From: Sphingobacteriaceae bacterium
Lineage (GTDB): Bacteria; Bacteroidota; Bacteroidia; B-17B0; Aurantibacillaceae
Direction: 5' to 3'
Assembly: GCA_002319075.1 (NCBI GenBank)
Contig: NVQB01000001.1
Location: 620,001-684,000, forward strand
DNA length: 64,000 bases
The translations under genes and the position numbers were made by a program. The notes under the pieces were generated by a model, which was given only the letters and a program-made list of their open reading frames with translations, was not told the origin of the DNA and ran no database searches. Below, piece after piece: positions 1-64,000 of this stretch (position 1 is the first letter of the stretch; every line of letters starts with the position of its first letter).

Positions 1-209
1 TTAATATTCAAATTATAAGACTTTTCACAAAACTTAGAAGTATGCTAAGTGATAATACGGAAATTCGGCTTGAAATAGAGAAAATCAAAAAGAAAATAAA
101 CAACCATTCGAAGAACATTGAACTAGTGTTCAAATACCTTGACGAACTTATTGAAAAAAAAGAAAATCCTAAGCCAAGAAAAAAAATTGGTTACAGTATG
201 AAAAATTAA
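1..209 (+). CDS. ORF6N domain-containing protein, C-terminal end (partial)
   Basis: An open frame runs in from the left edge (codons start at base 3) and ends at TAA 207-209. The 68 visible residues begin NIQIIRLFTKLRSML, continue with a Lys/Glu-rich helical stretch, then VFKYLDELIEKKENP and a basic tail. From memory this is the usual C-terminal pattern of Bacteroidota ORF6N proteins (NIxIMRAFVKLRxML followed by a coiled coil and a VFxYLxxLL segment). The N-terminal ORF6N DNA-binding domain lies outside the window. These proteins are phage- or antirepressor-related and often sit in genome islands, so the left border may be accessory DNA. The family call rests on the tail alone. Confidence 0.65.
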   Translation, partial: NIQIIRLFTKLRSMLSDNTEIRLEIEKIKKKINNHSKNIELVFKYLDELIEKKENPKPRKKIGYSMKN

Positions 210-216
210 TTCGAAA

Positions 217-335
217 TTATTTTACCTTCTCTACCCAATCTCCATGTTCGCGGATGGGTTCAATGAGCTCGTCTACAGCAGTTTCGCTGATTACATTTTT
301 TTAATCACTCTTGCCTTTGTACAAACTGACCCCTC
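217..335 (-). pseudogene. Broken second copy of the ispG 3' end
   Basis: Read on the minus strand, this stretch gives KNVISETAVDELIEPIREHG, then DWVEKVK and a TAA stop at 217-219. This closely matches the C-terminus of the intact IspG encoded at 1777-3756 (KNVTSETAVDELIGLIREHG...). Upstream of it VSLYKGK also matches, but in another frame, so a small deletion has shifted the frame near 308-312. Homology fades beyond about 335. The longest exact DNA match to the intact gene includes 233-249, identical to 1796-1812. With no start and a frameshift it cannot be functional. It looks like the former 3' end of ispG, cut off when the membrane gene at 461-1780 arrived with a new ispG end. Confidence 0.8.
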
Positions 336-460
336 CTTAACGAGCAATCTGAGTAGAGTGGTGAACGCTTCAGCATAAAGAAAATTCGAAACCGGGAAAG
401 AAAACAGGATTCGTAATAAAAACAAACTAGTGTTATACTGTTCCGTTATGACGGTGCTGG

Positions 461-1780
461 TTAGTCAACCAAAATCCAGCCCATATGATAATTAAACATC
501 AAACACTGTAAAACGGTTGAAAGGACAATGATACTAACAAAAACTATTTTCCATCTCCAATAATAATAAACTACGTATAAGAAATAAATAGCACACACTA
601 CTACTAAAGCTTTGTACCGATAAAGAAAAACATAAAATTGAGGATCTAATCCAAACCAAATAAGATGAACAATAATTACTACTGGCACAAATAACCAAAA
701 CGACTTAAGTTGCGTCTTAAAAAGAAATAAAATAAATAAAAGCATGAATGGATTGGGTTGTATATAACGATTTATACCATTCAGATAAGTGCCGTTGTAG
801 TCACCATACCAGTACCACTCGGGATTAGTGAACACAATACTCATAAAACTCATCAGCAGAAAAAAGAGGGAAAATAGTTCAGCCGGTGAAATCGCTGCCA
901 CAAAGTTTTTACTACTAAATCTTTTTCTAATAAGATTTACAGACATTGCTAGAAAAAGAACACCAAGGAGGCAATTAAACCAACTTAACCAGACCACTAA
1001 TTTTGGCGCTTCCCTGCTTAAAGGAAAACGCGGCAGGCCGAACTCTCGGCCCCAGGCGGTCGACTGGATGTCAAAGAATGCAAAAAAATGTCCGGTTTGA
1101 ATGAACTGAATAGTGCAAACGAGCAATAAGCCCAAAACAGAAGGGAGCAAAAAAGAAAATACTAAAGAACGCCAGGCAGAAAATTCAAGAAGATGTTTGT
1201 TAGTGTTGATAATCACTACCACTGCAATTGCAGCCGGAATAAAAAAAGCAAAGCTAGGGCGCGTTAAAGTTGCTATCAGAACTCCAGTAAACAACCACCA
1301 GGTCTGTTTTTTTTCCAAACCATATAATAAGACGGAGCAGGCTAAAAAAAACAGGGCCTCCGACAAGGGCGTAAATAAAAAAAACATAAAAGGCAAAGCC
1401 ATAAATATCACTAAAAGAGAGGGGTCTGGCTTAAAAGTGTTGCAAAGCAACAACAAAGCTACTCCATACAAAAACAGGTTTATTATGGATATAGTAAGAG
1501 GTCCGGAATTTGTAAGTGCCCAGAGATAAGAAAACAAAGGAAAAAAACCTGCATTACAGTTTTTATTTTCAAGATAAATGTACCCTTGATTTTTAAGAGA
1601 TTCGTAAAAAACAGAGTCACCCCTTACAAGGGTATTTGAAGAAGGCAGGAACTGAACTACATGAAGACCATGTAAAACTGCATAAACGAAAGAAAAGAAA
1701 AACAGATAGGATAGAATTAAAAACAAATAAGAAGAGTTGGTTCCACTTTTTATAAAATCTCTAAACACTTCGTATTTCAT
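461..1780 (-). CDS. Polytopic membrane protein, GT-C glycosyltransferase-like (PIG-V-like)
   Basis: This encodes 439 residues with roughly ten or more hydrophobic segments. After the first membrane segment a loop carries RGDSVFYESLKNQGY, followed by FFPLFSYLWAL and FTPLSEALFF. An acidic first loop and a PLSEALFF-type motif resemble GT-C mannosyltransferases of the PIG-V type, which move a sugar from a lipid carrier across the membrane. The acceptor cannot be told. I chose ATG 1778-1780 because it overlaps the ispG stop (TGA 1777-1779) as ATGA, which suggests translational coupling. A longer frame to 1801 would sit inside ispG. The gene lies between intact ispG and the broken ispG end, so it is probably a recent arrival. 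The function is inferred from motif resemblance only. Confidence 0.6.
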   Translation of the reverse strand: MKYEVFRDFIKSGTNSSYLFLILSYLFFFSFVYAVLHGLHVVQFLPSSNTLVRGDSVFYESLKNQGYIYLENKNCNAGFFPLFSYLWALTNSGPLTISIINLFLYGVALLLLCNTFKPDPSLLVIFMALPFMFFLFTPLSEALFFLACSVLLYGLEKKQTWWLFTGVLIATLTRPSFAFFIPAAIAVVVIINTNKHLLEFSAWRSLVFSFLLPSVLGLLLVCTIQFIQTGHFFAFFDIQSTAWGREFGLPRFPLSREAPKLVVWLSWFNCLLGVLFLAMSVNLIRKRFSSKNFVAAISPAELFSLFFLLMSFMSIVFTNPEWYWYGDYNGTYLNGINRYIQPNPFMLLFILFLFKTQLKSFWLFVPVVIIVHLIWFGLDPQFYVFLYRYKALVVVCAIYFLYVVYYYWRWKIVFVSIIVLSTVLQCLMFNYHMGWILVD

Positions 1781-3756
1781 CCAACCGCCCTCTCCACCCA
1801 ATCTCCATGTTCACGGATGAGCCCTATGAGTTCATCCACAGCCGTTTCACTGGTGACGTTTTTCTTAACCACTTCTTTGCCCTTGTATAAACTGATCTTA
1901 CCCGGGCCCGTACCAACATAACCGTAATCGGCATCTGCCATTTCACCAGGACCATTTACTATACAGCCCATGATACCGATTTTAATTCCTTTAAGATGAT
2001 CGGTGCGCTCCCGGATTTTTTGAGTGGTTTCCTGGAGATCAAAAAGTGTACGTCCACAACTTGGACAAGAGATATATTCAGTTTTACTTATACGAGTGCG
2101 CGTTGCCTGTAAGATTCCAAACGCCGTTGAATTACAAATTTGTGTGCTCACACCCTTGCCCACTTGCCCGCTCGAACGCCCACCGGGCTTTGCGACGTGT
2201 TTAATCCAGACCCCATCTCCAAACCCGTCCAACAATAAGCCACCCATATCTGTGCTGCTGTACAATTGAAATTGTTCTTCACTTAATTCGTGATAATTAC
2301 ATTTAATAATAAAAGGCAATTTACACTCCTGAAGTTTCAAGTCAATAGCCATTCGACGTAGTTCTGGCATGGTGTGAGTATTGAAAGAATCTAACACCAA
2401 ACAAACTTTTGCTTCGTTTTTAATACGACCAATAAAGTCTTCAGTTAACGTTTCAATGTCAACCGCTACAAAATTAAGGAAAGAAGATTTATCTTTTACT
2501 TTGAAATATTCTTCACCGCAAAATAAGGGATAAGCTCTATCCTGAGTTTTATTTTTTAACCAGGCCTCTGAGTTATATATTAATCCAAGAGTTCCAGGAA
2601 TTTCAAAATTTATTTCGTTATCACCAAGGAATAAATAATCTACTGCAAGATCTGTAAGATTCCATTTATCCAAAGGGACCGAATAATTATATCCCACGCC
2701 GAATAAGCTCGCAGCAGTAACCTCAGACTTCATACTAAAGTCTGCAATAACCCTGGGCACGTTGTGATTACCTATATTGATAATCTCTTTTGTGACGTTA
2801 CGTGTATAATCATAAGGACTATAAGGTAACTCTTCAACCAGAGGTTTAATGGCCTTGTGTTCTTTTCTAAGAGAATAGCGTTCGGCCAAAATTTTAGCGA
2901 CAGGAATTTCGAATTCAGGTTCTTCTGTTAATGACACACGAATGGTGTCTCCCAGCCCATCTTCCAATAAAGTACCGATGCCCACAGCAGATTTAATTCT
3001 GCCATCTTCACCATCACCTGCTTCTGTAACACCTAAATGTAAAGGATAATTGCGATTGGTCTCCATCATCTTCGCAACCAGCAAACGGTAAGCTTGAACC
3101 ATCACCTGAGTGTTACTTGCCTTCATGGAGATAACGATATTAAAATAATTGTTTTCTTCGCAAATTCTTAAAAACTCAAGCGCGCTTTCAACCATTCCCA
3201 ATGGTGTGTCACCATAACGACTTAAGATACGATCGCTCAAAGACCCATGATTGGTACCGATACGCATAGCAGTTCCGTACTCCTTACAAATTTTTACAAG
3301 CGGTGTAAACCGCGTTCTTATTCTCTCCAGCTCTGATTCGTAAGCAGAATCGGTGTAATCAATTGTTTCAAATTTTTTCTTATCGGCGTAGTTTCCGGGA
3401 TTTACACGTACTTTTTCAATAACACGTGCGGCAAACTCAGCAGCGTTAGGCGTAAAATGAATATCCGCGCATATTGGAGTGTTGTAACCCCGCGCAACTA
3501 ATTCTTTTTTTATAAGTTCAAGGTTGCGTGCTTCATTCATACTAGGCGCTGTTATACGCACCAATTCGCAGCCTGCTTCAATCATGCGAATACTTTGTTC
3601 CACTGTTCCTTTAGTGTCCATTGTATCGGTCGTAGTCATACTTTGAACACGAATGGGATTATAAGCCCCCATTTTCAAATCACCAATGGTTACTTCGCGC
3701 GTTATAAAACGGGAATATTCTGTGAGGCTATTGCTGTATTTATTAGAAAAATGCAT
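1777..3756 (-). CDS. ispG: 4-hydroxy-3-methylbut-2-enyl diphosphate synthase, long Bacteroidota form
   Basis: IspG (GcpE) is the cytoplasmic [4Fe-4S] enzyme that converts 2-C-methylerythritol 2,4-cyclodiphosphate to HMBPP in the MEP isoprenoid pathway. The protein opens with a TIM-barrel region (VRVNPGNYADKKKF, RIGTNHGSLSDRI). It ends with a reductase-like domain carrying the cluster ligands CPSCGRT and GIMGCIVNGPGEM. At 659 residues it is far longer than the roughly 370-residue E. coli protein, because it carries the middle insertion seen in Bacteroidota, Chlamydiae and plants. I start at ATG 3754-3756 (MHFSNKYSNSLTEYSR); a TTG at 3774 would add six residues. The stop overlaps the start of the downstream membrane gene. 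Confidence 0.97.
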   Translation of the reverse strand: MHFSNKYSNSLTEYSRFITREVTIGDLKMGAYNPIRVQSMTTTDTMDTKGTVEQSIRMIEAGCELVRITAPSMNEARNLELIKKELVARGYNTPICADIHFTPNAAEFAARVIEKVRVNPGNYADKKKFETIDYTDSAYESELERIRTRFTPLVKICKEYGTAMRIGTNHGSLSDRILSRYGDTPLGMVESALEFLRICEENNYFNIVISMKASNTQVMVQAYRLLVAKMMETNRNYPLHLGVTEAGDGEDGRIKSAVGIGTLLEDGLGDTIRVSLTEEPEFEIPVAKILAERYSLRKEHKAIKPLVEELPYSPYDYTRNVTKEIINIGNHNVPRVIADFSMKSEVTAASLFGVGYNYSVPLDKWNLTDLAVDYLFLGDNEINFEIPGTLGLIYNSEAWLKNKTQDRAYPLFCGEEYFKVKDKSSFLNFVAVDIETLTEDFIGRIKNEAKVCLVLDSFNTHTMPELRRMAIDLKLQECKLPFIIKCNYHELSEEQFQLYSSTDMGGLLLDGFGDGVWIKHVAKPGGRSSGQVGKGVSTQICNSTAFGILQATRTRISKTEYISCPSCGRTLFDLQETTQKIRERTDHLKGIKIGIMGCIVNGPGEMADADYGYVGTGPGKISLYKGKEVVKKNVTSETAVDELIGLIREHGDWVERAVG

Positions 3757-3867
3757 GATTAAAAAGAAGCTCAAAGATACTAAAGAAAGCGCTTGAAAAA
3801 GGGCTAAAATCGCGTTAATTTAGTGTAAAATAATTGCCGCCGAAGCAGTTTACAAAAGGACTATAAA

Positions 3868-6804
3868 CTATCTGATCTCCAGTTCATCTACAAAAATAAA
3901 AGCGTCCCCGCCTTTGCCCACGTGCCATTCGGGGAGTTTACCGTAATTTTTTGCCACAATTTTCAGGTAGCGTGCTGAGACTTTCTGCGCAAGTTCTTTT
4001 TGAAAAGTGAATATCTTCACAGCTTGTTCTTCAGGCTTTATACCGCATGTTACCGAGTCAAGTAACTTAAAACTCATGTTGTCATCCGACACATAAAAAT
4101 CTACGCTGGCAGGAAACAAAATCCATGAGCGACTATCCTGCAGACAATTTAAACTGAGATAAGAAATTTCTTTATCCTCCTTTAAATCCACCAGACACTC
4201 AAAATCCTGCGATTGATAACCGAGCCAGTTACCCTTGCGCCAGTCTTTGTCGGCAATAATGCCGTCAATTAATGTCTGAGAGCCTTCTGAAGCATATTGT
4301 GGATTTGCTTTCGACTTAATCGTAATATCATAGTTATATTTTATTTTGTAAAATGATGCTGTGATAATCGCACTGGTATCCTGCCCGGCAAAAGTTCTTG
4401 CTTTAACTGTTGTATTTTTATCCACTAAAAACGAACTTGTATAAGGCGTCGATTTTTTTGTAGGTTCCGAACCATCTTTTGTATAGTATGTTGTAGCGAT
4501 GTTAATGTTTACGTTAGCTATACTAACGTCTAACTTATCTTTAAAAACCTGGCTGGTAGAAATAATGACCGGCGAAGGAATAATTTCTGCTCCGCCGATA
4601 GAAGAAGAGATTGGTTTACTGCCATAAACATCTTTGGAGTTAGCCGATGGTGTATATATAAAATTTAATGTTCCGCCGGCAATAAGTGCGGCATGATCTA
4701 AGGAGGCACTCATCTGCGTTTTACCGTTTAGCGCAAGTCCCTTCACAGGTTTATTTTGCAATGCATCCGAAGTGATTATAAATTTCTTACCATTATCGAG
4801 ATTGATTTTTACACTTTTAAAAATTGGTTCAGCTACAGTATAGACAGGGTTTCCCGGACAAACAGGATAGAAGCCCATAGAACTGAATATATACCAGGCG
4901 CTCATTTGTCCGCAATCTTCATTTCCTATTAAACCATCTGGAGAATTCAAATAAAAATCATTACAAATCTGGTGTACACGTTCAATTGTTTTTTGCGGAC
5001 TTCCTACATAATTATACAAATACGCCATGTGATGACTTGGCTCATTGCCATGAGCGTATTGACCAATTAACCCTGTGACATCTGCCTGATCTCTGCCTCT
5101 CGTTTTTTGCGATGTGGTAAATAACTCATCTAACTTTTTGCTGAAATTCTCTTTACTGCCATGTAATTTAATGAGCCCTTCAATATCCTGAGGAACTGCG
5201 AAAGAATAATGCCAACTGTTACCCTCAGTAAAATGATTATTAATTTCTGATGGATAAAATGGTGTTAACCAATTGCCGTTTTTTCGCGGTCGCATACAGC
5301 CCGATTGCGCATCGAATAAATTTTTATACGATTGAGCCCTTTTTAAATACTCACCCAAATCTTCTTTCTTTAAAAGGAGTTTCCCGACTTTTGCGATGCA
5401 CCAATTGTCGTAAGCATACTCCAGACTTTTGCTAACACTTTCGCTTTCATCATCGATTTGTAAAAACTTATTATTGTTAAATATGGGAATGCCATAAGCG
5501 GAATAATTTGCGGCAGCTTTAATGGCCTGAAAGGCGAGCTCTTTATCAAAGCCACCAATACCTTTTGTCATGGCATCGGCAATAACAGAAACAGAATGAA
5601 ATCCAATCATACAATCTGTTTCATTTGCTGAAAGTTCCCACATGGGTAAACGTCCCGACTGTTGGTATTGTACTAAAAAAGTATTTATAAAATCAGAAGC
5701 GCGTTTTGGTTCAATAATTGTCATTAAAGGATTCAGAGCCCGGTAGGTATCCCATAAAGAAAAAACAGTGTAATTTGTAAAGCCATTTGCAGTATGCAAT
5801 TTATCATCTCTCCCTCTATAGCGATTGTCTACATCCATATTCAGAGAAGGATGGATGCATGTATGATACAGTGCTGAATAAAAAACAGTCATCTTCTCTT
5901 TGTCTGGTTCAGTAATCTCGATCTTGCTAAGTTGTTTACTCCACGTATCTTCTGCGGCCTTTTTATATTTTTCGAAATCCCAATGTGTACCTTCAGCCGC
6001 CATGTTTTTTATGGCTCCTTCTATTCCTGTTGAAGAAATTGCGACTTTGACTGTCAGCGGTTTTCCATCACTGTTGTCGAAACGAAAAAAAGCGCCTTCA
6101 GGTCTGCCGTCCTTTTTTCCAAGGAATTCTTTGAACACTCGGCCCGTTGCTATTTGTGCTTTTGTAAAAGGTTTCGAGAATTTCATTACAAAATAAACGT
6201 GTTGATTTTGAGCCCATGCTTTGCTCACGCGGTAACCAGTAACGGTAACGCTATCCATTATTCTGATTCCGCAATTTAAAGTTTGATCACGGTGCAAAAG
6301 ATCTATGATAATATTAGCTTGTTCTGTTTTCGGAAAGGTGTAACGATGAATGCCTAAGCGGGGTGTTACCGTTAATTCGGCCTTTATTTTATCATCATCC
6401 AAGAGTACTTCGTAAAACCCCGGCCCCGCTTTCTCATTGGCATGCGAGAATTTTGAAGCGTAAACTCTATTATCCATAGAAGGCTCGCCAACCATTGGCA
6501 TTAAAAGAATATCACCATAATCACTGCAACCAGTTCCGCTCAAATGGGTATGCGAAAACCCATAGATGGACTCATCGCTATAATGATAGCCGCTGCATCC
6601 GTCCCAGCTATCATCCACCCTGGTATCGGGACTAAGCTGAACCATACCAAACGGAAGCACCGCCCCTGGAAAAGTATGTCCGTGACCGCCTGTGCCAATA
6701 AACGGATTCACATACTGATTGTAATTTGTTTGCGAAATTACAATTCCGCAAGAGGTTATAAATACTAGAAGAAAAAGACGTTTTAGAATGAGTTTTTTAG
6801 TCAT
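3868..6804 (-). CDS. Secreted GH92 alpha-mannosidase with chitobiase-C and F5/8C-like modules
   Basis: GH92 enzymes are Ca2+-dependent exo-alpha-mannosidases acting on N-glycan mannose. A Sec signal peptide (about residues 1-25) is followed by NPFIGTGGHGHTFPGAVLPF, the family hallmark. Near residue 628 is GNEDCGQMSAWYIFSSMGFY, the conserved active-site region. After the roughly 730-residue catalytic part come a chitobiase/hexosaminidase C-terminal-like module (about 755-835, with YYTKDGSEPT) and a discoidin-type (F5/8C) module (about 845-978). These appended modules probably help bind glycans or surfaces. This is the last gene of the nine-gene minus-strand run and starts 19 bp after the beta-mannosidase stop. 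The alpha-1,2 versus 1,3 or 1,6 specificity cannot be read from the sequence. Confidence 0.95.
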   Translation of the reverse strand: MTKKLILKRLFLLVFITSCGIVISQTNYNQYVNPFIGTGGHGHTFPGAVLPFGMVQLSPDTRVDDSWDGCSGYHYSDESIYGFSHTHLSGTGCSDYGDILLMPMVGEPSMDNRVYASKFSHANEKAGPGFYEVLLDDDKIKAELTVTPRLGIHRYTFPKTEQANIIIDLLHRDQTLNCGIRIMDSVTVTGYRVSKAWAQNQHVYFVMKFSKPFTKAQIATGRVFKEFLGKKDGRPEGAFFRFDNSDGKPLTVKVAISSTGIEGAIKNMAAEGTHWDFEKYKKAAEDTWSKQLSKIEITEPDKEKMTVFYSALYHTCIHPSLNMDVDNRYRGRDDKLHTANGFTNYTVFSLWDTYRALNPLMTIIEPKRASDFINTFLVQYQQSGRLPMWELSANETDCMIGFHSVSVIADAMTKGIGGFDKELAFQAIKAAANYSAYGIPIFNNNKFLQIDDESESVSKSLEYAYDNWCIAKVGKLLLKKEDLGEYLKRAQSYKNLFDAQSGCMRPRKNGNWLTPFYPSEINNHFTEGNSWHYSFAVPQDIEGLIKLHGSKENFSKKLDELFTTSQKTRGRDQADVTGLIGQYAHGNEPSHHMAYLYNYVGSPQKTIERVHQICNDFYLNSPDGLIGNEDCGQMSAWYIFSSMGFYPVCPGNPVYTVAEPIFKSVKINLDNGKKFIITSDALQNKPVKGLALNGKTQMSASLDHAALIAGGTLNFIYTPSANSKDVYGSKPISSSIGGAEIIPSPVIISTSQVFKDKLDVSIANVNINIATTYYTKDGSEPTKKSTPYTSSFLVDKNTTVKARTFAGQDTSAIITASFYKIKYNYDITIKSKANPQYASEGSQTLIDGIIADKDWRKGNWLGYQSQDFECLVDLKEDKEISYLSLNCLQDSRSWILFPASVDFYVSDDNMSFKLLDSVTCGIKPEEQAVKIFTFQKELAQKVSARYLKIVAKNYGKLPEWHVGKGGDAFIFVDELEIR

Positions 6805-6823
6805 GGTAGTTTAATACTGAATT

Positions 6824-9322
6824 CTATAAATTATTAAGTACTGTTACTTTTAGTTTGAGTTCTTGTTTTTTATCTGTGCTTTTGAATGTTATCCTCTTCT
6901 TTTGTCCCGCCTCCAGGTCAAAGAAATTTTCGCTTAAAGTTACTTCAAAATTTTCATCAAATAAATAGACGTCTTTTGCAAAAAAACCGGAACTGACTTC
7001 AATCGTTTTTGAGTCTATTTTTTTAATATTAATGCTGGTCTGAGGAAGTTTCAGATTTTTTGGAGTGACAAAAAAATAATAATCAGAGGCCAGTATTTTT
7101 TTTGATCCCAGTTCTATTTTCAAATACGAGGTAGTAGAGTCAAAAAGAGGTAATTCTTTTTTACCAAGTACCAGGGATGTGACTTTTGTATGAGTCATCG
7201 TAACTTTGAATTCTCTCTCCCACAGAACTTCTGATTTGAAATTAAGAATCTTAAGTCTTAGTTGAGATTCAAAATCTTTTAGTGAGTCACTAACACATTT
7301 TATTTCAAAAGAATTTAAGTTTTCATTAACCGAAACCAATTGCGTCTTATAGAGATTAGAAAGAGAATAATACAGGGCTTTAGGCTGTTTAAAATAATCT
7401 ATCGCGCTCCAGGTAACTCCCGGCCAGCAATCATTGAGCTGCCAGAAAAGTGTTCCCATGCAATAGGGTTTGTTTCTGCGATGCGCCTCAATAGCTATCT
7501 TCATGCCATCACGCTGGAGGAGTTGCGAAACATAAATATAGTCTTTGAAATCCTTAGGAATCTTGTAATCACGTGCCATATAAGCCTCAATGGTTTCAAA
7601 GCCTGTTTTATGTTTTTGATGGCCCCGAACAGGTATAGAAGTCAAATTCCAGTCTTGTGAAGGAGCGAAGGCTTTAAAAGTACTTAAAGCAGGTAAAGAT
7701 TGAAATCCATATTCTGATACAAACCTGCCCACCTTAGTTTTATATACTGAAAATGGCTGCATTCCCCACCAAACGCCCCAATAGTGCAAATCACCCGAGC
7801 TCAAGCTCTCTTTTCTTCCCCATCCTATTGCCGGAGACGACTCCCAATAAGGTTTTTGATCGTATGTTTTTATTGTTGTGGGAATAAGTTCCTGAAACAA
7901 CTTCTTGTAGTTATTCCAAATCTCCAATGAATCTTTTGAAGAATAGTTGAATTGTTTTTGCCAGCCCCAGTTAAACCAGCCCTCACTATTTTCGTTGTTG
8001 CCACACCAAAGCGCTAAGGAGGGATGATTCCTCAAACGCTTTGTTTGTTGTATAACTTCCTCTTTTACGTTATCCAGAAAATCTTTATCGCCCGGATACA
8101 TAGCGCAGGCAAACATCAGATCCTGCCAGACTAAAATTCCATGCTCATCGCAGGCATTGTAAAACTCATCATCGCCATACACACCGCCACCCCATACCCT
8201 CAACATATTCATGTGAGCTTCTTTACAAACTGCTATTTCCGCAAAAAAATATTCTTTCGATTTTGGTCTTAGAAAAATATCGGAGGGGATGTAATTCGCG
8301 CCTTTCATAAATACAGGCTTACCGTTTAATTTAAAATAAAACGACTTTCCCACCGAATCTTCCTGATTTATCAATTCAATGGTGCGCAGACCAACACTTA
8401 AAGAACTATGATCTATTTCGGTTTGTTTTTTTAAAACGGTGGCAGAATAATAATACAAATATGGTTCACCCAAACCGTTACTCCACCAGCGTTTTGGATT
8501 TTTAATCTGAATAGACAAGGTATCTGAATTATACCCCGGATGTAAAGCAATTCGTTTTTTCTTTTTAGCAGCAGGAACTTTAATATCATTTCTTTTTTGC
8601 TGGCCGAGGCTAAATTGAAAACTATCAGTTACAGAGGAATTGGTCTCCAGTATAAAATCTAAATACGCAATGGAATCATTTATACTTTTAATTAGGTAAC
8701 GTAAAGATTCAATTTTGACCTCATTCCAATAAACCAATCTTACTGGTTTCCAAATACCACAAGTGGCAAAGCGTGGGCCGAAATCCCAACCATACTGAAA
8801 TTGAGCTTTCCGAGTAAAAATTCGTTCGCCTTCTGGTAAAGAATACGCAAGTTTTGCAGCCTTTTCCTTCCCTTTTTTTACAGCAGATTCAAAAACAACT
8901 TTGATGTTATTTCCACCAATTTTTAGTAGCTTTTTTACATCTACTTTCCAGGCACGAAACATATTGTCTGCGGAAAAAAGGAGCGAATCATTCAGATAAA
9001 CCCTGGCGTAGGTATCTAAACCTTCGAAAATTAATTCAATATGTTTATTTGTTAAAAGAGTTTTATCACAAATTAAACCCGTTGTATATTCCCAGTTCTC
9101 ATTTTCTATCCATTGTAATTTTTTTTCGTTATCAGAATAAAACGGATCATCAATGAGATTATTTTTAAAAAGATCAGCCACAACATTTCCTGGAACTGTT
9201 GCTTGATGCCATAACTTGTCGCCGCTTTTTTTAAATTTCCAGGAAGACAAAGTTTGGGTTTGAGCATAAGTGGCAGCAGCTGCAACCCAAAACAAAACAG
9301 CATATATAACTTTTTTCTTCAA
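6824..9322 (-). CDS. Secreted GH2 beta-mannosidase
   Basis: This 832-residue exo-beta-mannosidase has the GH2 order: signal peptide (KKKVIYAVLFWVAAAATYAQ), sugar-binding domain (GLDTYARVYLND), immunoglobulin-like domain, TIM barrel and C-terminal sandwich. The acid/base sits in WCGNNENSEG (about residue 440) and the nucleophile in FVSEYGFQSLP (about residue 535). RVWGGGVYGDDEFYNACDEH is typical of beta-mannosidases rather than beta-galactosidases. Its natural target would be the Man-beta-1,4-GlcNAc bond of the N-glycan core. The start codon is TTG (9320-9322), overlapping the cutC stop as TTGA; no ATG lies before the signal peptide. Confidence 0.94.
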   Translation of the reverse strand: MKKKVIYAVLFWVAAAATYAQTQTLSSWKFKKSGDKLWHQATVPGNVVADLFKNNLIDDPFYSDNEKKLQWIENENWEYTTGLICDKTLLTNKHIELIFEGLDTYARVYLNDSLLFSADNMFRAWKVDVKKLLKIGGNNIKVVFESAVKKGKEKAAKLAYSLPEGERIFTRKAQFQYGWDFGPRFATCGIWKPVRLVYWNEVKIESLRYLIKSINDSIAYLDFILETNSSVTDSFQFSLGQQKRNDIKVPAAKKKKRIALHPGYNSDTLSIQIKNPKRWWSNGLGEPYLYYYSATVLKKQTEIDHSSLSVGLRTIELINQEDSVGKSFYFKLNGKPVFMKGANYIPSDIFLRPKSKEYFFAEIAVCKEAHMNMLRVWGGGVYGDDEFYNACDEHGILVWQDLMFACAMYPGDKDFLDNVKEEVIQQTKRLRNHPSLALWCGNNENSEGWFNWGWQKQFNYSSKDSLEIWNNYKKLFQELIPTTIKTYDQKPYWESSPAIGWGRKESLSSGDLHYWGVWWGMQPFSVYKTKVGRFVSEYGFQSLPALSTFKAFAPSQDWNLTSIPVRGHQKHKTGFETIEAYMARDYKIPKDFKDYIYVSQLLQRDGMKIAIEAHRRNKPYCMGTLFWQLNDCWPGVTWSAIDYFKQPKALYYSLSNLYKTQLVSVNENLNSFEIKCVSDSLKDFESQLRLKILNFKSEVLWEREFKVTMTHTKVTSLVLGKKELPLFDSTTSYLKIELGSKKILASDYYFFVTPKNLKLPQTSINIKKIDSKTIEVSSGFFAKDVYLFDENFEVTLSENFFDLEAGQKKRITFKSTDKKQELKLKVTVLNNL

Positions 9323-9999
9323 ATGGAATTGAAAGATTTTTTAAGATTTTTTATTTCGGTCGCGTCGCATACAGTTGAACTACCAACAAACGCCGCTGAA
9401 TGATATTCAGAACAATTTGCTGCTCTTAAAATCTCAGAAATGTTAGTTGACCGGATCCCACCACCGGCGAGCAGAATTATTTTCCCCTCAAATTTTTCAC
9501 TAAGTTTTCTTAAATTATCTTTTCCTTCTAATGCTGTTTTTTTTCCTCCGGACGTTAATACGCGATCAAAACCCATCTCTACAAGATGTTCAACTTCTTC
9601 CAAAATATTTTCGCAAATATCTATTGCCCGGTGGAACGTTACAGTCATTGGCCTGGAGAGATTCAGTAGCTCTTTGCATAGTTTTAGATCTACTTTTTTC
9701 TCAGAAGTCAGGCAACCCAAAACGACTCCGTTTATATGATGCGTCTTACAAAATGCAATATCTTTTTTCATTTGTTCTACCTCTTGAGCAGTGTAATAAA
9801 AATCTCCCGCTCTGGGACGGATAATTACATGTAAAGGAATTTGTACGGCTTTTTTTGCCTGAAGAATCATTTCTCTTGAAGGTGTAATACCTCCTGCTAC
9901 ATAATCTTCACAAAGCTCTATTCTATCTGCGCCAGCCTGCTGAGCTATAATTGCGGATTGCAAATTAAAACAAGCTATCTCAAGAATTTTTCCGCGCAT
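9319..9999 (-). CDS. cutC: CutC family protein
   Basis: This 226-residue TIM-barrel protein has the CutC signatures LEIACFNLQSAIIAQQAGAD, RIELCEDYVAGGITPS, VIIRPRAGDFYY and LLAGGGIRSTNI. It has no signal peptide, so it is presumably cytoplasmic. CutC was named for copper homeostasis in E. coli, but its biochemical role is unsettled. Here it sits inside a glycan-degradation operon: its start ATG (9997-9999) overlaps the glycosylasparaginase stop as TGATG, and its stop overlaps the beta-mannosidase start. A longer frame would begin at TTG 10002, one codon earlier; the ATG is preferred. The context suggests a job in amino-sugar or nucleotide-sugar metabolism rather than copper handling, which is inference. 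Confidence 0.93.
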   Translation of the reverse strand: MRGKILEIACFNLQSAIIAQQAGADRIELCEDYVAGGITPSREMILQAKKAVQIPLHVIIRPRAGDFYYTAQEVEQMKKDIAFCKTHHINGVVLGCLTSEKKVDLKLCKELLNLSRPMTVTFHRAIDICENILEEVEHLVEMGFDRVLTSGGKKTALEGKDNLRKLSEKFEGKIILLAGGGIRSTNISEILRAANCSEYHSAAFVGSSTVCDATEIKNLKKSFNSI

Positions 10000-10985
10000 C
10001 AAATAAGGCTCTTGGAATCAAATAATTCATTTTTTATTTCAGGAGAATACACTGCATAGTTAAATCCTTTTTGCAGGCAATAAGCTCCGTGCTCCCCGTT
10101 TTTATTAATAGCAATAAATCCAATCTGCAATTCACTTAACGGCTTTTTTCTTTTTTTAGCACTATTGATAATTCTTTCTACTACTTGTCTGCAAGCTTCT
10201 TCCGGCAAGAATCCCTGACGCATTAACTCCACCACGGCGTGGCTTCCTGCCATGCGAATCACTTCTTCTCCATGACCTGTAGCAGTTGCAGCTCCCACTT
10301 CATTGTCAACATAAAGTCCAGCTCCTATAATGGGTGAATCCCCCACTCGTCCGTGCATCTTAAAAGCCATGCCACTCGTTGTACAGGCTCCAGAAAAATT
10401 TCCGTTCATATCTAAAGCAATCATACCAATGGTATCGTGATTTTCAATATTTGCAACAGGTTTGTATTTTGATTCTTTAAGCCATTCTTTCCACTCTTTT
10501 TCTGATTCCGGTGTAAGAAGATTTTCTTTTTTGAATCCTTGCTTTAGCGCAAATTGCAAAGCACCTTCGCCTACAAGCATTACATGAGGAGTCTTTTCCA
10601 TCACCGCACGCGCTACCGAAATGGGATGCACTATATGTTCTAAACACGCCACAGATCCAATATTCATATTGTCATCCATGATACACGCATCAAGCGTAAC
10701 TCGTCCATCGCGGTCGGGGCGGCCACCTAAACCTACACTTCTTTCGTTTGGATCAGCTTCGGGAACTTTCACACCTGCTTCAACCGCATCGATCGCGCTT
10801 CCTTTTTTAGAAAGTATCTCCCAGGCAGCTGCATTTGCTTCTATTCCAAAACGCCAGGTTGATAACACAATTGGCTTAACAGGATCAGGTTTAGGCTGCA
10901 AAAGTTCGGTTGCTTTTGAGCGGTTAATAGTAAACAGTGATGCTGTAAGAGCAGATAATTTTAAAAATTTACGTCTTGTTGCCAT
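9999..10985 (-). CDS. N4-(beta-N-acetylglucosaminyl)-L-asparaginase (glycosylasparaginase), Tat-exported
   Basis: This Ntn-hydrolase family enzyme cleaves the GlcNAc-Asn bond that links N-glycans to protein, once the peptide is short. The 328-residue precursor would cut itself before the Thr in NHDTIGMIALDMNG (about residue 183), which becomes the N-terminal nucleophile. RVGDSPIIGAGLYVDNEVGA and ATGHGEEVIR form the substrate pocket region. The N-terminus TRRKFLKLSALTASLF is a good twin-arginine signal, so the enzyme is probably exported folded to the periplasm. The related isoaspartyl peptidases are an alternative, but the context (GH20, GH2 and GH92 mannosidases) favours glycosylasparaginase. 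It follows the GH20 stop by one base. Confidence 0.92.
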   Translation of the reverse strand: MATRRKFLKLSALTASLFTINRSKATELLQPKPDPVKPIVLSTWRFGIEANAAAWEILSKKGSAIDAVEAGVKVPEADPNERSVGLGGRPDRDGRVTLDACIMDDNMNIGSVACLEHIVHPISVARAVMEKTPHVMLVGEGALQFALKQGFKKENLLTPESEKEWKEWLKESKYKPVANIENHDTIGMIALDMNGNFSGACTTSGMAFKMHGRVGDSPIIGAGLYVDNEVGAATATGHGEEVIRMAGSHAVVELMRQGFLPEEACRQVVERIINSAKKRKKPLSELQIGFIAINKNGEHGAYCLQKGFNYAVYSPEIKNELFDSKSLI

Positions 10986-10986
10986 T

Positions 10987-12576
10987 TTATTTTTGTGTTA
11001 GAAAATGTTTTGCATAGTTCACTTGCAGTTGATCAAACAGTTTAGTGTGTTGCTTCAACCGTTTTATAAAATCCGGATAATTCTTGTTTGATTTTTCCGT
11101 CCACAAAACTTCAGACAGTGCGCACATACGCGGAACCAACATGTATTCCAAATGCTTCTCATTTAAAATATATTCGGTCCATACATTTGCCTGTGCGCCC
11201 AAAATATAGTTTCGCTCTGCAGTGTCTAGAACTCCCGGCATTGGATTATATGCGTAAACAGAATCTATTGGATTGTAACCACCTATGGATAACGGTTCAT
11301 AAAGAATTTCTCTGGATTGGTAGTGATCAAAATAGCAGGGTTTGCCTGGACTCATAACCGCATAATGTTTTTGTCTCGCGGCAGCTATTCCACCCTCTGT
11401 TCCACGCCAGCTCATTACCGAAGCATTTGGAGCCAGGCCCCCTTCAAGAATCTCATCCCACCCGATTATTTGCCTCCCTTTTGAATTCACAAATTTTTCA
11501 ATGCGATTAATAAAATAACTTTGCAAACCATTCTCATCTTTCAAATGCTCTTTCTTGATAAGCATTTGGCAATGCTCACATTTTTTCCAGTTTTCTTTTG
11601 GACATTCATCTCCACCTATGTGAATATATTTACCAGGAAAAAGTTCCAGGACTTCTGATAATACATCTTCCAAAAATTTAAAGGTGGAATCTTTGGGACA
11701 AAATACATCTTCAAAAACACCCCAGCCTCTTTCAACGTCAATTTGTTTTCCCTTACACGAAAGGTAAGGGTAAGCCGAAATGGCAGCTACAGCGTGCCCC
11801 GGCATTTCAATTTCGGGAACTATTGTAATGTGTTTTTGTTGCGCGTAAGCTACAACCTCTTTTATTTCTGCCTGCGTGTAAAATCCTCCGTAGCGAATGG
11901 TATCATACATATGATCATCGTACTTCCCAACCATAGTGCCCTTGCGCCAGCCGCCTATCTCAGTTAGTTTAGGATATTTTTTAATTTGTATTCTCCAACC
12001 CTGATCATCCGTTAAATGCCAATGAAAAGTATTAAACTTATAAAGGGCTAAAATATCAATGTATTTCTTCACGAAGCTTACAGAAAAAAAATGCCTGCAA
12101 ACATCCAGATGCATCCCACGCCATCTGTAAACCGGAGCATCATTTACAATTAAGCACGCCAAGTCTACTGCGTTGGAACGACGTGCATTTACAAGTTGAA
12201 TTAACGTCTGACATGCATAAAACACACCATTAGAATCTCCTTTTATACTTATTTGATCTTGAAGAATGGTGAGACCATATGCTTCAGAATTTTCTTTTGA
12301 CTTCCTTTTTAAAACTTTGATTATATTTTTCTGTTTCGGATTTTTCGTTTCTGAAATTGTAAATCCGTTATTTTTTTTTATGTATGCAATAAAAAAATCC
12401 AATTCTTTTAGAAGTGATTTATCCTCCAGATAATACTGAGTTGTTTCAGAAAGTTTAAAGCAACCTTTCTGAAGTGTGATCTCATTAGGACGAGGGATTA
12501 GTGGCAGGCTGCTATCTTGTTGCGCGAAACTAATCTGCGTTATTAAAACTAAAACTAATAGAAATGTATTTTTCAT
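10987..12576 (-). CDS. Secreted GH20 beta-N-acetylhexosaminidase
   Basis: This 529-residue enzyme removes terminal beta-GlcNAc or GalNAc by substrate-assisted catalysis. A signal peptide (about 1-18, ending ISFAQ) is followed by the small GH20b domain (about 25-150). The barrel carries RWRGMHLDVCRHFF, FHWHLTDDQGWRIQIKKYP, and the catalytic Asp-Glu pair in HIGGDECPKENW (about residue 322). Its start overlaps the SoxB-like gene stop as ATGA, so translation is probably coupled. In this operon it could remove antennary GlcNAc or split the chitobiose core left after mannose removal. Confidence 0.95.
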   Translation of the reverse strand: MKNTFLLVLVLITQISFAQQDSSLPLIPRPNEITLQKGCFKLSETTQYYLEDKSLLKELDFFIAYIKKNNGFTISETKNPKQKNIIKVLKRKSKENSEAYGLTILQDQISIKGDSNGVFYACQTLIQLVNARRSNAVDLACLIVNDAPVYRWRGMHLDVCRHFFSVSFVKKYIDILALYKFNTFHWHLTDDQGWRIQIKKYPKLTEIGGWRKGTMVGKYDDHMYDTIRYGGFYTQAEIKEVVAYAQQKHITIVPEIEMPGHAVAAISAYPYLSCKGKQIDVERGWGVFEDVFCPKDSTFKFLEDVLSEVLELFPGKYIHIGGDECPKENWKKCEHCQMLIKKEHLKDENGLQSYFINRIEKFVNSKGRQIIGWDEILEGGLAPNASVMSWRGTEGGIAAARQKHYAVMSPGKPCYFDHYQSREILYEPLSIGGYNPIDSVYAYNPMPGVLDTAERNYILGAQANVWTEYILNEKHLEYMLVPRMCALSEVLWTEKSNKNYPDFIKRLKQHTKLFDQLQVNYAKHFLTQK

Positions 12577-14309
12577 CTGAACTGATAATTTATACCGGCA
12601 ACTTGTGTTAATAGAGTTGACGGAGCGTCTGTAGCTACCGCTCTACCCTCTATTTTTGGCGAAACGGGCGAATGTAGTTTCAAGTATTCCTCCATCACCT
12701 GGTGTAGGGTAAATCCAAATTTATGCATGGTTGTTACATCTTTAATACGGCACAAAACGCTGTCCGGATCGCCCTCTCGCTCACAGGCAACAATACTGTA
12801 TATTTTTTTGAGATCTACTGCTTTTCCTTTAATCTTAATTTCCTGAAGGCGTTTTCCCATTTCATTATTCACTGTAAACTTAATTTTCATTCCCTGGAAA
12901 CGCACCAGCCATCCGCCAAAGCGTTGTGTCGGATCTTTTGCAAAAACATTTTCCAATTCTCTTTCTAACCAATTCCAGAGTTGTTGACCAGTGATCTCTG
13001 CGCGCTTAACCTCCGAATCAACAGGCAACATGCTCCATAAATATTCTTTAGTAATCTCAGCCACTTTCGTTACGGGATCTGGAATGAGTGGTGGACAAAA
13101 ACGAAATCCGTTAGAGACAGCTATATCCGGACTTGTTTTCCACATAATAGCATCGGTGATCAAATTATCTGTAGGGGTTTCCATTATGAAATACCTTACT
13201 AATGGTGTTGTGCTTTTTCCGATTACCCTTTTTATATCAGCTTTATAAGGCTCATGCGCTTTTTCGATCAGGCTCAGCATTTCGTCATCTGCCTTGTATT
13301 TTTCAGGATCTACTTCCAGTAATTCGTAAGATTCTTCTTTTATTTTTCCGTTCTCAATTATCAGATCCATTTTACCCAGGAAAGATGCGAAAGCGCCCGG
13401 TTCAGTTACCTTAGCGTATTTGCCTTTTAATGGCTCACGAATTCTTTCGTGGGTATCTGCGCCAAAAATATAATCCAACCCTTCGGCATAGGGTTTTCCT
13501 GCCAGATGCAATTGCTGCGCCATACCCATATGCGTTAGCGCAATCACCATATCGCAACGTTCCTGTTCTTTCAGAATCTTAATGTATTTGGCGATATTTT
13601 TTTCAGGATCTTTAAAATTAATTCCCGCGCTAAAGGCAGGCGACTGGCGCACCGGAGTTAAAGGATCGTTATATCCTACAATTCCGATCTTCAAACCGCC
13701 TATGTAAATAGTTTGATAAGGAGGAAACATGAGTTCACCCGTATCTTCATGAAACATGTTTGCGCAGACTTTAGGAGCATTATAAGCACCCATGTCTTTA
13801 ATCATCATCCTTTTTCCGTAGGCTACCTCCCAGTTTCCAGGTAACATTAAATTATACTGCAGGTTATTCATTAAAGGAATTAAAGCCTGCCCTTCACTCA
13901 GGGCTGCTATGGCACTTCCCTGAAAACAATCTCCACCATCAAATAATAGCGTGTTCGGATTTTCCTGTCTGATTTTATTGATTAGTGTTTTTAAATGTGC
14001 AAAGCCACCCCGTTTTTTATAAACTGCCTGGTTGTTTTCCCAAAAGAATTCGTCATGTACATTTACCTGTCCATGAATATCGGTGGTATGGAGCAAGGTT
14101 ATTCTTTGCGCTTTGCCATCCCGTAAAACTTTGCTTTTTAAAAATTCTTCCGCCTTGCCTTTATCTTCCGATAATGAGAAAGACGCTAAAGGAGCCAATC
14201 CAAGCCCTACAGTTGCAGCGCCTATCTTACGCAGAAAGTTTTTTCTCGACACGCCTTCCGGAATGATTGACTCTTGACAGCCACAGCTGCAATTTTTTAA
14301 ATGTTCCAT
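12573..14309 (-). CDS. SoxB-like metallophosphatase / 5'-nucleotidase family protein
   Basis: This 578-residue protein has an N-terminal two-metal phosphatase domain (LLHTTDIHGQVNVHDEF near 77, LLFDGGDCFQGSAIA near 125, ALTHMGMAQQLHLAG, GADTHERI) and a C-terminal 5'-nucleotidase domain. The usual GNHE motif is GNWEVAYG, as in the SoxB thiosulfohydrolase branch, where HWE or NWE replaces it. The N-terminus SRKNFLRKIGAATVG is Tat-like but has RK in place of RR; a Cys cluster CSCGC precedes it. The two upstream genes are YeeE/YedE transporters, which handle thiosulfate or other sulfur compounds, supporting a sulfur role. No other sox gene is visible. The alternative is a periplasmic nucleotidase. 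Its ATG overlaps the preceding stop by one base (TAATG). Confidence 0.8.
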   Translation of the reverse strand: MEHLKNCSCGCQESIIPEGVSRKNFLRKIGAATVGLGLAPLASFSLSEDKGKAEEFLKSKVLRDGKAQRITLLHTTDIHGQVNVHDEFFWENNQAVYKKRGGFAHLKTLINKIRQENPNTLLFDGGDCFQGSAIAALSEGQALIPLMNNLQYNLMLPGNWEVAYGKRMMIKDMGAYNAPKVCANMFHEDTGELMFPPYQTIYIGGLKIGIVGYNDPLTPVRQSPAFSAGINFKDPEKNIAKYIKILKEQERCDMVIALTHMGMAQQLHLAGKPYAEGLDYIFGADTHERIREPLKGKYAKVTEPGAFASFLGKMDLIIENGKIKEESYELLEVDPEKYKADDEMLSLIEKAHEPYKADIKRVIGKSTTPLVRYFIMETPTDNLITDAIMWKTSPDIAVSNGFRFCPPLIPDPVTKVAEITKEYLWSMLPVDSEVKRAEITGQQLWNWLERELENVFAKDPTQRFGGWLVRFQGMKIKFTVNNEMGKRLQEIKIKGKAVDLKKIYSIVACEREGDPDSVLCRIKDVTTMHKFGFTLHQVMEEYLKLHSPVSPKIEGRAVATDAPSTLLTQVAGINYQFR

Positions 14310-14719
14310 TAGTGAGGAAGTTTATTTTTTAGCAAGCCATAAACGTAAGTTCCCAAAACAGCACTTAATAACGTTACAATAACAATGGGAAGTCCACTTC
14401 CAATCAAGGCGTACAATGGCCCCGGACAAGCTCCTGTCATAGCCCAGCCCAGTCCGAATAATAATCCACCTATTATATTTCCTACTGTAAACTCTTTGGG
14501 AGCGATTTTTATTTCTTCCCCGGAGATAGTTTTGATTTTCAGCTTTTTGATGAGCAGTATGGAAATCATTCCAACAACTATTGCTGAACCTATAATGCCA
14601 TACATGTGAAACGCTTGAAAACGAAACATCTCCTGTATCCTAAACCAGGAAATAACCTCTGCCTTGATTAAAATAAATCCAAAAATTGTTCCGGCTAATA
14701 AATATTTTAAGTTTTTCAT
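14309..14719 (-). CDS. YeeE/YedE family membrane protein, C-terminal half-type (DUF6691-like)
   Basis: This 136-residue protein has four hydrophobic helices. LLFGLGWAMTGACPGPLYAL carries the conserved Cys of the YeeE/YedE (DUF395) motif. In E. coli YeeE (TsuA) such cysteines in the membrane pore pass thiosulfate. Here the transporter is split in two genes; this one pairs with the 186-residue partner 12 bp upstream. It overlaps the SoxB-like gene, so substrate import and processing could be linked. Which sulfur compound is moved cannot be told. Confidence 0.88.
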   Translation of the reverse strand: MKNLKYLLAGTIFGFILIKAEVISWFRIQEMFRFQAFHMYGIIGSAIVVGMISILLIKKLKIKTISGEEIKIAPKEFTVGNIIGGLLFGLGWAMTGACPGPLYALIGSGLPIVIVTLLSAVLGTYVYGLLKNKLPH

Positions 14720-14731
14720 TTTATAAAATTT

Positions 14732-15292
14732 TTATAAGTGCATTATATATGGAAGAATAAACCAGGTCATAATTACTCCACCCACAAAAAAACAACAAGT
14801 TGCAACAAGTGATGGCCACTGTAAATTTGAAAGTCCCATTATTGCATGTCCAGAGGTGCAGCCGTTGGCGTAGCGTGTACCGAAGCCAATCATAAAGCCG
14901 CCCGCCACCATTAAGATAAATCCACGTAAAGTAAGAAGGGATGAAAAATTAAAAACATCAAGGGGAATTAGTCCGGAATAATCTTTTACACCCAAATTAT
15001 TTAAATCGCGCATTGTATCGTCTGAAAGATGCACTGGATTGGGATTTTTAAACACGTAACCGGCAAAAAAACCTCCAAGAATCATTCCGAGAGCAAATAC
15101 AAGATTCCAACTTTCTTTTTTCCAATCGTATTTGAAAAAATCTACATTGCCCGGCAAACAGGCTGCACAAATATGGCGAAGTGTAGAAGATATCCCAAAG
15201 GCCTTGTTTCCGAGTAGTAGTAACAAGGGAATCATAAGTCCGATCAGCGGTCCGGCAATGTACCATGGCCAGGGTTGAGTGAGAAAATTCAT
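14732..15292 (-). CDS. YeeE/YedE family membrane protein, N-terminal half-type
   Basis: This 186-residue membrane protein has about five hydrophobic segments. FGTRYANGCTSGHAIMGLS is the hallmark YeeE/YedE motif with its pore Cys. A second Cys pair lies in LRHICAACLPGN after helix 1. It is the likely partner of the 136-residue half downstream; together they make a full thiosulfate- or sulfur-transporter-like unit. It starts at ATG 15290-15292, 18 bp after the FHS transporter stop, in the same run as the glycan genes. Confidence 0.9.
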   Translation of the reverse strand: MNFLTQPWPWYIAGPLIGLMIPLLLLLGNKAFGISSTLRHICAACLPGNVDFFKYDWKKESWNLVFALGMILGGFFAGYVFKNPNPVHLSDDTMRDLNNLGVKDYSGLIPLDVFNFSSLLTLRGFILMVAGGFMIGFGTRYANGCTSGHAIMGLSNLQWPSLVATCCFFVGGVIMTWFILPYIMHL

Positions 15293-15310
15293 TTTAAAGA
15301 TATTTTTATT

Positions 15311-16927
15311 TTAATGTGTTTCAACACTTGCTGCATCGTAATCTATGCCTAGTGATTTTAATATTTTTTTTGCTCTGAAAGAATACCATGCTAAAAAAGC
15401 AAAACAGAAAACAGGAATAATGTAAGAAAAATGCAAATCTGTATTGTCTGCTAACAGGCCTTGCATAGGTGGGATAAAAGCCCCGCCAAGAATCATCATG
15501 ATAAGAAAGCCGGATGCCTGACTTGTGTATTTTCCCAGACCGGCAGTAGCAAGCGAAAAAATACAAGGCCACATAATAGAACAAAAAAGTCCCCCGCTCA
15601 AAAATGCATAAATACTTACAGTTCCTGTTGTTATAAGGCCCAATGTCATGGCTAACGCTCCCATTATAGAAAAGATGCTGAGTGTTAATGCGGGTTTTTG
15701 CTGACCCATAAAAAAAGCCAGAATTAAAAGAACTACGCAAATAAAATATTTAAGAAAATCGGCAGGACTTGTGCCATTCAAATAATTCATAAAAAGAACC
15801 ACTGCAAATGCTAGAAAAGGAATTATAATAGTAAGAATTAAACTGACATTCTTTTTCAGGTTAAAAGCGCCAATAGCACCGGTCCAGCGTCCTATCATCA
15901 TACTTCCCCAGTACAAAGAAATATAGGGTCCAATTTGAGAATCACTTAATCCTCCATATTCAGGTAACTTTAAAAGCGAGCCAAAATTACTTTGAATTCC
16001 CACTTCTACTCCTACATAGATAAAAATAGCGAACATGCCTAAAACTACTTGTGGGTAAGATTTGGTTTCAAGACGATTGGTTTTTTTAATTTTTCTGTAT
16101 TGCATTAAAAGAATAACCGCTAAAATGGCGAGAAAGAAAGCGCAAACGAATAGAAATAAAAACTGGCTCTGACTATCTGCCATAGCGCTAAAGGCAGAAA
16201 ATACAAAAATGAAAACTAAAACGATAAGAGCTGTTAAAATAAAAAACAGCGGGCCTTTTAAAATCTTCATATCACTTTCTTTTTCCTCAATCTCCAATTT
16301 AGGCACTTTGGTGAAGTAGAGAATTATTCCTGCCAGAGCAAATGCTACCGCCAGGATGATGTAAAGAATATTGATGGATCCTATAGACGCAGTTTCTTTA
16401 TCCAGTGTAGAGGCTATAACTTTTCCAAATAAAACAAAACTTACCAGCAAGGGCCCAATCGTTGTTCCGAATGAATTTACGCTACCGGCAAAATTAAGAC
16501 GGTGCGAGCCCTTGGCAGGATCGCCAATATTTAAAACCAAAGGGTTTGCTGAAGTCTGTTGAAGTGAAAATCCAAGAGCAATAATAAAAAAGGCAACAAG
16601 TATAAAAACAAATGAACCAGAATTAATTGCCGGTATCATGGTAATAGCACCCGCAATAGAAAGAGCCAGTCCATATATGATCGTGCGTTTGTAGCCAATA
16701 GTATTTATTATATCTTTATTGAGTTTTAATGAAAACAGATATAAAAGTAATGAGCCAATAAAATAGGCTCCGTAAAAAGCGCTGTCAATTAATTGTGATT
16801 GAAACTGTGTTAGGTTGAAGTGCGTTTTACAAAAAGGAATAAATATCCCGTTAGATGCTGCTAAAAACCCCCAGAAAAAAAAGACTGTGATGATGGCTAT
16901 AAAAGACGAATTACCCGTTTTACTCAT
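15311..16927 (-). CDS. FHS-family MFS sugar transporter (FucP/NagP-like)
   Basis: This MFS symporter of the fucose/glucose/galactose:H+ branch carries the family motif QQTSANPLVLNIGDP. FAGSVNSFGTTIGPLLVSF, SLYWGSMMIGRWTGAIGAF and FCSIMWPCIFSLATAGLG are further FHS signatures. At 538 residues it is about 100 longer than FucP, because extra hydrophobic segments lie in the middle (around 225-285) and in the second half. It heads the minus-strand run that also encodes glycan hydrolases, so mannose or GlcNAc is the likely substrate. The divergent promoter region to the methyltransferase gene at 17039 is about 110 bp. Confidence 0.88.
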   Translation of the reverse strand: MSKTGNSSFIAIITVFFFWGFLAASNGIFIPFCKTHFNLTQFQSQLIDSAFYGAYFIGSLLLYLFSLKLNKDIINTIGYKRTIIYGLALSIAGAITMIPAINSGSFVFILVAFFIIALGFSLQQTSANPLVLNIGDPAKGSHRLNFAGSVNSFGTTIGPLLVSFVLFGKVIASTLDKETASIGSINILYIILAVAFALAGIILYFTKVPKLEIEEKESDMKILKGPLFFILTALIVLVFIFVFSAFSAMADSQSQFLFLFVCAFFLAILAVILLMQYRKIKKTNRLETKSYPQVVLGMFAIFIYVGVEVGIQSNFGSLLKLPEYGGLSDSQIGPYISLYWGSMMIGRWTGAIGAFNLKKNVSLILTIIIPFLAFAVVLFMNYLNGTSPADFLKYFICVVLLILAFFMGQQKPALTLSIFSIMGALAMTLGLITTGTVSIYAFLSGGLFCSIMWPCIFSLATAGLGKYTSQASGFLIMMILGGAFIPPMQGLLADNTDLHFSYIIPVFCFAFLAWYSFRAKKILKSLGIDYDAASVETH

Positions 16928-16989
16928 AGATAAAATTTATCCGAATATATTTTAAATAACACGGTATTCCAATTTTTATAAGCCCTGAG

Positions 16990-17021
16990 TTGTTAACCTT
17001 CCTGTTTTAATTGTAACTTTG
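16990..17021 (+). promoter_or_regulatory. Bacteroidota-type promoter for the methyltransferase gene
   Basis: TTG at 16990-16992 is followed after 21 bp by TAACTTTG (17014-17021), an exact match to the Bacteroidota -7 box TAnnTTTG. The ATG of the next gene is 17 bp further on, so the leader would be only about 12 nt. Read by eye only. Confidence 0.6.
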
Positions 17022-17038
17022 AAATCTAAATCTTTACT

Positions 17039-17932
17039 ATGCAATTATTATCTCCAACTCATTTTTCAGACTACGAATTACTAGATTGTGGTGATTTTGA
17101 AAAATTGGAACGTTTTGGAAAATACATAACTATTCGTCCTGAACCACAAGCTGTGTGGCCCAAAGTATGGTCAGAAAGCGAGTGGGAGAAAACTGCACAT
17201 GTAAAATTTGTTCCGCGCTCTTCAAGCAGTGGTGACTGGAAAAAAATGAAACAAATGCCCGACCAGTGGGAAATTCGGTATTCACTGGGCAATGGTCAGA
17301 AGACAGCTAAGGATGATCTTGTTTTTCGATTGGGATTAACTTCATTTAAACATGTTGGTGTTTTTCCCGAGCAGGCTGTAAACTGGGATAAAATTTATTC
17401 GTTCCTTCATACGAAACCGCAAGCGAAATTTTTAAATCTTTTTGCCTATACTGGCGGCGCTTCTATAGCGGCTAAAGCGGCAGGAGCCGATGTTACGCAT
17501 GTTGACAGCATTAAACAAGTGGTAACCTGGGCAAATGAGAATATGCAAAAATCAAAACTTGATAATATTCGCTGGTTGGTGGACGATGCTTTGAAATTTG
17601 TAAAAAAAGAATTGCGTCGTGGAAATCTATACCAGGGAATCATCCTCGACCCACCCGCTTTTGGACATGGTCCGAACGGTGAAAAATGGAAGCTGGAAGA
17701 CAATATCTCGGAAATGATGAGCAGCGTTTTGCAGATCCTCGACCCTAAAGAACATCTCCTAATTCTAAATGCCTACTCCCTGGGATTTTCAGCATTGGTT
17801 CCTGAAAACTTATTAAAACCTTTTGCATTAAAAAATAAATCTGAAATAAGCATCGGAGAACTTTATCTCAATGCAAAAAGCGGCATCAAACTTCCATTGG
17901 GTGTTTGGGGAAATCTAAAAAAAGAAAAATAA
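17039..17932 (+). CDS. Class I SAM-dependent methyltransferase, RlmI/RlmK-like
   Basis: This cytoplasmic methyltransferase is similar to the enzymes that methylate 23S rRNA. The first 110 residues are a variable domain. The Rossmann fold follows: FLNLFAYTGGASIAAKAAGA (SAM motif I), VTHVDSIKQVVTWANEN, and IILDPPAFGHG (motif IV, DPPAF as in RlmI). The 297 residues are shorter than RlmI because the usual PUA domain is missing. It stands alone behind its own promoter and is followed 16 bp later by a lipoprotein gene. The target base is not deducible. Confidence 0.85.
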   Translation: MQLLSPTHFSDYELLDCGDFEKLERFGKYITIRPEPQAVWPKVWSESEWEKTAHVKFVPRSSSSGDWKKMKQMPDQWEIRYSLGNGQKTAKDDLVFRLGLTSFKHVGVFPEQAVNWDKIYSFLHTKPQAKFLNLFAYTGGASIAAKAAGADVTHVDSIKQVVTWANENMQKSKLDNIRWLVDDALKFVKKELRRGNLYQGIILDPPAFGHGPNGEKWKLEDNISEMMSSVLQILDPKEHLLILNAYSLGFSALVPENLLKPFALKNKSEISIGELYLNAKSGIKLPLGVWGNLKKEK

Positions 17933-17948
17933 TACAAGCATACCTTCC

Positions 17949-18413
17949 ATGAAAAGTATCCTTTTTTTATCGGTATTTTTTATTTGTAGCTGTAACCCTC
18001 GCGTTTACAGGGTAAATTACACTACACAAAGTAAAGACTATTGGGACTGCGGAGTTCCTGTTAAAAAAAACATGGCTCTGGTCGATACACTTGTAAAGGT
18101 GGGTGATGTAAAATTAGGTGATTGCGGTTCCAAAAAGCAGAATGAAGAACAATCCATTGCGGTCTTGAAAAATGAAGGCTGCGCTTTAGATGCAGATGTT
18201 GTAAACATTACTAAAGAAAACAGCAAAGAAGAATGGGCTACTTGCTATCAATGCGAAGCCGAATTTTATGTGAAAAAAAAACCAGAAAGTCCCACTTATT
18301 TACCTCCAAAGAAAAAAATGACAGGTGCTCAAAAATGGGAATTAACTTCTTCAATATTAATTGGAACCAGCCTAATTGTCTTTTTAATGACGCACACGGC
18401 AATATTTGAATAA
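17949..18413 (+). CDS. Small Cys-rich lipoprotein, RcsF-like pattern
   Basis: This 154-residue protein starts MKSILFLSVFFICSCNPRVY, a lipoprotein signal with one of two Cys as lipid site. The mature part has six or so Cys (DCGV, GDCGSKK, EGCALDADVV, ATCYQCEAEF). The spacing of GCALDADVV...CYQCEAEFYV resembles the disulfide-linked alpha/beta fold of RcsF, an outer-membrane stress sensor, but this is a visual likeness only. A hydrophobic segment near the C-terminus (SSILIGTSLIVFLMTH) could span a membrane, which is odd for a lipoprotein. I do not recognise it as a named family. Confidence 0.65.
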   Translation: MKSILFLSVFFICSCNPRVYRVNYTTQSKDYWDCGVPVKKNMALVDTLVKVGDVKLGDCGSKKQNEEQSIAVLKNEGCALDADVVNITKENSKEEWATCYQCEAEFYVKKKPESPTYLPPKKKMTGAQKWELTSSILIGTSLIVFLMTHTAIFE

Positions 18414-18432
18414 CAACCCGGAATACAATCAC

Positions 18433-18903
18433 TTGCACTCCTTCAAGTCAAAAATATATAAAACAGGAATTAATTGGGCCGTAGATGTTCCTTCTAAAAT
18501 TTCGGATAAACTTGAAAAAGAAAAAGGCTATATCCGTATTAAAGGAACTATCAATGATTTTGAATTTAAACAAACTTTAGTACCTGTTAAAGATGCAGGA
18601 TACCGTCTGTTTGTAAATGGTATCATGATGAAAGGCGGGAAAACAGCTTTGGGAAAACTTGCAAACTTTAGCATTCAACAAAATAAAACGAAGTTAGTGG
18701 AGGAATATCCCCTACCCTTACTTTTGAAAAAATTACTCAAGGAAGAACAACTCACTAAAGACTTTAATAATTTAACTCCAACAAGGATCAAAGATATTCT
18801 CAAGTATCTTTTTTACATTAAAACGGAAGAAACCATGCGTAAAAACATTAATAAAGTGATTCTTCAGTTACATAAAAAAGAAAAGAATGTTAGAATACCT
18901 TAA
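18433..18903 (+). CDS. DUF1905/YdeI-type protein
   Basis: The first half is a DUF1905-type beta domain (INWAVDVPSKISDKLEKEKG, TLVPVKDAGYRLFVNGIM). The second half resembles the YdeI helical tail (TPTRIKDILKYLFYIKTEET) seen in bacteriocin-protection family proteins. The molecular function is unknown and there is no signal peptide. No ATG is available before the conserved domain. TTG 18433 (M-HSFKSKIYKTG) fits the usual start of the family; another TTG at 18406 overlaps the end of the lipoprotein gene. Confidence 0.75.
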   Translation: MHSFKSKIYKTGINWAVDVPSKISDKLEKEKGYIRIKGTINDFEFKQTLVPVKDAGYRLFVNGIMMKGGKTALGKLANFSIQQNKTKLVEEYPLPLLLKKLLKEEQLTKDFNNLTPTRIKDILKYLFYIKTEETMRKNINKVILQLHKKEKNVRIP

Positions 18904-18920
18904 TTGAACTCTGTTGCTTT

Positions 18921-20405
18921 TTAACGCCCAGCCATTCTAACATACAACTCAATTTCGCGTGTATCAAGATTAATTTTCTTCAAAGAATCACCTGCCAGCA
19001 AAGGAATTTCTTTAGAACGAATGGAATAAAACGTGCGCTCTTTACTCGCACTCAAACTCACTTGCCTGGCCATATATAAATACGCATGTAAACTAAAATC
19101 ATTCCAGCGCTCAGCCTCAATTGAAACAGTTTCTCCTTTTTTAAGATAAGGCAAAATCAAGTCAATGTCCTTTAAAAGATCTTCGTTGCGTTTGTAAGTA
19201 CTAGCAGCCATGCAAAAATAAACAATGCTGCCAAGTGCGAGAAGCCCAAACACCAGTCTGGTAATTTTCAATTTCGTTATCTCAGCAAGAAAAAGAAAAA
19301 AGAAAAGCCAGTATCTTTTAAATCCGTAAACTAAAGCCAATACAAAACACACAAAAGAGGGAATGAGGTAAAACCCGCGCTGCACCAAACTTATAGCGTA
19401 TGGCAAACTTCCGGCAAAAGATGTTATTAACAACGCAACTGCTAATTTATTAGCAAGGAAATTTTTAAAAATAAATCTGAAAGCATAGTGCTTTTTAGCT
19501 GCCAGGTAGGAAAATAAAAGCGCGAGAATAATTAAACAACCTATCAATTCGGAAAAGAAACGCCCGATTATTTCAAAATGATTATCGGTTGTATTGCCCA
19601 CATTATTTAAAGTAAGCACTAACCTGGCCTGGTAATAACATTCTAACCATGTTTTAGCCGGACTATAAAGCCAAACACATGAAAATAAAAGAGTAAGAAA
19701 AAGAATTCCTGAAAAGACAACGAAATAATAATACCTCTTTTCAAATTTACTTATCAGCGCATAAGTAATCGGTAATACAATTACAAAACAAGATTGAAAT
19801 CCCTTTCCGAGAAACAATAAGAATAACACACACGCAAACGCCACCACAAACATCCGGTTTCGAGAATGGATGAAGCGTATAAAAAACCATAGTTCTAAAG
19901 CGACCAAAACACACTGCAAAGGTTCAATGATTTGATTAACATAGCTCCAGCAAAAAACGGGAATAGAAAGCAAAATAAAAATGCTCAAAACAAAATAAAG
20001 CTGCGGCTTTCTAAACAGACTTTTGACTATATGATTCAGAATAAAAACAAAAATCAGGAAAAGTAGTAATGTAAAAATTCTATCAACTAAATAATGATCT
20101 CCAAAGGCTTTATAGAAATTACCCAACAAATAAAAATAGAACGGAGGCTGCTCGCAAAACTGCACCATACTTGAATTTGTAAACTTCATAGTCCAGAATG
20201 AGCCTAAACCTTCTGCATAATTATAAGCTACCGTTTTATAAAGCATGCCATCTATAAAACATCCCTTTTGAAATAAAGGAGATAAGATCAATACGATAAA
20301 AGCAGCGCTAATAAAATAAACCCAGGCGAGGAAACCAGATCTCGCTGATAAAGGATTTAGAGCATGTGTATTTCCCGGTCGCTTCACAGAAGCAATAATA
20401 CTCAA
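18921..20405 (-). CDS. GT39/ArnT-like membrane glycosyltransferase
   Basis: This 494-residue polytopic membrane protein has about eleven hydrophobic helices. The first large outer loop has FIDGMLYKTVAYNYAEG, followed by CEQPPFYFYLLGNFYKAFGD, like the D-x...QPP/HPP-Y-Y loop of dolichyl-/polyprenyl-phosphate-mannose transferases and ArnT. A soluble region of about 90 residues ends the protein. It probably moves a sugar from a polyprenyl carrier onto an envelope acceptor. The start is TTG 20403-20405, with no near ATG. Only 8 bp separate it from the riboswitch-controlled gene upstream, so it may be in the same transcript. Confidence 0.75.
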   Translation of the reverse strand: MSIIASVKRPGNTHALNPLSARSGFLAWVYFISAAFIVLILSPLFQKGCFIDGMLYKTVAYNYAEGLGSFWTMKFTNSSMVQFCEQPPFYFYLLGNFYKAFGDHYLVDRIFTLLLFLIFVFILNHIVKSLFRKPQLYFVLSIFILLSIPVFCWSYVNQIIEPLQCVLVALELWFFIRFIHSRNRMFVVAFACVLFLLFLGKGFQSCFVIVLPITYALISKFEKRYYYFVVFSGILFLTLLFSCVWLYSPAKTWLECYYQARLVLTLNNVGNTTDNHFEIIGRFFSELIGCLIILALLFSYLAAKKHYAFRFIFKNFLANKLAVALLITSFAGSLPYAISLVQRGFYLIPSFVCFVLALVYGFKRYWLFFFLFLAEITKLKITRLVFGLLALGSIVYFCMAASTYKRNEDLLKDIDLILPYLKKGETVSIEAERWNDFSLHAYLYMARQVSLSASKERTFYSIRSKEIPLLAGDSLKKINLDTREIELYVRMAGR

Positions 20406-20413
20406 AATTTTAA

Positions 20414-21613
20414 TTAGGGCCGGACTATTATTTTTTGAATAAACTGTTTGTTTTCAGCGGAAACCCTTAAGCAGTATATACCAGGAATAAGATGGGAAGT
20501 TTGAAGGGTTGATGTATTGCTTATCGCTACAATCTTTCCTGAAATGTCTAACAATTCAAGAGCAACTGAGTCATTGATTCCAATAGTCAATTCCTCGCCT
20601 GCCTGTACAGGATTTGGGTAAACTAAATACGAACCTGAACTGGATTGCTCTTTTAACGAAGTAACAGTACTTTGATGAATCACACCGATGGCATCCAGAT
20701 CGAACCCACTTGAGGGAAATGGTGTGGGCCAGGGGTCATTTACTTTATTATGCTGAGCATCTCTGCTCGCATACGCAACGTTTATACTTCCTACAACATC
20801 AATCACTTTCACATGAGTAATTGCATTAATATTTAAACCCGCAATTCCTGAAAGCTCCTCAAGATCAAAAGGGCTGCCATAACCACCTCGGTATTTACCG
20901 GCTAGATTATTTATTTTTTTAGCATCTGTAGAACCAAAGCTCCCCGTTTGTAGGCTTGTATCTGTTAATGAGTGAGCTGGAAAGCGAAAAAAATTATTCC
21001 CGTCACTGCTTACTTCTACAAAAGCCAACTCCAGAAACACATCGTCAAATCCATTTTCAAAAATGGCAAAATCATAGCCTGGCCCATTAGTAATACGCTT
21101 ATTAAAAGTGCAAATAGCAGTGCCTCCATCGCCCAGACTAACGACTCCGTTACTTTGCGCTTTTCCTGTAGCCATGGTATTATCACCAACATTAGCGTAC
21201 CCTAAAGAAGTGTTCGAGATATCCTGGTAACCCCGTGTGACACTGCATGCCACGGCCCAATTTACAAACGCCGAACTATCCATATGAATAGCGCTTGTTC
21301 CTGCTTGCCCAACGGACGGCGCGTAAACTTGTCCATTCAAATGAAGCATGCAAAAAACACTCAGAAAACCAATAAGTAGTGTGATGATCGAAGACGTCGA
21401 TTTCAGGCTCTCCTTATTATACTCCTCTTTAAGCTCTTTCAGACAAGAGTTGCATAGGCACATCGTAAAGTGACTACTGATGTAAGAATATTCCTCTTTG
21501 CTTAAGCTTATTTTCGCGCAATCGCAGGCAGCAATATCATCTGGCCTGCATTCAAATTTTTGCGTACAACGTTCGCACGCTTCCGAATCTTTATGTAATG
21601 TTTCTGCTTTCAC
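20414..21613 (-). CDS. Cys-rich CWC domain fused to a T9SS type A secreted surface protein
   Basis: This 399-residue protein joins two parts. Residues 1-68 are a Cys-rich CWC domain (CERCTQKFECRPDD, ACDCAKISLSKEE, MCLCNSCLKELKEEYN), normally a free-standing cytoplasmic protein. Residues 75-98 form a signal-peptide-like helix (SSIITLLIGFLSVFCMLHLN). Residues 100-310 form a secreted domain with GYDFAIFENGFDDVFLE and WPTPFPSSGFDLDAIGVIH. Residues 325-399 form a T9SS type A sorting tail (YLVYPNPVQAGEEL ... LIPGIYCLRV). The start is GTG 21611-21613. A cobalamin riboswitch lies just upstream, so expression is likely shut down by B12 and the surface part may capture corrinoids. CWC genes are, as I recall, often near cobalamin genes. 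The fusion should be checked for a missed frameshift. Confidence 0.85.
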   Translation of the reverse strand: MKAETLHKDSEACERCTQKFECRPDDIAACDCAKISLSKEEYSYISSHFTMCLCNSCLKELKEEYNKESLKSTSSIITLLIGFLSVFCMLHLNGQVYAPSVGQAGTSAIHMDSSAFVNWAVACSVTRGYQDISNTSLGYANVGDNTMATGKAQSNGVVSLGDGGTAICTFNKRITNGPGYDFAIFENGFDDVFLELAFVEVSSDGNNFFRFPAHSLTDTSLQTGSFGSTDAKKINNLAGKYRGGYGSPFDLEELSGIAGLNINAITHVKVIDVVGSINVAYASRDAQHNKVNDPWPTPFPSSGFDLDAIGVIHQSTVTSLKEQSSSGSYLVYPNPVQAGEELTIGINDSVALELLDISGKIVAISNTSTLQTSHLIPGIYCLRVSAENKQFIQKIIVRP

Positions 21614-21696
21614 GTTTATTCAATTAAAGGAAATAAACGTTTACACGAGTCGTGCATCTGTTCCTTTTCCCGGGAGCATTTTGATGTATGATGAAT

Positions 21697-21814
21697 GGCA
21701 GATTTTCTGACTTACTTTAGTTGATTTTCCAGTCAACTAAAGATCACAGTTGCGGGTACAGTCAGGGTATTTCACCCTTATTCCCTTTTAATCTCTCTAA
21801 TAAGAGAACCTTTC
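21697..21814 (-). ncRNA. Cobalamin riboswitch aptamer
   Basis: On the minus strand the order of conserved blocks is that of the B12 aptamer. AAAGGTTC opens the aptamer, followed by a hairpin (TCTCTTATTAGAGAGA) and AAAAGGGAATAAGGGTGAAA. Then come the B12 box region ACTGTACCCGCAACTGTGA, a long stem (CTTTAGTTGA ... TCAACTAAAG), and AGTCAGAAAATCTGCC closing it. About 80 nt, including a CACG-ACT-CGTG hairpin near 21644-21654, separate the aptamer from the GTG start at 21613; this is the likely expression platform, probably acting on translation since no T-run follows. In Bacteroidota these switches turn off corrinoid uptake and B12 synthesis genes. Confidence 0.93.
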
Positions 21815-21899
21815 AACGCTGCAAATATAATCAAATTCGGAGAATCTAATTTTGATTTGGAAAATGAAAGGTCAGTAATAGGTAAGAAGTAATTCTCAG

Positions 21900-23015
21900 T
21901 TAATCTTTAATCCAACCGGCCAGAGTAAGCACTTCATCAGATTCTACACGCTCCCAGCCTTGTTTGGTAAAATTCCAAACCATAAGACCATCCTGGTAAC
22001 TGTCCATACCAATGATGAGTTCTTTCACAAAGGCAGCTGTATTATCACCGGCAGAAAAATTTCGGGTTTCAAAATGGTGCTTGCCTAAATCTTTTCCATT
22101 TAATTTAACAACCCTTCCTTTTGGATCAGTTTTAAATTCATAAGTAAACCCGTAATCGGATCTCGAGCAATCCATAAGACTAACTGTGTTAACCGCCAGA
22201 TCAATAAAAACCTGTTTATTTCCTAACCATAAAATCAGCTGATCTTTATTTAACTTCTTAAGCGTTGCAGGAAGCTTTTCTTTAGTGATGGCAATTTTTC
22301 CAATAAGTTTAACTTCTTTTGTATCGACATTCATTTTATGGATCATCAGTTCGGTATTGGCCTGATTGAAATACGCATAAATAAAATTATCGTTATCAAT
22401 CCAATACAGCGGCGGATCAGGAACAAAATTATCTTTGGTTCCGGTTTGCCCGTAACCTGCGTCGGCAGTAAGAATTATTTTAGGCTTGCCAACAGGATAA
22501 TAAATGATTTTAAAAGGAGCCGTAGTTTTATCAAACTCTATATCTCTTCCCGGACGAGGTTTAAAAAGGAGATCTTTCACCTCTTTGTATTGCTGATTCT
22601 TAAAATCATATACCGAATAAAATTTTCCTTTGAAAATATCATTGGTGTAAAAAATCGCGCTATCGTTGTTGCAGCGCACCAGGCTAGCTTTTCCGTCGAA
22701 CAAAACTTTTTTTTCTTTCAGGTCAAGAATATTTCCCATGCCTGTAATAAGATAGCGGTTGTTATAAATCTGGTTCGCGCCTCTGTCCGTTCGAATGTAA
22801 TCTTTGCCTTCTTTTTTTCCATCAAAGCTCATTACTTCATCCCTTCCGGTGAAACTTCCGTTTAAAAAATGATAAGCGAAAATCCTTTGTCTAAAAGCAG
22901 ATTTTCCCGATGCATCAACATGCACTACATAAAGACTTTGTCTTACATTTCCCTGTGAAAATAAGGCAATGGGCGTAAACAACAAGAAAAATATCAGTGT
23001 GATTATATTTTTCAT
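21900..23015 (-). CDS. Secreted protein of unknown function
   Basis: This 371-residue protein begins MKNIITLIFFLLFTPIALFS, a clear Sec signal peptide, at ATG 23013-23015 (a longer frame from TTG 23039 is less likely). The rest is rich in short beta strands with repeated pattern such as YNNRYLITGMGNILDL, FYTNDIFKGKFYSVYDF and PPLYWIDNDNFIYAYF. This suggests a beta-propeller-like fold, but I recognise no family. It starts one base after the pepA stop and is therefore co-transcribed with the aminopeptidase. No sorting tail or lipobox is visible, so it is probably periplasmic. Confidence 0.75.
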   Translation of the reverse strand: MKNIITLIFFLLFTPIALFSQGNVRQSLYVVHVDASGKSAFRQRIFAYHFLNGSFTGRDEVMSFDGKKEGKDYIRTDRGANQIYNNRYLITGMGNILDLKEKKVLFDGKASLVRCNNDSAIFYTNDIFKGKFYSVYDFKNQQYKEVKDLLFKPRPGRDIEFDKTTAPFKIIYYPVGKPKIILTADAGYGQTGTKDNFVPDPPLYWIDNDNFIYAYFNQANTELMIHKMNVDTKEVKLIGKIAITKEKLPATLKKLNKDQLILWLGNKQVFIDLAVNTVSLMDCSRSDYGFTYEFKTDPKGRVVKLNGKDLGKHHFETRNFSAGDNTAAFVKELIIGMDSYQDGLMVWNFTKQGWERVESDEVLTLAGWIKD

Positions 23016-23016
23016 T

Positions 23017-24441
23017 TTATAGATTTTTAAATAAATCAAAAAACAATCTTACTCCAACTCCCGTGCCACCTTTTGTTCTGTAAGCATCTTTTGCTGGAAT
23101 AAAGGCAGGACCCGCAATATCTAAATGGTAGTAAGGATAATCGGTAAACTTCTCAAGGAATTTCCCTGCGGTAATGGCACCACCCAAAGCGCCTCCCAGG
23201 TTTTTCTGATCCGCAATATCACTCTTCATAAGCTCTGCGTAATCATCCCAAAAAGGAAATTCCGCAATGCGTTCATGCACATTATAACTGCTTTCAGAAA
23301 TTTTACTTTTTTTATCAGCGCTCACATTTCCCATACCAACAATTCCGAAAGTTCCTATTGCGGCCATAGCGGCGCCGGTTAACGTGGCCACGTCAATTGC
23401 CATTTCTGGTTTATACCGTTTTGCATAATGTAACGCATCAGCTAATATCATGCGTCCTTCAGCATCAGAGTTCAGCATTTCTACGGTGCTACCATCCATC
23501 ATTGTAATAATATCTCCTGGTGCAAAAGCATTAAAACCCGGACGATTGTCTGTAGCGGGAACCAAAGCTATGACATGTACATTTAATTTTGCTTTTGCAA
23601 TGGCGAACATAGCAGCGCCTACCGCAGCTCCACCCGCCATATCACATTTCATCATGTCCATACTGTTAGGCGTTGGTTTTAAGCTCAAACCTCCTGTATC
23701 ATACACTACACCTTTTCCAACTAGTACATAGGGCTTTTTATTTTTTGCCTTCGCAGGCTTATACTCCATCACCGTAAACGTAGGTTCATCTACACTTCCG
23801 GCATTCACAGAAAGCAAGCCCCCCATTTTTAACTGTGTAATTTTTGATTTATTAAAAACATCAACCTTAAATCCAGCCTCCTTACCCATTTTTTTAAAGG
23901 CATTGGCAAGTCCGGTAGCATTCAAAATATTTACCGGCTCATTCACTAGATCGCGCGCCATTTTTGTGGCCTCGCAAACATAATTTAACTCGCTCACCAA
24001 AGAATCCTTAATAGCAGTATTCGCAATTATTATAGACTTAAGAGTATTGGGAGTTTTTACGCTTGGTTTATTTTTTATAAACTGATAATTCGAAAGCTCT
24101 GCGCCTTCAGCCGCTGCCAAAGATAAAAGTGGAAATGTTGTTTGATTGTAAATATAGAGTTCTGTTCCTTTATGTGCATTAACTCCATCCGCCACCGATG
24201 CCGCGTGTTTTCTTAATTGTTCATTCAGAGCATTTTTTTCTTTTTTTGGATCAATAATTAAAATTGAAACATACTTACCAATATAATTATAGGTCAGTGT
24301 TTTTTTCTCTTTGTCCTTAAATTCTGAAGTGAAATAATCGTTTACTTTGTCCGGAAGATTAAATTCGTTTTTAAATTTTTCCGTGATCACCAAAATGTGA
24401 GTAGGATTACTCACCTTGTTTCTTAAAATAATGTTAGCCAT
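23017..24441 (-). CDS. pepA: Leucyl aminopeptidase (M17 family)
   Basis: This two-metal aminopeptidase frees N-terminal residues from peptides in the cytoplasm. The C-terminal catalytic domain holds VGKGVVYDTGGLSLKP (metal ligands Lys and Asp), KCDMAGGAAV, and the signature NSDAEGRMILADALHYA with ligands Asp and Glu and the catalytic Arg. The N-terminal macro-like domain is weakly conserved, as usual. At 474 residues it is of normal length. It starts at ATG 24439-24441 and precedes the unknown secreted protein by one base. Confidence 0.96.
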   Translation of the reverse strand: MANIILRNKVSNPTHILVITEKFKNEFNLPDKVNDYFTSEFKDKEKKTLTYNYIGKYVSILIIDPKKEKNALNEQLRKHAASVADGVNAHKGTELYIYNQTTFPLLSLAAAEGAELSNYQFIKNKPSVKTPNTLKSIIIANTAIKDSLVSELNYVCEATKMARDLVNEPVNILNATGLANAFKKMGKEAGFKVDVFNKSKITQLKMGGLLSVNAGSVDEPTFTVMEYKPAKAKNKKPYVLVGKGVVYDTGGLSLKPTPNSMDMMKCDMAGGAAVGAAMFAIAKAKLNVHVIALVPATDNRPGFNAFAPGDIITMMDGSTVEMLNSDAEGRMILADALHYAKRYKPEMAIDVATLTGAAMAAIGTFGIVGMGNVSADKKSKISESSYNVHERIAEFPFWDDYAELMKSDIADQKNLGGALGGAITAGKFLEKFTDYPYYHLDIAGPAFIPAKDAYRTKGGTGVGVRLFFDLFKNL

Positions 24442-24537
24442 TGTCTACTACTGCTGTGGGACACGAATATACATAAATAGGACTGCAAATAAAATAATAG
24501 CTGGTTTTATTCAATTCTGTTAAATTTGATAAAAAAA

Positions 24538-24888
24538 ATGAATTTTGCACTAGTCTTTTTCGGAGGGGGAATGGGTTGCGTTGTGCGCTACCTGATCGGA
24601 CTTGGATTTCAAAAAACAACTGCTACTTTACCCTGGGCCACTTTTTTGTCCAACATTACAGCTTGCCTTGTTTTTGCTTTAGTAGTGTGGATTGCCAGCA
24701 CAAAAGAAGTAATGACTCCAACGTTAAAATTAATGTTGTTAACCGGATTTTGTGGTGGTTTAAGTACATTTTCCAGCTTCGGTTACGAAACTTTTTTGTT
24801 ATTAAAACAGAGTCTATACCTCTACGCATTTTTAAATATTTTAATAAGCTGTTCTTTGTGTATTTTTATTTTTTACATTTTTAATTAA
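24538..24888 (+). CDS. crcB: Fluoride channel CrcB/Fluc
   Basis: This 116-residue, four-helix protein acts as a dual-topology dimer to expel fluoride. Signatures are GGGMGCVVRYLIGL and GFCGGLSTFSSFGYE, the latter holding the Phe-box and the central Na+ site residues. I start at ATG 24538 (MNFALVFFGGG); the frame extends to TTG 24526. TAAATTTG at 24521-24528 fits a -7 box, but no clear TTG lies at the right distance. It is first in an operon with the queuosine-precursor transporter 2 bp downstream. Confidence 0.93.
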   Translation: MNFALVFFGGGMGCVVRYLIGLGFQKTTATLPWATFLSNITACLVFALVVWIASTKEVMTPTLKLMLLTGFCGGLSTFSSFGYETFLLLKQSLYLYAFLNILISCSLCIFIFYIFN

Positions 24889-24890
24889 CT

Positions 24891-25553
24891 ATGGATTTCA
24901 CTAAACGTAAAGACGTTGTCTTCCTTGTGCTCGCCGGATTCTTTATTACCAACGCAATAGTAGCCGAGTGTATTGGAGGAAAAGTGGTGGAATTTTTCGG
25001 CCTTTTTAAACAGAGTGTCGGAATTATTCTTTGGCCTGTTGTTTTTCTGCTCACAGATCTTATTAATGAGCATTACGGCAAGCAGGGCGTAAAAAAGCTT
25101 ACTTACATTACAGTTGGGCTTATTGCCTACATGTTTATCGTTATTACCATAAGTATTAATATAAAACCAGATGCAGTCAGTCCTGTAGATGAAGCCAGTT
25201 TTAGAGCGGTATTCGGACAAGGCCAATGGATCATCATTGGAAGTATTACAGCATTTTTGATTTCACAGCTGGTCGACGTTTCAATTTTTTGGACTTTTCG
25301 AAACCGCACCGGCAACAAACACATCTGGCTGCGTTCAACAGGCAGCACAGTAGTAAGTCAATTAATCGACACTTTTGTAGTGCAGTTTATTGCCTTTGTC
25401 GTTCCTGGAAAATGGACACTGGAAGAGTTTTCGCACAATGCAGCCTGGGGCTATGCTTTTAAATTGCTGGTTGCTGTTTGCCTTATCCCACTTATTTATG
25501 TGGGACATTTTGCTATCAACAAATTTTTAGGTATTCCAAAAGAAAAGCCTTAA
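24891..25553 (+). CDS. Queuosine precursor transporter (YhhQ/VUT family)
   Basis: This 220-residue, six-helix membrane protein of the DUF165 family imports queuosine precursors such as preQ0 or preQ1. Recognisable segments are NAIVAECIGGKVVEFFG, IILWPVVFLLTDLINEHYG and STVVSQLIDTFVVQFIAF, with the conserved Q-L-x-D pattern in helices 4 and 5. It starts two bases after crcB and is followed 17 bp later by a rhomboid gene. Confidence 0.93.
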   Translation: MDFTKRKDVVFLVLAGFFITNAIVAECIGGKVVEFFGLFKQSVGIILWPVVFLLTDLINEHYGKQGVKKLTYITVGLIAYMFIVITISINIKPDAVSPVDEASFRAVFGQGQWIIIGSITAFLISQLVDVSIFWTFRNRTGNKHIWLRSTGSTVVSQLIDTFVVQFIAFVVPGKWTLEEFSHNAAWGYAFKLLVAVCLIPLIYVGHFAINKFLGIPKEKP

Positions 25554-25570
25554 TCTTCTATCTTTAGAAC

Positions 25571-26209
25571 ATGATTACTTATACTTTCTTAGCCATTATC
25601 GTGGCGTTCTCGCTTTATTGCTTTAACGACAGGAACGCCATGTACAAATACATGTTTCACCCCTATTCCATTTATCATAATAAGGAACATTACCGGTTTC
25701 TGACACATGCGTTTATTCATGGTGACTACATGCACCTGATTTTTAATTGTTTTGCCCTATACAGTTTTGGACTCAGCCTTGAAGAAAATTATTTTGGCAA
25801 TCCGAACGCCTTCGATCCTAAAATAGGGAAACTCTATTACATATTACTATTTACCGGCGGCATATACGCGGCCTCTATAACAGAATACCTGCGCAATAAA
25901 AATAACCCGTCCTACTCTTCACTTGGAGTTAGTGGGGCCGTTTCTTCCATCATATTTAGTTGTATAATAATAAGTCCTTCTAATCCCATCTCCATTTTTT
26001 TTGTCAGCGGAGGTATTCCAAGCTGGATTTTTGGTATTCTTCTGTTGGGAATAAGCTATTACCTCATTCGTCGCAAAAGAACTTCTGCCTACACAGATAA
26101 TATCAGCCACGAATCACATTTTTGGGGAGCTTTGTTCGGTATAGCGTTCACTATTATTACCAAGCCGTCTTTGATGAGCGAGTTCTTTCATAAGATCATG
26201 GAATCTTAG
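25571..26209 (+). CDS. Rhomboid-family intramembrane serine protease
   Basis: This 212-residue protein has about six helices. THAFIHGDYMHLIFNCFALY contains the conserved HxxxxHxxxN pattern of helix 2. The catalytic Ser lies in SSLGVSGAVSSII (GxSG) and the catalytic His in HESHFWGALFGIAFT. The substrate is unknown. It is third in the crcB-yhhQ-rhomboid operon. Confidence 0.92.
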   Translation: MITYTFLAIIVAFSLYCFNDRNAMYKYMFHPYSIYHNKEHYRFLTHAFIHGDYMHLIFNCFALYSFGLSLEENYFGNPNAFDPKIGKLYYILLFTGGIYAASITEYLRNKNNPSYSSLGVSGAVSSIIFSCIIISPSNPISIFFVSGGIPSWIFGILLLGISYYLIRRKRTSAYTDNISHESHFWGALFGIAFTIITKPSLMSEFFHKIMES

Positions 26210-26271
26210 ATTTTCGCACAGTTAGAAATTAACTGATTTTTTTAAGTTGGGAGCTACTTGTAAGAAAATAA

Positions 26272-26664
26272 CTATTTATCCAGAATCTTTTTAATGTCTG
26301 GTCTGAAATAAAGATTGGATTTTAGAATTTTTCCATCTTCTCTAAAAATAGGTAAACCTTGTTCATCCAGTTTACTCATATTACTTCGGTGAATTTCGTC
26401 GTACACTTCTTCAATTTTATGTTCGAGTCCATGCTTTAAAATAGTACCAAATAAAATATATAACTGATCCCCTAATGCGTCTGCTATTTCAACAATATCG
26501 CCATTCTTGCAGGCCTCCAGGTATTCTTCGTTTTCTTCTTTAATTAAATTATAACGTAGTGTATAATCTCTTTCTTCAATAAGTTTAACCTCATCTGCAT
26601 TTCCGATCTTAAAAGTTTCGTGAAATTCTGCTACAGATTTTATTTTCTCGTGAAGCTTGCTCAT
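26272..26664 (-). CDS. MazG-like nucleotide pyrophosphohydrolase
   Basis: This 130-residue all-alpha NTP-PPase-like protein probably hydrolyses a nucleoside triphosphate to the monophosphate. The Mg2+-binding pattern appears as LIKEENEEYLEACKNGD (ExxE) followed by VEIADALGDQLYILFG (ExxD). The C-terminal part (EIHRSNMSKLDEQGLPIFRE) is like phage- and bacterial-type PRA-PH-related proteins. It starts two bases after the OmpH-like gene stop. Confidence 0.87.
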   Translation of the reverse strand: MSKLHEKIKSVAEFHETFKIGNADEVKLIEERDYTLRYNLIKEENEEYLEACKNGDIVEIADALGDQLYILFGTILKHGLEHKIEEVYDEIHRSNMSKLDEQGLPIFREDGKILKSNLYFRPDIKKILDK

Positions 26665-26666
26665 CT

Positions 26667-27335
26667 TTATTTAGCTACTTTTTTTGGTTTATTTTTTGAA
26701 GCTTTGTAAGAGTCATTTAATTCTTTAATCACTTCATCCGTAATCTCAAGGGTTGTGTTTCCTAAAAGCATACTTGGTATGGATTCGCTGTAAGAAAGAA
26801 TGTAATCATAACGACCAGCATTCCATTTAATAAGAAGTTCACGCACATTTTTTTGAAAGTTGGCGTTCTTTTCATTCATGTCCATCGACAAATTATCCAT
26901 TTGCAACTGCTTATTCTGAGCTTCACTCTCAAGCTGCTGAATTTTCCTTGCCTTTGCCTCCATATCTGTTTGAGTAGCAATACCAGCTTTCTGTGACCTT
27001 TGATAATCTTCTACCTCTCTTGTATATTGATCATTTAATGTCTCCATGCTTGCTTCAATATTTGACTTTCTTCTTTTTGTTTCAGCAACAAGATCACTGA
27101 TCTCTATACTTTCTTCGTTCAGCTTATCAATATTTACGTAGGCAATCTTTCCTGTTGGAGCGCTTCCAATTTGCTCAAGCTTCTTCACAGGAGGAGCCAC
27201 TTCTTCTTTTCCTTCAACTTTTGTTGCTTCTGCAATTTCTTCTGCAGGAGTACTGCCTAAAGAATTTACTTTAAAAAATAAAAATACAACAGCCGCAACC
27301 AAAATAGCATTAACGCCAATTAAAACTCTATTCAT
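26667..27335 (-). CDS. OmpH/Skp-like periplasmic chaperone
   Basis: This 222-residue protein has an N-terminal hydrophobic anchor (VLIGVNAILVAAVVFLFF), a linker, then GKIAYVNIDKLNEESIEISD, typical of Skp/OmpH. A long coiled coil follows (about 85-160) and a C-terminal strand segment (RYDYILSYSESIPSMLLGNT). It would hold unfolded outer-membrane proteins in the periplasm. The Lys-rich C-terminus is unusual. It lies between the membrane protein gene at 27372 and the MazG-like gene. Confidence 0.88.
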   Translation of the reverse strand: MNRVLIGVNAILVAAVVFLFFKVNSLGSTPAEEIAEATKVEGKEEVAPPVKKLEQIGSAPTGKIAYVNIDKLNEESIEISDLVAETKRRKSNIEASMETLNDQYTREVEDYQRSQKAGIATQTDMEAKARKIQQLESEAQNKQLQMDNLSMDMNEKNANFQKNVRELLIKWNAGRYDYILSYSESIPSMLLGNTTLEITDEVIKELNDSYKASKNKPKKVAK

Positions 27336-27371
27336 TATTAAATTTAATTTGGAGACAAATATAGAATTACC

Positions 27372-28520
27372 TTATGGTTTAAGCAATAGTTTTTGTCGTG
27401 GCAACAATTGCAATTCTATTTCTTTAACAAGCTGTCTGTCTGACTGTTTCACGTAATTATAAATACTGTTAAATACCGTCTCATCCGGATAACATTCCAC
27501 ATTTAAATCATGCAAGCACCAGGCGCGGTAGTCAAAATTAAGGAAACTATAATCTGTTGCGCAAAAACGTGTTATACTGGTTGGCAGATTCTCCGCAGCC
27601 TTTTCTGAAAGTGATATTTTTGCACATCTATTATTTCCACTTTTAAAATTTGAAGATAGGTAGTCTGGCCATTTACCGCTGTTATTTAATAATGGCATCA
27701 CCACAAATAAAATCATAGTAGGGTAAAAAATCGGAATCTGGAATAAAAATGTCGGACTAAAGTATTTTTGTTTTGTCTTGCCCGAAAACAGTAACATTAA
27801 CATTATCAGAAAGGACAAATTGCCGAACCATAACGCATAATTCAAATTCTTAGAAGAAGGAAACAAAAAAATCAATAAGGCTACATGTACAAGAATAGCT
27901 AAGGTTATAGCGAGGTAGCGCACTGGCGAAATTATTAATCCCAAGCCAATAAACATAAGTATGTAAGGTACCATAACTCCCATTTTTTTGAAAAATAAAA
28001 ATTGTCTTTCGCTAACAATACTTTTCAAGGGTGAAATAATGTCCGTGAAATCAGAATCAATAAATAAAGAATTCAACTGGTGGAGTCCGCAAAAAAAATA
28101 AACAGAAGCCAAAATAATTTGTAAAATAATAAAGTAAGATGTGAATTTATTGGAATCATCTACCCTTCCGTTATAAAAAACAAATACAAGCAGAAGCGCA
28201 TTGTAAACATAGAACCAGGGCTGCAGACGATTGATATCAAACAAAACAAGCATCACACAAATTAAAAAAGAAAAAAAGATGATCAACCTTTGTCTATTAA
28301 GAAAAAGCGATGCCGTCCATAAAAAAATCACCAAAATAATTACACCGCAATCGTAAGGAGCCTTTAGCGGATTTTGTCCGATTAGAGATGTATATGGCAC
28401 AGACCTGTAACCTCCCCACAAATTAAAACTTAACAACACAGAACAAATCAGGGAAATAATTAAGGTGATCCTCACCAGCATCATTCTTTGAGGAATTGAT
28501 ATTTGAAGTCCTTCCATCAT
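27372..28520 (-). CDS. Polytopic membrane protein, HTTM-like, function unknown
   Basis: This 382-residue protein has about ten hydrophobic helices and a soluble C-terminal part of roughly 100 residues with several Cys and Asp. Segments such as SVYFFCGLHQLNSLFIDSDF and LAITLAILVHVALLIFLFP recall HTTM (vitamin K-dependent carboxylase-like) membrane proteins, but the match is loose. It begins ATGATG at 28520; the ATG overlaps the stop of the NlpC/P60 gene (ATGA), so the two are coupled. Confidence 0.65.
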   Translation of the reverse strand: MMEGLQISIPQRMMLVRITLIISLICSVLLSFNLWGGYRSVPYTSLIGQNPLKAPYDCGVIILVIFLWTASLFLNRQRLIIFFSFLICVMLVLFDINRLQPWFYVYNALLLVFVFYNGRVDDSNKFTSYFIILQIILASVYFFCGLHQLNSLFIDSDFTDIISPLKSIVSERQFLFFKKMGVMVPYILMFIGLGLIISPVRYLAITLAILVHVALLIFLFPSSKNLNYALWFGNLSFLIMLMLLFSGKTKQKYFSPTFLFQIPIFYPTMILFVVMPLLNNSGKWPDYLSSNFKSGNNRCAKISLSEKAAENLPTSITRFCATDYSFLNFDYRAWCLHDLNVECYPDETVFNSIYNYVKQSDRQLVKEIELQLLPRQKLLLKP

Positions 28521-29104
28521 ACGCTTTTCATCTTCCCCGCGCAGAAAAAATATTTCTTGTAATATGCTTCATCCAGGCTATTGATAATAACCCCTTTGCT
28601 CGTACTGGAGTGTACAAACAATTTATTCTTCAAAAAAACACCAACGTGTGTAATGGTATTTCCGCCGATCTTAAAAAATAACAGATCACCACTTTTGGCC
28701 TGATCCAGAGTAATCTCATCACATTCTTTAAACATGTCGTTTGATGAGCGTCCTATTTTCTTACCATAAACTTTATCGTATAAAAGATTGGCAAAACAAC
28801 TGCAGTCTACCCCGGTTTTTTGGCAACCGGCATATTTGTAAGGTGTCCCGTACCAATCATCGATAAACGTATACAATTTACTTTCCTTTATTTGTTTTTC
28901 GCTTACATCCAGCTTTTGTTGCAGATCGTTTGTAGCAGGCTGAGCAACAGGAGATTTCGAAGGCCCGGGCTTTCCGGCTACAGGCGGTTTTTTGCTCGTG
29001 GTACGTGCAACTGCCGCAACCTGCTTTTCCTGGTGCTTGCAGGTATAGAGACTGAAAATTAAGCTCAGTAGCAATAGCCGCGTATAAAAATGAGGTACTT
29101 TCAT
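28517..29104 (-). CDS. NlpC/P60 (C40) cell-wall peptidase lipoprotein
   Basis: This 195-residue protein starts at ATG 29102-29104. It has a lipoprotein signal (VPHFYTRLLLLSLIFSLYTC, lipid on Cys), a basic Pro-rich linker, then the C40 domain. Catalytic residues are Cys in TGVDCSCFANLLYDKVYG, His in NTITHVGVFLKN and His or Asn near FVHSSTSKGVI. It probably cuts peptidoglycan stem peptides from the outer-membrane side. A longer frame to 29170 has no signal peptide at its start, so the ATG before the signal is preferred. Confidence 0.92.
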   Translation of the reverse strand: MKVPHFYTRLLLLSLIFSLYTCKHQEKQVAAVARTTSKKPPVAGKPGPSKSPVAQPATNDLQQKLDVSEKQIKESKLYTFIDDWYGTPYKYAGCQKTGVDCSCFANLLYDKVYGKKIGRSSNDMFKECDEITLDQAKSGDLLFFKIGGNTITHVGVFLKNKLFVHSSTSKGVIINSLDEAYYKKYFFCAGKMKSV

Positions 29105-29305
29105 TGATTCGCATAAATATAAGCCCGGCAAAGACCAACTTTTAACGAATTCAGGATCAATTGTGTACAATCACTTGTTAATTTAATTTTCAGGCAAACC
29201 ATTCTATAAACAGCATATTCCTTCATAAAATCTACTAAAAGCTCCCCCTTTTGATCCGTAATTGAAGCAAAAATCTTACTTTTAAAGATTATATATGACC
29301 GGAAG

Positions 29306-31399
29306 ATGGAAGATATCTCTTTAAAAGCTACCAACGTGAAGACCAAGATACCACTGGAAATTTTGAAAAAAGCTTACGAACTAATGTGCACTGCTAAAAG
29401 CATGACAGAGTTATTCGAAGCTAATAAAGAAATTACAGCAAAATATGTGCATGCTACAAGCCGCGGACACGAAGCTGTTCAGCTAGCTCTTGGTTTACAG
29501 TTATTACCACAGGATTTTTTAAGTGCCTATTACAGGGACGATAGTATTTTATTAGCCATAGGCATGCAGCCTTTTGAATTAATGCTGCAACTATTGGCAA
29601 AACGCAACGATCCATTTTCAGGGGGACGAACTTATTACTCCCATCCAAGTTTAAAAAGGGATGATATGCCAAAAATCCCTCACCAGTCAAGCGCTACAGG
29701 CATGCAGGCCATTCCTACTACCGGAATTGCTATGGGCTTACAGTACCTCGAAAAAAACGGCATGGCAAAAGATTTTGACGGGCTAAACCCTATTGCCGTT
29801 TGTTCTTTGGGAGATGCAAGCTGCACAGAGGGTGAAGTTTCTGAAGCTTTGCAAATGGCAACTTTAAAACAGTTACCTATACTTTTTTTCGTGCAGGATA
29901 ATGAATGGGACATCAGCGCCCATGCCCGGGAGATCCGTTCTCAGGATATGAGCGATTTTGCCAAAGGCTTTAAAGGTCTCGAAACAAAAACGATTGATGG
30001 AACGGATTTTATTTTAAGTTACAACACGGTTAAAGATTGTCTTGACATCATACGCAACGAACGTCGTCCGATGTTGATTCACGCTAAAGTTCCTTTGTTA
30101 AATCACCACACCAGTGGTGTACGCAAAGAATGGTACCGTGATGATCTTGCTGAAGCAGAAAAAAAAGATCCTCTGCCGCGCCTTCGTAACCAATTAATTA
30201 TCGCCGGCACAGATGCACTCGAAATTAAAAAGATGGAGGAAGAAGCGAAACAGTTGGTAGAAAACGATTACCAAAAGGCTTTGTTAGAAGAAGATCCTCG
30301 TCCCGAAGATTTATTCGACCATGAATTTGCACCTACACCGGTTACTGAAGAAAAAGGTGAACGCGCTCCAAGCGGCAAGCAACCAACCGTTATGGTGGAT
30401 TCTGCTTTGTTCGCCATACGTGAACTGATGACCAAACACCCGGAATGCTTGTTATATGGCCAGGACGTTGGCGCCCGCCTGGGTGGCGTGTTTAGGGAAG
30501 CTGCTACGCTTGCCCAACAGTTTGGCGATCACCGCGTATTTAATACGCCTATACAGGAGGCTTTTATTGTTGGTTCAACAGTAGGAATGAGCGCGGCAGG
30601 ATTAAAACCTATCGTAGAGGTTCAATTCGCTGATTACATTTGGCCAGGTCTTAACCAATTGTTTACAGAGGTTAGCCGCTCATGCTATTTATCAAATGGT
30701 AAATGGCCGGTGAGCATGATTTTACGTGTTCCCATAGGCGCCTATGGCAGTGGTGGCCCGTATCACTCTAGCAGTGTAGAAAGTGTGCTTGCTAATATTA
30801 AAGGAATTAAAATCGCATATCCCAGCACAGGAGCAGATCTTAAAGGATTAATTAAATCCGCTTACTACGATCCAAATCCCGTTGTACTTCTTGAACATAA
30901 AGGACTTTACTGGAGCAAGATTAAAGGTACAGAAGATGCTAAAACTATTGAGCCGGACGAAGATTATATTATCCCATTCGGAAAAGCGCGCCTTGTAATC
31001 GAAGCTAAGGAAGACTTTGTTGCTACCGGCAAATCCATCACTATTATTACCTACGGTATGGGCGTTTATTGGGCTAAAGCTGCGGCTAAAAAGTTTGAAG
31101 GCCAGGTAGAAATTCTCGATCTAAGAACAATTGCACCTATAGATGAAAAAGCCATTTTTGAAAGCGCGCGCAAGCACGGAAAAATTATGGTACTTACAGA
31201 AGAGCCGGTATTTAACGGCTTTGCACAAAGCATAGCGGCCCGTATTAGCGAAAATTGTTTTGAATCCCTGGATGCACCGGTGAAGGTTATTGGGTCAGAA
31301 AATTTACCCGCTATTCCGTTAAATTCTACACTCGAAAAAACCATGTTGCCTAATGCCGATAAGGTTGAAGCAGCCATACAAGCTTTATTGAATTATTAA
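29306..31399 (+). CDS. 2-oxoacid dehydrogenase E1, fused alpha and beta subunits
   Basis: This 697-residue thiamine-diphosphate enzyme is the E1 part of a branched-chain or pyruvate dehydrogenase complex, with both subunits in one chain. The alpha part (about 20-345) has the ThDP motif CSLGDASCTEGEVSEAL ... FFVQDNEWDIS (GDx26-30N). The beta part (about 365-697) has LYGQDVGARLGGVFREAATL, FNTPIQEAFIVGSTVGMSAA and PYHSSSVESVLANI. Such fusions are common in Bacteroidota. The E2 and E3 genes are not in the window. The preferred 2-oxoacid (2-oxoisovalerate more likely than pyruvate) is an inference. Confidence 0.93.
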   Translation: MEDISLKATNVKTKIPLEILKKAYELMCTAKSMTELFEANKEITAKYVHATSRGHEAVQLALGLQLLPQDFLSAYYRDDSILLAIGMQPFELMLQLLAKRNDPFSGGRTYYSHPSLKRDDMPKIPHQSSATGMQAIPTTGIAMGLQYLEKNGMAKDFDGLNPIAVCSLGDASCTEGEVSEALQMATLKQLPILFFVQDNEWDISAHAREIRSQDMSDFAKGFKGLETKTIDGTDFILSYNTVKDCLDIIRNERRPMLIHAKVPLLNHHTSGVRKEWYRDDLAEAEKKDPLPRLRNQLIIAGTDALEIKKMEEEAKQLVENDYQKALLEEDPRPEDLFDHEFAPTPVTEEKGERAPSGKQPTVMVDSALFAIRELMTKHPECLLYGQDVGARLGGVFREAATLAQQFGDHRVFNTPIQEAFIVGSTVGMSAAGLKPIVEVQFADYIWPGLNQLFTEVSRSCYLSNGKWPVSMILRVPIGAYGSGGPYHSSSVESVLANIKGIKIAYPSTGADLKGLIKSAYYDPNPVVLLEHKGLYWSKIKGTEDAKTIEPDEDYIIPFGKARLVIEAKEDFVATGKSITIITYGMGVYWAKAAAKKFEGQVEILDLRTIAPIDEKAIFESARKHGKIMVLTEEPVFNGFAQSIAARISENCFESLDAPVKVIGSENLPAIPLNSTLEKTMLPNADKVEAAIQALLNY

Positions 31400-31418
31400 T
31401 TTTTTTGTCCCTGTTCTC

Positions 31419-31931
31419 ATGAAGTCTGTATGTATTGTCCTGTCTCTATCGCTTGCTTTTTGTTTTTTGTCTTTCAGAGAACCTTTGAATTCTTCAAAGT
31501 CTCTGATTCTAGAATGCGATCAGGTTCCTCAACTAAATCAGCAAATGCTCGCTTTTGTAAAGAGTCAGCTAAATAAAAAAGTAGGTCGCGGCGAATGTTG
31601 GGACCTTGCAGCCCAGGGACTCAATAAAATCGGTGCCAACTGGGATAAAAGTTATGTCTTCGGAAAAGAAGTGGATGTAAAAAATGAATGCGTTTATCCA
31701 GGCGATGTCTTCCAGTTTGATGGCGTAAAAATCCAATATAAAAAAGGAAATACTACTTACTGGGAAGAAATGGATCACCACACCGCCGTTGTTTTCAAGG
31801 TAAATGGCAAAGATAGCTTTGTAATGGCTGAGCAAAATACTTCTACCCTTGGAAGAAAAGTGGGACTTAGTACGCTTGAATTAAAAAATATTCTCAAGGG
31901 TTCGTATAAAGTTTTTCGCCCCGTAAAATAA
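31419..31931 (+). CDS. Secreted papain-fold-like protein (BBC1/AIM3 cysteine-proteinase-like)
   Basis: This 170-residue protein has a signal peptide (SVCIVLSLSLAFCFLSF) and a domain with KVGRGECWDLAAQGLNKIG and later MDHHTAVVFKV. GRGECWDLA plus a downstream HHTAVV is the Cys-His arrangement of the papain-like fold, first known from fungal BBC1/AIM3 proteins. A catalytic dyad is therefore present, but no activity is known for the bacterial members. It lies 19 bp after the E1 gene and before a two-way terminator. Confidence 0.7.
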   Translation: MKSVCIVLSLSLAFCFLSFREPLNSSKSLILECDQVPQLNQQMLAFVKSQLNKKVGRGECWDLAAQGLNKIGANWDKSYVFGKEVDVKNECVYPGDVFQFDGVKIQYKKGNTTYWEEMDHHTAVVFKVNGKDSFVMAEQNTSTLGRKVGLSTLELKNILKGSYKVFRPVK

Positions 31932-31941
31932 TTTGCAAAAG

Positions 31942-31972
31942 AAAATCCCGCTCTATAAAAAAGCAGGATTTT
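31942..31972. terminator. Bidirectional terminator between convergent genes
   Basis: AAAATCC (31942-31948) pairs with GGATTTT (31966-31972), with an inner GCT/AGC step and an A-rich loop. It lies between the stop of the papain-fold gene and the stop of the ferredoxin gene, serving both. Confidence 0.75.
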
Positions 31973-31994
31973 ATATTAGTGTTTTTTAGAAAAA

Positions 31995-32345
31995 TCAGAT
32001 GTGTAAAGACGCCTTTTTTTCTAAAAGCTGCTCATTGGTTTCAACCACGTCGTCATCCTTTATACAGCAGTCTACAGGACAAACAGCTGCACATTGCGGT
32101 TCATCATGAAAACCTACGCACTCAGTACATTTATCGCTCACAATAAAATAAACGTCCATGCTCTTGGGAGTCTGCGCATCGTTTGCATCCACCTCAACAT
32201 TACTATTGCGCCCCTTGTACATCCCTTTTACACCAGTTCCATCAGCGTAACGCCATTCAGCGCCACCTTCATATATAGCATTATTAGGGCACTCAGGTTC
32301 GCAGGCACCACAATTAATACATTCATCCGTTATCTTAATTGCCAT
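31995..32345 (-). CDS. 4Fe-4S dicluster ferredoxin
   Basis: This 116-residue ferredoxin has two cluster motifs: [12 protein letters not shown] near the start and [20 protein letters not shown] further on, where an eight-residue spacer splits the usual CxxC...C pattern. A 45-residue insertion ([18 protein letters not shown]) lies between them, typical of YfhL-like and Bacteroidota ferredoxins. It is divergent to the LuxC-like reductase gene with about 90 bp between, a pairing often seen in Bacteroidota. Confidence 0.95.
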
Positions 32346-32432
32346 TTTTTAAGTAGTTTTGCGCTCAAATAAGAAGGTATTTTTAAATGCCTAAGCTTAC
32401 TTTTACAGTCGACAAATATACGACCAAATTTT

Positions 32433-33458
32433 ATGACTTTAAAACAAAGAATTAAGGGATTTGTTGAGATGGGTTTGTTTATAAACCGTCATTTTTCAGG
32501 TACCCCGCTCGAAACCGAACTCCACCTGCATCAAGGGCTGGACAAGGTTATAGAAGTATCACATATTTATAACAATTGGTTCATTCCAAAATTTGTTAAT
32601 GATGCCATTTTTAACATTGGTAGCTTTTTAAAGGAAGACGATCTCACAACATTTACAGCCAACGTTCCTGTTAAGGCACCTAAAACGGTTGCTTTAATCT
32701 GTGCAGGCAACATTCCCATGGTGTGTTTCCACGATGTTTTATGCATTCTCTTAAGTGGAAATACAGCTCTCATAAAGCTTTCGAGTGACGATAATGTATT
32801 ATTACCCTTCTTTTTAAAATTACTAACGCACTACGAACCTGAATTCGAAAAACAGATTTTATTTGCAGAAGGCAAACTGAGTAACTTTGATGCTGTAATA
32901 GCTACAGGTAGCGACAACACAGCCAGTCATTTACATTATTACTTTGCTAAATACCCCAATATTATTCGTAAAAGCCGCACTTCTTTAGCAGTACTCACCG
33001 GAAAAGAAACCACTGACGATCTTAAAAACTTAGGTTCTGATGTTTTTGAATATTTTGGACTGGGCTGCCGCAATGTGAGCAAGCTCCTGGTTCCCAGAGG
33101 ATATACTTTTGATACCTTTTTTGAATCCATCATAGATTTTGGGTTTGTAGTCAACAATAAAAAATACGGCAACAATTACGATTACCACCGGGCAATTTAC
33201 CTGCTCGAATCTATGCCGTTTTTAGATAACAATTTCTTAATGATCAGGGAAACCCCTGATCTCCACTCACCCGTAGGAGTTTTGTATTACCAATATTATG
33301 ATTCAAATTCAGAAATACAAGCGTATTTAACCACGCATGCTGATCAGGTCCAATGCGTAATTGGCAAGGATTACATTCCTTTTGGTTATTCACAGAGGCC
33401 TGTTATTACAGATTTTGCAGATAATGTGAACACTATGGAATTTTTAGTAAATTTATGA
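32433..33458 (+). CDS. LuxC-like acyl-CoA reductase
   Basis: This 341-residue protein of the LuxC/acyl-CoA reductase family has an NAD(P)-binding region with TVALICAGNIPMVCFHDVLC and LLSGNTALIKLSSDDN. The probable active-site Cys lies in FGLGCRNVSKLLVPRG. LuxC reduces activated fatty acids to aldehydes for luciferase; no lux genes are present here, so this protein must do something else, perhaps with the divergent ferredoxin. It overlaps the next gene by four bases (ATGA). Confidence 0.88.
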   Translation: MTLKQRIKGFVEMGLFINRHFSGTPLETELHLHQGLDKVIEVSHIYNNWFIPKFVNDAIFNIGSFLKEDDLTTFTANVPVKAPKTVALICAGNIPMVCFHDVLCILLSGNTALIKLSSDDNVLLPFFLKLLTHYEPEFEKQILFAEGKLSNFDAVIATGSDNTASHLHYYFAKYPNIIRKSRTSLAVLTGKETTDDLKNLGSDVFEYFGLGCRNVSKLLVPRGYTFDTFFESIIDFGFVVNNKKYGNNYDYHRAIYLLESMPFLDNNFLMIRETPDLHSPVGVLYYQYYDSNSEIQAYLTTHADQVQCVIGKDYIPFGYSQRPVITDFADNVNTMEFLVNL

Positions 33459-34306
33459 ACGTTTTGTATATGCGAAAACTTTACGCACTGTTTGTCATAA
33501 TTTTAGTTTCAATAGGCGCTTCTGCGCAGATTGCTCCCACTATTGTAACAAACTCCACTCTTTTTTGTACAGGCCGTACCATTACTTATTCAGCTTCTTC
33601 ACAAGACGCCAATCTTACCTACACCTGGTCTGTTTTACCAAACAAAGGACTTGCTTCTCATACGGATCTGAATGCTCCCTCCGTTAACCTTGTTTTCTCA
33701 GGAATAGTAACCTACACGGTTTTTTTAAATTCGACGAATAAAGACGGTATTAAAAGTACAACACAAACAACATTAGCACCCGGACGTTCAGCCACAGCAT
33801 CCTTTAATGCAAGCCTTAACGCTGTTGGGTTTCCTACCGAGCTCATTCTTACAAATTATTCTACCTATAGCTTAAAAAATGTATGGAGTTTCAGCGACAA
33901 TTCAACTGACACCTCCTCTAACATTGTGCGACAATATCCTAGAAGTGGTACTTATTCTCTTTCTCTGTACGTTAAGGGTGCCAAAGGTTGCGACGATTAT
34001 TCCACTTACGCTTTTGACATTGTGGATTTTTCAAGCCTGGAACTTCCAAATATTTTTACTCCCAATGATGATGGAGTTAACGATGTTTTCAAGCCAATAA
34101 CGCGTGGCATTTCTTCTTTAAACGCCTGGGTTTACAACCGTTACGGCGTGCTGGTTTGCAGCTGGGATAAACCTAAAATCGGCTGGGATGGTCATTCCAC
34201 TTCCGGCGAAATGTGTTCTGATGGTGTTTACTTTGTAGTTATCGAGGCTTTAGGTTTCGACGGTAAAGAGTATAAAATGAAAGGTACAGTTACTCTAATC
34301 CGCTAG
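33455..34306 (+). CDS. T9SS type B secreted protein (gliding-motility-associated C-terminal domain)
   Basis: This 283-residue protein has a signal peptide (MRKLYALFVIILVSIGASAQ; ATG 33470 is an alternative start). One or two PKD/Ig-like domains follow (TYTWSVLPNKG, NVWSFSDNSTDTSSNI). The type B sorting tail starts LPNIFTPNDDGVNDVFKPI and holds WVYNRYGVLVCSWD and GWDGHSTSGEMCSDGVYFVV. It would be exported across the outer membrane by the PorU/PorV-containing T9SS encoded at the right of the window. Its start overlaps the LuxC-like stop. Confidence 0.92.
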   Translation: MNVLYMRKLYALFVIILVSIGASAQIAPTIVTNSTLFCTGRTITYSASSQDANLTYTWSVLPNKGLASHTDLNAPSVNLVFSGIVTYTVFLNSTNKDGIKSTTQTTLAPGRSATASFNASLNAVGFPTELILTNYSTYSLKNVWSFSDNSTDTSSNIVRQYPRSGTYSLSLYVKGAKGCDDYSTYAFDIVDFSSLELPNIFTPNDDGVNDVFKPITRGISSLNAWVYNRYGVLVCSWDKPKIGWDGHSTSGEMCSDGVYFVVIEALGFDGKEYKMKGTVTLIR

Positions 34307-34308
34307 TT

Positions 34309-35283
34309 ATCTTACGGGTAAACAACATATCTTTTAATTATCCCAATCAACAGTATTTTAAAGGAATAACCAATATTTCCCTTCAATTAAAGGAGGGCGA
34401 AATTCTTGGCGTTGTTGGCAAAAGTGGTGGCGGTAAAACGACTCTACTCAAATGCATTTACGGACTCGAAGATCTTCAAAGCGGCGAAGTTTTCATCGGT
34501 GAAGAAAGAGTTCTTGGTCCTTCCTATAACCTGATTCCCGGGCATGAGGATATGAAACTTGTTAGCCAGGAGTTTTATGTGCTCGACAACCATACAGTAG
34601 AAGAAAATATCTTTGACAAACTTATTGGATACACCAACGAAACAAAACAGAAAAGAGCTACCAGCCTTTTAAAATTATTAGAGCTTACTTCACTTAAAAA
34701 TACGCGTGCAAAACATTTATCGAGCGGACAAAAACAAAGAGTTGCTATTGCCCGTGCATTAGCCGTTATTCCAAAGGTTTTATTGCTGGATGAACCTTTC
34801 AGTAATCTTGATAAATTACTGACTGAAAAATTATTTTCATTCGTTGTTAAGGAAGTAAAGAAAAATAAAACGGCTGTTATTCTTATCACCCATTTGGCTG
34901 AGGAAGCTCTTAAATATGCCGATTCTCTTCTCGTTCTCGATAACGGACAAATGGTAGAACAGGATGAAAAATGGAAAGTTTACTATACTCCAAAGGTTGT
35001 AAGACTAGCGGGCCTGTTAGGGGATTACACCCTCATTAAAAAAGAAGATCTCGATAAATCTTCCCGCATAAAAATTACCTCCAAATTATTTTTACGTCCT
35101 GATAGGTTAAAATTGACCGCTTCCAAAACAAAATTTGACATTATTCTCAGAGTTTTAAATTGTACCTTCAACGGTAAGTGTTTCGAAGTATTGGCAGAAA
35201 CAAAAAAAGGAAACTCTGTTATGGTTTACAGCTCCAGGAACCTGGAAATAAACAAACAATTTTTCTTTGCTATTGAAGTGTAA
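34309..35283 (+). CDS. ABC transporter ATP-binding protein (PotA/FbpC-like) with unusual start
   Basis: The full domain reads back to about 34309: RVNNISFNYPNQQYFKGI, Walker A GVVGKSGGGKTTLLKC, Q-loop LVSQEFYVLDNH, signature LSSGQKQRVAIARALA, Walker B VLLLDEPFSNLD and H-loop ILITHLAEEA. A TOBE-like tail follows (SKLFLRPDRLKL). The first ATG (34552) lies after Walker A and would give a dead protein. Between the upstream in-frame stop (34273-34275) and 34552 there is no ATG, GTG or TTG. ATC at 34309, two bases after the preceding stop, is the best-placed start. No permease gene is adjacent. A non-standard start, a lost start or a sequence error are the options. Confidence 0.8.
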   Translation: MLRVNNISFNYPNQQYFKGITNISLQLKEGEILGVVGKSGGGKTTLLKCIYGLEDLQSGEVFIGEERVLGPSYNLIPGHEDMKLVSQEFYVLDNHTVEENIFDKLIGYTNETKQKRATSLLKLLELTSLKNTRAKHLSSGQKQRVAIARALAVIPKVLLLDEPFSNLDKLLTEKLFSFVVKEVKKNKTAVILITHLAEEALKYADSLLVLDNGQMVEQDEKWKVYYTPKVVRLAGLLGDYTLIKKEDLDKSSRIKITSKLFLRPDRLKLTASKTKFDIILRVLNCTFNGKCFEVLAETKKGNSVMVYSSRNLEINKQFFFAIEV

Positions 35284-35295
35284 TTTTTAGTATTC

Positions 35296-35775
35296 ATGAA
35301 AAAGAAAGTCACTATAAAAAAAATTCTGATCGCCTTACTTCTACTTTTGGTGATCGCTCAATTTTTCAGAATTGATAAATCCAACAAACTGACTCCACCA
35401 GAAAAAGACGTACTGGTCATCACAAAACCTGGAGCTGAAATAAGCAGCATCCTTAAAGAATCCTGTTACGATTGTCATAGTAATGAAGTCACTTATCCCT
35501 GGTACACTAACATCGCTCCTGTTTCCTGGTGGATCAAACACCATGTAAATGAGGGAACGCATCACTTAAATTTTTCTGAATGGGGCAATTACTCTTCCCG
35601 TAAAGCAGATCACAAACTCGAAGAATGCGTTGAAATGGTTGAAGAAGACGAAATGCCGATGGGTTCTTACACACTTATGCACGGCAAAGCAACGCTTACA
35701 AAACAGCAGCGTGAGCTTCTTGTTAAATGGTTCACCTCTTTACGCACCTATGAGAGTGATCAGGAAGGCAAATAA
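35296..35775 (+). CDS. Haem-binding domain protein (cytochrome c-like)
   Basis: This 159-residue protein has an N-terminal anchor (ILIALLLLLVIAQFF) and a periplasmic domain with CYDCHSNEVTYPWY, a CxxCH haem c site. NIAPVSWWIKHHVNEGTHHL and MVEEDEMPMGSYTLMHG follow, as in the Haem_bd family (Pfam PF14376 as I recall). The Met in the last motif could be the second axial ligand. It probably carries electrons in the periplasm; the partner is unknown. A cupredoxin gene follows 51 bp downstream. Confidence 0.88.
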   Translation: MKKKVTIKKILIALLLLLVIAQFFRIDKSNKLTPPEKDVLVITKPGAEISSILKESCYDCHSNEVTYPWYTNIAPVSWWIKHHVNEGTHHLNFSEWGNYSSRKADHKLEECVEMVEEDEMPMGSYTLMHGKATLTKQQRELLVKWFTSLRTYESDQEGK

Positions 35776-35826
35776 GCCTATTTCATTCAATTCAAAATAT
35801 TTATCTTACTTTACTAATTCGCAATA

Positions 35827-36201
35827 ATGAGCAGATTTACAGTAATTATAATTTCAGCCTGCACGAGCAAATTGGCACCTGTAATGGCAATAGGTTGCTT
35901 AGTTTTGTTTATTAGCTGCAAAAAAAATGAAATCCCACCCCCGGCGGAAAACGAAATTTATTTAATGTATAAAATGTTTAGTCCGCAGCAACTTACTGTA
36001 AAAAAAGGCAAAGAAGTTATTTTCACTAACCGCGACAATGCCAATCATAGCGCTACTTCCAATGCAGGAGTCTTCAACAGCGGTAAATTAAAAACCGATA
36101 AATCTTATTCCTACACTTTTGATAAAGCTGGCACCTACTACTTTTACTGTAATTATCATTCCTCCAATGTTCAGGAAAACGGTGTTATAACGGTGGAATA
36201 G
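35827..36201 (+). CDS. Cupredoxin (plastocyanin-like) lipoprotein with Gln at the axial position
   Basis: This 124-residue blue-copper-type protein has a lipobox-like LFISC near residue 35; the signal part is unusual, and ATG 35884 is a second possible start. The fold motif FTNRDNANHSATSNAG supplies the first His. The C-terminal loop is CNYHSSNVQENG, giving Cys, His three residues on, and Gln eight residues after the Cys where plastocyanins have Met. A Gln axial ligand is known from stellacyanins and lowers the redox potential. It probably acts as a periplasmic or outer-membrane electron carrier, perhaps with the neighbouring haem protein. Confidence 0.85.
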   Translation: MSRFTVIIISACTSKLAPVMAIGCLVLFISCKKNEIPPPAENEIYLMYKMFSPQQLTVKKGKEVIFTNRDNANHSATSNAGVFNSGKLKTDKSYSYTFDKAGTYYFYCNYHSSNVQENGVITVE

Positions 36202-36264
36202 TTGAGCCTCGCAAAAACCCGTGTCTAAAGTTTTGCGCACCCCAATAAAAAAAAACTATAAATT

Positions 36265-37521
36265 CTAAGATTTTGGTCTGGGCTTAAAATCACGCTTCGG
36301 TCCCCTGTTTCCACCTTGTCCAAATTTCTTTTTAGCGGGGCCGTGTTTTTTAAATCCTTCTTTTTTGTTGGCTTCAGGATCATAAACGGGTCCGACACCT
36401 AATTCTGCAGGCAATGGCATTTTAGGAACTTCAATTCCCATGAGATCTTCAATTTTTGAAAACTTCACCTGGTCGCGTAAATTTATAAATGTTATGGCAA
36501 CCCCAGCACGCGAAGCCCTGGCCGTGCGTCCTATACGGTGTATGTAATCTTCCGGATCCGGTGGCGCATCGTAGTTAATTACAAGATTAATTCCATCCAC
36601 ATCAATACCGCGTGATAAAATATCTGTTCCAATTAATATTCTTAATTTTTTTCCTTTAAAATCACGCATGATTTCTTCACGCTCTGCTTGCTCCAGGTCG
36701 GAGTGAAAAGCCTTGATAGATTTTTCTTCTTTACGTAGATTTTTCTCCAGTAATTTTACATTGTCTTTTGTAGAGCAGAAAATAATAACAGATTGGTAAT
36801 CTTCATTCTTTAAAATGTCTCTTAAAATCCCTTCTTTCTGACTGTCGTGAACAACGTAAGCTTGTTGTACGATTCCAGCTGCCGGCTTGCTGATAGCGAT
36901 ATTTATCTGCTCTGGATTTTTTGTGATCTTGTTAGCCAGTAATCTTATTTTAGACGGCATAGTAGCCGAAAACATAATTGTTTGTCGTTCTTTTGGAAGA
37001 TAATTAATGATGGTGCTTATATCATCAAAGAATCCCATATCAAGCATACGGTCAGCCTCATCTAAAACCAGATGTTGTAAATGCTCGAAATTAATATCCC
37101 CATTTTGAAGCAATGCAATTAGTCGACCAGGTGTAGCGCAAATAATATCTACTCCCTCTCTCAATGCATGTTTCTGTTTTTCCCAGGTCATCCCATCATT
37201 ACCGCCATAAATGGCAATAGAGCCTACCGAACAAAAATAACCCATACCATCAATTTGCTGATCAATTTGCAAAACGAGTTCGCGCGTTGGCGCAATGATA
37301 AGCGTATTTAAGTGGCGTATAGGGGCTCGCACAATATGATCTATAATTGGCAGCAAATATGCAGCTGTCTTGCCTGTTCCTGTTTGCGCGCAGGCAATCA
37401 GATCTTTGTTATCCAGTAATACTGGTATGGCTTGTTCTTGTATGGGGGTGGGAGTTTTATATCCCATGCTGTAAAGTCCTTCTAAAAGTGAAGCGTCAAA
37501 ATTAAAATCGTCGAATGTCAA
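36265..37521 (-). CDS. DEAD-box RNA helicase, RhlE-like
   Basis: This 418-residue RNA helicase has all motifs: Q motif GYKTPTPIQEQAIP, I AQTGTGKT, Ia PTRELVLQ, II DEADRMLDMGF, III SATMP, V GTDILSRGIDVDG and VI HRIGRTARAS. A basic C-terminal tail follows (KKHGPAKKKFGQGGNRGPKR), as in RhlE. It likely acts in ribosome assembly or mRNA decay at low temperature. It is a single gene, divergent to the DUF4421-like gene. Confidence 0.95.
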   Translation of the reverse strand: MTFDDFNFDASLLEGLYSMGYKTPTPIQEQAIPVLLDNKDLIACAQTGTGKTAAYLLPIIDHIVRAPIRHLNTLIIAPTRELVLQIDQQIDGMGYFCSVGSIAIYGGNDGMTWEKQKHALREGVDIICATPGRLIALLQNGDINFEHLQHLVLDEADRMLDMGFFDDISTIINYLPKERQTIMFSATMPSKIRLLANKITKNPEQINIAISKPAAGIVQQAYVVHDSQKEGILRDILKNEDYQSVIIFCSTKDNVKLLEKNLRKEEKSIKAFHSDLEQAEREEIMRDFKGKKLRILIGTDILSRGIDVDGINLVINYDAPPDPEDYIHRIGRTARASRAGVAITFINLRDQVKFSKIEDLMGIEVPKMPLPAELGVGPVYDPEANKKEGFKKHGPAKKKFGQGGNRGPKRDFKPRPKS

Positions 37522-37648
37522 TGGAGTAATATTAGTTCATTAAAAATAAGTATCTAAGTTAAGCTTTTAAAGTGATTTTTTTTGAGTTATTACCCAAAAA
37601 AGCTAAACTTGATAAAGCCTTGCTCTGGCACAATTTTTTGAGCACTTA

Positions 37649-38830
37649 ATGATCATCCTCCGTAAACATATTTTAGTAGCCATTTTCACAGTGTATCTCT
37701 ATCCGGCATTTTCTCAGGTGGATAGTCTCGCTAAAGTTTTAATCGACACCATTAAGGGAAAAATAACTGACGATGAAATTCCTTCTAAAACGTTTAAAGA
37801 TAAATTTATGTACCCACACCGCTTGTACGTAAAGTATTTACTGGCTCCTAAAAAGCCCTACCTGGATACATCTTATATCAAATCCAACAAAAGAAAATTA
37901 ACGATTACTGTTCCTATTGCGAAAAAATACTACGGGTTTAATTTTATTGATCTTGAACAAAAAAAAGCTCTTAAATTTTCACCAAATAATTATTATCATC
38001 TTGGATTTAATTTCAGCAACATCATTGTAACGTTCGGTTTTTATCCGGGAATTAAATTTGGAGCAAAGGAAGGCAAAGGCAAAACAACCAGCAGAGATTA
38101 CCAGGTTACGTTTATCGGACGAAAGGTTATTACAGACGTGAATTATCAGCGTTATAGAGGCTTTTATCTCTTTAATACAAAAGATTATGAAGTAAATGTT
38201 TTAGATGCTGATAATGTAGTGATAAGGCCAGATATCAATGTGTTTTCTTTTGGTGTAAACACCATGTTTATTTTTAACGATAAAAAGTATTCTCTTCGCG
38301 GTGCTTTTTCCTTCACAGATGTACAACGTAAAAGTGCAGGATCTTTTATGGCCGGCTTGTATCACTCTTACACTTTAATTACTTCAGGAAAATCTCCGCT
38401 GATTCCACAAGCGCTCGATTCGGTTTTTTCGCCTAAGCTCTATGCTATTAATAAGATTTCGCTGATTACCGTTGGTCTAAGCGCCGGCTACGGTTACACC
38501 TTTGTTTACAAAAAAATAATTTTAAGTTCTGCGGTGAATGTTGGATTTGGTGGCCAGAAAACCAATTACACTACAACCGACGATAAAGGACATACGCTTT
38601 CCATAAATCCCTCTGTTCACTTAAATGCAAAAGCAGCTATACGCTATGACAACCTGAGATTTTTCATCGGTTTGCTTTCCAGTTATGATAACAATTACAC
38701 CTTAAACCCTGAGTTATTTAATACGGAAAGCTATATCGCACGACTGGTAGTGTTTTCGGGTTACCGGTTTAATATAAAACAAAACGGCTCAAAAGTGCTA
38801 AGAGCAATGGGGCTTATAGATTACAATTAA
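37649..38830 (+). CDS. DUF4421-like outer-membrane beta-barrel protein
   Basis: This 393-residue protein has a signal peptide (ILVAIFTVYLYPAFS), then PYLDTSYIKSNKRKLTITVP and many alternating hydrophobic strands ending in YRFNIKQNG. These match, as far as I can recall, the DUF4421 family of Bacteroidota barrels. The function is unknown. It is convergent with the barrel gene at 38841. Confidence 0.75.
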   Translation: MIILRKHILVAIFTVYLYPAFSQVDSLAKVLIDTIKGKITDDEIPSKTFKDKFMYPHRLYVKYLLAPKKPYLDTSYIKSNKRKLTITVPIAKKYYGFNFIDLEQKKALKFSPNNYYHLGFNFSNIIVTFGFYPGIKFGAKEGKGKTTSRDYQVTFIGRKVITDVNYQRYRGFYLFNTKDYEVNVLDADNVVIRPDINVFSFGVNTMFIFNDKKYSLRGAFSFTDVQRKSAGSFMAGLYHSYTLITSGKSPLIPQALDSVFSPKLYAINKISLITVGLSAGYGYTFVYKKIILSSAVNVGFGGQKTNYTTTDDKGHTLSINPSVHLNAKAAIRYDNLRFFIGLLSSYDNNYTLNPELFNTESYIARLVVFSGYRFNIKQNGSKVLRAMGLIDYN

Positions 38831-38840
38831 ATTGATCGGT

Positions 38841-39668
38841 TTAGAAGGCAAATCCTAAACAGATACCCATAAATCGCAGATTAAACATCGGTAACATTGA
38901 CGACATAAATGCAGAATTAGAAGTTGTCTGAACATTCGGTTCGATACCAAACATTGAAAAATTTTCAAAATTTTGGTTGGCCTGTTCTCTCACAAAGGCT
39001 TGCTGATCTTCCGTTAAATTAATACCATCAATTTTCCAGGTGTAAGTGTACTTGGCCTTTCCATAGCCACCACCTACTATCCACCAGTCTATACTGAAGT
39101 GTTTAGCAATGATCCATTGCTTTCCTATCATTAACCCTCCGGTGCCACCAGAATAGTCGTGCGTGGCGCGTGCAGTATAAACAGGTTGCCCTGGACTACT
39201 CACATCCTGATAAGAAACCGTTTGATGTGCGGTGTAATGTGCGTACCGATAATATGCTGCTATATAAAAACCATTTGGCGCAGAATGGCCCTCTCTTCCA
39301 AAAGGATAAAATCTGAATTCCGGCGTAATATTTTTTCCTTCGTAAACCGGTGTTGAAAAGTTAGAAGAATACGGATTGTCGTCGATGGCGTTATATAAGT
39401 CTTCCGAAAGCGTGCGCTTAGGTAAAATACTTGCTCCAAGCGCTATGCTCATCTTTCTGTGAAAAGCATATTCTGCCTGCAACGACAACGAACGAAAAAC
39501 AAGGGGAGTCAAATTTAATTTAATTGCAAAATGAGGATCTCCCTCCCCTATTGCCTTGCCGGTTTCTAAATAGGATTGCCTTTTTGGTGGGAAAGGCTCC
39601 TGGTCCTTGCCTGAGACTATTATTTCTGCAAGAACAAAAAGGGATAGTAAAAGATAGCGCATTTTCAT
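38841..39668 (-). CDS. Outer-membrane beta-barrel protein (DUF3575-like)
   Basis: This 275-residue protein has a signal peptide (RYLLLSLFVLAEIIVSG) and then HFAIKLNLTPLVFRSLSLQA, EYAFHRKMSIALGAS and GGLMIGKQWIIAKHFSIDWW, the strand-turn pattern of DUF3575-type barrels. It ends with Phe (FMGICLGFAF), as expected for recognition by the BAM machinery. The role is unknown. Confidence 0.75.
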   Translation of the reverse strand: MKMRYLLLSLFVLAEIIVSGKDQEPFPPKRQSYLETGKAIGEGDPHFAIKLNLTPLVFRSLSLQAEYAFHRKMSIALGASILPKRTLSEDLYNAIDDNPYSSNFSTPVYEGKNITPEFRFYPFGREGHSAPNGFYIAAYYRYAHYTAHQTVSYQDVSSPGQPVYTARATHDYSGGTGGLMIGKQWIIAKHFSIDWWIVGGGYGKAKYTYTWKIDGINLTEDQQAFVREQANQNFENFSMFGIEPNVQTTSNSAFMSSMLPMFNLRFMGICLGFAF

Positions 39669-39755
39669 AAGTTAAACTTTTGCCGTTTATACCTAAATGA
39701 TGCAAAACCCATTCCATCGCCATAAAGTGCTTATTACAGCAGTATACAAAATAAA

Positions 39756-39780
39756 AACGCCAGACAAAATGCCCGGCGTT
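39756..39780 (-). terminator. Terminator after the barrel gene at 39802
   Basis: AACGCC (39756-39761) pairs with GGCGTT (39775-39780). On the minus strand the hairpin is followed by a T-rich run, 20 bp after the stop of the gene. Confidence 0.7.
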
Positions 39781-39801
39781 CTATATGATATAACTCTAGT
39801 A

Positions 39802-40590
39802 TTAGAATTTAAAACCTAAAGTTGCTCTGAAATTCCCTACAGAGTATTTTTCGTCTGTATCTTCATCAATATCTGTTCCGTCGTATATACGAGAAATATT
39901 GGTCAACCTTCCAAAACGGTAGCCTAAACCAACACTAAATACTTTGAAATGGTAGGCAGCCCCAACTTCATGAGAAACACCCGTGTAAATAGAATTAAAT
40001 CCAATTTTTTCGGTAGTGGTAGGATCATTGCTTTCAAGAGCACCAAATTCATCCGTTAAATTAAAACCAATTTGATAGAACAAATCTACACCCATAGTTT
40101 CATTAATTGCAACACCTACTTGTGGTCCTACTCTTAATGGACTGATTTGTGCAGCTCTGAACCTGTCACCATCTATAGACATTGCGGTGTAACTTAATGA
40201 TAACCATGTTGCGCGCAAACCGATACCAACTTTATCGTCGGCCAGTTTAGCAAATCTGAAATAGTTTCCAAATTCAAAATCAAATCCGATTTTGTAGGTA
40301 GCATCGCCTGATTCATAATAAGGATTTAAGAATTTTTTAGAAGGAAAGTGAAGTCCGAAATTCAAAAACAATCCACCACCTGTAACTTCAGCCTCTTCCC
40401 AGTCGCGCGCGCTTGAAGAGCTGAATGCACTTGTCTTCAGTTTTAAAATATTTCTTGGTTGGGTTCTGTTTTTAAAAATAAAACTAGAGTTCGAAGACTC
40501 AGTAGTAGCTCTAAATTGCAAAGTTTCTTTTGCATTCATCGCCAATCCACTGATTAGCAAAGCTGCGATCATCATTTTTGGAGAATTCAT
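39802..40590 (-). CDS. Outer-membrane beta-barrel protein, unknown family
   Basis: This 262-residue protein has a signal peptide (KMMIAALLISGLAMNAKE) and a strand-rich body: GGGLFLNFGLHFPSKKF, YKIGFDFEFGNYFRFA, VGIGLRATWLSLSYTAMS and GAAYHFKVFSVGLGYRFGRL. It ends in Phe (RATLGFKF), as in barrels. It looks like the small transporter-less barrels common in Bacteroidota. No function can be given. Confidence 0.75.
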   Translation of the reverse strand: MNSPKMMIAALLISGLAMNAKETLQFRATTESSNSSFIFKNRTQPRNILKLKTSAFSSSSARDWEEAEVTGGGLFLNFGLHFPSKKFLNPYYESGDATYKIGFDFEFGNYFRFAKLADDKVGIGLRATWLSLSYTAMSIDGDRFRAAQISPLRVGPQVGVAINETMGVDLFYQIGFNLTDEFGALESNDPTTTEKIGFNSIYTGVSHEVGAAYHFKVFSVGLGYRFGRLTNISRIYDGTDIDEDTDEKYSVGNFRATLGFKF

Positions 40591-40716
40591 AAGGTTGTGA
40601 TTAAGGGGTTATAATTTTATGCAATATCTTTCTTTTTTTTCACTTATGCTAACACATTTTAACCGTTCTACTCCAAATTTCTAAAGATCTATTTTTGACA
40701 ATTTTGGTAGAAACAA

Positions 40717-40748
40717 AAAAATCCCGGAGATTTCTTCCCGGGATTTTT
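40717..40748 (-). terminator. Terminator after RNase Y gene
   Basis: AAAAATCCCGG pairs with CCGGGATTTTT around a short loop. On the minus strand it is followed by T-runs, and it lies 15 bp past the rny stop. The hairpin is symmetrical enough to work in both directions. Confidence 0.85.
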
Positions 40749-40763
40749 CTTTTTTTTAAAAAA

Positions 40764-42314
40764 TTATTTCGCGTATCCTGTTGCTCTGACTTCTCTTATT
40801 ACCGTTACTTTTACCTGACCGGGATAAGTCATTTCTGTCTGAATGCGCTGTGAAATTTCAAAAGCCAATTGTTCCGCTCTTCCGTCATTTACTTTATCGC
40901 TTGAAACGATTACACGTACTTCACGGCCTGCCTGGATGGCGTAAGTTTTTTCCACACCGTCGTAACTTAAAGCCAATGCTTCAAGATCTTTTAAACGCTT
41001 CATATACTGCTCGGCAATCTCGCGACGGGCACCAGGACGGGCACCGCTGATAGCGTCACACACCTGGATGATTGGAGAATACAAAGTAGTCATCTCAATT
41101 TCATCGTGGTGAGCTCCGATAGCATTTACAACTTCCGGTTTTTCTTTGTATTGTTCAGCCAGCTTCATTCCTAATAAAGCATGTGGTAATTCTGGTTCGT
41201 TATCTGGAACTTTTCCTATATCGTGTAAAAGTCCTGCACGTTTTGCAACTTTAGGATTTAAACCCATTTCACTGGCCATAATTCCGCAGAGGTTAGCAAC
41301 CTCACGACTATGCTGTAATAAATTTTGACCATAAGAAGAACGGTATTTCATTCTTCCCACCATGCGAATTAATTCAGGATGAAGTCCGTGAATTCCTAAA
41401 TCAATACAAGTTCTTTTTCCTGTTTCAATAATTTCTTCCTCCAGCATTTTTTTGGTTTTCTCAACCACCTCTTCAATACGTGCCGGGTGAATACGTCCAT
41501 CAGTAACCAACTGATGCAAAGCCAAACGGCAAATTTCACGACGAATAGAATCAAAACAACTTAATGTAATAGCATCAGGAGTGTCGTCCACAATAATTTC
41601 AACGCCGGTGGCAGCTTCTAAAGCACGAATATTACGCCCTTCACGTCCAATAATACGGCCTTTTGTTTCATCGCCCTCAATATGGAAAACCGAAATAGAA
41701 TTTTCGATAGCCGTTTCAGTAGCTACACGTTGTATGGTTTGGAGAACAATCTTTTTAGCCTCTTTATTTGCAGTCAATTTTGCCTCTTCCATGATGTCTT
41801 TTACATACACCATTGATTGTGTTTTTGCTTCTGCTTTAATAGATTCAACCAATTGTGCTTTGGCATCTTCTGCTTTTAAACCGCTTATTTTTTCAAGCAT
41901 TTCTACTTGTTTGCGGTGACCTTTTTCCACCTCATCCAAACGGTGTTTGTAAAGTTCAATTTGTTGGTTTGCCTGATTTTTGGCAGATTCCAATTCTTTA
42001 TCTTTACGGTTTTGCTCTTCTATTTTTTTGTTTAATTCGCTTTCTTTTTGTTTAGCTCTGTTCTCTGATTGGGCAATATGGGCATTTTTTTCCTGAACCG
42101 CTTTGTCGTGTTCCGATTTTAATTGCAGGAACTTTTCTTTAGCCTGCAATATTTTTTCTTGTTTGATAGCTTCAGATTTAACCTCTGCCTCTTTAATAAG
42201 GTTTTCTTTTTCTTTTGTACCGCTAGCATTTAGTTTGCTTCCAGCAATTAAAAATCCTGCTATAACACCAACAATTAGGGCTGCCGCAATAAAAACAATT
42301 GTCAAAATTTCCAT
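40764..42314 (-). CDS. rny: Ribonuclease Y
   Basis: This 516-residue membrane-anchored endoribonuclease starts mRNA decay. It has an N-terminal membrane helix ([20 protein letters not shown]), a long coiled coil (about 35-180), a KH domain ([20 protein letters not shown]) and an HD domain ([16 protein letters not shown] ... GAHHDEIEM). The start is ATG 42312-42314, directly before the membrane helix. The frame extends to 42371 but would overlap the zapA terminator. A strong terminator lies between zapA and this gene. Confidence 0.97.
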
Positions 42315-42360
42315 CTTCTCTTTTCTTTTTATCCCGGCTGTGTGGCCGGAATGGGTTAAT

Positions 42361-42405
42361 AAAAAACGCACAAACTTATTTCGCCTGGCGTAACAAATTT
42401 GTGCG
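42361..42405 (-). terminator. Strong terminator between zapA and rny
   Basis: A hairpin of about 19 bp with three mismatches spans 42367-42405 (CGCACAAACTT ... AAATTTGTGCG outer stem, CGCC/GGCG at the tip). On the minus strand it is followed by TTTTTT (42361-42366). It lies 23 bp beyond the zapA stop. Confidence 0.85.
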
Positions 42406-42427
42406 TGGATAGAATGTAAAACTAAAT

Positions 42428-42739
42428 TTACTCTTCTTTGATACTATTAATGTTGTTCTGATGCTCTTTTAACATCACTTCAACATCGGCAAAAAGCAGC
42501 TTTAAATGACTTAATTCCTTCTCCGCATTGGTGGCTTGCTTGTAGAGCTGAGATACCAGCTGCAACATTACCATACCCAACACATCCTTCTTATCTTTAA
42601 TTGCGTAGTTTTTTTCAAACTCCACAATTTTGTTATTTATCAGATCAACAGCCTCTTTAATATTTTGCTCGTCGTCGGCATTAACCTTTAAAGGAAAAAC
42701 GCTTCCGGCTATTTCAACTTTTATATTTACTTCGCTCAT
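42428..42739 (-). CDS. zapA: Cell division protein ZapA
   Basis: This 103-residue FtsZ-ring-associated protein has the ZapA domain ([53 protein letters not shown]) followed by a C-terminal coiled coil used for tetramer formation. It bundles FtsZ filaments at midcell. It lies 18 bp after the large coiled-coil gene, so the two are probably one operon. Confidence 0.92.
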
Positions 42740-42757
42740 TTAAAGAGGGCGTTAATA

Positions 42758-45112
42758 TTAAGCACTTAATAACGCTATGCACTTATCAATTTCACGCACC
42801 AAATCGTTTATTTGTTCTTTCATCTGGGATTTTTCACTGTTCCCTTCCGAATTATTCGCTAAAATAACATTCTTTCGGTGATTATTCAAGCTTGTAACAT
42901 CAATTCTTTCACTTTCAACGTGTTGGGAAATAGATCCTATAACATCGTTCATTTTCAACAATTGGTTAGCCATTTGTTCTTTTTCATCTAATAAGGCTAA
43001 TTTCTGATCATTTAGTCCATCTATTTGCTTAAACAACCTGTCAATAAATGCCTCCTGCTCTTCTACTTTACTTGAATTTCTTAAGGATTCAATCTCTGAC
43101 TCGTACTCACTAAGTTTATTATTCATAGCAAGAACACTTTCATTCAAGCCACTGATTACCGTTTGTAATACATCGATTTCCGAACTTAAACTAAGTTTTT
43201 CAGCCAGCACCGAATCAAGGTTTAACTGTAAATTTGACACTTGAACTCCTGCTTCTGAAGAACTTTGAACTTGTTCACGTAAAGCATGTACCTCCTCTTT
43301 TAGTTGCGTTACTTCAATAGTAAGTGCAGCAGTGTTAGCTTCAAGATTGGTAATCTCAAAATTTTTGTTAGCCAAGGTTTCTTTGAAGTACTCGCTTTTA
43401 CCAACACTCTGTATTCTTATCTCTTCAAGTTCGCCTTTTAGTAAAGTGATTTCTGATTCCTGAGCTTCTACCTTATCCTGTGCTAAATCTATTTCAACAA
43501 TAAGGTTAGTATTTTCGGCCAATAATTTCTGATACTCTAGTTCCTGAACTTTTAATTCTTTAGATGCCGAAGCTTCAAGTTCCTTTTTATAAGTTTCTAA
43601 TTCCTGTTCTTTATCAGAGAATGAATTTTCAAAACTCTCAAGTCGGGCATTTAAGGTTTCTATCTGCAAGCCTGCCTGAGCTAACTCCTGTAATTTTAAT
43701 TCAAGCGAAAGTTCTGTTTCGCTCAATGAATTGGTAGAAGACTCTAAAAGAAGTCCCATGTTTTTCAATTCCAGGTTCAAATTATCTATTTGCGAATTGA
43801 GTTCTTCTACATAATCACTATGTGATAAATTTAAAGTAGCGATTTGAAGATTTAACTCATTTACTTGTTCGCTTACAGATAAAGAGGTGTTTTGTTTGTA
43901 AGTCTCAAATTCTGATGTCAGATTTACAAATTTCTCGGTCTCGGTTTGCAATTGCAAACCCAGTTCACTGATCTGAGAACCCAAAGCACTGATCTCCGAA
44001 TCTTTTGATAAAAGTTCTGAATTTAAAGCCGCAAGTTTTTCTGAAGACCCATTAATTTCCTCCTGTACTTTGCCTAACTCATCATTTAATTTTGAGTTTT
44101 GAGTTGTAGAGTGGATTAAAGTGTTAGATAATTTTTCTTCATATTCATTTATTAGGGATGCAAGTTTCGACTCGTTGCTGAGAATTGTTTCGTTTAATAA
44201 AGATTCGTGTGAAGCTTCTAATGCAGATAATTGAAGTTCATGTTGCTCAGTTAATTTGGATTCATTTACCAAAGATTCAGAACGAAGACTTTCTATTTGT
44301 GAGTTAAAGTTAGCCGTCAGTGTAGCACGTTGCTCTTCGAGTGCTGACCTTAAGTTAGCTATTTCTGAAACATAAGAATTTTCAAGTTCACTTAACTTTT
44401 GACTAGATATTGATTCTAGTTGAGAAAGTGTAACCTGGTGAGAATGTTTCATAAAATCAATTTCCTCCTGCGAAGAAGAAGTAAGTGATGAAAGTTGTAA
44501 AAGGTGCTCTGCCCTCAATGAGGAAATTTCTGCCTCGTGAGCAGTTATAAGCCCTGCAACCGTTTCTTCATGGTTTAAAATAAGCGCTTGTTCGGTGTCG
44601 GCCCAGGTAATAGATAGTTCGGAAACACGGTTTTCAAATTCTTCTTTTATACCCGTTTCTTTGTAGTGAGTATTAGTTCTTAACTCGTTAATTTGTAAAG
44701 TAAGTTCTTCTTTAACCCTTTCTAATTCTGATCCAGATTCATTTTTAATCTCTTCAATCTGCGACTCATAACTGGCCGCCATTGTATTTAAATCATCTCT
44801 GAGGCTTTGAATCTCACTCAACCGCGCTTCAATCTCCTCTTGCTTAGCCTGCAATTGTTCCTTAATGCTGCCTCGCAATTCTTTAAATGAAGTTAATTCT
44901 GCTTTGTAATTGGTATTGTCTCTTTCCAGCACCAACAGTTTTGTGTTTAAAACATCAATCGTCACTTGCAGACGTTTGCAGTCCTCATCACGCATGATCA
45001 GTTGATTACGGTAATCACTTAACGAGCGTTTTAACCCGTTAAATTCCTTACGCAACACCACATCATTGTCTAGAACTTGCTGCAATTCAGATTTTAAGCT
45101 TTCTACATTCAT
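42758..45112 (-). CDS. 784-residue coiled-coil protein upstream of zapA
   Basis: This protein is almost all heptad-like coiled coil, rich in Glu, Leu, Ser and Asn. It has no signal peptide and no membrane segment, so it is presumably cytoplasmic. The N-terminus (SLKSELQQVLDNDVVLRKEF) and the C-terminus (SQMKEQINDLVREIDKCIAL) look more conserved than the Ser-rich middle. From memory, many Bacteroidota have only a short coiled-coil gene, about 100 codons, before zapA, ending in a similar INxLVREIDxCIALL tail. This one would then be a long version. A structural role at the division site is inferred from position only. SMC and Rad50 can be excluded, as no ATPase motif exists. Confidence 0.85.
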   Translation of the reverse strand: MNVESLKSELQQVLDNDVVLRKEFNGLKRSLSDYRNQLIMRDEDCKRLQVTIDVLNTKLLVLERDNTNYKAELTSFKELRGSIKEQLQAKQEEIEARLSEIQSLRDDLNTMAASYESQIEEIKNESGSELERVKEELTLQINELRTNTHYKETGIKEEFENRVSELSITWADTEQALILNHEETVAGLITAHEAEISSLRAEHLLQLSSLTSSSQEEIDFMKHSHQVTLSQLESISSQKLSELENSYVSEIANLRSALEEQRATLTANFNSQIESLRSESLVNESKLTEQHELQLSALEASHESLLNETILSNESKLASLINEYEEKLSNTLIHSTTQNSKLNDELGKVQEEINGSSEKLAALNSELLSKDSEISALGSQISELGLQLQTETEKFVNLTSEFETYKQNTSLSVSEQVNELNLQIATLNLSHSDYVEELNSQIDNLNLELKNMGLLLESSTNSLSETELSLELKLQELAQAGLQIETLNARLESFENSFSDKEQELETYKKELEASASKELKVQELEYQKLLAENTNLIVEIDLAQDKVEAQESEITLLKGELEEIRIQSVGKSEYFKETLANKNFEITNLEANTAALTIEVTQLKEEVHALREQVQSSSEAGVQVSNLQLNLDSVLAEKLSLSSEIDVLQTVISGLNESVLAMNNKLSEYESEIESLRNSSKVEEQEAFIDRLFKQIDGLNDQKLALLDEKEQMANQLLKMNDVIGSISQHVESERIDVTSLNNHRKNVILANNSEGNSEKSQMKEQINDLVREIDKCIALLSA

Positions 45113-45572
45113 TTGGAACAGTTTTGATTTTCATAAAAATAGCTAAGTATCACAAGCTGCATACGTTTGCGTGTGTTTATGATTAAACAGTTAAATGTTA
45201 ATTAAGCTCAACGTTATTAAACGTCGCTTGTTAATTACTTAATAGGCCACGTTGCCCTTTAATAAAGGATTTTTGGGTGCAGAGGAGGCGAATAACATTT
45301 TTAAGGACTAAAACACTATCGTTTTTTCAGCGTTGATTTGCGCATCAAAGTCCTGATTTTTTAAAAAAACAGCATGCAACGCCGGTGTATAAAATGAAAT
45401 TTCTTCTTCTAAATTTTACTTTCTTTTTACCTTGAAACGATTTATTTCTTTTTAACACCAAAATATTCTTAAAAAAAACGAACTTTTTGCCTAATTTCTC
45501 GTTTAAAAGATCGATGGGCGTCACGGATAACGCTTTTTTTTGTACTTTTATACTCTTAAACCATAACGTAGC
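45113..45572. other. 460-bp non-coding stretch between the coiled-coil gene and rpoD
   Basis: No open frame of note is present. A folded element lies at 45304-45354: AGGACT pairs with AGTCCT and encloses TTGAT/ATCAA, followed by a T-run (GATTTTTT). It could be the 3' end of a small RNA or an attenuator on the plus strand. The last 80 bp before rpoD are AT-rich and must hold its promoter, but I cannot place it with confidence. Confidence 0.4.
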
Positions 45573-46436
45573 ATGAGGCAGCTTAAAATAACCAAGTCAA
45601 TTACAAATCGCGAAAGCGCGTCCCTTGATAAATATCTTCAGGAAATCGGACGTGAGGAACTAATCACCGCAGAAGAAGAGGTTATTTTAGCAAAGAAAAT
45701 TAAAGATGGTGATCAAAAAGCTCTTGAAAAGTTAACCAGGGCGAATCTTAGGTTCGTTGTTTCGGTTGCAAAACAATACCAGAATCAGGGTCTTAGTTTA
45801 CCCGATCTGATCAATGAAGGAAATTTAGGTTTAATCAAAGCTGCGCGCAGATTTGATGAAACCCGTGGATTTAAATTTATTTCTTACGCCGTGTGGTGGA
45901 TTCGTCAAAGTATTTTGCAAGCTTTGGCCGAGCAGAGCCGTATTGTGCGTTTACCTCTAAACCAGGTTGGATCTTTAAATAAGATCAATAAAGCTTACAG
46001 CAAATTAGAACAACAATTTGAACGCGAACCAAGCGCTGAAGAATTAGCTGAGATTTTGGATCTTCCAATCGATAAAGTTAGCGACACTATGAAAGTAAGT
46101 GGTCGTCATGTGAGTATGGATGCTCCTTTCGCTAATGGCGAAGAAAGTAGTTTGTTAGATGTTCTTGTGAATTTAGATTCTCCTAAAGCCGATACGGGTT
46201 TAATGAATGAATCTTTAAGCAAAGAGATAGATCGCGCATTAAGCACTCTTACAGAACGCGAACGCGATGTCGTAAAATTATTTTTTGGTATAGGATTAAA
46301 TCACGGTTTAACGCTTGAAGAAATAGGCGACAAATTTGATCTCACTCGTGAACGTGTTCGCCAGATTAAAGAGAAAGCGATACGTCGTTTACGCCACAGT
46401 AGCCGTAGCAAATTACTGCAACAATATTTAGGATAA
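45573..46436 (+). CDS. rpoD: Primary sigma factor, RpoD/SigA family
   Basis: This 287-residue housekeeping sigma factor has region 1.2 ([20 protein letters not shown]), region 2 ([20 protein letters not shown], then [20 protein letters not shown]), region 3 and region 4.2 ([20 protein letters not shown]). The acidic region 1.1 is missing, as in other Bacteroidota, where this sigma reads TTG/TAnnTTTG promoters. It has its own terminator 18 bp downstream. Confidence 0.97.
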
Positions 46437-46454
46437 TGTAAATTTTTATTTTAT

Positions 46455-46483
46455 AAGCCTCAACTTTTGTTGAGGCTTTTTTG
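46455..46483 (+). terminator. rpoD terminator
   Basis: A perfect 10-bp stem AAGCCTCAAC / GTTGAGGCTT with loop TTTT, followed by TTTTTG. Confidence 0.92.
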
Positions 46484-46696
46484 TTTAACCTAAAACATAC
46501 CCAACTCTTGTGGCATAGGTTTTGCTAAATAAATATCAAATCTTTATTCGGCGAATATCTGCCTGTATTCGTCTAAAAAGCACCAGCACCTAAATCCAAA
46601 TATCTATCATTAACGTTCTTTAGAGAAACGTATAACGAAATTTGCAACTTAAATACAGAACATACGTTTAAATTTACACCTAACCTACCAAAAATT

Positions 46697-47110
46697 ATGG
46701 ACCTTAACCTAAACAACATCATCTACTACATCTTAATTGTAGATGACGACTCTGATGATCATTATTTCTTAAGAACTGCTCTCAATAAAGTAATTCCGCA
46801 GGCGCTCATTGAGTCCGTTTATGACGGCGAAGAGGCTCTTGAATATTTAAATAATTGCACTTTTATGCCTAACGTTATTTTCCTTGATCTTAATATGGCC
46901 AAAATTTCAGGGCGTGACACAATAAAAATCATTAAACAAAACGAAGTGCTCAGCAAAGTACCGGTAGTTATTTTCACAACCAGTAAAGATGAAGACGAAA
47001 AAGCAGAAATGCTTAAACTTGGAGCTTCCGGATTTTATTCTAAACCAAGTCAGATTGAAGACCTTATTGCTGTGGTTGAAGATGTAAAAGAAAAATATCT
47101 CTCCTCTTAA
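46697..47110 (+). CDS. Stand-alone response regulator receiver protein
   Basis: This 137-residue single receiver domain (CheY/Rcp1-like) has no output domain. The acidic pocket is in LIVDDDSDDHYF, the phospho-acceptor Asp in VIFLDLNMAKISGRD, Thr in VVIFTTSKDEDEK and Lys in ASGFYSKPSQ. No histidine kinase is adjacent, so the partner is encoded elsewhere. About 260 bp without a gene precede it; I see no clear promoter there. A terminator follows. Confidence 0.93.
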   Translation: MDLNLNNIIYYILIVDDDSDDHYFLRTALNKVIPQALIESVYDGEEALEYLNNCTFMPNVIFLDLNMAKISGRDTIKIIKQNEVLSKVPVVIFTTSKDEDEKAEMLKLGASGFYSKPSQIEDLIAVVEDVKEKYLSS

Positions 47111-47127
47111 ACTCAGCGCATACTTTT

Positions 47128-47170
47128 AAAACCATTCAAATCTTTTTTTGATAAGATTTGAATGGTTTTT
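47128..47170 (+). terminator. Terminator after the response regulator gene
   Basis: A perfect 15-bp stem (AAACCATTCAAATCT / AGATTTGAATGGTTT, 47128-47142 and 47154-47168), followed by a T-run. It overlaps the promoter of the next gene. Confidence 0.9.
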
Positions 47171-47178
47171 TAGCTTTG
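47148..47178 (+). promoter_or_regulatory. Promoter for the MauE-thioredoxin gene
   Basis: TTTG ending at 47150 and TAGCTTTG (47171-47178) are spaced 20 bp apart and match the Bacteroidota -33/-7 boxes. The ATG at 47185 is only six bases after the -7 box, so the mRNA may start at or near the A of the ATG. The -33 box lies in the loop of the preceding terminator. Confidence 0.6.
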
Positions 47179-47184
47179 TACTTT

Positions 47185-48135
47185 ATGAAAATTTTCAAGA
47201 GTGTTGTTGCTATCGTTTTGTCTGTTTGCCTTGGGCTCGTCTTTATCTATTCAGGATATTCAAAGCTTTTTCCGGCCATTGAACCTTTTGAATTCACTTT
47301 TGTAGATATTGGCATCGCTAATTGGTACATGGCTCCGGTATTCGCCCGATTGTTAATTGGACTCGAATTTTTTATCGGAGTTCTTCTCATAGCGAATTAT
47401 AATCTTCGCAAATTTACTCTCCCCTTTACTATTTCTCTGCTGTTATTCTTTGTAATATATCTTAGCATCCAATTATTTAAAAACGGTAATGAGGGTAACT
47501 GCGGTTGTTTTGGAGAACATATTCAAATGTCACCTTTTGAAGGTATCTTAAAGAATATTGTCATGATCGTAGCGGGCGTTCTCATTTATGTTCTATGGGA
47601 AGGTTGGCGAGTAAGGTATAATGCTTTGCTCTTAAGTCTCTCAGCCATTTCGGTAGTAATAATTCCTTTTATTATTAACCCGGTGGATTACACTTATACT
47701 TCAAATAATCTTGAGGAAAAAGTAAATTATCCTTTAGAACTAAATTTACTTTACTCTCCAGAGGATAGTGTTAAAGTAGAAATTCCCAAAGTTGAATTGC
47801 GAAAGGGAAAACATGTTGTTGCCTTTTTAAGTCTTACCTGTGGCCATTGCCGGATTGCCGCTAAAAAATTCCGCTTAATAAAAAAGGACAATCCCGAACT
47901 TCCCATCTATTTTGTATTAAATGGCGAGCGTTCTAAATACAAGGAGTTTATTGAAGATACAAAGGCTGATAATATTCCTTCAAGTTTTTGCCTGGGCAAA
48001 TCTTTTGTTCAGCTTTCTTCTGCTCATTTGCCACGCATTTATTATTTGGATGAAGGTATGGTCGTAAAAAAAGTGGATTACTTTGAGTTGAATCAGTATG
48101 CAATAGAAACCTGGATGGCAACGGGCAAACCTTAA
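47185..48135 (+). CDS. MauE/DoxX-type membrane protein fused to a thioredoxin-like domain
   Basis: This 316-residue protein has four hydrophobic helices (about 1-180) with LVFIYSGYSKLFPAIEPFEF and NCGCFGEHIQMSPFEGILKN, typical of DoxX/MauE-like proteins of Bacteroidota. A periplasmic thioredoxin-like part follows with VVAFLSLTCGHCRIAAKKF, where CGHC is the redox site. It probably moves electrons or disulfides across the inner membrane. The start is ATG 47185; a frame from TTG 47158 lies inside the terminator stem. Confidence 0.85.
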   Translation: MKIFKSVVAIVLSVCLGLVFIYSGYSKLFPAIEPFEFTFVDIGIANWYMAPVFARLLIGLEFFIGVLLIANYNLRKFTLPFTISLLLFFVIYLSIQLFKNGNEGNCGCFGEHIQMSPFEGILKNIVMIVAGVLIYVLWEGWRVRYNALLLSLSAISVVIIPFIINPVDYTYTSNNLEEKVNYPLELNLLYSPEDSVKVEIPKVELRKGKHVVAFLSLTCGHCRIAAKKFRLIKKDNPELPIYFVLNGERSKYKEFIEDTKADNIPSSFCLGKSFVQLSSAHLPRIYYLDEGMVVKKVDYFELNQYAIETWMATGKP

Positions 48136-48219
48136 CCACTAAAGGCTGTTTAAAACCTTTTTACCTTAACCCTTCTTATCCCCGCTTTATTATTTATTTT
48201 GTGAGCTTAAACCTGCAAA

Positions 48220-50586
48220 ATGAATCGTTATATAGTTTCACTAATGATAGTGTCCTTATCGTTGTGTTCTTTCTCCCAATCTTCAGGGGGTGGTAAGTTC
48301 AGAACTGAAAATCTGCCACGTATTATTTTAAAAGAGCTCAACCGGTTCAGAATCAGCAAGGGCTTAGACACACTTGAAATGAGCGAAATGCTGCAAAGTG
48401 CTGCCGAAATAAGCTCACAGGCGATGGCAGATAACGACTCTGAAAAAACAGACAGAGCAGCGGCTCTGAAATATCTTAAATATGTAGGGGCTACAAAAAA
48501 AGGCGAAGAGCTTACAATGAAAGGGGTTATCAGTAAAGGACGCGAAGATTTCTCAACAGAAGATGTAGCTAAAGTTATTTATACCCGCTGGGAAAATAAC
48601 GCAAAAGATTTACCTATACTTACGAATCCAAAATACACTTTAGTTGGCATAGTGGGCACTATCGACGAAGATGGAGAGAAAGTATATGTAAGTGCATTTT
48701 TTGGTGGTTATGATATTACAAATGGTGGCGTTATCTACAAAGAACAACTTACTGTGCCCTTTAATACAAAATCAAAATCGTTAAAACCCGCAGATCCCAA
48801 GGTGTGTAAAACCTGCGAACGCTGGCGCAATTACGACCTCCTTCAAAAAGGTTTATATGTTGAAGGTGACAAGATTTATTTACGGTATCCCAATGCAAAA
48901 GACTTGCGACGCATTCTGAAAAAAGAAAAGGATGGACTTGCTGTGGATATTGTTCAGAGAAGCCAGTTTATCAGCGCGGATTACAACATTGTAGATAATA
49001 ACTTATTGGCCAAAGGTGTTACAAGTAAAGTTATTTTCAAAGAAGCTATTTTTAAAAAAAACAGACTTATTACTAAAGATAAGAAAGCAAATAGAAAGGT
49101 AAAAGGTATTGATGTACTGATAGGAAAATTTGATCCTAAAATTACAGGCGCTTATGAATTAAACCTGCTGGTTGTTCAAAACGGATTGCTCTGCAAAACG
49201 GTCACCCGCGGTTATACAGAAACAAATAACACCGAGAGCAATACGCCTATAGGGCTTTTACCCATTCAAAACAGTCGCGGGTTAAAGCCGGCTTTTGAAC
49301 CGCGTTCCGAGAGTTCCATTGTTAATTTCATTATTCCATTCGAGAAAAATAAGGCAGAATTTAAACAGGCAGATATAGAGCCATTTATTAAAGCCATGAA
49401 TGAACCTGACTTTATTATTGATGGACTTTATATTTATGCTTATGCATCCATTGAGGGTGACTCTGTAGCTAATTCCAAACTGCAACGTAAGCGCGCTGAG
49501 AGCGTGGTAAGCGTTCTTCAGGGAATGCAAAACAATAAGATCAGTCCAACCATTCAAACCAAAGATAGCTGGGGATTATTTTTACTTGAAAATGAAGATG
49601 GAAAGTATGCTGACATTGTAAACCTGGGTAAAAAGAAAGCTATTGACAGAATTAACAGTGACAAAAAATTATTGACGGAACTTGAACCTATTTTGGCGAA
49701 GGAACGTTTTGCTCAAATCATCATGGATGTTACTTACGATGTAAGTGGAACGAAGGAGCAGAAATTTTCAGCAGTGACATTCAACAGAGCAGTAAAGGCT
49801 AATAATACCAAGCTTTCGTACAAAATAATGGAGTTCATTAATAAACGTGTACTCGAAGGAAAATATCCGGCAAGCATTTATGACAGTTTAAAAATTATAG
49901 AGGATCCGAAAAATGTAGGCTTGTTAAATAACCAGGTTTATTACACGTATCAGGCGAGTAATGCTATTGACGAAGAAGATGAAAAAGTATTTGATAAACT
50001 CCTCACTCTTGAACCAACAAATCCAGTTTTACAGTACAACAAAGTTTTCTGTCAGTTAAAATTAGATAGTGGTGCAGGAAATCCTGAACACCAGGCACAA
50101 GTGCAGCAAACCATTAATAATTTATACGGCAAACTGGACAGCAATTTTGTAAACGGATTAAACATTGAATGGCAATTCAAAATCATGGAAACGCTGGATA
50201 CCATGGCAAACTCTGAAGTGCTTATCGAGGCCTGCATTACACGCATCAAACAATTTTATAATATTAAAGATGCTACCTGGCAAAACGCCCTAAAACTTGC
50301 CTCCGTTTTTAATCGCGCTAAAGATTATAACTACGCGGCTACCCTGCTCGAGCCCTACCTCTCTAATTCAAATGTTAGCGAAAATCTCGTCTTCACCTAC
50401 ATCAGCTCTGCAAGCCGTGTACAGGAAAAATATTATTCACGAACATTTGCAAAGGCTCTTGCAATAGCAAAAGAGAAAAACCAGGAACGTTACTGCAAAT
50501 TATTCGGTGAACCTTTTATGACTTTCCAGGTACTGGAAAATCCGGAAGTAAAAAGAGTGTATCAAACAAATTGCGGTAAACAATAG
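48220..50586 (+). CDS. CAP-like domain / OmpA-like domain fusion protein
   Basis: This 788-residue protein has a signal peptide (SLMIVSLSLCSFSQSSGGGK). A CAP/SCP-like domain follows at about 30-170 (LKELNRFRISKGLDTLEMSE, YTLVGIVGTIDEDGEKVYVS). The His residues usually found in CAP active sites are absent. A middle region of unknown fold comes next, then an OmpA-like segment at about 365-450 (FIIPFEKNKAEFKQADIEPF, NSKLQRKRAESVV), which would bind peptidoglycan. The last 250 residues are helical repeats, TPR-like by eye. It may be a periplasmic envelope scaffold. It belongs to no named family I recognise. Confidence 0.75.
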   Translation: MNRYIVSLMIVSLSLCSFSQSSGGGKFRTENLPRIILKELNRFRISKGLDTLEMSEMLQSAAEISSQAMADNDSEKTDRAAALKYLKYVGATKKGEELTMKGVISKGREDFSTEDVAKVIYTRWENNAKDLPILTNPKYTLVGIVGTIDEDGEKVYVSAFFGGYDITNGGVIYKEQLTVPFNTKSKSLKPADPKVCKTCERWRNYDLLQKGLYVEGDKIYLRYPNAKDLRRILKKEKDGLAVDIVQRSQFISADYNIVDNNLLAKGVTSKVIFKEAIFKKNRLITKDKKANRKVKGIDVLIGKFDPKITGAYELNLLVVQNGLLCKTVTRGYTETNNTESNTPIGLLPIQNSRGLKPAFEPRSESSIVNFIIPFEKNKAEFKQADIEPFIKAMNEPDFIIDGLYIYAYASIEGDSVANSKLQRKRAESVVSVLQGMQNNKISPTIQTKDSWGLFLLENEDGKYADIVNLGKKKAIDRINSDKKLLTELEPILAKERFAQIIMDVTYDVSGTKEQKFSAVTFNRAVKANNTKLSYKIMEFINKRVLEGKYPASIYDSLKIIEDPKNVGLLNNQVYYTYQASNAIDEEDEKVFDKLLTLEPTNPVLQYNKVFCQLKLDSGAGNPEHQAQVQQTINNLYGKLDSNFVNGLNIEWQFKIMETLDTMANSEVLIEACITRIKQFYNIKDATWQNALKLASVFNRAKDYNYAATLLEPYLSNSNVSENLVFTYISSASRVQEKYYSRTFAKALAIAKEKNQERYCKLFGEPFMTFQVLENPEVKRVYQTNCGKQ

Positions 50587-50694
50587 ACCGTCTCTAAATT
50601 TCAATTTGAGCATTAAAAAATACCGTATTCATTCGTAAAGGAAACTATATGGCAAACGATCGCCTTATAGTTATATCTCTTTCAGAAAAACGGA

Positions 50695-50949
50695 TTACTT
50701 TCCTTTAGAAGGAATAAAACTAAAAACGAATTTAAAGACGTTAAAATAGGAAGATGGTTTGTTATCGTATTTTCCTAGGCTCTCCTCGGTTGAAGAATGC
50801 GATTTCACCTTAGTATCCGTATCAAGCGATGCGCCAGACTGCAGTGGATGTAAAAAAGTATTCACATACACTTTCGGAGTTGCCATCCATAGAGCAATAA
50901 GCAACAAAAAAGAAGCTGAAGCTATTTTTATGTACTTGGTCTTAAGCAT
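50695..50949 (-). CDS. Small membrane-anchored hypothetical protein
   Basis: This 84-residue frame has one strong N-terminal hydrophobic helix (IKIASASFLLLIALWMATPK) and a polar tail with several Ser, Lys and His, ending FVFSFIPSKGK. It resembles small, poorly conserved Bacteroidota proteins with a signal anchor. Nothing else fills the gap of about 440 bp between the CAP/OmpA gene and yidC. The function is unknown and the gene itself is only moderately certain. Confidence 0.5.
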   Translation of the reverse strand: MLKTKYIKIASASFLLLIALWMATPKVYVNTFLHPLQSGASLDTDTKVKSHSSTEESLGKYDNKPSSYFNVFKFVFSFIPSKGK

Positions 50950-51030
50950 TTAACGAGACAAATTAAAAGAATAAAAGTTATACCGCCAAAAAATTAACAG
51001 AAATCAAGAAATTCCTGTTAAAATTAACAT

Positions 51031-52917
51031 TTACTTTTTCTTAGCAGGAAGTTGCTGTCTTTGTTTAGCCATGTCTTCTAATCTTTTTTGGAAATTAGAA
51101 ACTTTAGCCGGCTTTTTCATATTAGCTTCCAGTTGTAATCTGATTTTTTGATCGCTTACAATCTTCTTAATGATCCAGTTTTGCAAAAAGGTAAACATAT
51201 TCGCTAAGAAATAATACCAGCTTAAACCGGCAGCGTAATCGTTCATTACAGCCAGGAAAATAACAGGCATAAAATACATCATAAATTTCATACCCGGCAT
51301 TTGATTGTTCTGCTGTGGCATCATACTGCTATTCATGTAAGTGTAAGCAAGCGTACTCACAAACATTAATAAAGCAAATAAACTTACGTGATCTCCATAA
51401 ACAGAATTGATGAAAGGAACAAAACCAAAGGTCCAGATACTGTCATAAGTACTTAAATCTTCAGCCCAGAAAAAACCTTGCTGACGTAATTCTATCGCAG
51501 CCGGCATAAAGTTAAATAAGGCAATTAGAATAGGGAACTGCAATAATAGAGGTAGACAACCCGACAAAGGATTTACCCCAGCCTTTCGATACAATGCCAT
51601 CTGTTCCTGTTGCTTCTTCATAGGATCAGCATTCTTCTCGTATTTGGCATTCAACGCGTCTGTTTCTGGTTTCAGTACACGCATTTTTGCTCCACTCATA
51701 TATGTTTTATATGCAATTGGTAGTAATACTATTTTTACAACGATAGTAAGAATCAGAATTACCAGTCCAAGATTTAAAAAACCTAGCCAGTTAAAAAGTG
51801 GAATTACTAACCATTTATTGATGTAACTGAAAATACTCCAACCCATTGGAATAATTTTTTCAAGTTCCCAATCGTATTTTGAAATGGTATAGTAGTGATT
51901 TGGTCCGAAATAAAATTTATAAGAAAACTTTTCGTCCGGTGTATGTCCAAAAGGAATTCCCAATTCACTTTTTACCGACTTAACTATATTGGATGAATTT
52001 GGACGTGGAAAAGATTTGATTATGCTTCCACCCTTATTAAAAAAATTATCTGCAATAATAGTTGAATTAAAAAATTGTTGTTTGAAGCACACCCACTTGA
52101 TATCAGCCTCATTTAATTCTTTCTCTTCATTGTCTTTAGAAGTTGGTTTAAGGTAATCTGGACTATTTTGATTTTGTTTGAAATAGATAGTAGCCGCTTC
52201 TTTTTCTTTCTTGATATATTTTTCCTGGCTTGGATACTGCATGCTCCAGTTTAACTGCAATTGATCTTCAGTTTGAGAAATGATATTCTGCATGCCAACA
52301 AAACGAATTTCCGAATCTACAATATAATCGTTAGGCTTAAGCGAATAAGAATACTCAATATAACTGCCAGGCTTAGAAGTCTCCAGTTTTAAAATAATAC
52401 TTGACGCCGTTTGTTTAACCGATTTGAAATAAAAACTATCTGTAGAGAAAATACGCGTACGGTCGTAGGCACTTAACTTAAGAGAGAAGTTTGTAGAATC
52501 TTTATCAAATAAAATAAGACTCTCAGTTTGTTCTGAACGATGGTAATTTTTTAATTCAACCTTTTCAATTTGACCACCTCTATTAGAAATAGTTGCTTTT
52601 ACGTTTTCATTTTCAATAACAAAAACCTCAGGTTTACCCTGAGTTGCAACGGCAAAATCTTTATAGTTATCGGTTAATGCAATATTTTTTACTGAATCTG
52701 AAACAGCAATTGCTTGTTGCAATGTATCTTGTTTTGATTGGGGAAGGGCAGCCATCTTAGCTGCTTCTTTTATTAAAAGATCTTTTTGTACTTGTTCTAT
52801 AGAGTCTCTTACAACCTTATTTCTGGCGATCTGTTCTTTTGTTGGTCCGCTGAAATACAACCATACTCCTAAAATTGCCGCAATTAAACCTAGCCCTATT
52901 AACGATTTTTTGTCCAC
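51031..52917 (-). CDS. yidC: Membrane protein insertase YidC
   Basis: This 628-residue insertase has an N-terminal membrane helix (KSLIGLGLIAAILGVWLYFS) and a large periplasmic beta domain (about 80-340). Five membrane helices follow with GAKMRVLKPETDALNAKYEK, YRKAGVNPLSGCLPLLLQFP and SMMPQQNNQMPGMKFMMYFM. A basic tail (KRLEDMAKQRQQLPAKKK) probably contacts the ribosome. It places proteins in the inner membrane with or without Sec. Its length is normal for a Gram-negative YidC. Confidence 0.97.
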   Translation of the reverse strand: MDKKSLIGLGLIAAILGVWLYFSGPTKEQIARNKVVRDSIEQVQKDLLIKEAAKMAALPQSKQDTLQQAIAVSDSVKNIALTDNYKDFAVATQGKPEVFVIENENVKATISNRGGQIEKVELKNYHRSEQTESLILFDKDSTNFSLKLSAYDRTRIFSTDSFYFKSVKQTASSIILKLETSKPGSYIEYSYSLKPNDYIVDSEIRFVGMQNIISQTEDQLQLNWSMQYPSQEKYIKKEKEAATIYFKQNQNSPDYLKPTSKDNEEKELNEADIKWVCFKQQFFNSTIIADNFFNKGGSIIKSFPRPNSSNIVKSVKSELGIPFGHTPDEKFSYKFYFGPNHYYTISKYDWELEKIIPMGWSIFSYINKWLVIPLFNWLGFLNLGLVILILTIVVKIVLLPIAYKTYMSGAKMRVLKPETDALNAKYEKNADPMKKQQEQMALYRKAGVNPLSGCLPLLLQFPILIALFNFMPAAIELRQQGFFWAEDLSTYDSIWTFGFVPFINSVYGDHVSLFALLMFVSTLAYTYMNSSMMPQQNNQMPGMKFMMYFMPVIFLAVMNDYAAGLSWYYFLANMFTFLQNWIIKKIVSDQKIRLQLEANMKKPAKVSNFQKRLEDMAKQRQQLPAKKK

Positions 52918-53075
52918 TTTTATTAATTTAAAGAGCGCAAATTTAGTATTTATTTAGCGGGTAGAAAAATGGAAATCAATAAGAATAACGAAAACGGTGA
53001 GATAGCAGGTAAGCCCGCAAATTCAGTAGGTAAAGCCAAATAATTAGCAGGCGAGGTGTATTTGTTCGGAACTAG

Positions 53076-54413
53076 TTAGAACTTCTCTCCCTCCAGCCTG
53101 GCAACTACCGCGCTTGCTACAGCATTTCCAACCACATTTGTAGCGCTTCGGCCCATATCCAGAAACTGATCTACTGCAAGTAAGAGAAGAAGGCCTTCCA
53201 CAGGAATTTTAAACATTGTTAACATGCCCGCAATTACAACCAAAGAGGCACGCGGAACTCCTGCCATGCCCTTACTTGTTATCAATAAGATCAACATCAT
53301 CTTTATCTGGTCACCTGTGCTGATATCAATGCCGTAGCTTTGAGCAATGAACACGGTGGCAAATGTCATGTACATGATACTACCATCCAGATTAAAAGAA
53401 TACCCAAGCGGTAAAACAAAACTCACGATCCGGTTACTGATTCCATGTTTTTCAAGAGCTTCAATTGTTTTAGGCATTGCACTTTCACTACTAGCAGTGC
53501 TAAACGCCAGTAGTATCGGTTCTTTAATATCCTTCAGCAATCTGAAATAATTAATTCTGAATGCCAGACAAACAACAAAAAGAACGCCAAAAACAAAGAA
53601 TATTAGTCCGCCAAAAAAACAAAGAATTAAATTGAGATAGCCACCCAACACATCAAAGCCCTGCTGAATAACAACGGCTGTAATAGCTCCAAACACGCCA
53701 ATTGGCGCGAAGTTCATCACATAATTGGTAACTTTAAACATCACGTGACTCAAACTATCGAAAGCTTTAATTATCGGTTTTCCAGATTCCCCAACTGCGG
53801 CAGTTGCTATCCCGAAAAACAAAGCAAAAACCACTATTGGTAAAATATCGTTGCTTGCCATTGACCTGATAATGCTTTCAGGTATAACGTGATCGATGAA
53901 ATTTTTAGAAGTCTGTGATGTTGATTTTATGCCTGAATCTACCAACGCATCAGGCATTTCGAGATGAAGGGCTTTTCCAGGCTCAAAAACGTTTACAATA
54001 ACTAGTCCTAGTGCAAGAGCAATGAGCGTGGCGCTGGTAAAATAAACTAATGTCTTTAAGCCAATTCTTCCCACACTTTTAAAATCGCCCACTTTCGCAA
54101 CGCCTGTTACAAGCACTGCAAGTACAAGAGGTGCAATAATCATTTTGATGAGATGCAGAAAAATATCACTTAAAATGGAAAAATTAGATGCTACCTCTTT
54201 TTTACGTTCGCTTAGTTTTTTATCCTCATATTTCTTTAAGGTCGTCTCTACCTGTTTTTTGGTTTCTGCATTAGAAATCTTCGATACCGAAACCTTGTTA
54301 TACTCAAATTTGTTATTTGTAATAGAAACGTTAATTCCGTAGCCAAGAATTAATCCCGCCAGCATGGCAATTAATATAAATCCAATTAATTTGTTCTTTG
54401 AAAAATAACTCAT
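53076..54413 (-). CDS. Dicarboxylate/amino acid:cation symporter (DAACS family)
   Basis: This 445-residue GltP/DctA-like symporter has the substrate region AFSTASSESAMPKTIEALEK, the NLDG-type motif LGYSFNLDGSIMYMTF (NMDGT in most relatives) and ITSKGMAGVPRASLVVIAG. A charged segment of about 50 residues between helices 1 and 2 (NAETKKQVETTLKKYEDKKL) is longer than in GltP. The substrate is probably glutamate, aspartate or a C4-dicarboxylate. It starts one base after the murF stop and is thus co-transcribed with it. Confidence 0.94.
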   Translation of the reverse strand: MSYFSKNKLIGFILIAMLAGLILGYGINVSITNNKFEYNKVSVSKISNAETKKQVETTLKKYEDKKLSERKKEVASNFSILSDIFLHLIKMIIAPLVLAVLVTGVAKVGDFKSVGRIGLKTLVYFTSATLIALALGLVIVNVFEPGKALHLEMPDALVDSGIKSTSQTSKNFIDHVIPESIIRSMASNDILPIVVFALFFGIATAAVGESGKPIIKAFDSLSHVMFKVTNYVMNFAPIGVFGAITAVVIQQGFDVLGGYLNLILCFFGGLIFFVFGVLFVVCLAFRINYFRLLKDIKEPILLAFSTASSESAMPKTIEALEKHGISNRIVSFVLPLGYSFNLDGSIMYMTFATVFIAQSYGIDISTGDQIKMMLILLITSKGMAGVPRASLVVIAGMLTMFKIPVEGLLLLLAVDQFLDMGRSATNVVGNAVASAVVARLEGEKF

Positions 54414-54414
54414 T

Positions 54415-55734
54415 TTATAAAACCTCCTGTAAAATTTCCATTTTCATACCTCTTGAACCTTTAATCAGAATTGTATTCCCTTCAATTGACTTGTTCTGTA
54501 GATATACTCTGCACTCAGCAGTACTCTTAAACTTTTTAAACTGCGATTCCGGCAGCTTAAAAAATTCTTCGCCGACCAGTACTACGTTAACCATTTTTTT
54601 TTCTTTAAGCAGATCTACAAGCTTTTGATGCTCTTCCATACTGTAGTCGCCAAGTTCGAACATATCTCCCAGTAATACTAATTTATGATCAGATTTATAG
54701 CCTGCAAAATTTTCTATAGCAGCTTTCATGCTATTTGGATTCGCATTATAAGCATCCAGGATGAGTGTATTTTTTTGGGTTTTAACCAATTGCGACCGAT
54801 TCATATTTGGAAGGTAGGTCTCAAGAGCTTCTTTGATTTTCTCATCTTCTACCTTGAAATAACTTCCCACGCAGGTTGCAGCAAGACAATTTATGAAATT
54901 GTAATTACCTATAATCTGGGTTTTAACGGCAGTAATCTGATTCCAATCTTTAGTACCGTAGCGTGTAGTATATTTAAAGCTCACCGTTTCATCTGTGGTC
55001 ATATCTTTACCAATAACATCATAAAGCTTTTTACAGCCGTAAGTTATTTTATCATTTTCAAAAGCCAGTTCATACAAAACTTCATCATCTCCATTTATAA
55101 AGGCTTTTCCGCTTACGGTTTTTAAAAACCTATAGAGTTCGCTTTTTCCTTTTTTCACGCCCTCAATGCCCCCAAATCCCTCCAGGTGAGCTTTTCCAAT
55201 GTTGGTTATTAGTCCAAAATCCGGTTCGGTTATTTTACATAATTCGTCAATCTCTCCCTGATGATTCGCACCCATTTCAATGATAGCAAATTCGTGTTCT
55301 CTACGAAGGCGCAGCAGCGTAAGAGGCACACCAATATGATTATTCAGATTTCCGATCGTTGCAAGAGTTGTATATTTCTTAGAAAGAACTGCATGGATTA
55401 ATTCTTTGTTAGTGGTTTTACCATTACTACCGGTTATTGCCAAAAAAGGGATTTTAAACTGTTTGCGATGATAATTAGCGAGTTTTTGAAGGCTTTGCAA
55501 CACATCTTCAACTACAATAATGTTATCGCTTGTGGCGTACTGTGCATCATCCACAATAGCCGCATGGCAGCCTGCTTCAATAGCCTTTTGCGCGAATTCA
55601 TTTGCATTAAAATTAGCTCCTTTTAATGCAAAAAACATAGCGCCTTTCTCCAGTTTACGGGTATCGGTACAAATGTTCTGATCTGCTGCGAGATAAATCT
55701 CATAAAGCTTTTCAATTTTACTGGTGTTTAACAT
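54415..55734 (-). CDS. murF: UDP-N-acetylmuramoyl-tripeptide--D-alanyl-D-alanine ligase
   Basis: MurF adds D-Ala-D-Ala to the UDP-MurNAc-tripeptide, the last cytoplasmic step of peptidoglycan precursor synthesis. The 439 residues have the Mur N-terminal domain, ATP loop LAITGSNGKTTNKELIHAVL, central EMGANHQGEIDELCKIT, and the C-terminal domain with LILDAYNANPNSMKAAIENF and VLLGDMFELGDYSMEEHQ. It lies downstream of gldJ, as in many Bacteroidota, but a terminator hairpin stands between the two, 15 bp before the ATG. Confidence 0.97.
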   Translation of the reverse strand: MLNTSKIEKLYEIYLAADQNICTDTRKLEKGAMFFALKGANFNANEFAQKAIEAGCHAAIVDDAQYATSDNIIVVEDVLQSLQKLANYHRKQFKIPFLAITGSNGKTTNKELIHAVLSKKYTTLATIGNLNNHIGVPLTLLRLRREHEFAIIEMGANHQGEIDELCKITEPDFGLITNIGKAHLEGFGGIEGVKKGKSELYRFLKTVSGKAFINGDDEVLYELAFENDKITYGCKKLYDVIGKDMTTDETVSFKYTTRYGTKDWNQITAVKTQIIGNYNFINCLAATCVGSYFKVEDEKIKEALETYLPNMNRSQLVKTQKNTLILDAYNANPNSMKAAIENFAGYKSDHKLVLLGDMFELGDYSMEEHQKLVDLLKEKKMVNVVLVGEEFFKLPESQFKKFKSTAECRVYLQNKSIEGNTILIKGSRGMKMEILQEVL

Positions 55735-55748
55735 GGCGCCAAAATAAA

Positions 55749-55777
55749 AAAACCCTCAGGTTTCACCTAAGGGTTTT
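55749..55777 (-). terminator. Terminator between gldJ and murF
   Basis: AAAACCCT-C-AGGT pairs with ACCT-A-AGGGTTTT around TTC; on the minus strand a T-run follows. It ends only 14 bp before the murF start, so murF needs its own promoter in or very near this hairpin, or lives on read-through. Confidence 0.8.
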
Positions 55778-55797
55778 AGAATATTTATTAACAGTAA

Positions 55798-57465
55798 CTA
55801 TTTACCACCTAAACCTACAGGACTACCCACACGGGTCATCGAGCAGCGGAAACCTAACCATTCAGTAGACTGACGTTGATCTAAATACCTGCGAACACCC
55901 GGCACAAGGAAGTATGCACGGTCTTTCCAGCTACCACCTTTGTAAACACGTGATTTATCATTTATTAAAGATGACTTAGCATACTCATACATTAACTTAG
56001 CAGATTTATCCGTGTAAGCCTCTTCACCCTCACTAAAGTAGATACTTGAATTTACGTCACCGTCCATGTAATTAATGTAATCGGCTGTTTTATAATTTCT
56101 GCGCTCATCTAAATTATCAGTAGAAACAGCACTTGAAACTTCTCTCCATTTAACACGACCCGGAATATCTGATTTTCCTTCCGGAGCAGCATTGTTATTT
56201 CCCTGAGGATCATTAGTCATGATAGTTAAAACGCTATCTGTAACTTCAACAGCATCAACACTCGTACCATGTTGCGTAGGATTGTTTACTTTATGTTTGA
56301 ACTTCTGGTAAACAGGGCCATCAACGTTAGTAATAATTTCCTGACCTAAACCTGCATAACCTGTAGAACTATCGCGTACCTGAGTGCTGAACACATTACC
56401 ACGGAAAGGACGGAACTCGTCAGCATCTTGTAAAGTGTTAGGGCGATAAACGTCCATTACCCACTCACAAACGTTACCTGACATGTTGTACAAGCCGTAA
56501 TCGTTAGGAAAATAACTGTACACCGGGGCTGTAACGTCAGCATTATCATTTAAGAATCCGGCTGTACCCATGTAATCCCCTGCTCCACGAACAAAGTTCG
56601 CCTGAATTTGTCCTAAATATTTATCCGTTGCATTACGCACACCGTGGCCATTCCAAGGATAAATACGACGATCAGTAATACGTTCTCCAATGGTGTTTCC
56701 AATTAAACCGTAGGCTGCGTATTCCCATTCAGCTTCTGTTGGAAGTCTGTATTTTGGTAAAAAGATACCGTCTTCCATTTTAACATCACGCTCTGGATTT
56801 TGTCCATCAAATGAAGGTAATTTTGTTTTTAATTGTCCTTGCCATTTTCCTGAAAGATAAGCTTCAGTGCTGAAATAATCTGCCTCTGAAGGAGATTGTG
56901 TATGCTCAAGAAGACCTTCACGAATCAGGATAAATTCATTTACCCTGTCGGTGCGCCATGCACAAAATTCATTTGCTTGTAACCAGTTAACACCTACAAC
57001 CGGGTAATCACGGTAGGCAGGGTGACGCAAATAATATTCTACATAAGGCTCGTTATAAGCTAATTTAGAACGCCATACCAAAGTATCTGGCAGAGCTTTG
57101 TAATATACGTCTGGATAAGTTGGACCAAATACTTTAGCTGTCCAATATAAATATTCCAGGTAAGATAAATTACTTACTTCGGTTTCATCCATATAAAATG
57201 AAGAAATCGTTACCCTGCGTGGTACATTGTTCCACTCATAAGTAACATCGTTTTCGGTACGACCCATGGTAAAAGTACCACCTTCGATAAGCACGAGACC
57301 CGGACCAGTTTCCTGTTCCTCATACGGGGGCTTTTCAAAACCACCATTTTCGGGATCGTTATATGCCCATCCGGTAACAGGAGAACGTTCCTGGGAGCAT
57401 GAAACCACGATTGCTGCCATAACAAAGGCTAGCGTTCTGCGGTTTTTTATCCATTTTATATTCAT
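55798..57465 (-). CDS. gldJ: Gliding motility / T9SS lipoprotein GldJ
   Basis: GldJ is an outer-membrane-associated lipoprotein of the type IX secretion and gliding apparatus, with a sulfatase-modifying-factor (FGE/SUMF1) fold. The 555 residues show a lipobox (AFVMAAIVVSCSQ), the start GPGLVLIEGGTFTMGRTEND, YMDETEVSNLSYLEYL, YRLPTEAEWEYAAYGLIGN, NMSGNVCEWVMDVYRP and RVYKGGSWKDRAYFL. Catalytic FGE cysteines are not obvious, fitting a structural role. It lies 59 bp after the PorP/SprF gene on the same strand. Confidence 0.96.
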   Translation of the reverse strand: MNIKWIKNRRTLAFVMAAIVVSCSQERSPVTGWAYNDPENGGFEKPPYEEQETGPGLVLIEGGTFTMGRTENDVTYEWNNVPRRVTISSFYMDETEVSNLSYLEYLYWTAKVFGPTYPDVYYKALPDTLVWRSKLAYNEPYVEYYLRHPAYRDYPVVGVNWLQANEFCAWRTDRVNEFILIREGLLEHTQSPSEADYFSTEAYLSGKWQGQLKTKLPSFDGQNPERDVKMEDGIFLPKYRLPTEAEWEYAAYGLIGNTIGERITDRRIYPWNGHGVRNATDKYLGQIQANFVRGAGDYMGTAGFLNDNADVTAPVYSYFPNDYGLYNMSGNVCEWVMDVYRPNTLQDADEFRPFRGNVFSTQVRDSSTGYAGLGQEIITNVDGPVYQKFKHKVNNPTQHGTSVDAVEVTDSVLTIMTNDPQGNNNAAPEGKSDIPGRVKWREVSSAVSTDNLDERRNYKTADYINYMDGDVNSSIYFSEGEEAYTDKSAKLMYEYAKSSLINDKSRVYKGGSWKDRAYFLVPGVRRYLDQRQSTEWLGFRCSMTRVGSPVGLGGK

Positions 57466-57524
57466 ATTAACAAAGAATGATTAAACGCTATAACGTTATA
57501 TTTACTAAAAGGTTACAAATATAG

Positions 57525-58472
57525 TTAAAAAGAAGGACAACTGATAGTCCTGTATTTTTTCCGTTTGGTTTTACATTCAAACTTGATTTGAACGGAAATT
57601 TCGTGAGCTCCTGCAGTATTACCTGCTAATTTTGAGACAGTTACATCGTAACTATATCCAGCTTGAAAATTATCATTTTTAATCCCTATAAGAGCGATTA
57701 CCGCATCTGCATTTCTATACCATAAACCGGCAACAAACGGACCTTTCACGTAATAGAGACCCAAATTTAACTGGTTAAATTTTTGTTGAGATTGAAATAA
57801 GATATTTGGAGATAAATAACTTTCGCCACCTTTTTCGAGTTCAATGATAGCACCACCATGAACCGTGAATTTTGCCGGTAATTTGGAAGTCCCTAACAGC
57901 CCTTCATCTGGTTGATTAAGATGATGTGCAGCGAAACCGAAAAAATAATTTTTACTATACCCCAAAACACCAGCTGAAAAGTCAGCATTACTTTTGTTGT
58001 TAGCAGGAATAGCTTCGTTTGTATTCCAAACAAACCCTCTTCTAGCATCAATCATATCGCCAAAGTTTAGATTATCACGGTCTAAAGATTTTTGCATATA
58101 AGTAGCCTGTAAACCAAATTTTAAAGAAAACTCTCTATTGATAACCGCCTGATAAGAGTAAATAAGGCTGGCATTCGTTGTTTTTAATGTTCCGTGAGCC
58201 TGATCATCGGTTGTAACCAACACACCAAGGCCACCTGCAAGGGCGTCAACATGCAAATCTCCAGAAAAGGAGTATGTAACATAATTACCACTTAAATTCG
58301 GCCATTGATTTCGATAATTCATACAAATTCTCGGGCAACGGGCAGTTCCAGCGAAGGCCGGATTTAAATATAAGGGATTAGCGTAAAATTGTGTGAACTG
58401 AGGATCTTGAGCCTTCAGGTCAAATAAAAACACAGTAAACACTAATATCGGGAACAGAACGCGTGAATTCAT
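57525..58472 (-). CDS. PorP/SprF family type IX secretion outer-membrane protein
   Basis: This 315-residue protein has a signal peptide, then DPQFTQFYANPLYLNPAFAG, the PorP/SprF hallmark, and CMNYRNQWPNLSGNYVTYSF. Strand pairs continue to the end. Such proteins form outer-membrane barrels that anchor T9SS products or help secretion of type B substrates. It is the first gene of the sprF-like/gldJ group, divergent to porU with about 130 bp between the starts. Confidence 0.94.
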   Translation of the reverse strand: MNSRVLFPILVFTVFLFDLKAQDPQFTQFYANPLYLNPAFAGTARCPRICMNYRNQWPNLSGNYVTYSFSGDLHVDALAGGLGVLVTTDDQAHGTLKTTNASLIYSYQAVINREFSLKFGLQATYMQKSLDRDNLNFGDMIDARRGFVWNTNEAIPANNKSNADFSAGVLGYSKNYFFGFAAHHLNQPDEGLLGTSKLPAKFTVHGGAIIELEKGGESYLSPNILFQSQQKFNQLNLGLYYVKGPFVAGLWYRNADAVIALIGIKNDNFQAGYSYDVTVSKLAGNTAGAHEISVQIKFECKTKRKKYRTISCPSF

Positions 58473-58602
58473 ATGAGCATATTAACCTAACCTATTTCAC
58501 AAATATATAAATACATTTTGAAAAACAAAAAAAAATAAGAAACAATATTTTATATCACTCAAACGTTATTTTGCTGTACTTTGTAAGTAATATATTGTCT
58601 CT

Positions 58603-61600
58603 ATGCGTTTAAATATAATAAGCACTTTCATCCTACTCTTTTCGCAGGTTAGTTTTTTTGCTCAGACATCAGCATCCGATTCATCGCGCATAACACACTC
58701 TAATGCCTCTGATACCGTGGCTTTTCAACTCGAGATGAAAGGTGCATCTTATGATGTAAATAAGAATAAACTGCCCTACTATGTAGTGTCTAAAACCACT
58801 CCTTATAATCAAAGAGCCATTGCAACGCTTGTCGTTAAAAAGACACGACTCGTCGAAGAATCACACGTTGCAGTAATAAAAAAATATTTTTCGCAGTTTA
58901 TCACAAACCAGTTTACTTTAGAAAAAGCCTCTAGCCTGAGTAAAAACCAAAATTTTAATCATCATAAAATTTTTCCGTTTCGTTTAAATGCACTTAATCA
59001 ACTTGAAGAGCTTATTGATTATGAAGTAAACTGGCAGACAGAAGCTACAAACAATTCCGCGTCAAGAAGCGCTTCTGCATTCGCTGCTACCTCTGTTTTA
59101 TCGACAGGAAACTGGTACAAAATAGGAGTTACCCAAACAGGGGTTCATCGCATTACAAGAAGTTTTTTAAATACAATCGGAATTAACCTTGCATCCCTTA
59201 ATCCATCTAACATCAAGGTTTACGGTAATGGAGGCAAGATGATTCCGGAATTAAATAAAGCTTTCAGATACGATGATCTTGTTGAAAATCCTATTAAGGT
59301 ATTTCTAACACCGGATGGCACTTTTGATTATGCCCTATTTTATGCTACAGGAACAACAGAGTGGGTAAAATCGAAATCAAATGCGGGCTTAAAATTCAGC
59401 GCAAAAAAAAGCTATTACAGCGACACTAGTTTTTATTTCATTACCGTTGATCAGGGAGCGGGAAAACGCATAACCAGTAATAATTCTCTTTCCCAACCTG
59501 CTGATGTAAACAGTGCCTCTTACGACTTCTATAATTTTCACGAGAACAACATCATTAATTTTGGCAAAAGTGGCAGAGAATTTTATGGTGAGTATTTTGA
59601 TTTGACAACCTCTTACAATTTCGCTCTTGCTGATGGTTTCGCTGATTTTTTATTAGATACAATTATCGCTGAAACTATTCTAGTGGCAATCAATACAGAT
59701 TCTTCCGGATTCGATTTAGCTGGAAATGGTTTGAAATATCATCTTCAAACACCCGGTATACCAATCAGCACCTATGCCGATTTCGCTGCTCCGGCGCAAA
59801 GAACGGTGAAGGGAATTAACACCAATAGCTCTGATATTAATTTTACCGTAAGTAAAAAGACTCAAAAAAGCCTGGGTTGGTTCGACAAGCTCACCGTAAA
59901 CGCACGTCGTTCACTTATCGTAAATTCGAGGCAATTTGGATTCAGAGATACAAGGGTTATAGGAGCGGGAAAGATTTGTAACTTTTTTATACAGAATAAT
60001 ACAGGTCTGAATTTGGCCATTTGGAACGTAACTGATCCTCTGAATCCGGTTGAGCAAAATTATAATACATCGGGTAACCAGATTGATTTCAAATGCCGTG
60101 TTGACTCAGTGATTGAATTTTGCGCAGTTCCCTCCAGTGATTTTTATGCTCCAAATTTTGTTGGTAAAGTGGTAAATCAAAATCTCCACGCTATTAGTAA
60201 TGCCAACTACTTAATTATCACTCATCCGCTTTTTATTAAGGAGGCAGAACGTATGGGGGCTTTTCACCAACAAAAAGAGGGTTTGACTTACGCCATTGCC
60301 ACAACCGATCAAATCTATAACGAATTTGGAAGTGGGAAACAGGATGTAGCTGCCATAAGAGATTTCATCCGAATGATTTACAATAGAACTATTACACTTC
60401 CAGAATCTCAACAATTGAAATATGTTTTATTGATGGGCGATGGCTCGTACGTTAACAAAAACAGAAACACCGTTAATAATAGTAATTTTATTCCTACCTA
60501 TGAATCACAGGAATCTTTGGATCCTATCTATAGTATTGTTACAGATGATTTTTACGGTCTTATGGATCCCGATGAAGGTTTTAAGGCAGAGGACGATTCG
60601 TTTGCGGGCGTAGACATTGGGGTGGGTAGGTTTCCTTGCAGAACAGTTAACGAAGTGAAAGCTGTTATTGCAAAAATTGAAAACTATTATAAGAAAGATG
60701 CTAATTACACTGCTAATAATTCTGCTGCTGAAACCAGTATTGTTTTAAATGAAAGTCCGATGGGTGACTGGCGTACCTGGTTGCTTTTTCTGGGTGATGA
60801 TGAAGACGCAGCTGCACACATGATTCAATCTGACGGCCTAACCCAAGTGGTTAGAAGCGTTGCGCCGAACTATAACACCGATGACATTCTTCTCGACGCT
60901 TACCAGCGTTTTAGCACCCCAGGAGGTTTTCGTTATCCGGATGCAGCAAGTGATTTTTTAAAGCGCATGAAAAAAGGTGCCTTTATTTTCAATTATACAG
61001 GCCATGGCGGTGAAGTTGGATTAACAGCTGAAAGATTAATTGACCTGGACATTATAAATAATCTTGATAATTTTAACAAGCTGCCCTTATTTATCACTGC
61101 AACCTGTGAGTTCAGTCGTTTTGATGATCCGGGAAGAACATCGGCCGGTGAACTTTGCCTGTTAAATCCAAAGGGAGGTGCTATTGCGCTTTACACTACC
61201 TGCCGAGTTGCTTTCTCCACTAAAAATGAACAAATCAATCAGGAAATTTTAAAGCGTTTATTTACGAGATTGCCAAATGGAAAATGGCCAACATTAGGCG
61301 ATGCTATTGCTCTTACAAAAGCCACTGTGGGTCAGAATTTCTTTTTCGCCAATTTTCATTTGTTAGGAGATCCTGCACTGGTATTGGCCTACCCAGAGGA
61401 TAAGGTGATAACTTCTGAAATTAATAACGTGCCGGTTAACTCGGGTTCGTCTGATACGCTAGGGTCGCTTTCGAAAATTACAATTAAGGGCTATGTAGCT
61501 GATAACGTGGGAAACAAACTTACGAACTTTAACGGTCTTGTTTATCCTACCGTATTTGATAAAGAACAAACTATTATATGTTTAATGAATACACCAACTT

Positions 61601-62523
61601 CGGGCGTTGTTTTAAATCCCGGTGCCACCAATAGCGTAATCGTTCCATTTGAATTTAAACTTCAGAAAAATATTCTATACCGTGGTAAATCTCAGGCGGT
61701 AAATGGAGAATTCTCTTTTACTTTTCTTGTACCAAAAGATATAAGTTTTTCTCCTGGTCCGGGTAAAATCAGTTATTACGCAACAAATGGTTTGGTTGAC
61801 GCTCAGGGTTATTATGATCAATTAGTAGTGGGTGGTACCAGTTCCAAAAATGTAGTTATTGATAACGAAGGTCCGCAGGTAAATTTATTTTTGAATGACA
61901 AAAACTTTGTGAATGGAGGAATTACCAATGAAAAGCCTGTTCTTTTTGCAGATTTGGCCGATTCAAGCGGCATCAATACAGTAGGAACAGGAATTGGTCA
62001 CGATATATCTGTTATTTTAGATGAGAACAGTGCAAAACCAATAGTGCTCAATGACTACTACGAAGCCAATCTGAATAGTTACCAGAGTGGCCGCGTAAGA
62101 TATCCATACAGCGATCTGGCAGACGGAAACCATACACTTACATTTAAAGTCTGGGACATTCAAAATAATTCAAGTACTGTAACTTCTGATTTTATTGTGG
62201 CAAAAAGTGCTGAGTTAGCCCTTCAACATGTATTAAATTACCCGAATCCTTTTACAACCCGAACGAAGTTTATGTTTCAACATAACCAGGCCTGCAATCC
62301 CTTAAAAGTAACGGTTCAAATTTATACGGTGACCGGAAAAATAGTTAAAACAATACAAAAATCAACCAGCTGTGAAGGCTCAGCCCCCGAGGGTATTGAC
62401 TGGGATGGCAGAGACGATTACGGCGATAAACTCGCGCGTGGTGTTTATATTTATAAATTAGCTATCTTAGACGTAGATAATAAAAAAGCAGAAAAAATAG
62501 AAAAATTGGTTATACTAAATTAG
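58603..62523 (+). CDS. porU: Type IX secretion C-terminal sortase PorU
   Basis: PorU removes the sorting tail of T9SS cargo at the cell surface and attaches the cargo to A-LPS. The 1306 residues have a signal peptide, an N-terminal region (GNWYKIGVTQTGVHRITRSF) and a gingipain-type C25 domain. The catalytic His lies in FNYTGHGGEVGLTAER (about residue 800) and Cys in ITATCEFSRFDDPG (about residue 834). GDPALVLAYPED ends the protease part, and Ig-like domains follow. The last 95 residues (LNYPNPFTTRTKFMFQHN ... GVYIYKL) are themselves a sorting-type tail. porV follows 49 bp downstream. Confidence 0.97.
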   Translation: MRLNIISTFILLFSQVSFFAQTSASDSSRITHSNASDTVAFQLEMKGASYDVNKNKLPYYVVSKTTPYNQRAIATLVVKKTRLVEESHVAVIKKYFSQFITNQFTLEKASSLSKNQNFNHHKIFPFRLNALNQLEELIDYEVNWQTEATNNSASRSASAFAATSVLSTGNWYKIGVTQTGVHRITRSFLNTIGINLASLNPSNIKVYGNGGKMIPELNKAFRYDDLVENPIKVFLTPDGTFDYALFYATGTTEWVKSKSNAGLKFSAKKSYYSDTSFYFITVDQGAGKRITSNNSLSQPADVNSASYDFYNFHENNIINFGKSGREFYGEYFDLTTSYNFALADGFADFLLDTIIAETILVAINTDSSGFDLAGNGLKYHLQTPGIPISTYADFAAPAQRTVKGINTNSSDINFTVSKKTQKSLGWFDKLTVNARRSLIVNSRQFGFRDTRVIGAGKICNFFIQNNTGLNLAIWNVTDPLNPVEQNYNTSGNQIDFKCRVDSVIEFCAVPSSDFYAPNFVGKVVNQNLHAISNANYLIITHPLFIKEAERMGAFHQQKEGLTYAIATTDQIYNEFGSGKQDVAAIRDFIRMIYNRTITLPESQQLKYVLLMGDGSYVNKNRNTVNNSNFIPTYESQESLDPIYSIVTDDFYGLMDPDEGFKAEDDSFAGVDIGVGRFPCRTVNEVKAVIAKIENYYKKDANYTANNSAAETSIVLNESPMGDWRTWLLFLGDDEDAAAHMIQSDGLTQVVRSVAPNYNTDDILLDAYQRFSTPGGFRYPDAASDFLKRMKKGAFIFNYTGHGGEVGLTAERLIDLDIINNLDNFNKLPLFITATCEFSRFDDPGRTSAGELCLLNPKGGAIALYTTCRVAFSTKNEQINQEILKRLFTRLPNGKWPTLGDAIALTKATVGQNFFFANFHLLGDPALVLAYPEDKVITSEINNVPVNSGSSDTLGSLSKITIKGYVADNVGNKLTNFNGLVYPTVFDKEQTIICLMNTPTSGVVLNPGATNSVIVPFEFKLQKNILYRGKSQAVNGEFSFTFLVPKDISFSPGPGKISYYATNGLVDAQGYYDQLVVGGTSSKNVVIDNEGPQVNLFLNDKNFVNGGITNEKPVLFADLADSSGINTVGTGIGHDISVILDENSAKPIVLNDYYEANLNSYQSGRVRYPYSDLADGNHTLTFKVWDIQNNSSTVTSDFIVAKSAELALQHVLNYPNPFTTRTKFMFQHNQACNPLKVTVQIYTVTGKIVKTIQKSTSCEGSAPEGIDWDGRDDYGDKLARGVYIYKLAILDVDNKKAEKIEKLVILN

Positions 62524-62572
62524 TATTTTAGTAGCCCGAAATTTGCGTACCATTTTAGAGTAAAATATATTA

Positions 62573-63784
62573 ATGAAAAAACAGTTTTTAATTGCATTAA
62601 GTTTAATCGGATCAAAAACATTTATCGGACAAATTAGTTCCCAACAATTGGCAGGAACTACCATTAATCCAATAACTACTGCTGTTCCCTTCCTTTTAAT
62701 CGGTCCAGATAGTAAACAAGGTGCAATGGGTGACGTTGGCGCAGCCACAGATCCTGATGTAAATTCAATTCATTGGAATGGAAGTAAATTAGCTTTTGCC
62801 GATAAAAAATTCGGCGTGGGATGCACTGTTACACCATGGCTGAGACAATTAGTTCCGGACATTAACATGTATTATTTATCGGGTTATGGTAAGATAAATG
62901 ATAAGCAAACTGTTGGAGCTTCCTTACGTTATTTTAGTTTAGGAAACATAGAGCTTACAGATGCTACAGGCACAAATATTGGAAGCTTTAAACCTAACGA
63001 ATTTGCAATAGATCTTGCTTTCTCTCAAAAACTTTCCAAAAATTTCGCTTTAGGAGTTGCCGCTCGTTTAATTAATTCGAGTATCAGCAGGGTGTATTTT
63101 AACGGAAGTTCTGGTAACGCTGCGAGCACCGGTGCTGTTGATTTGAGCATGTACTATAAAAGCAATAAATTTAAGTTGAGCGGTAAAAACTCTGTTGCAA
63201 CAGCAGGATTAGCGTTTACAAATATTGGAGCGAAAATCAAGTACTCAAACGACCAAAACTTTATTCCAATGAATATGCGTTTGGGCGGAGGGTTAAAAGT
63301 TGATATTGACGATTACAATACTTTTGGTGTGTATGTGGATTTTAATAAACTTTTGGTTCCTACTCCACCCGTATACAGGTACGACAGCCTCAATAACGTT
63401 GTAATTGATCCAGCTACAGGTAAAAAAGACATTGTTAGCGGAAAGGATCCTAATGTGGACGTACCTACAGGTATTCTTCAATCCTTTGGTGATGCACCGG
63501 GCGGATTGAAGGAAGAACTGCAGGAAATTAACCAAAGCGTTGGTGTAGAATATTGCTACGACAAAATTTTCTCAGTAAGAGCAGGTTATTTTCACGAGGC
63601 TAAAAATAAAGGTGCCCGTCAGTTTTTCACTGTTGGTGCTGGTTTCAGATTTAATGTAATTGCGGTAGATATTTCTTATCTCATTCCAACAGCTTTGCAG
63701 AATCCTTTACAAAGAACATGGCGCGTAACGCTGAGTTTCAATTTTGACGGAGCCAGCAAAACCGACGCCCCTAAAGAAAATTAG
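62573..63784 (+). CDS. porV: Type IX secretion outer-membrane protein PorV (LptO)
   Basis: This 403-residue FadL-like barrel is the T9SS shuttle that carries cargo to PorU. A signal peptide is followed by PFLLIGPDSKQGAMGDVGAA and TDPDVNSIHWNGSKLAFADK, both typical of PorV. NKFKLSGKNSVATAGLAFTN and GAGFRFNVIAVDISYLIP follow, and the end is TLSFNFDG. It forms an operon with porU. Confidence 0.97.
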   Translation: MKKQFLIALSLIGSKTFIGQISSQQLAGTTINPITTAVPFLLIGPDSKQGAMGDVGAATDPDVNSIHWNGSKLAFADKKFGVGCTVTPWLRQLVPDINMYYLSGYGKINDKQTVGASLRYFSLGNIELTDATGTNIGSFKPNEFAIDLAFSQKLSKNFALGVAARLINSSISRVYFNGSSGNAASTGAVDLSMYYKSNKFKLSGKNSVATAGLAFTNIGAKIKYSNDQNFIPMNMRLGGGLKVDIDDYNTFGVYVDFNKLLVPTPPVYRYDSLNNVVIDPATGKKDIVSGKDPNVDVPTGILQSFGDAPGGLKEELQEINQSVGVEYCYDKIFSVRAGYFHEAKNKGARQFFTVGAGFRFNVIAVDISYLIPTALQNPLQRTWRVTLSFNFDGASKTDAPKEN

Positions 63785-63861
63785 AGACTCTTCACAAACG
63801 TTTGTGCATAATTGCATCCTTTACTATTTCCTTAAGCGGGATGTAAAAAGGATATTTGTGA

Positions 63862-64000
63862 ATGTTCAAATCCCTTCTTCCACTTTGTTTTTTTATTTGC
63901 TTATTTACCAGTTGTAAAGAGTCTTCAAAAGAGGGAGATTCGCGCACTGTTTTTAATTACAACGAGATGAACGGGATAACGTCTCTTGATCCTGCTGCTG
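63862..64000 (+). CDS. Family-5 extracellular solute-binding lipoprotein (partial)
   Basis: ATG 63862 opens a frame running off the window: FKSLLPLCFFICLFTSCKES is a lipoprotein signal with lipobox FTSC. VFNYNEMNGITSLDPAA follows, the usual start of OppA/DppA-like peptide-binding proteins in Bacteroidota (FRYNEANGITSLDPAFA). It would bind oligopeptides for an ABC importer. Only 46 codons are visible. Confidence 0.75.
   Translation, partial: MFKSLLPLCFFICLFTSCKESSKEGDSRTVFNYNEMNGITSLDPAA

Follow-up and report, generated by a model that had tools for sequence, protein, structure and literature searches.

The closest described counterparts of the protein considered here are the B12-binding BtuH proteins, known from gut Bacteroidetes and from three Firmicutes homologues, whose B12-binding domain is described, in the passages of the source used here, as having no known structural homologues (PMC8941943). 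According to the same passages, BtuH2 (BT_1956; PDB entry 7biz) contacts B12 through Gln333, Asn399, Phe401, His476, Tyr510, Trp511, Trp577 and Leu578, with Asn399 touching the B12 phosphate and Phe401 the lower ligand (PMC8941943). Proteins of the DUF4465 family (PF14717; BtuJ) have also been connected with B12 uptake. Excerpts of one report state that 38% of DUF4465 proteins carry C-terminal extracellular targeting motifs and give the names BtuJ, BtuK and BtuL along with cobamide-repressed promoters (PMC12751083), and an excerpt of another states that divergent DUF4465 members bind B12 and are located near B12 transport genes (PMC13398666). Among the matches listed from the open-access literature, no paper pairs BtuH with the type IX secretion system (T9SS), and the only match for a cobalamin riboswitch together with type IX secretion concerns, in the portion of its text that was retrieved, a TonB receptor.

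In the window, which is the whole 64-kb stretch of DNA that was analyzed, a single open reading frame (ORF) behind a cobalamin riboswitch aptamer encodes a protein that can be compared with each of these systems (Table 1). Like BtuH, represented by BtuH2 and by the C-terminal domain of BtuG1 (BT_1490; 8blw), it has a core with the fold of the B12-binding domain and a short conserved block with equivalents of the B12-contacting Asn and Phe, and its family shares riboswitch-controlled btu loci and a predicted cell-surface destination. Unlike BtuH, which has a lipoprotein anchor, the window protein has a T9SS tail, a core shorter by about 50 residues and an N-terminal Cys_rich_CWC (CWC) domain fused to it, and it lacks PKD and propeller domains. 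DUF4465 proteins are extracellular, as is predicted for the core, often have C-terminal sorting tails, and are encoded in the same loci; PF14717 matches none of 81 cores (the window core and the best 80 of at least 494 relatives) at E ≤ 1. In contrast to other CWC proteins (PF14375), the CWC domain in the window, which scores above the family cut-off, is fused to a predicted exported protein. We consider it probable that this is a stand-alone B12-regulon gene, encoding a riboswitch-controlled, T9SS-exported surface cobamide catcher of the BtuH type that serves BtuB/BtuG.

Table 1. Features of the riboswitch-controlled locus, with positions in the window
Feature	Position	Strand	Evidence or remark
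ORF: CWC, signal-like stretch, BtuH-like core, T9SS type A tail	20414..21613	-	399 aa, GTG start
Cys_rich_CWC PF14375, residues 13-59	21437..21577	-	hmmscan 33.6 bits, cut-off 24
Hydrophobic stretch IITLLIGFLSVFCML, residues 76-90	21344..21388	-	Kyte-Doolittle mean 2.73
BtuH-like core domain, residues 95-320	20654..21331	-	AlphaFold2 model, VIA-align, hhalign
T9SS type A sorting domain, residues 331-398	20420..20623	-	TIGR04183 48.2 bits
Cobalamin riboswitch aptamer RF00174	21680..21828	-	cmscan 68.1 bits, E 1.1e-14
Predicted 10-bp hairpin, candidate expression platform	21612..21640	-	RNA fold of 21590-21679

A preliminary description of this DNA, made from its letters, had placed a full B12 aptamer directly upstream of the gene and proposed the Rfam cobalamin model as a check on the minus-strand region. 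When the whole 64-kb window was searched with cmscan at Rfam gathering scores, RF00174 was the single match. Its score was more than twice the gathering score of 31.5, model positions 1-189 were covered in full, and 66 nt separate the aptamer from the start of the ORF. The 3' arm of the hairpin predicted in this leader reaches into the GTG start codon, covering its first two bases, and the hairpin is possibly an expression platform; because the fold of the segment (minimum free energy, -16 kcal/mol) has a nonsignificant z of -1.3, this is a suggestion only. In line with the statement that neither a TonB receptor nor a B12 synthesis gene lies nearby, tblastn (E ≤ 1e-3) with BtuB, BtuG, DUF4465, Dph6 and CobO reference proteins returned nothing in the 64-kb window. 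The upstream neighbor on the same strand (21900-23039), TolB-like in appearance, is a conserved 379-aa protein with no Pfam match. Its synteny with the CWC and core genes is kept in nine near-relative loci (57 to 66% identity). Of these, L038 alone has the aptamer, and the idea that the neighbor belongs to the unit was therefore dropped.

The type A sorting tail was likewise recognized by two profiles, TIGR04183 (cut-off 23) and PF18962 (41.9 bits; cut-off 27), and the type A tail model was matched (E ≤ 0.01) by all 81 core-bearing proteins, that is, by the window protein and the best 80 of at least 494 relatives. The preliminary description had overlooked the CWC domain, which also scored 37.9 bits in a genome-wide search. 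This domain sits at the N terminus of the ORF, ahead of the hydrophobic export stretch IITLLIGFLSVFCML, which we interpret as the h-region of a putative signal peptide located within the protein. No Pfam family exceeded its cut-off in residues 95-320. The 81 cores had no Pfam family in common, with sporadic matches in at most 3 of the 81 members; one family was hit three times and every other family at most once. A lipoprotein family of NCBIfam, NF033170 (LIC_13355 family), was weakly matched by 53 of the 81 aligned members (best E, 3.4e-6), with the window protein under the family cut-off; a further lipoprotein branch of the core family is possible from these matches.

The AlphaFold2 model of the core, built from the 81-core alignment, had a pLDDT of 96.0 and a pTM of 0.93. 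VIA-align was run on the top 1,000 PDB chains from Foldseek, of which 985 could be aligned. The best match was the B12-binding domain of BtuH2 (7biz_B residues 318-593; Z 12.5, rmsd 3.0, 158 residues aligned), followed by the C-terminal BtuH domain of BtuG1 (8blw_B 392-660; Z 11.1, rmsd 3.9, 162 residues aligned). The rows below the two BtuH chains, with Z scores of 9.6 or less, were CBM32 chains and others of the jelly-roll or lectin type, and in the plain Foldseek ranking 7biz_B was fourth (E 1.6e-3), amid F5/8C, CBM and galactose-oxidase chains. The prominence of CBM32 and F5/8C chains in both lists is what would be expected of a carbohydrate-binding adhesin similar to CBM32 or F5/8 type C domains, with a jelly-roll merely shared with BtuH, that was recruited to the B12 regulon. 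We regard such an adhesin as improbable, since in the VIA-align comparison the two BtuH structures outrank all others and are aligned over more residues (158 and 162 compared to 119 to 145) and since the recurrent genes among the neighbors that were classified are those for B12 uptake.

The link to BtuH was obtained through the fold and through Bacteroides operons; searches of PDB sequences with either the whole ORF or the 81-row core profile did not hit BtuH. Aligned with hhalign against four BtuH domains, the 81 cores gave a probability of 83 and an E value of 9.1e-6 over 49 columns, and with 11 further distant relatives added the probability was 95 and the E value 2.8e-8 over 50 columns; the sequence link is thus short but significant. 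Bacteroides btu loci were fetched through a BtuG search, and in two of them (L132 and L133, by Pfam) the BtuH protein adjoins a DUF4465 gene. In a set of 73 ORFs, the core profile matched the Bacteroides BtuH proteins of L133 (E 1.3e-7), which is closely related to 7biz, of L132 (6.3e-5) and of L135 (8.1e-4); the fourth locus, L134, had no BtuH-type match to the profile.

The numbering of the B12 contacts was verified on L132, in which all eight published residues are present at their published positions. BtuH2 Asn399 aligns with N187 of the window protein, which is Asn in all 81 cores, and Phe401 aligns with F189, which is Phe in 75 of the 81 (the window and the best 80 of at least 494 relatives). 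Gln333 has, at best and judged by eye, an equivalent in 45 of 81. For the corrin-ring contacts His476, Tyr510, Trp511 and Trp577, and for Leu578, no equivalent could be placed in the core by sequence, the alignment being about 50 columns long. The fold match, the hhalign block and the N187/F189 pair make it likely that the core and the BtuH domain share common descent, and the core is a candidate B12 binder, with binding probable. Thus, the proposal that the secreted part is a candidate T9SS-exported counterpart of BtuG/BtuH is supported by the best-matching structures (7biz and 8blw), the riboswitch-led B12 loci of homologues and the tail-model matches in 81 of 81 proteins, and it is narrowed to BtuH, since the core is related to this protein and not to the propeller of BtuG.

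Operon membership alone is not proof of binding, because BtuL, a lipoprotein encoded in a btu operon, bound no cobalamin according to excerpts of the report on it (PMC12751083). By analogy with what has been proposed for BtuL, the window protein could belong to the B12 regulon and act at the surface without binding B12 itself, assisting the receptor complex or vesicle release, and the fact that most BtuH2 corrin contacts are unplaceable in the core fits such a role. Nevertheless, the fold match falls on the B12-binding domain itself, the equivalents of Asn399 and Phe401 are conserved, and the ORF that by gene order appears to be in the place of BtuL (L133, 5950-8049) has no match to the core profile. 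We therefore think a nonbinding role rather unlikely.

Homologues of the core were surveyed for their gene neighborhoods, including linkage to riboswitches as suggested in the preliminary description. The linkage sample consisted of the best 80 of at least 494 relatives in the species-genome collection, ranked by core similarity and not by context, and the counts that follow refer to these 80 loci, which are not independent lineages. In 55 of the 80, a B12 box (two or fewer mismatches) was present on the same strand no more than 5 kb upstream, and elsewhere in the 1.02 Mb of the same loci the box occurred only once (L102, opposite strand). cmscan detected RF00174 in all 12 box-bearing loci tested of the 55 and in one (L081) of the 11 tested loci that lack a box, for a total of 56 of 80 loci with a box or aptamer (44 of the 53 whose upstream sequence extends over 5 kb or more). 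In searches with reference proteins, a BtuB-type receptor was found within 6 kb in 43 loci, a protein like the surface beta-propeller BtuG, whose fold differs from that of the core, in 45, and DUF4465 in 27; a Dph6-like gene lay within 6 kb of the core in 10 loci and a CWC gene in 12. At least one B12 marker, with CWC excluded, was detected in 67 of the 80 best-ranked loci and none in 13, of which 6 have more than 5 kb of upstream sequence. In 15 loci the riboswitch was present with BtuB, BtuG and DUF4465 absent within 6 kb, and the solitary arrangement of the window therefore recurs.

Smaller samples had shorter flanks. Eight close core homologues (41 to 49% identity) and 12 more distant ones were examined with approximately 1.5 kb on each side. 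In L010, L011 and L012 the close homologue follows a BtuG-like gene, and in L010 and L012 it additionally follows the end of a BtuB-like gene; the other five close homologues had no B12 marker within these short flanks. In nine of the 12 distant loci, a B12 box or a gene resembling BtuB, BtuG or CobO was present, some with weak E values; L020 is the source of the CobO reference and L010 that of one BtuG reference, so the matches in those two loci are self-matches. In a sample of the phylum, 128 of 395 genomes had a match to the complete ORF, many via the common T9SS tail or CWC alone, and the core had no match in the plasmid collection.

Two ORFs, L053:5946-7610 and L058:4315-6096, encode DUF4465 (PF14717; 161 and 174 bits) and the core in a single protein and sit behind an aptamer; these are natural fusions that join two distinct surface domains of B12 loci. 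In many loci, T9SS-tailed ORFs of 390 to 460 aa (L067:403-1695, L045:6559-7938 and similar) lie between the riboswitch and the core, in the position held elsewhere by DUF4465; the two examined had no Pfam domain besides the T9SS tail.

A broad T9SS-exported, BtuH-like family with a core outside Pfam, as predicted from the sequences and models, appears to be new. It would extend the BtuH fold to a large Pfam-less, T9SS-tailed family of Bacteroidota, mostly from metagenome-assembled genomes, two of which are labelled Chlorobiota, and would give hundreds of proteins that lack an assigned role a checkable candidate function.

The genome from which the window comes (5.65 Mb) has three cobalamin riboswitches. 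The second heads an operon for a BtuB-like receptor, a T9SS-tailed DUF4465 protein and a BtuG-like propeller, and the third (L006:1327-2576; C1:2723327) precedes a Dph6-like gene (Diphthami_syn_2, PF01902). This btuB operon is without the core, which is encoded alone under its own riboswitch, and the DUF4465 protein, unlike the window protein, is a separate product of the btuB operon; in five loci of the same family (L181, L183, L185, L186 and L189) the order is BtuB, DUF4465, core, BtuG. One copy of the core and one of CWC were found in the genome. B12-binding domains were present at eight sites, six of them above the Pfam cut-off, and SprA of the T9SS apparatus was detected (SprA_N, PF14349; E 4.5e-155). 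The riboswitches, the btu operon, the B12-binding domains and SprA make it very likely that the cell uses and scavenges B12 and possesses an export route.

The aptamer, the tail, SprA, the BtuH-like fold and the repeated occurrence of the family beside B12 uptake genes are the computed basis for the function proposed here, from which we infer repression by cobamide, surface display, B12 binding and hand-over to BtuB/BtuG. At low intracellular cobamide the riboswitch would permit expression, and the C-terminal part of the protein would be exported through Sec and then through the type IX secretion system, with the type A tail anchoring it on the cell surface. There, the BtuH-type domain would capture cobamides and hand them to the BtuB/BtuG receptor made from the separate riboswitch-controlled operon of the same genome. 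The N-terminal CWC domain would be expected to remain cytosolic, attached to the membrane through the signal peptide.

The in-frame fusion of CWC and core is new and was found in three genomes: in the window, in L038 (74% core identity) and in L174 (same genus). CWC and core are encoded by separate genes whose first-start ORFs overlap by at least 8 nt in L039 and L175 to L180, with L039 and L180 indistinguishable in the core tree. In L148 and L162, of the same genus, the aptamer (112.1 and 102.5 bits) comes first, a separate, nonoverlapping CWC gene second and the core third, so the order aptamer-CWC-core is a genus-level arrangement and the fusion is a further step. In a tree of 100 cores, the rows with CWC beside the core grouped together (support 95/94), and the fused rows lay near this group without being resolved as a clade; the bootstrap had not converged. 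The window, L038, L148 and L162 have the aptamer; it was not found in L174 (fused) or in L039 and L175 to L180 (CWC beside core), and riboswitch control was thus gained or lost among close relatives.

The occurrence of CWC and core as separate genes, overlapping (L039, L175 to L180) or not (L148, L162), would be expected if two proteins were made from the window as well, with translation of CWC beginning at the GTG, that of the surface protein at an internal start codon, and the fusion of the ORFs incidental. However, none of the three fused ORFs has an ATG, GTG or TTG after the final cysteine of CWC and before the hydrophobic stretch, so only a nonstandard start could serve, and the fusion is retained in three genomes. 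Between CWC and core the fused ORFs do contain the near-cognate codons CTG, ATT and ATC, and we consider separate initiation of the two proteins unlikely but worth keeping in mind. Equally tentative is an elaboration of the single exported cobamide catcher, in which the ORF encodes a precursor of two products, synthesized only under cobamide scarcity: the surface catcher, delivered by the T9SS, and a CWC domain that the signal peptide keeps at the cytosolic face of the inner membrane and that might handle the incoming cobamide or its metal. If this were true, CWC proteins would be an unrecognized intracellular part of bacterial cobamide uptake and salvage.

All eight PF14375 cysteines are present in the window protein; among 12 aligned sequences seven are invariant and one nearly so. 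The structure model of the CWC domain was weak (pLDDT 76) and had no Foldseek match in the PDB at E ≤ 10. Of 295 genomes, 54 had a CWC match, and 30 CWC loci from these were examined with flanks of about 1.5 kb. An upstream B12 box was present in 3 of the 30 (L148, L152 and L162), all confirmed by cmscan, and two of the three also carry the core; nine other CWC loci all lacked such a box upstream. Riboswitches are therefore seldom neighbors of CWC genes in general. In L152, an aptamer (1716-1921, 98.3 bits) is directly ahead of CWC (1492-1644), both on the minus strand, with the core absent from this short locus, and here CWC is itself the first gene of a B12-regulon member. Elsewhere, CWC adjoins the core or ends a btu operon. 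A corrinoid gene cluster of Sulfurospirillum also includes a CWC protein, SMUL_1567, according to an excerpt of the source (PMC7755780). This linkage of the CWC family to B12 loci makes its role testable.

Small PF14375-like CWC genes were also observed near the core, in varied positions, in L042, L047, L048, L054, L062, L072, L079, L082, L084 and L086. In L047, CWC lies near the core with none of the other B12 markers. Some of these small CWC genes encode a second cysteine-rich segment at the C terminus.
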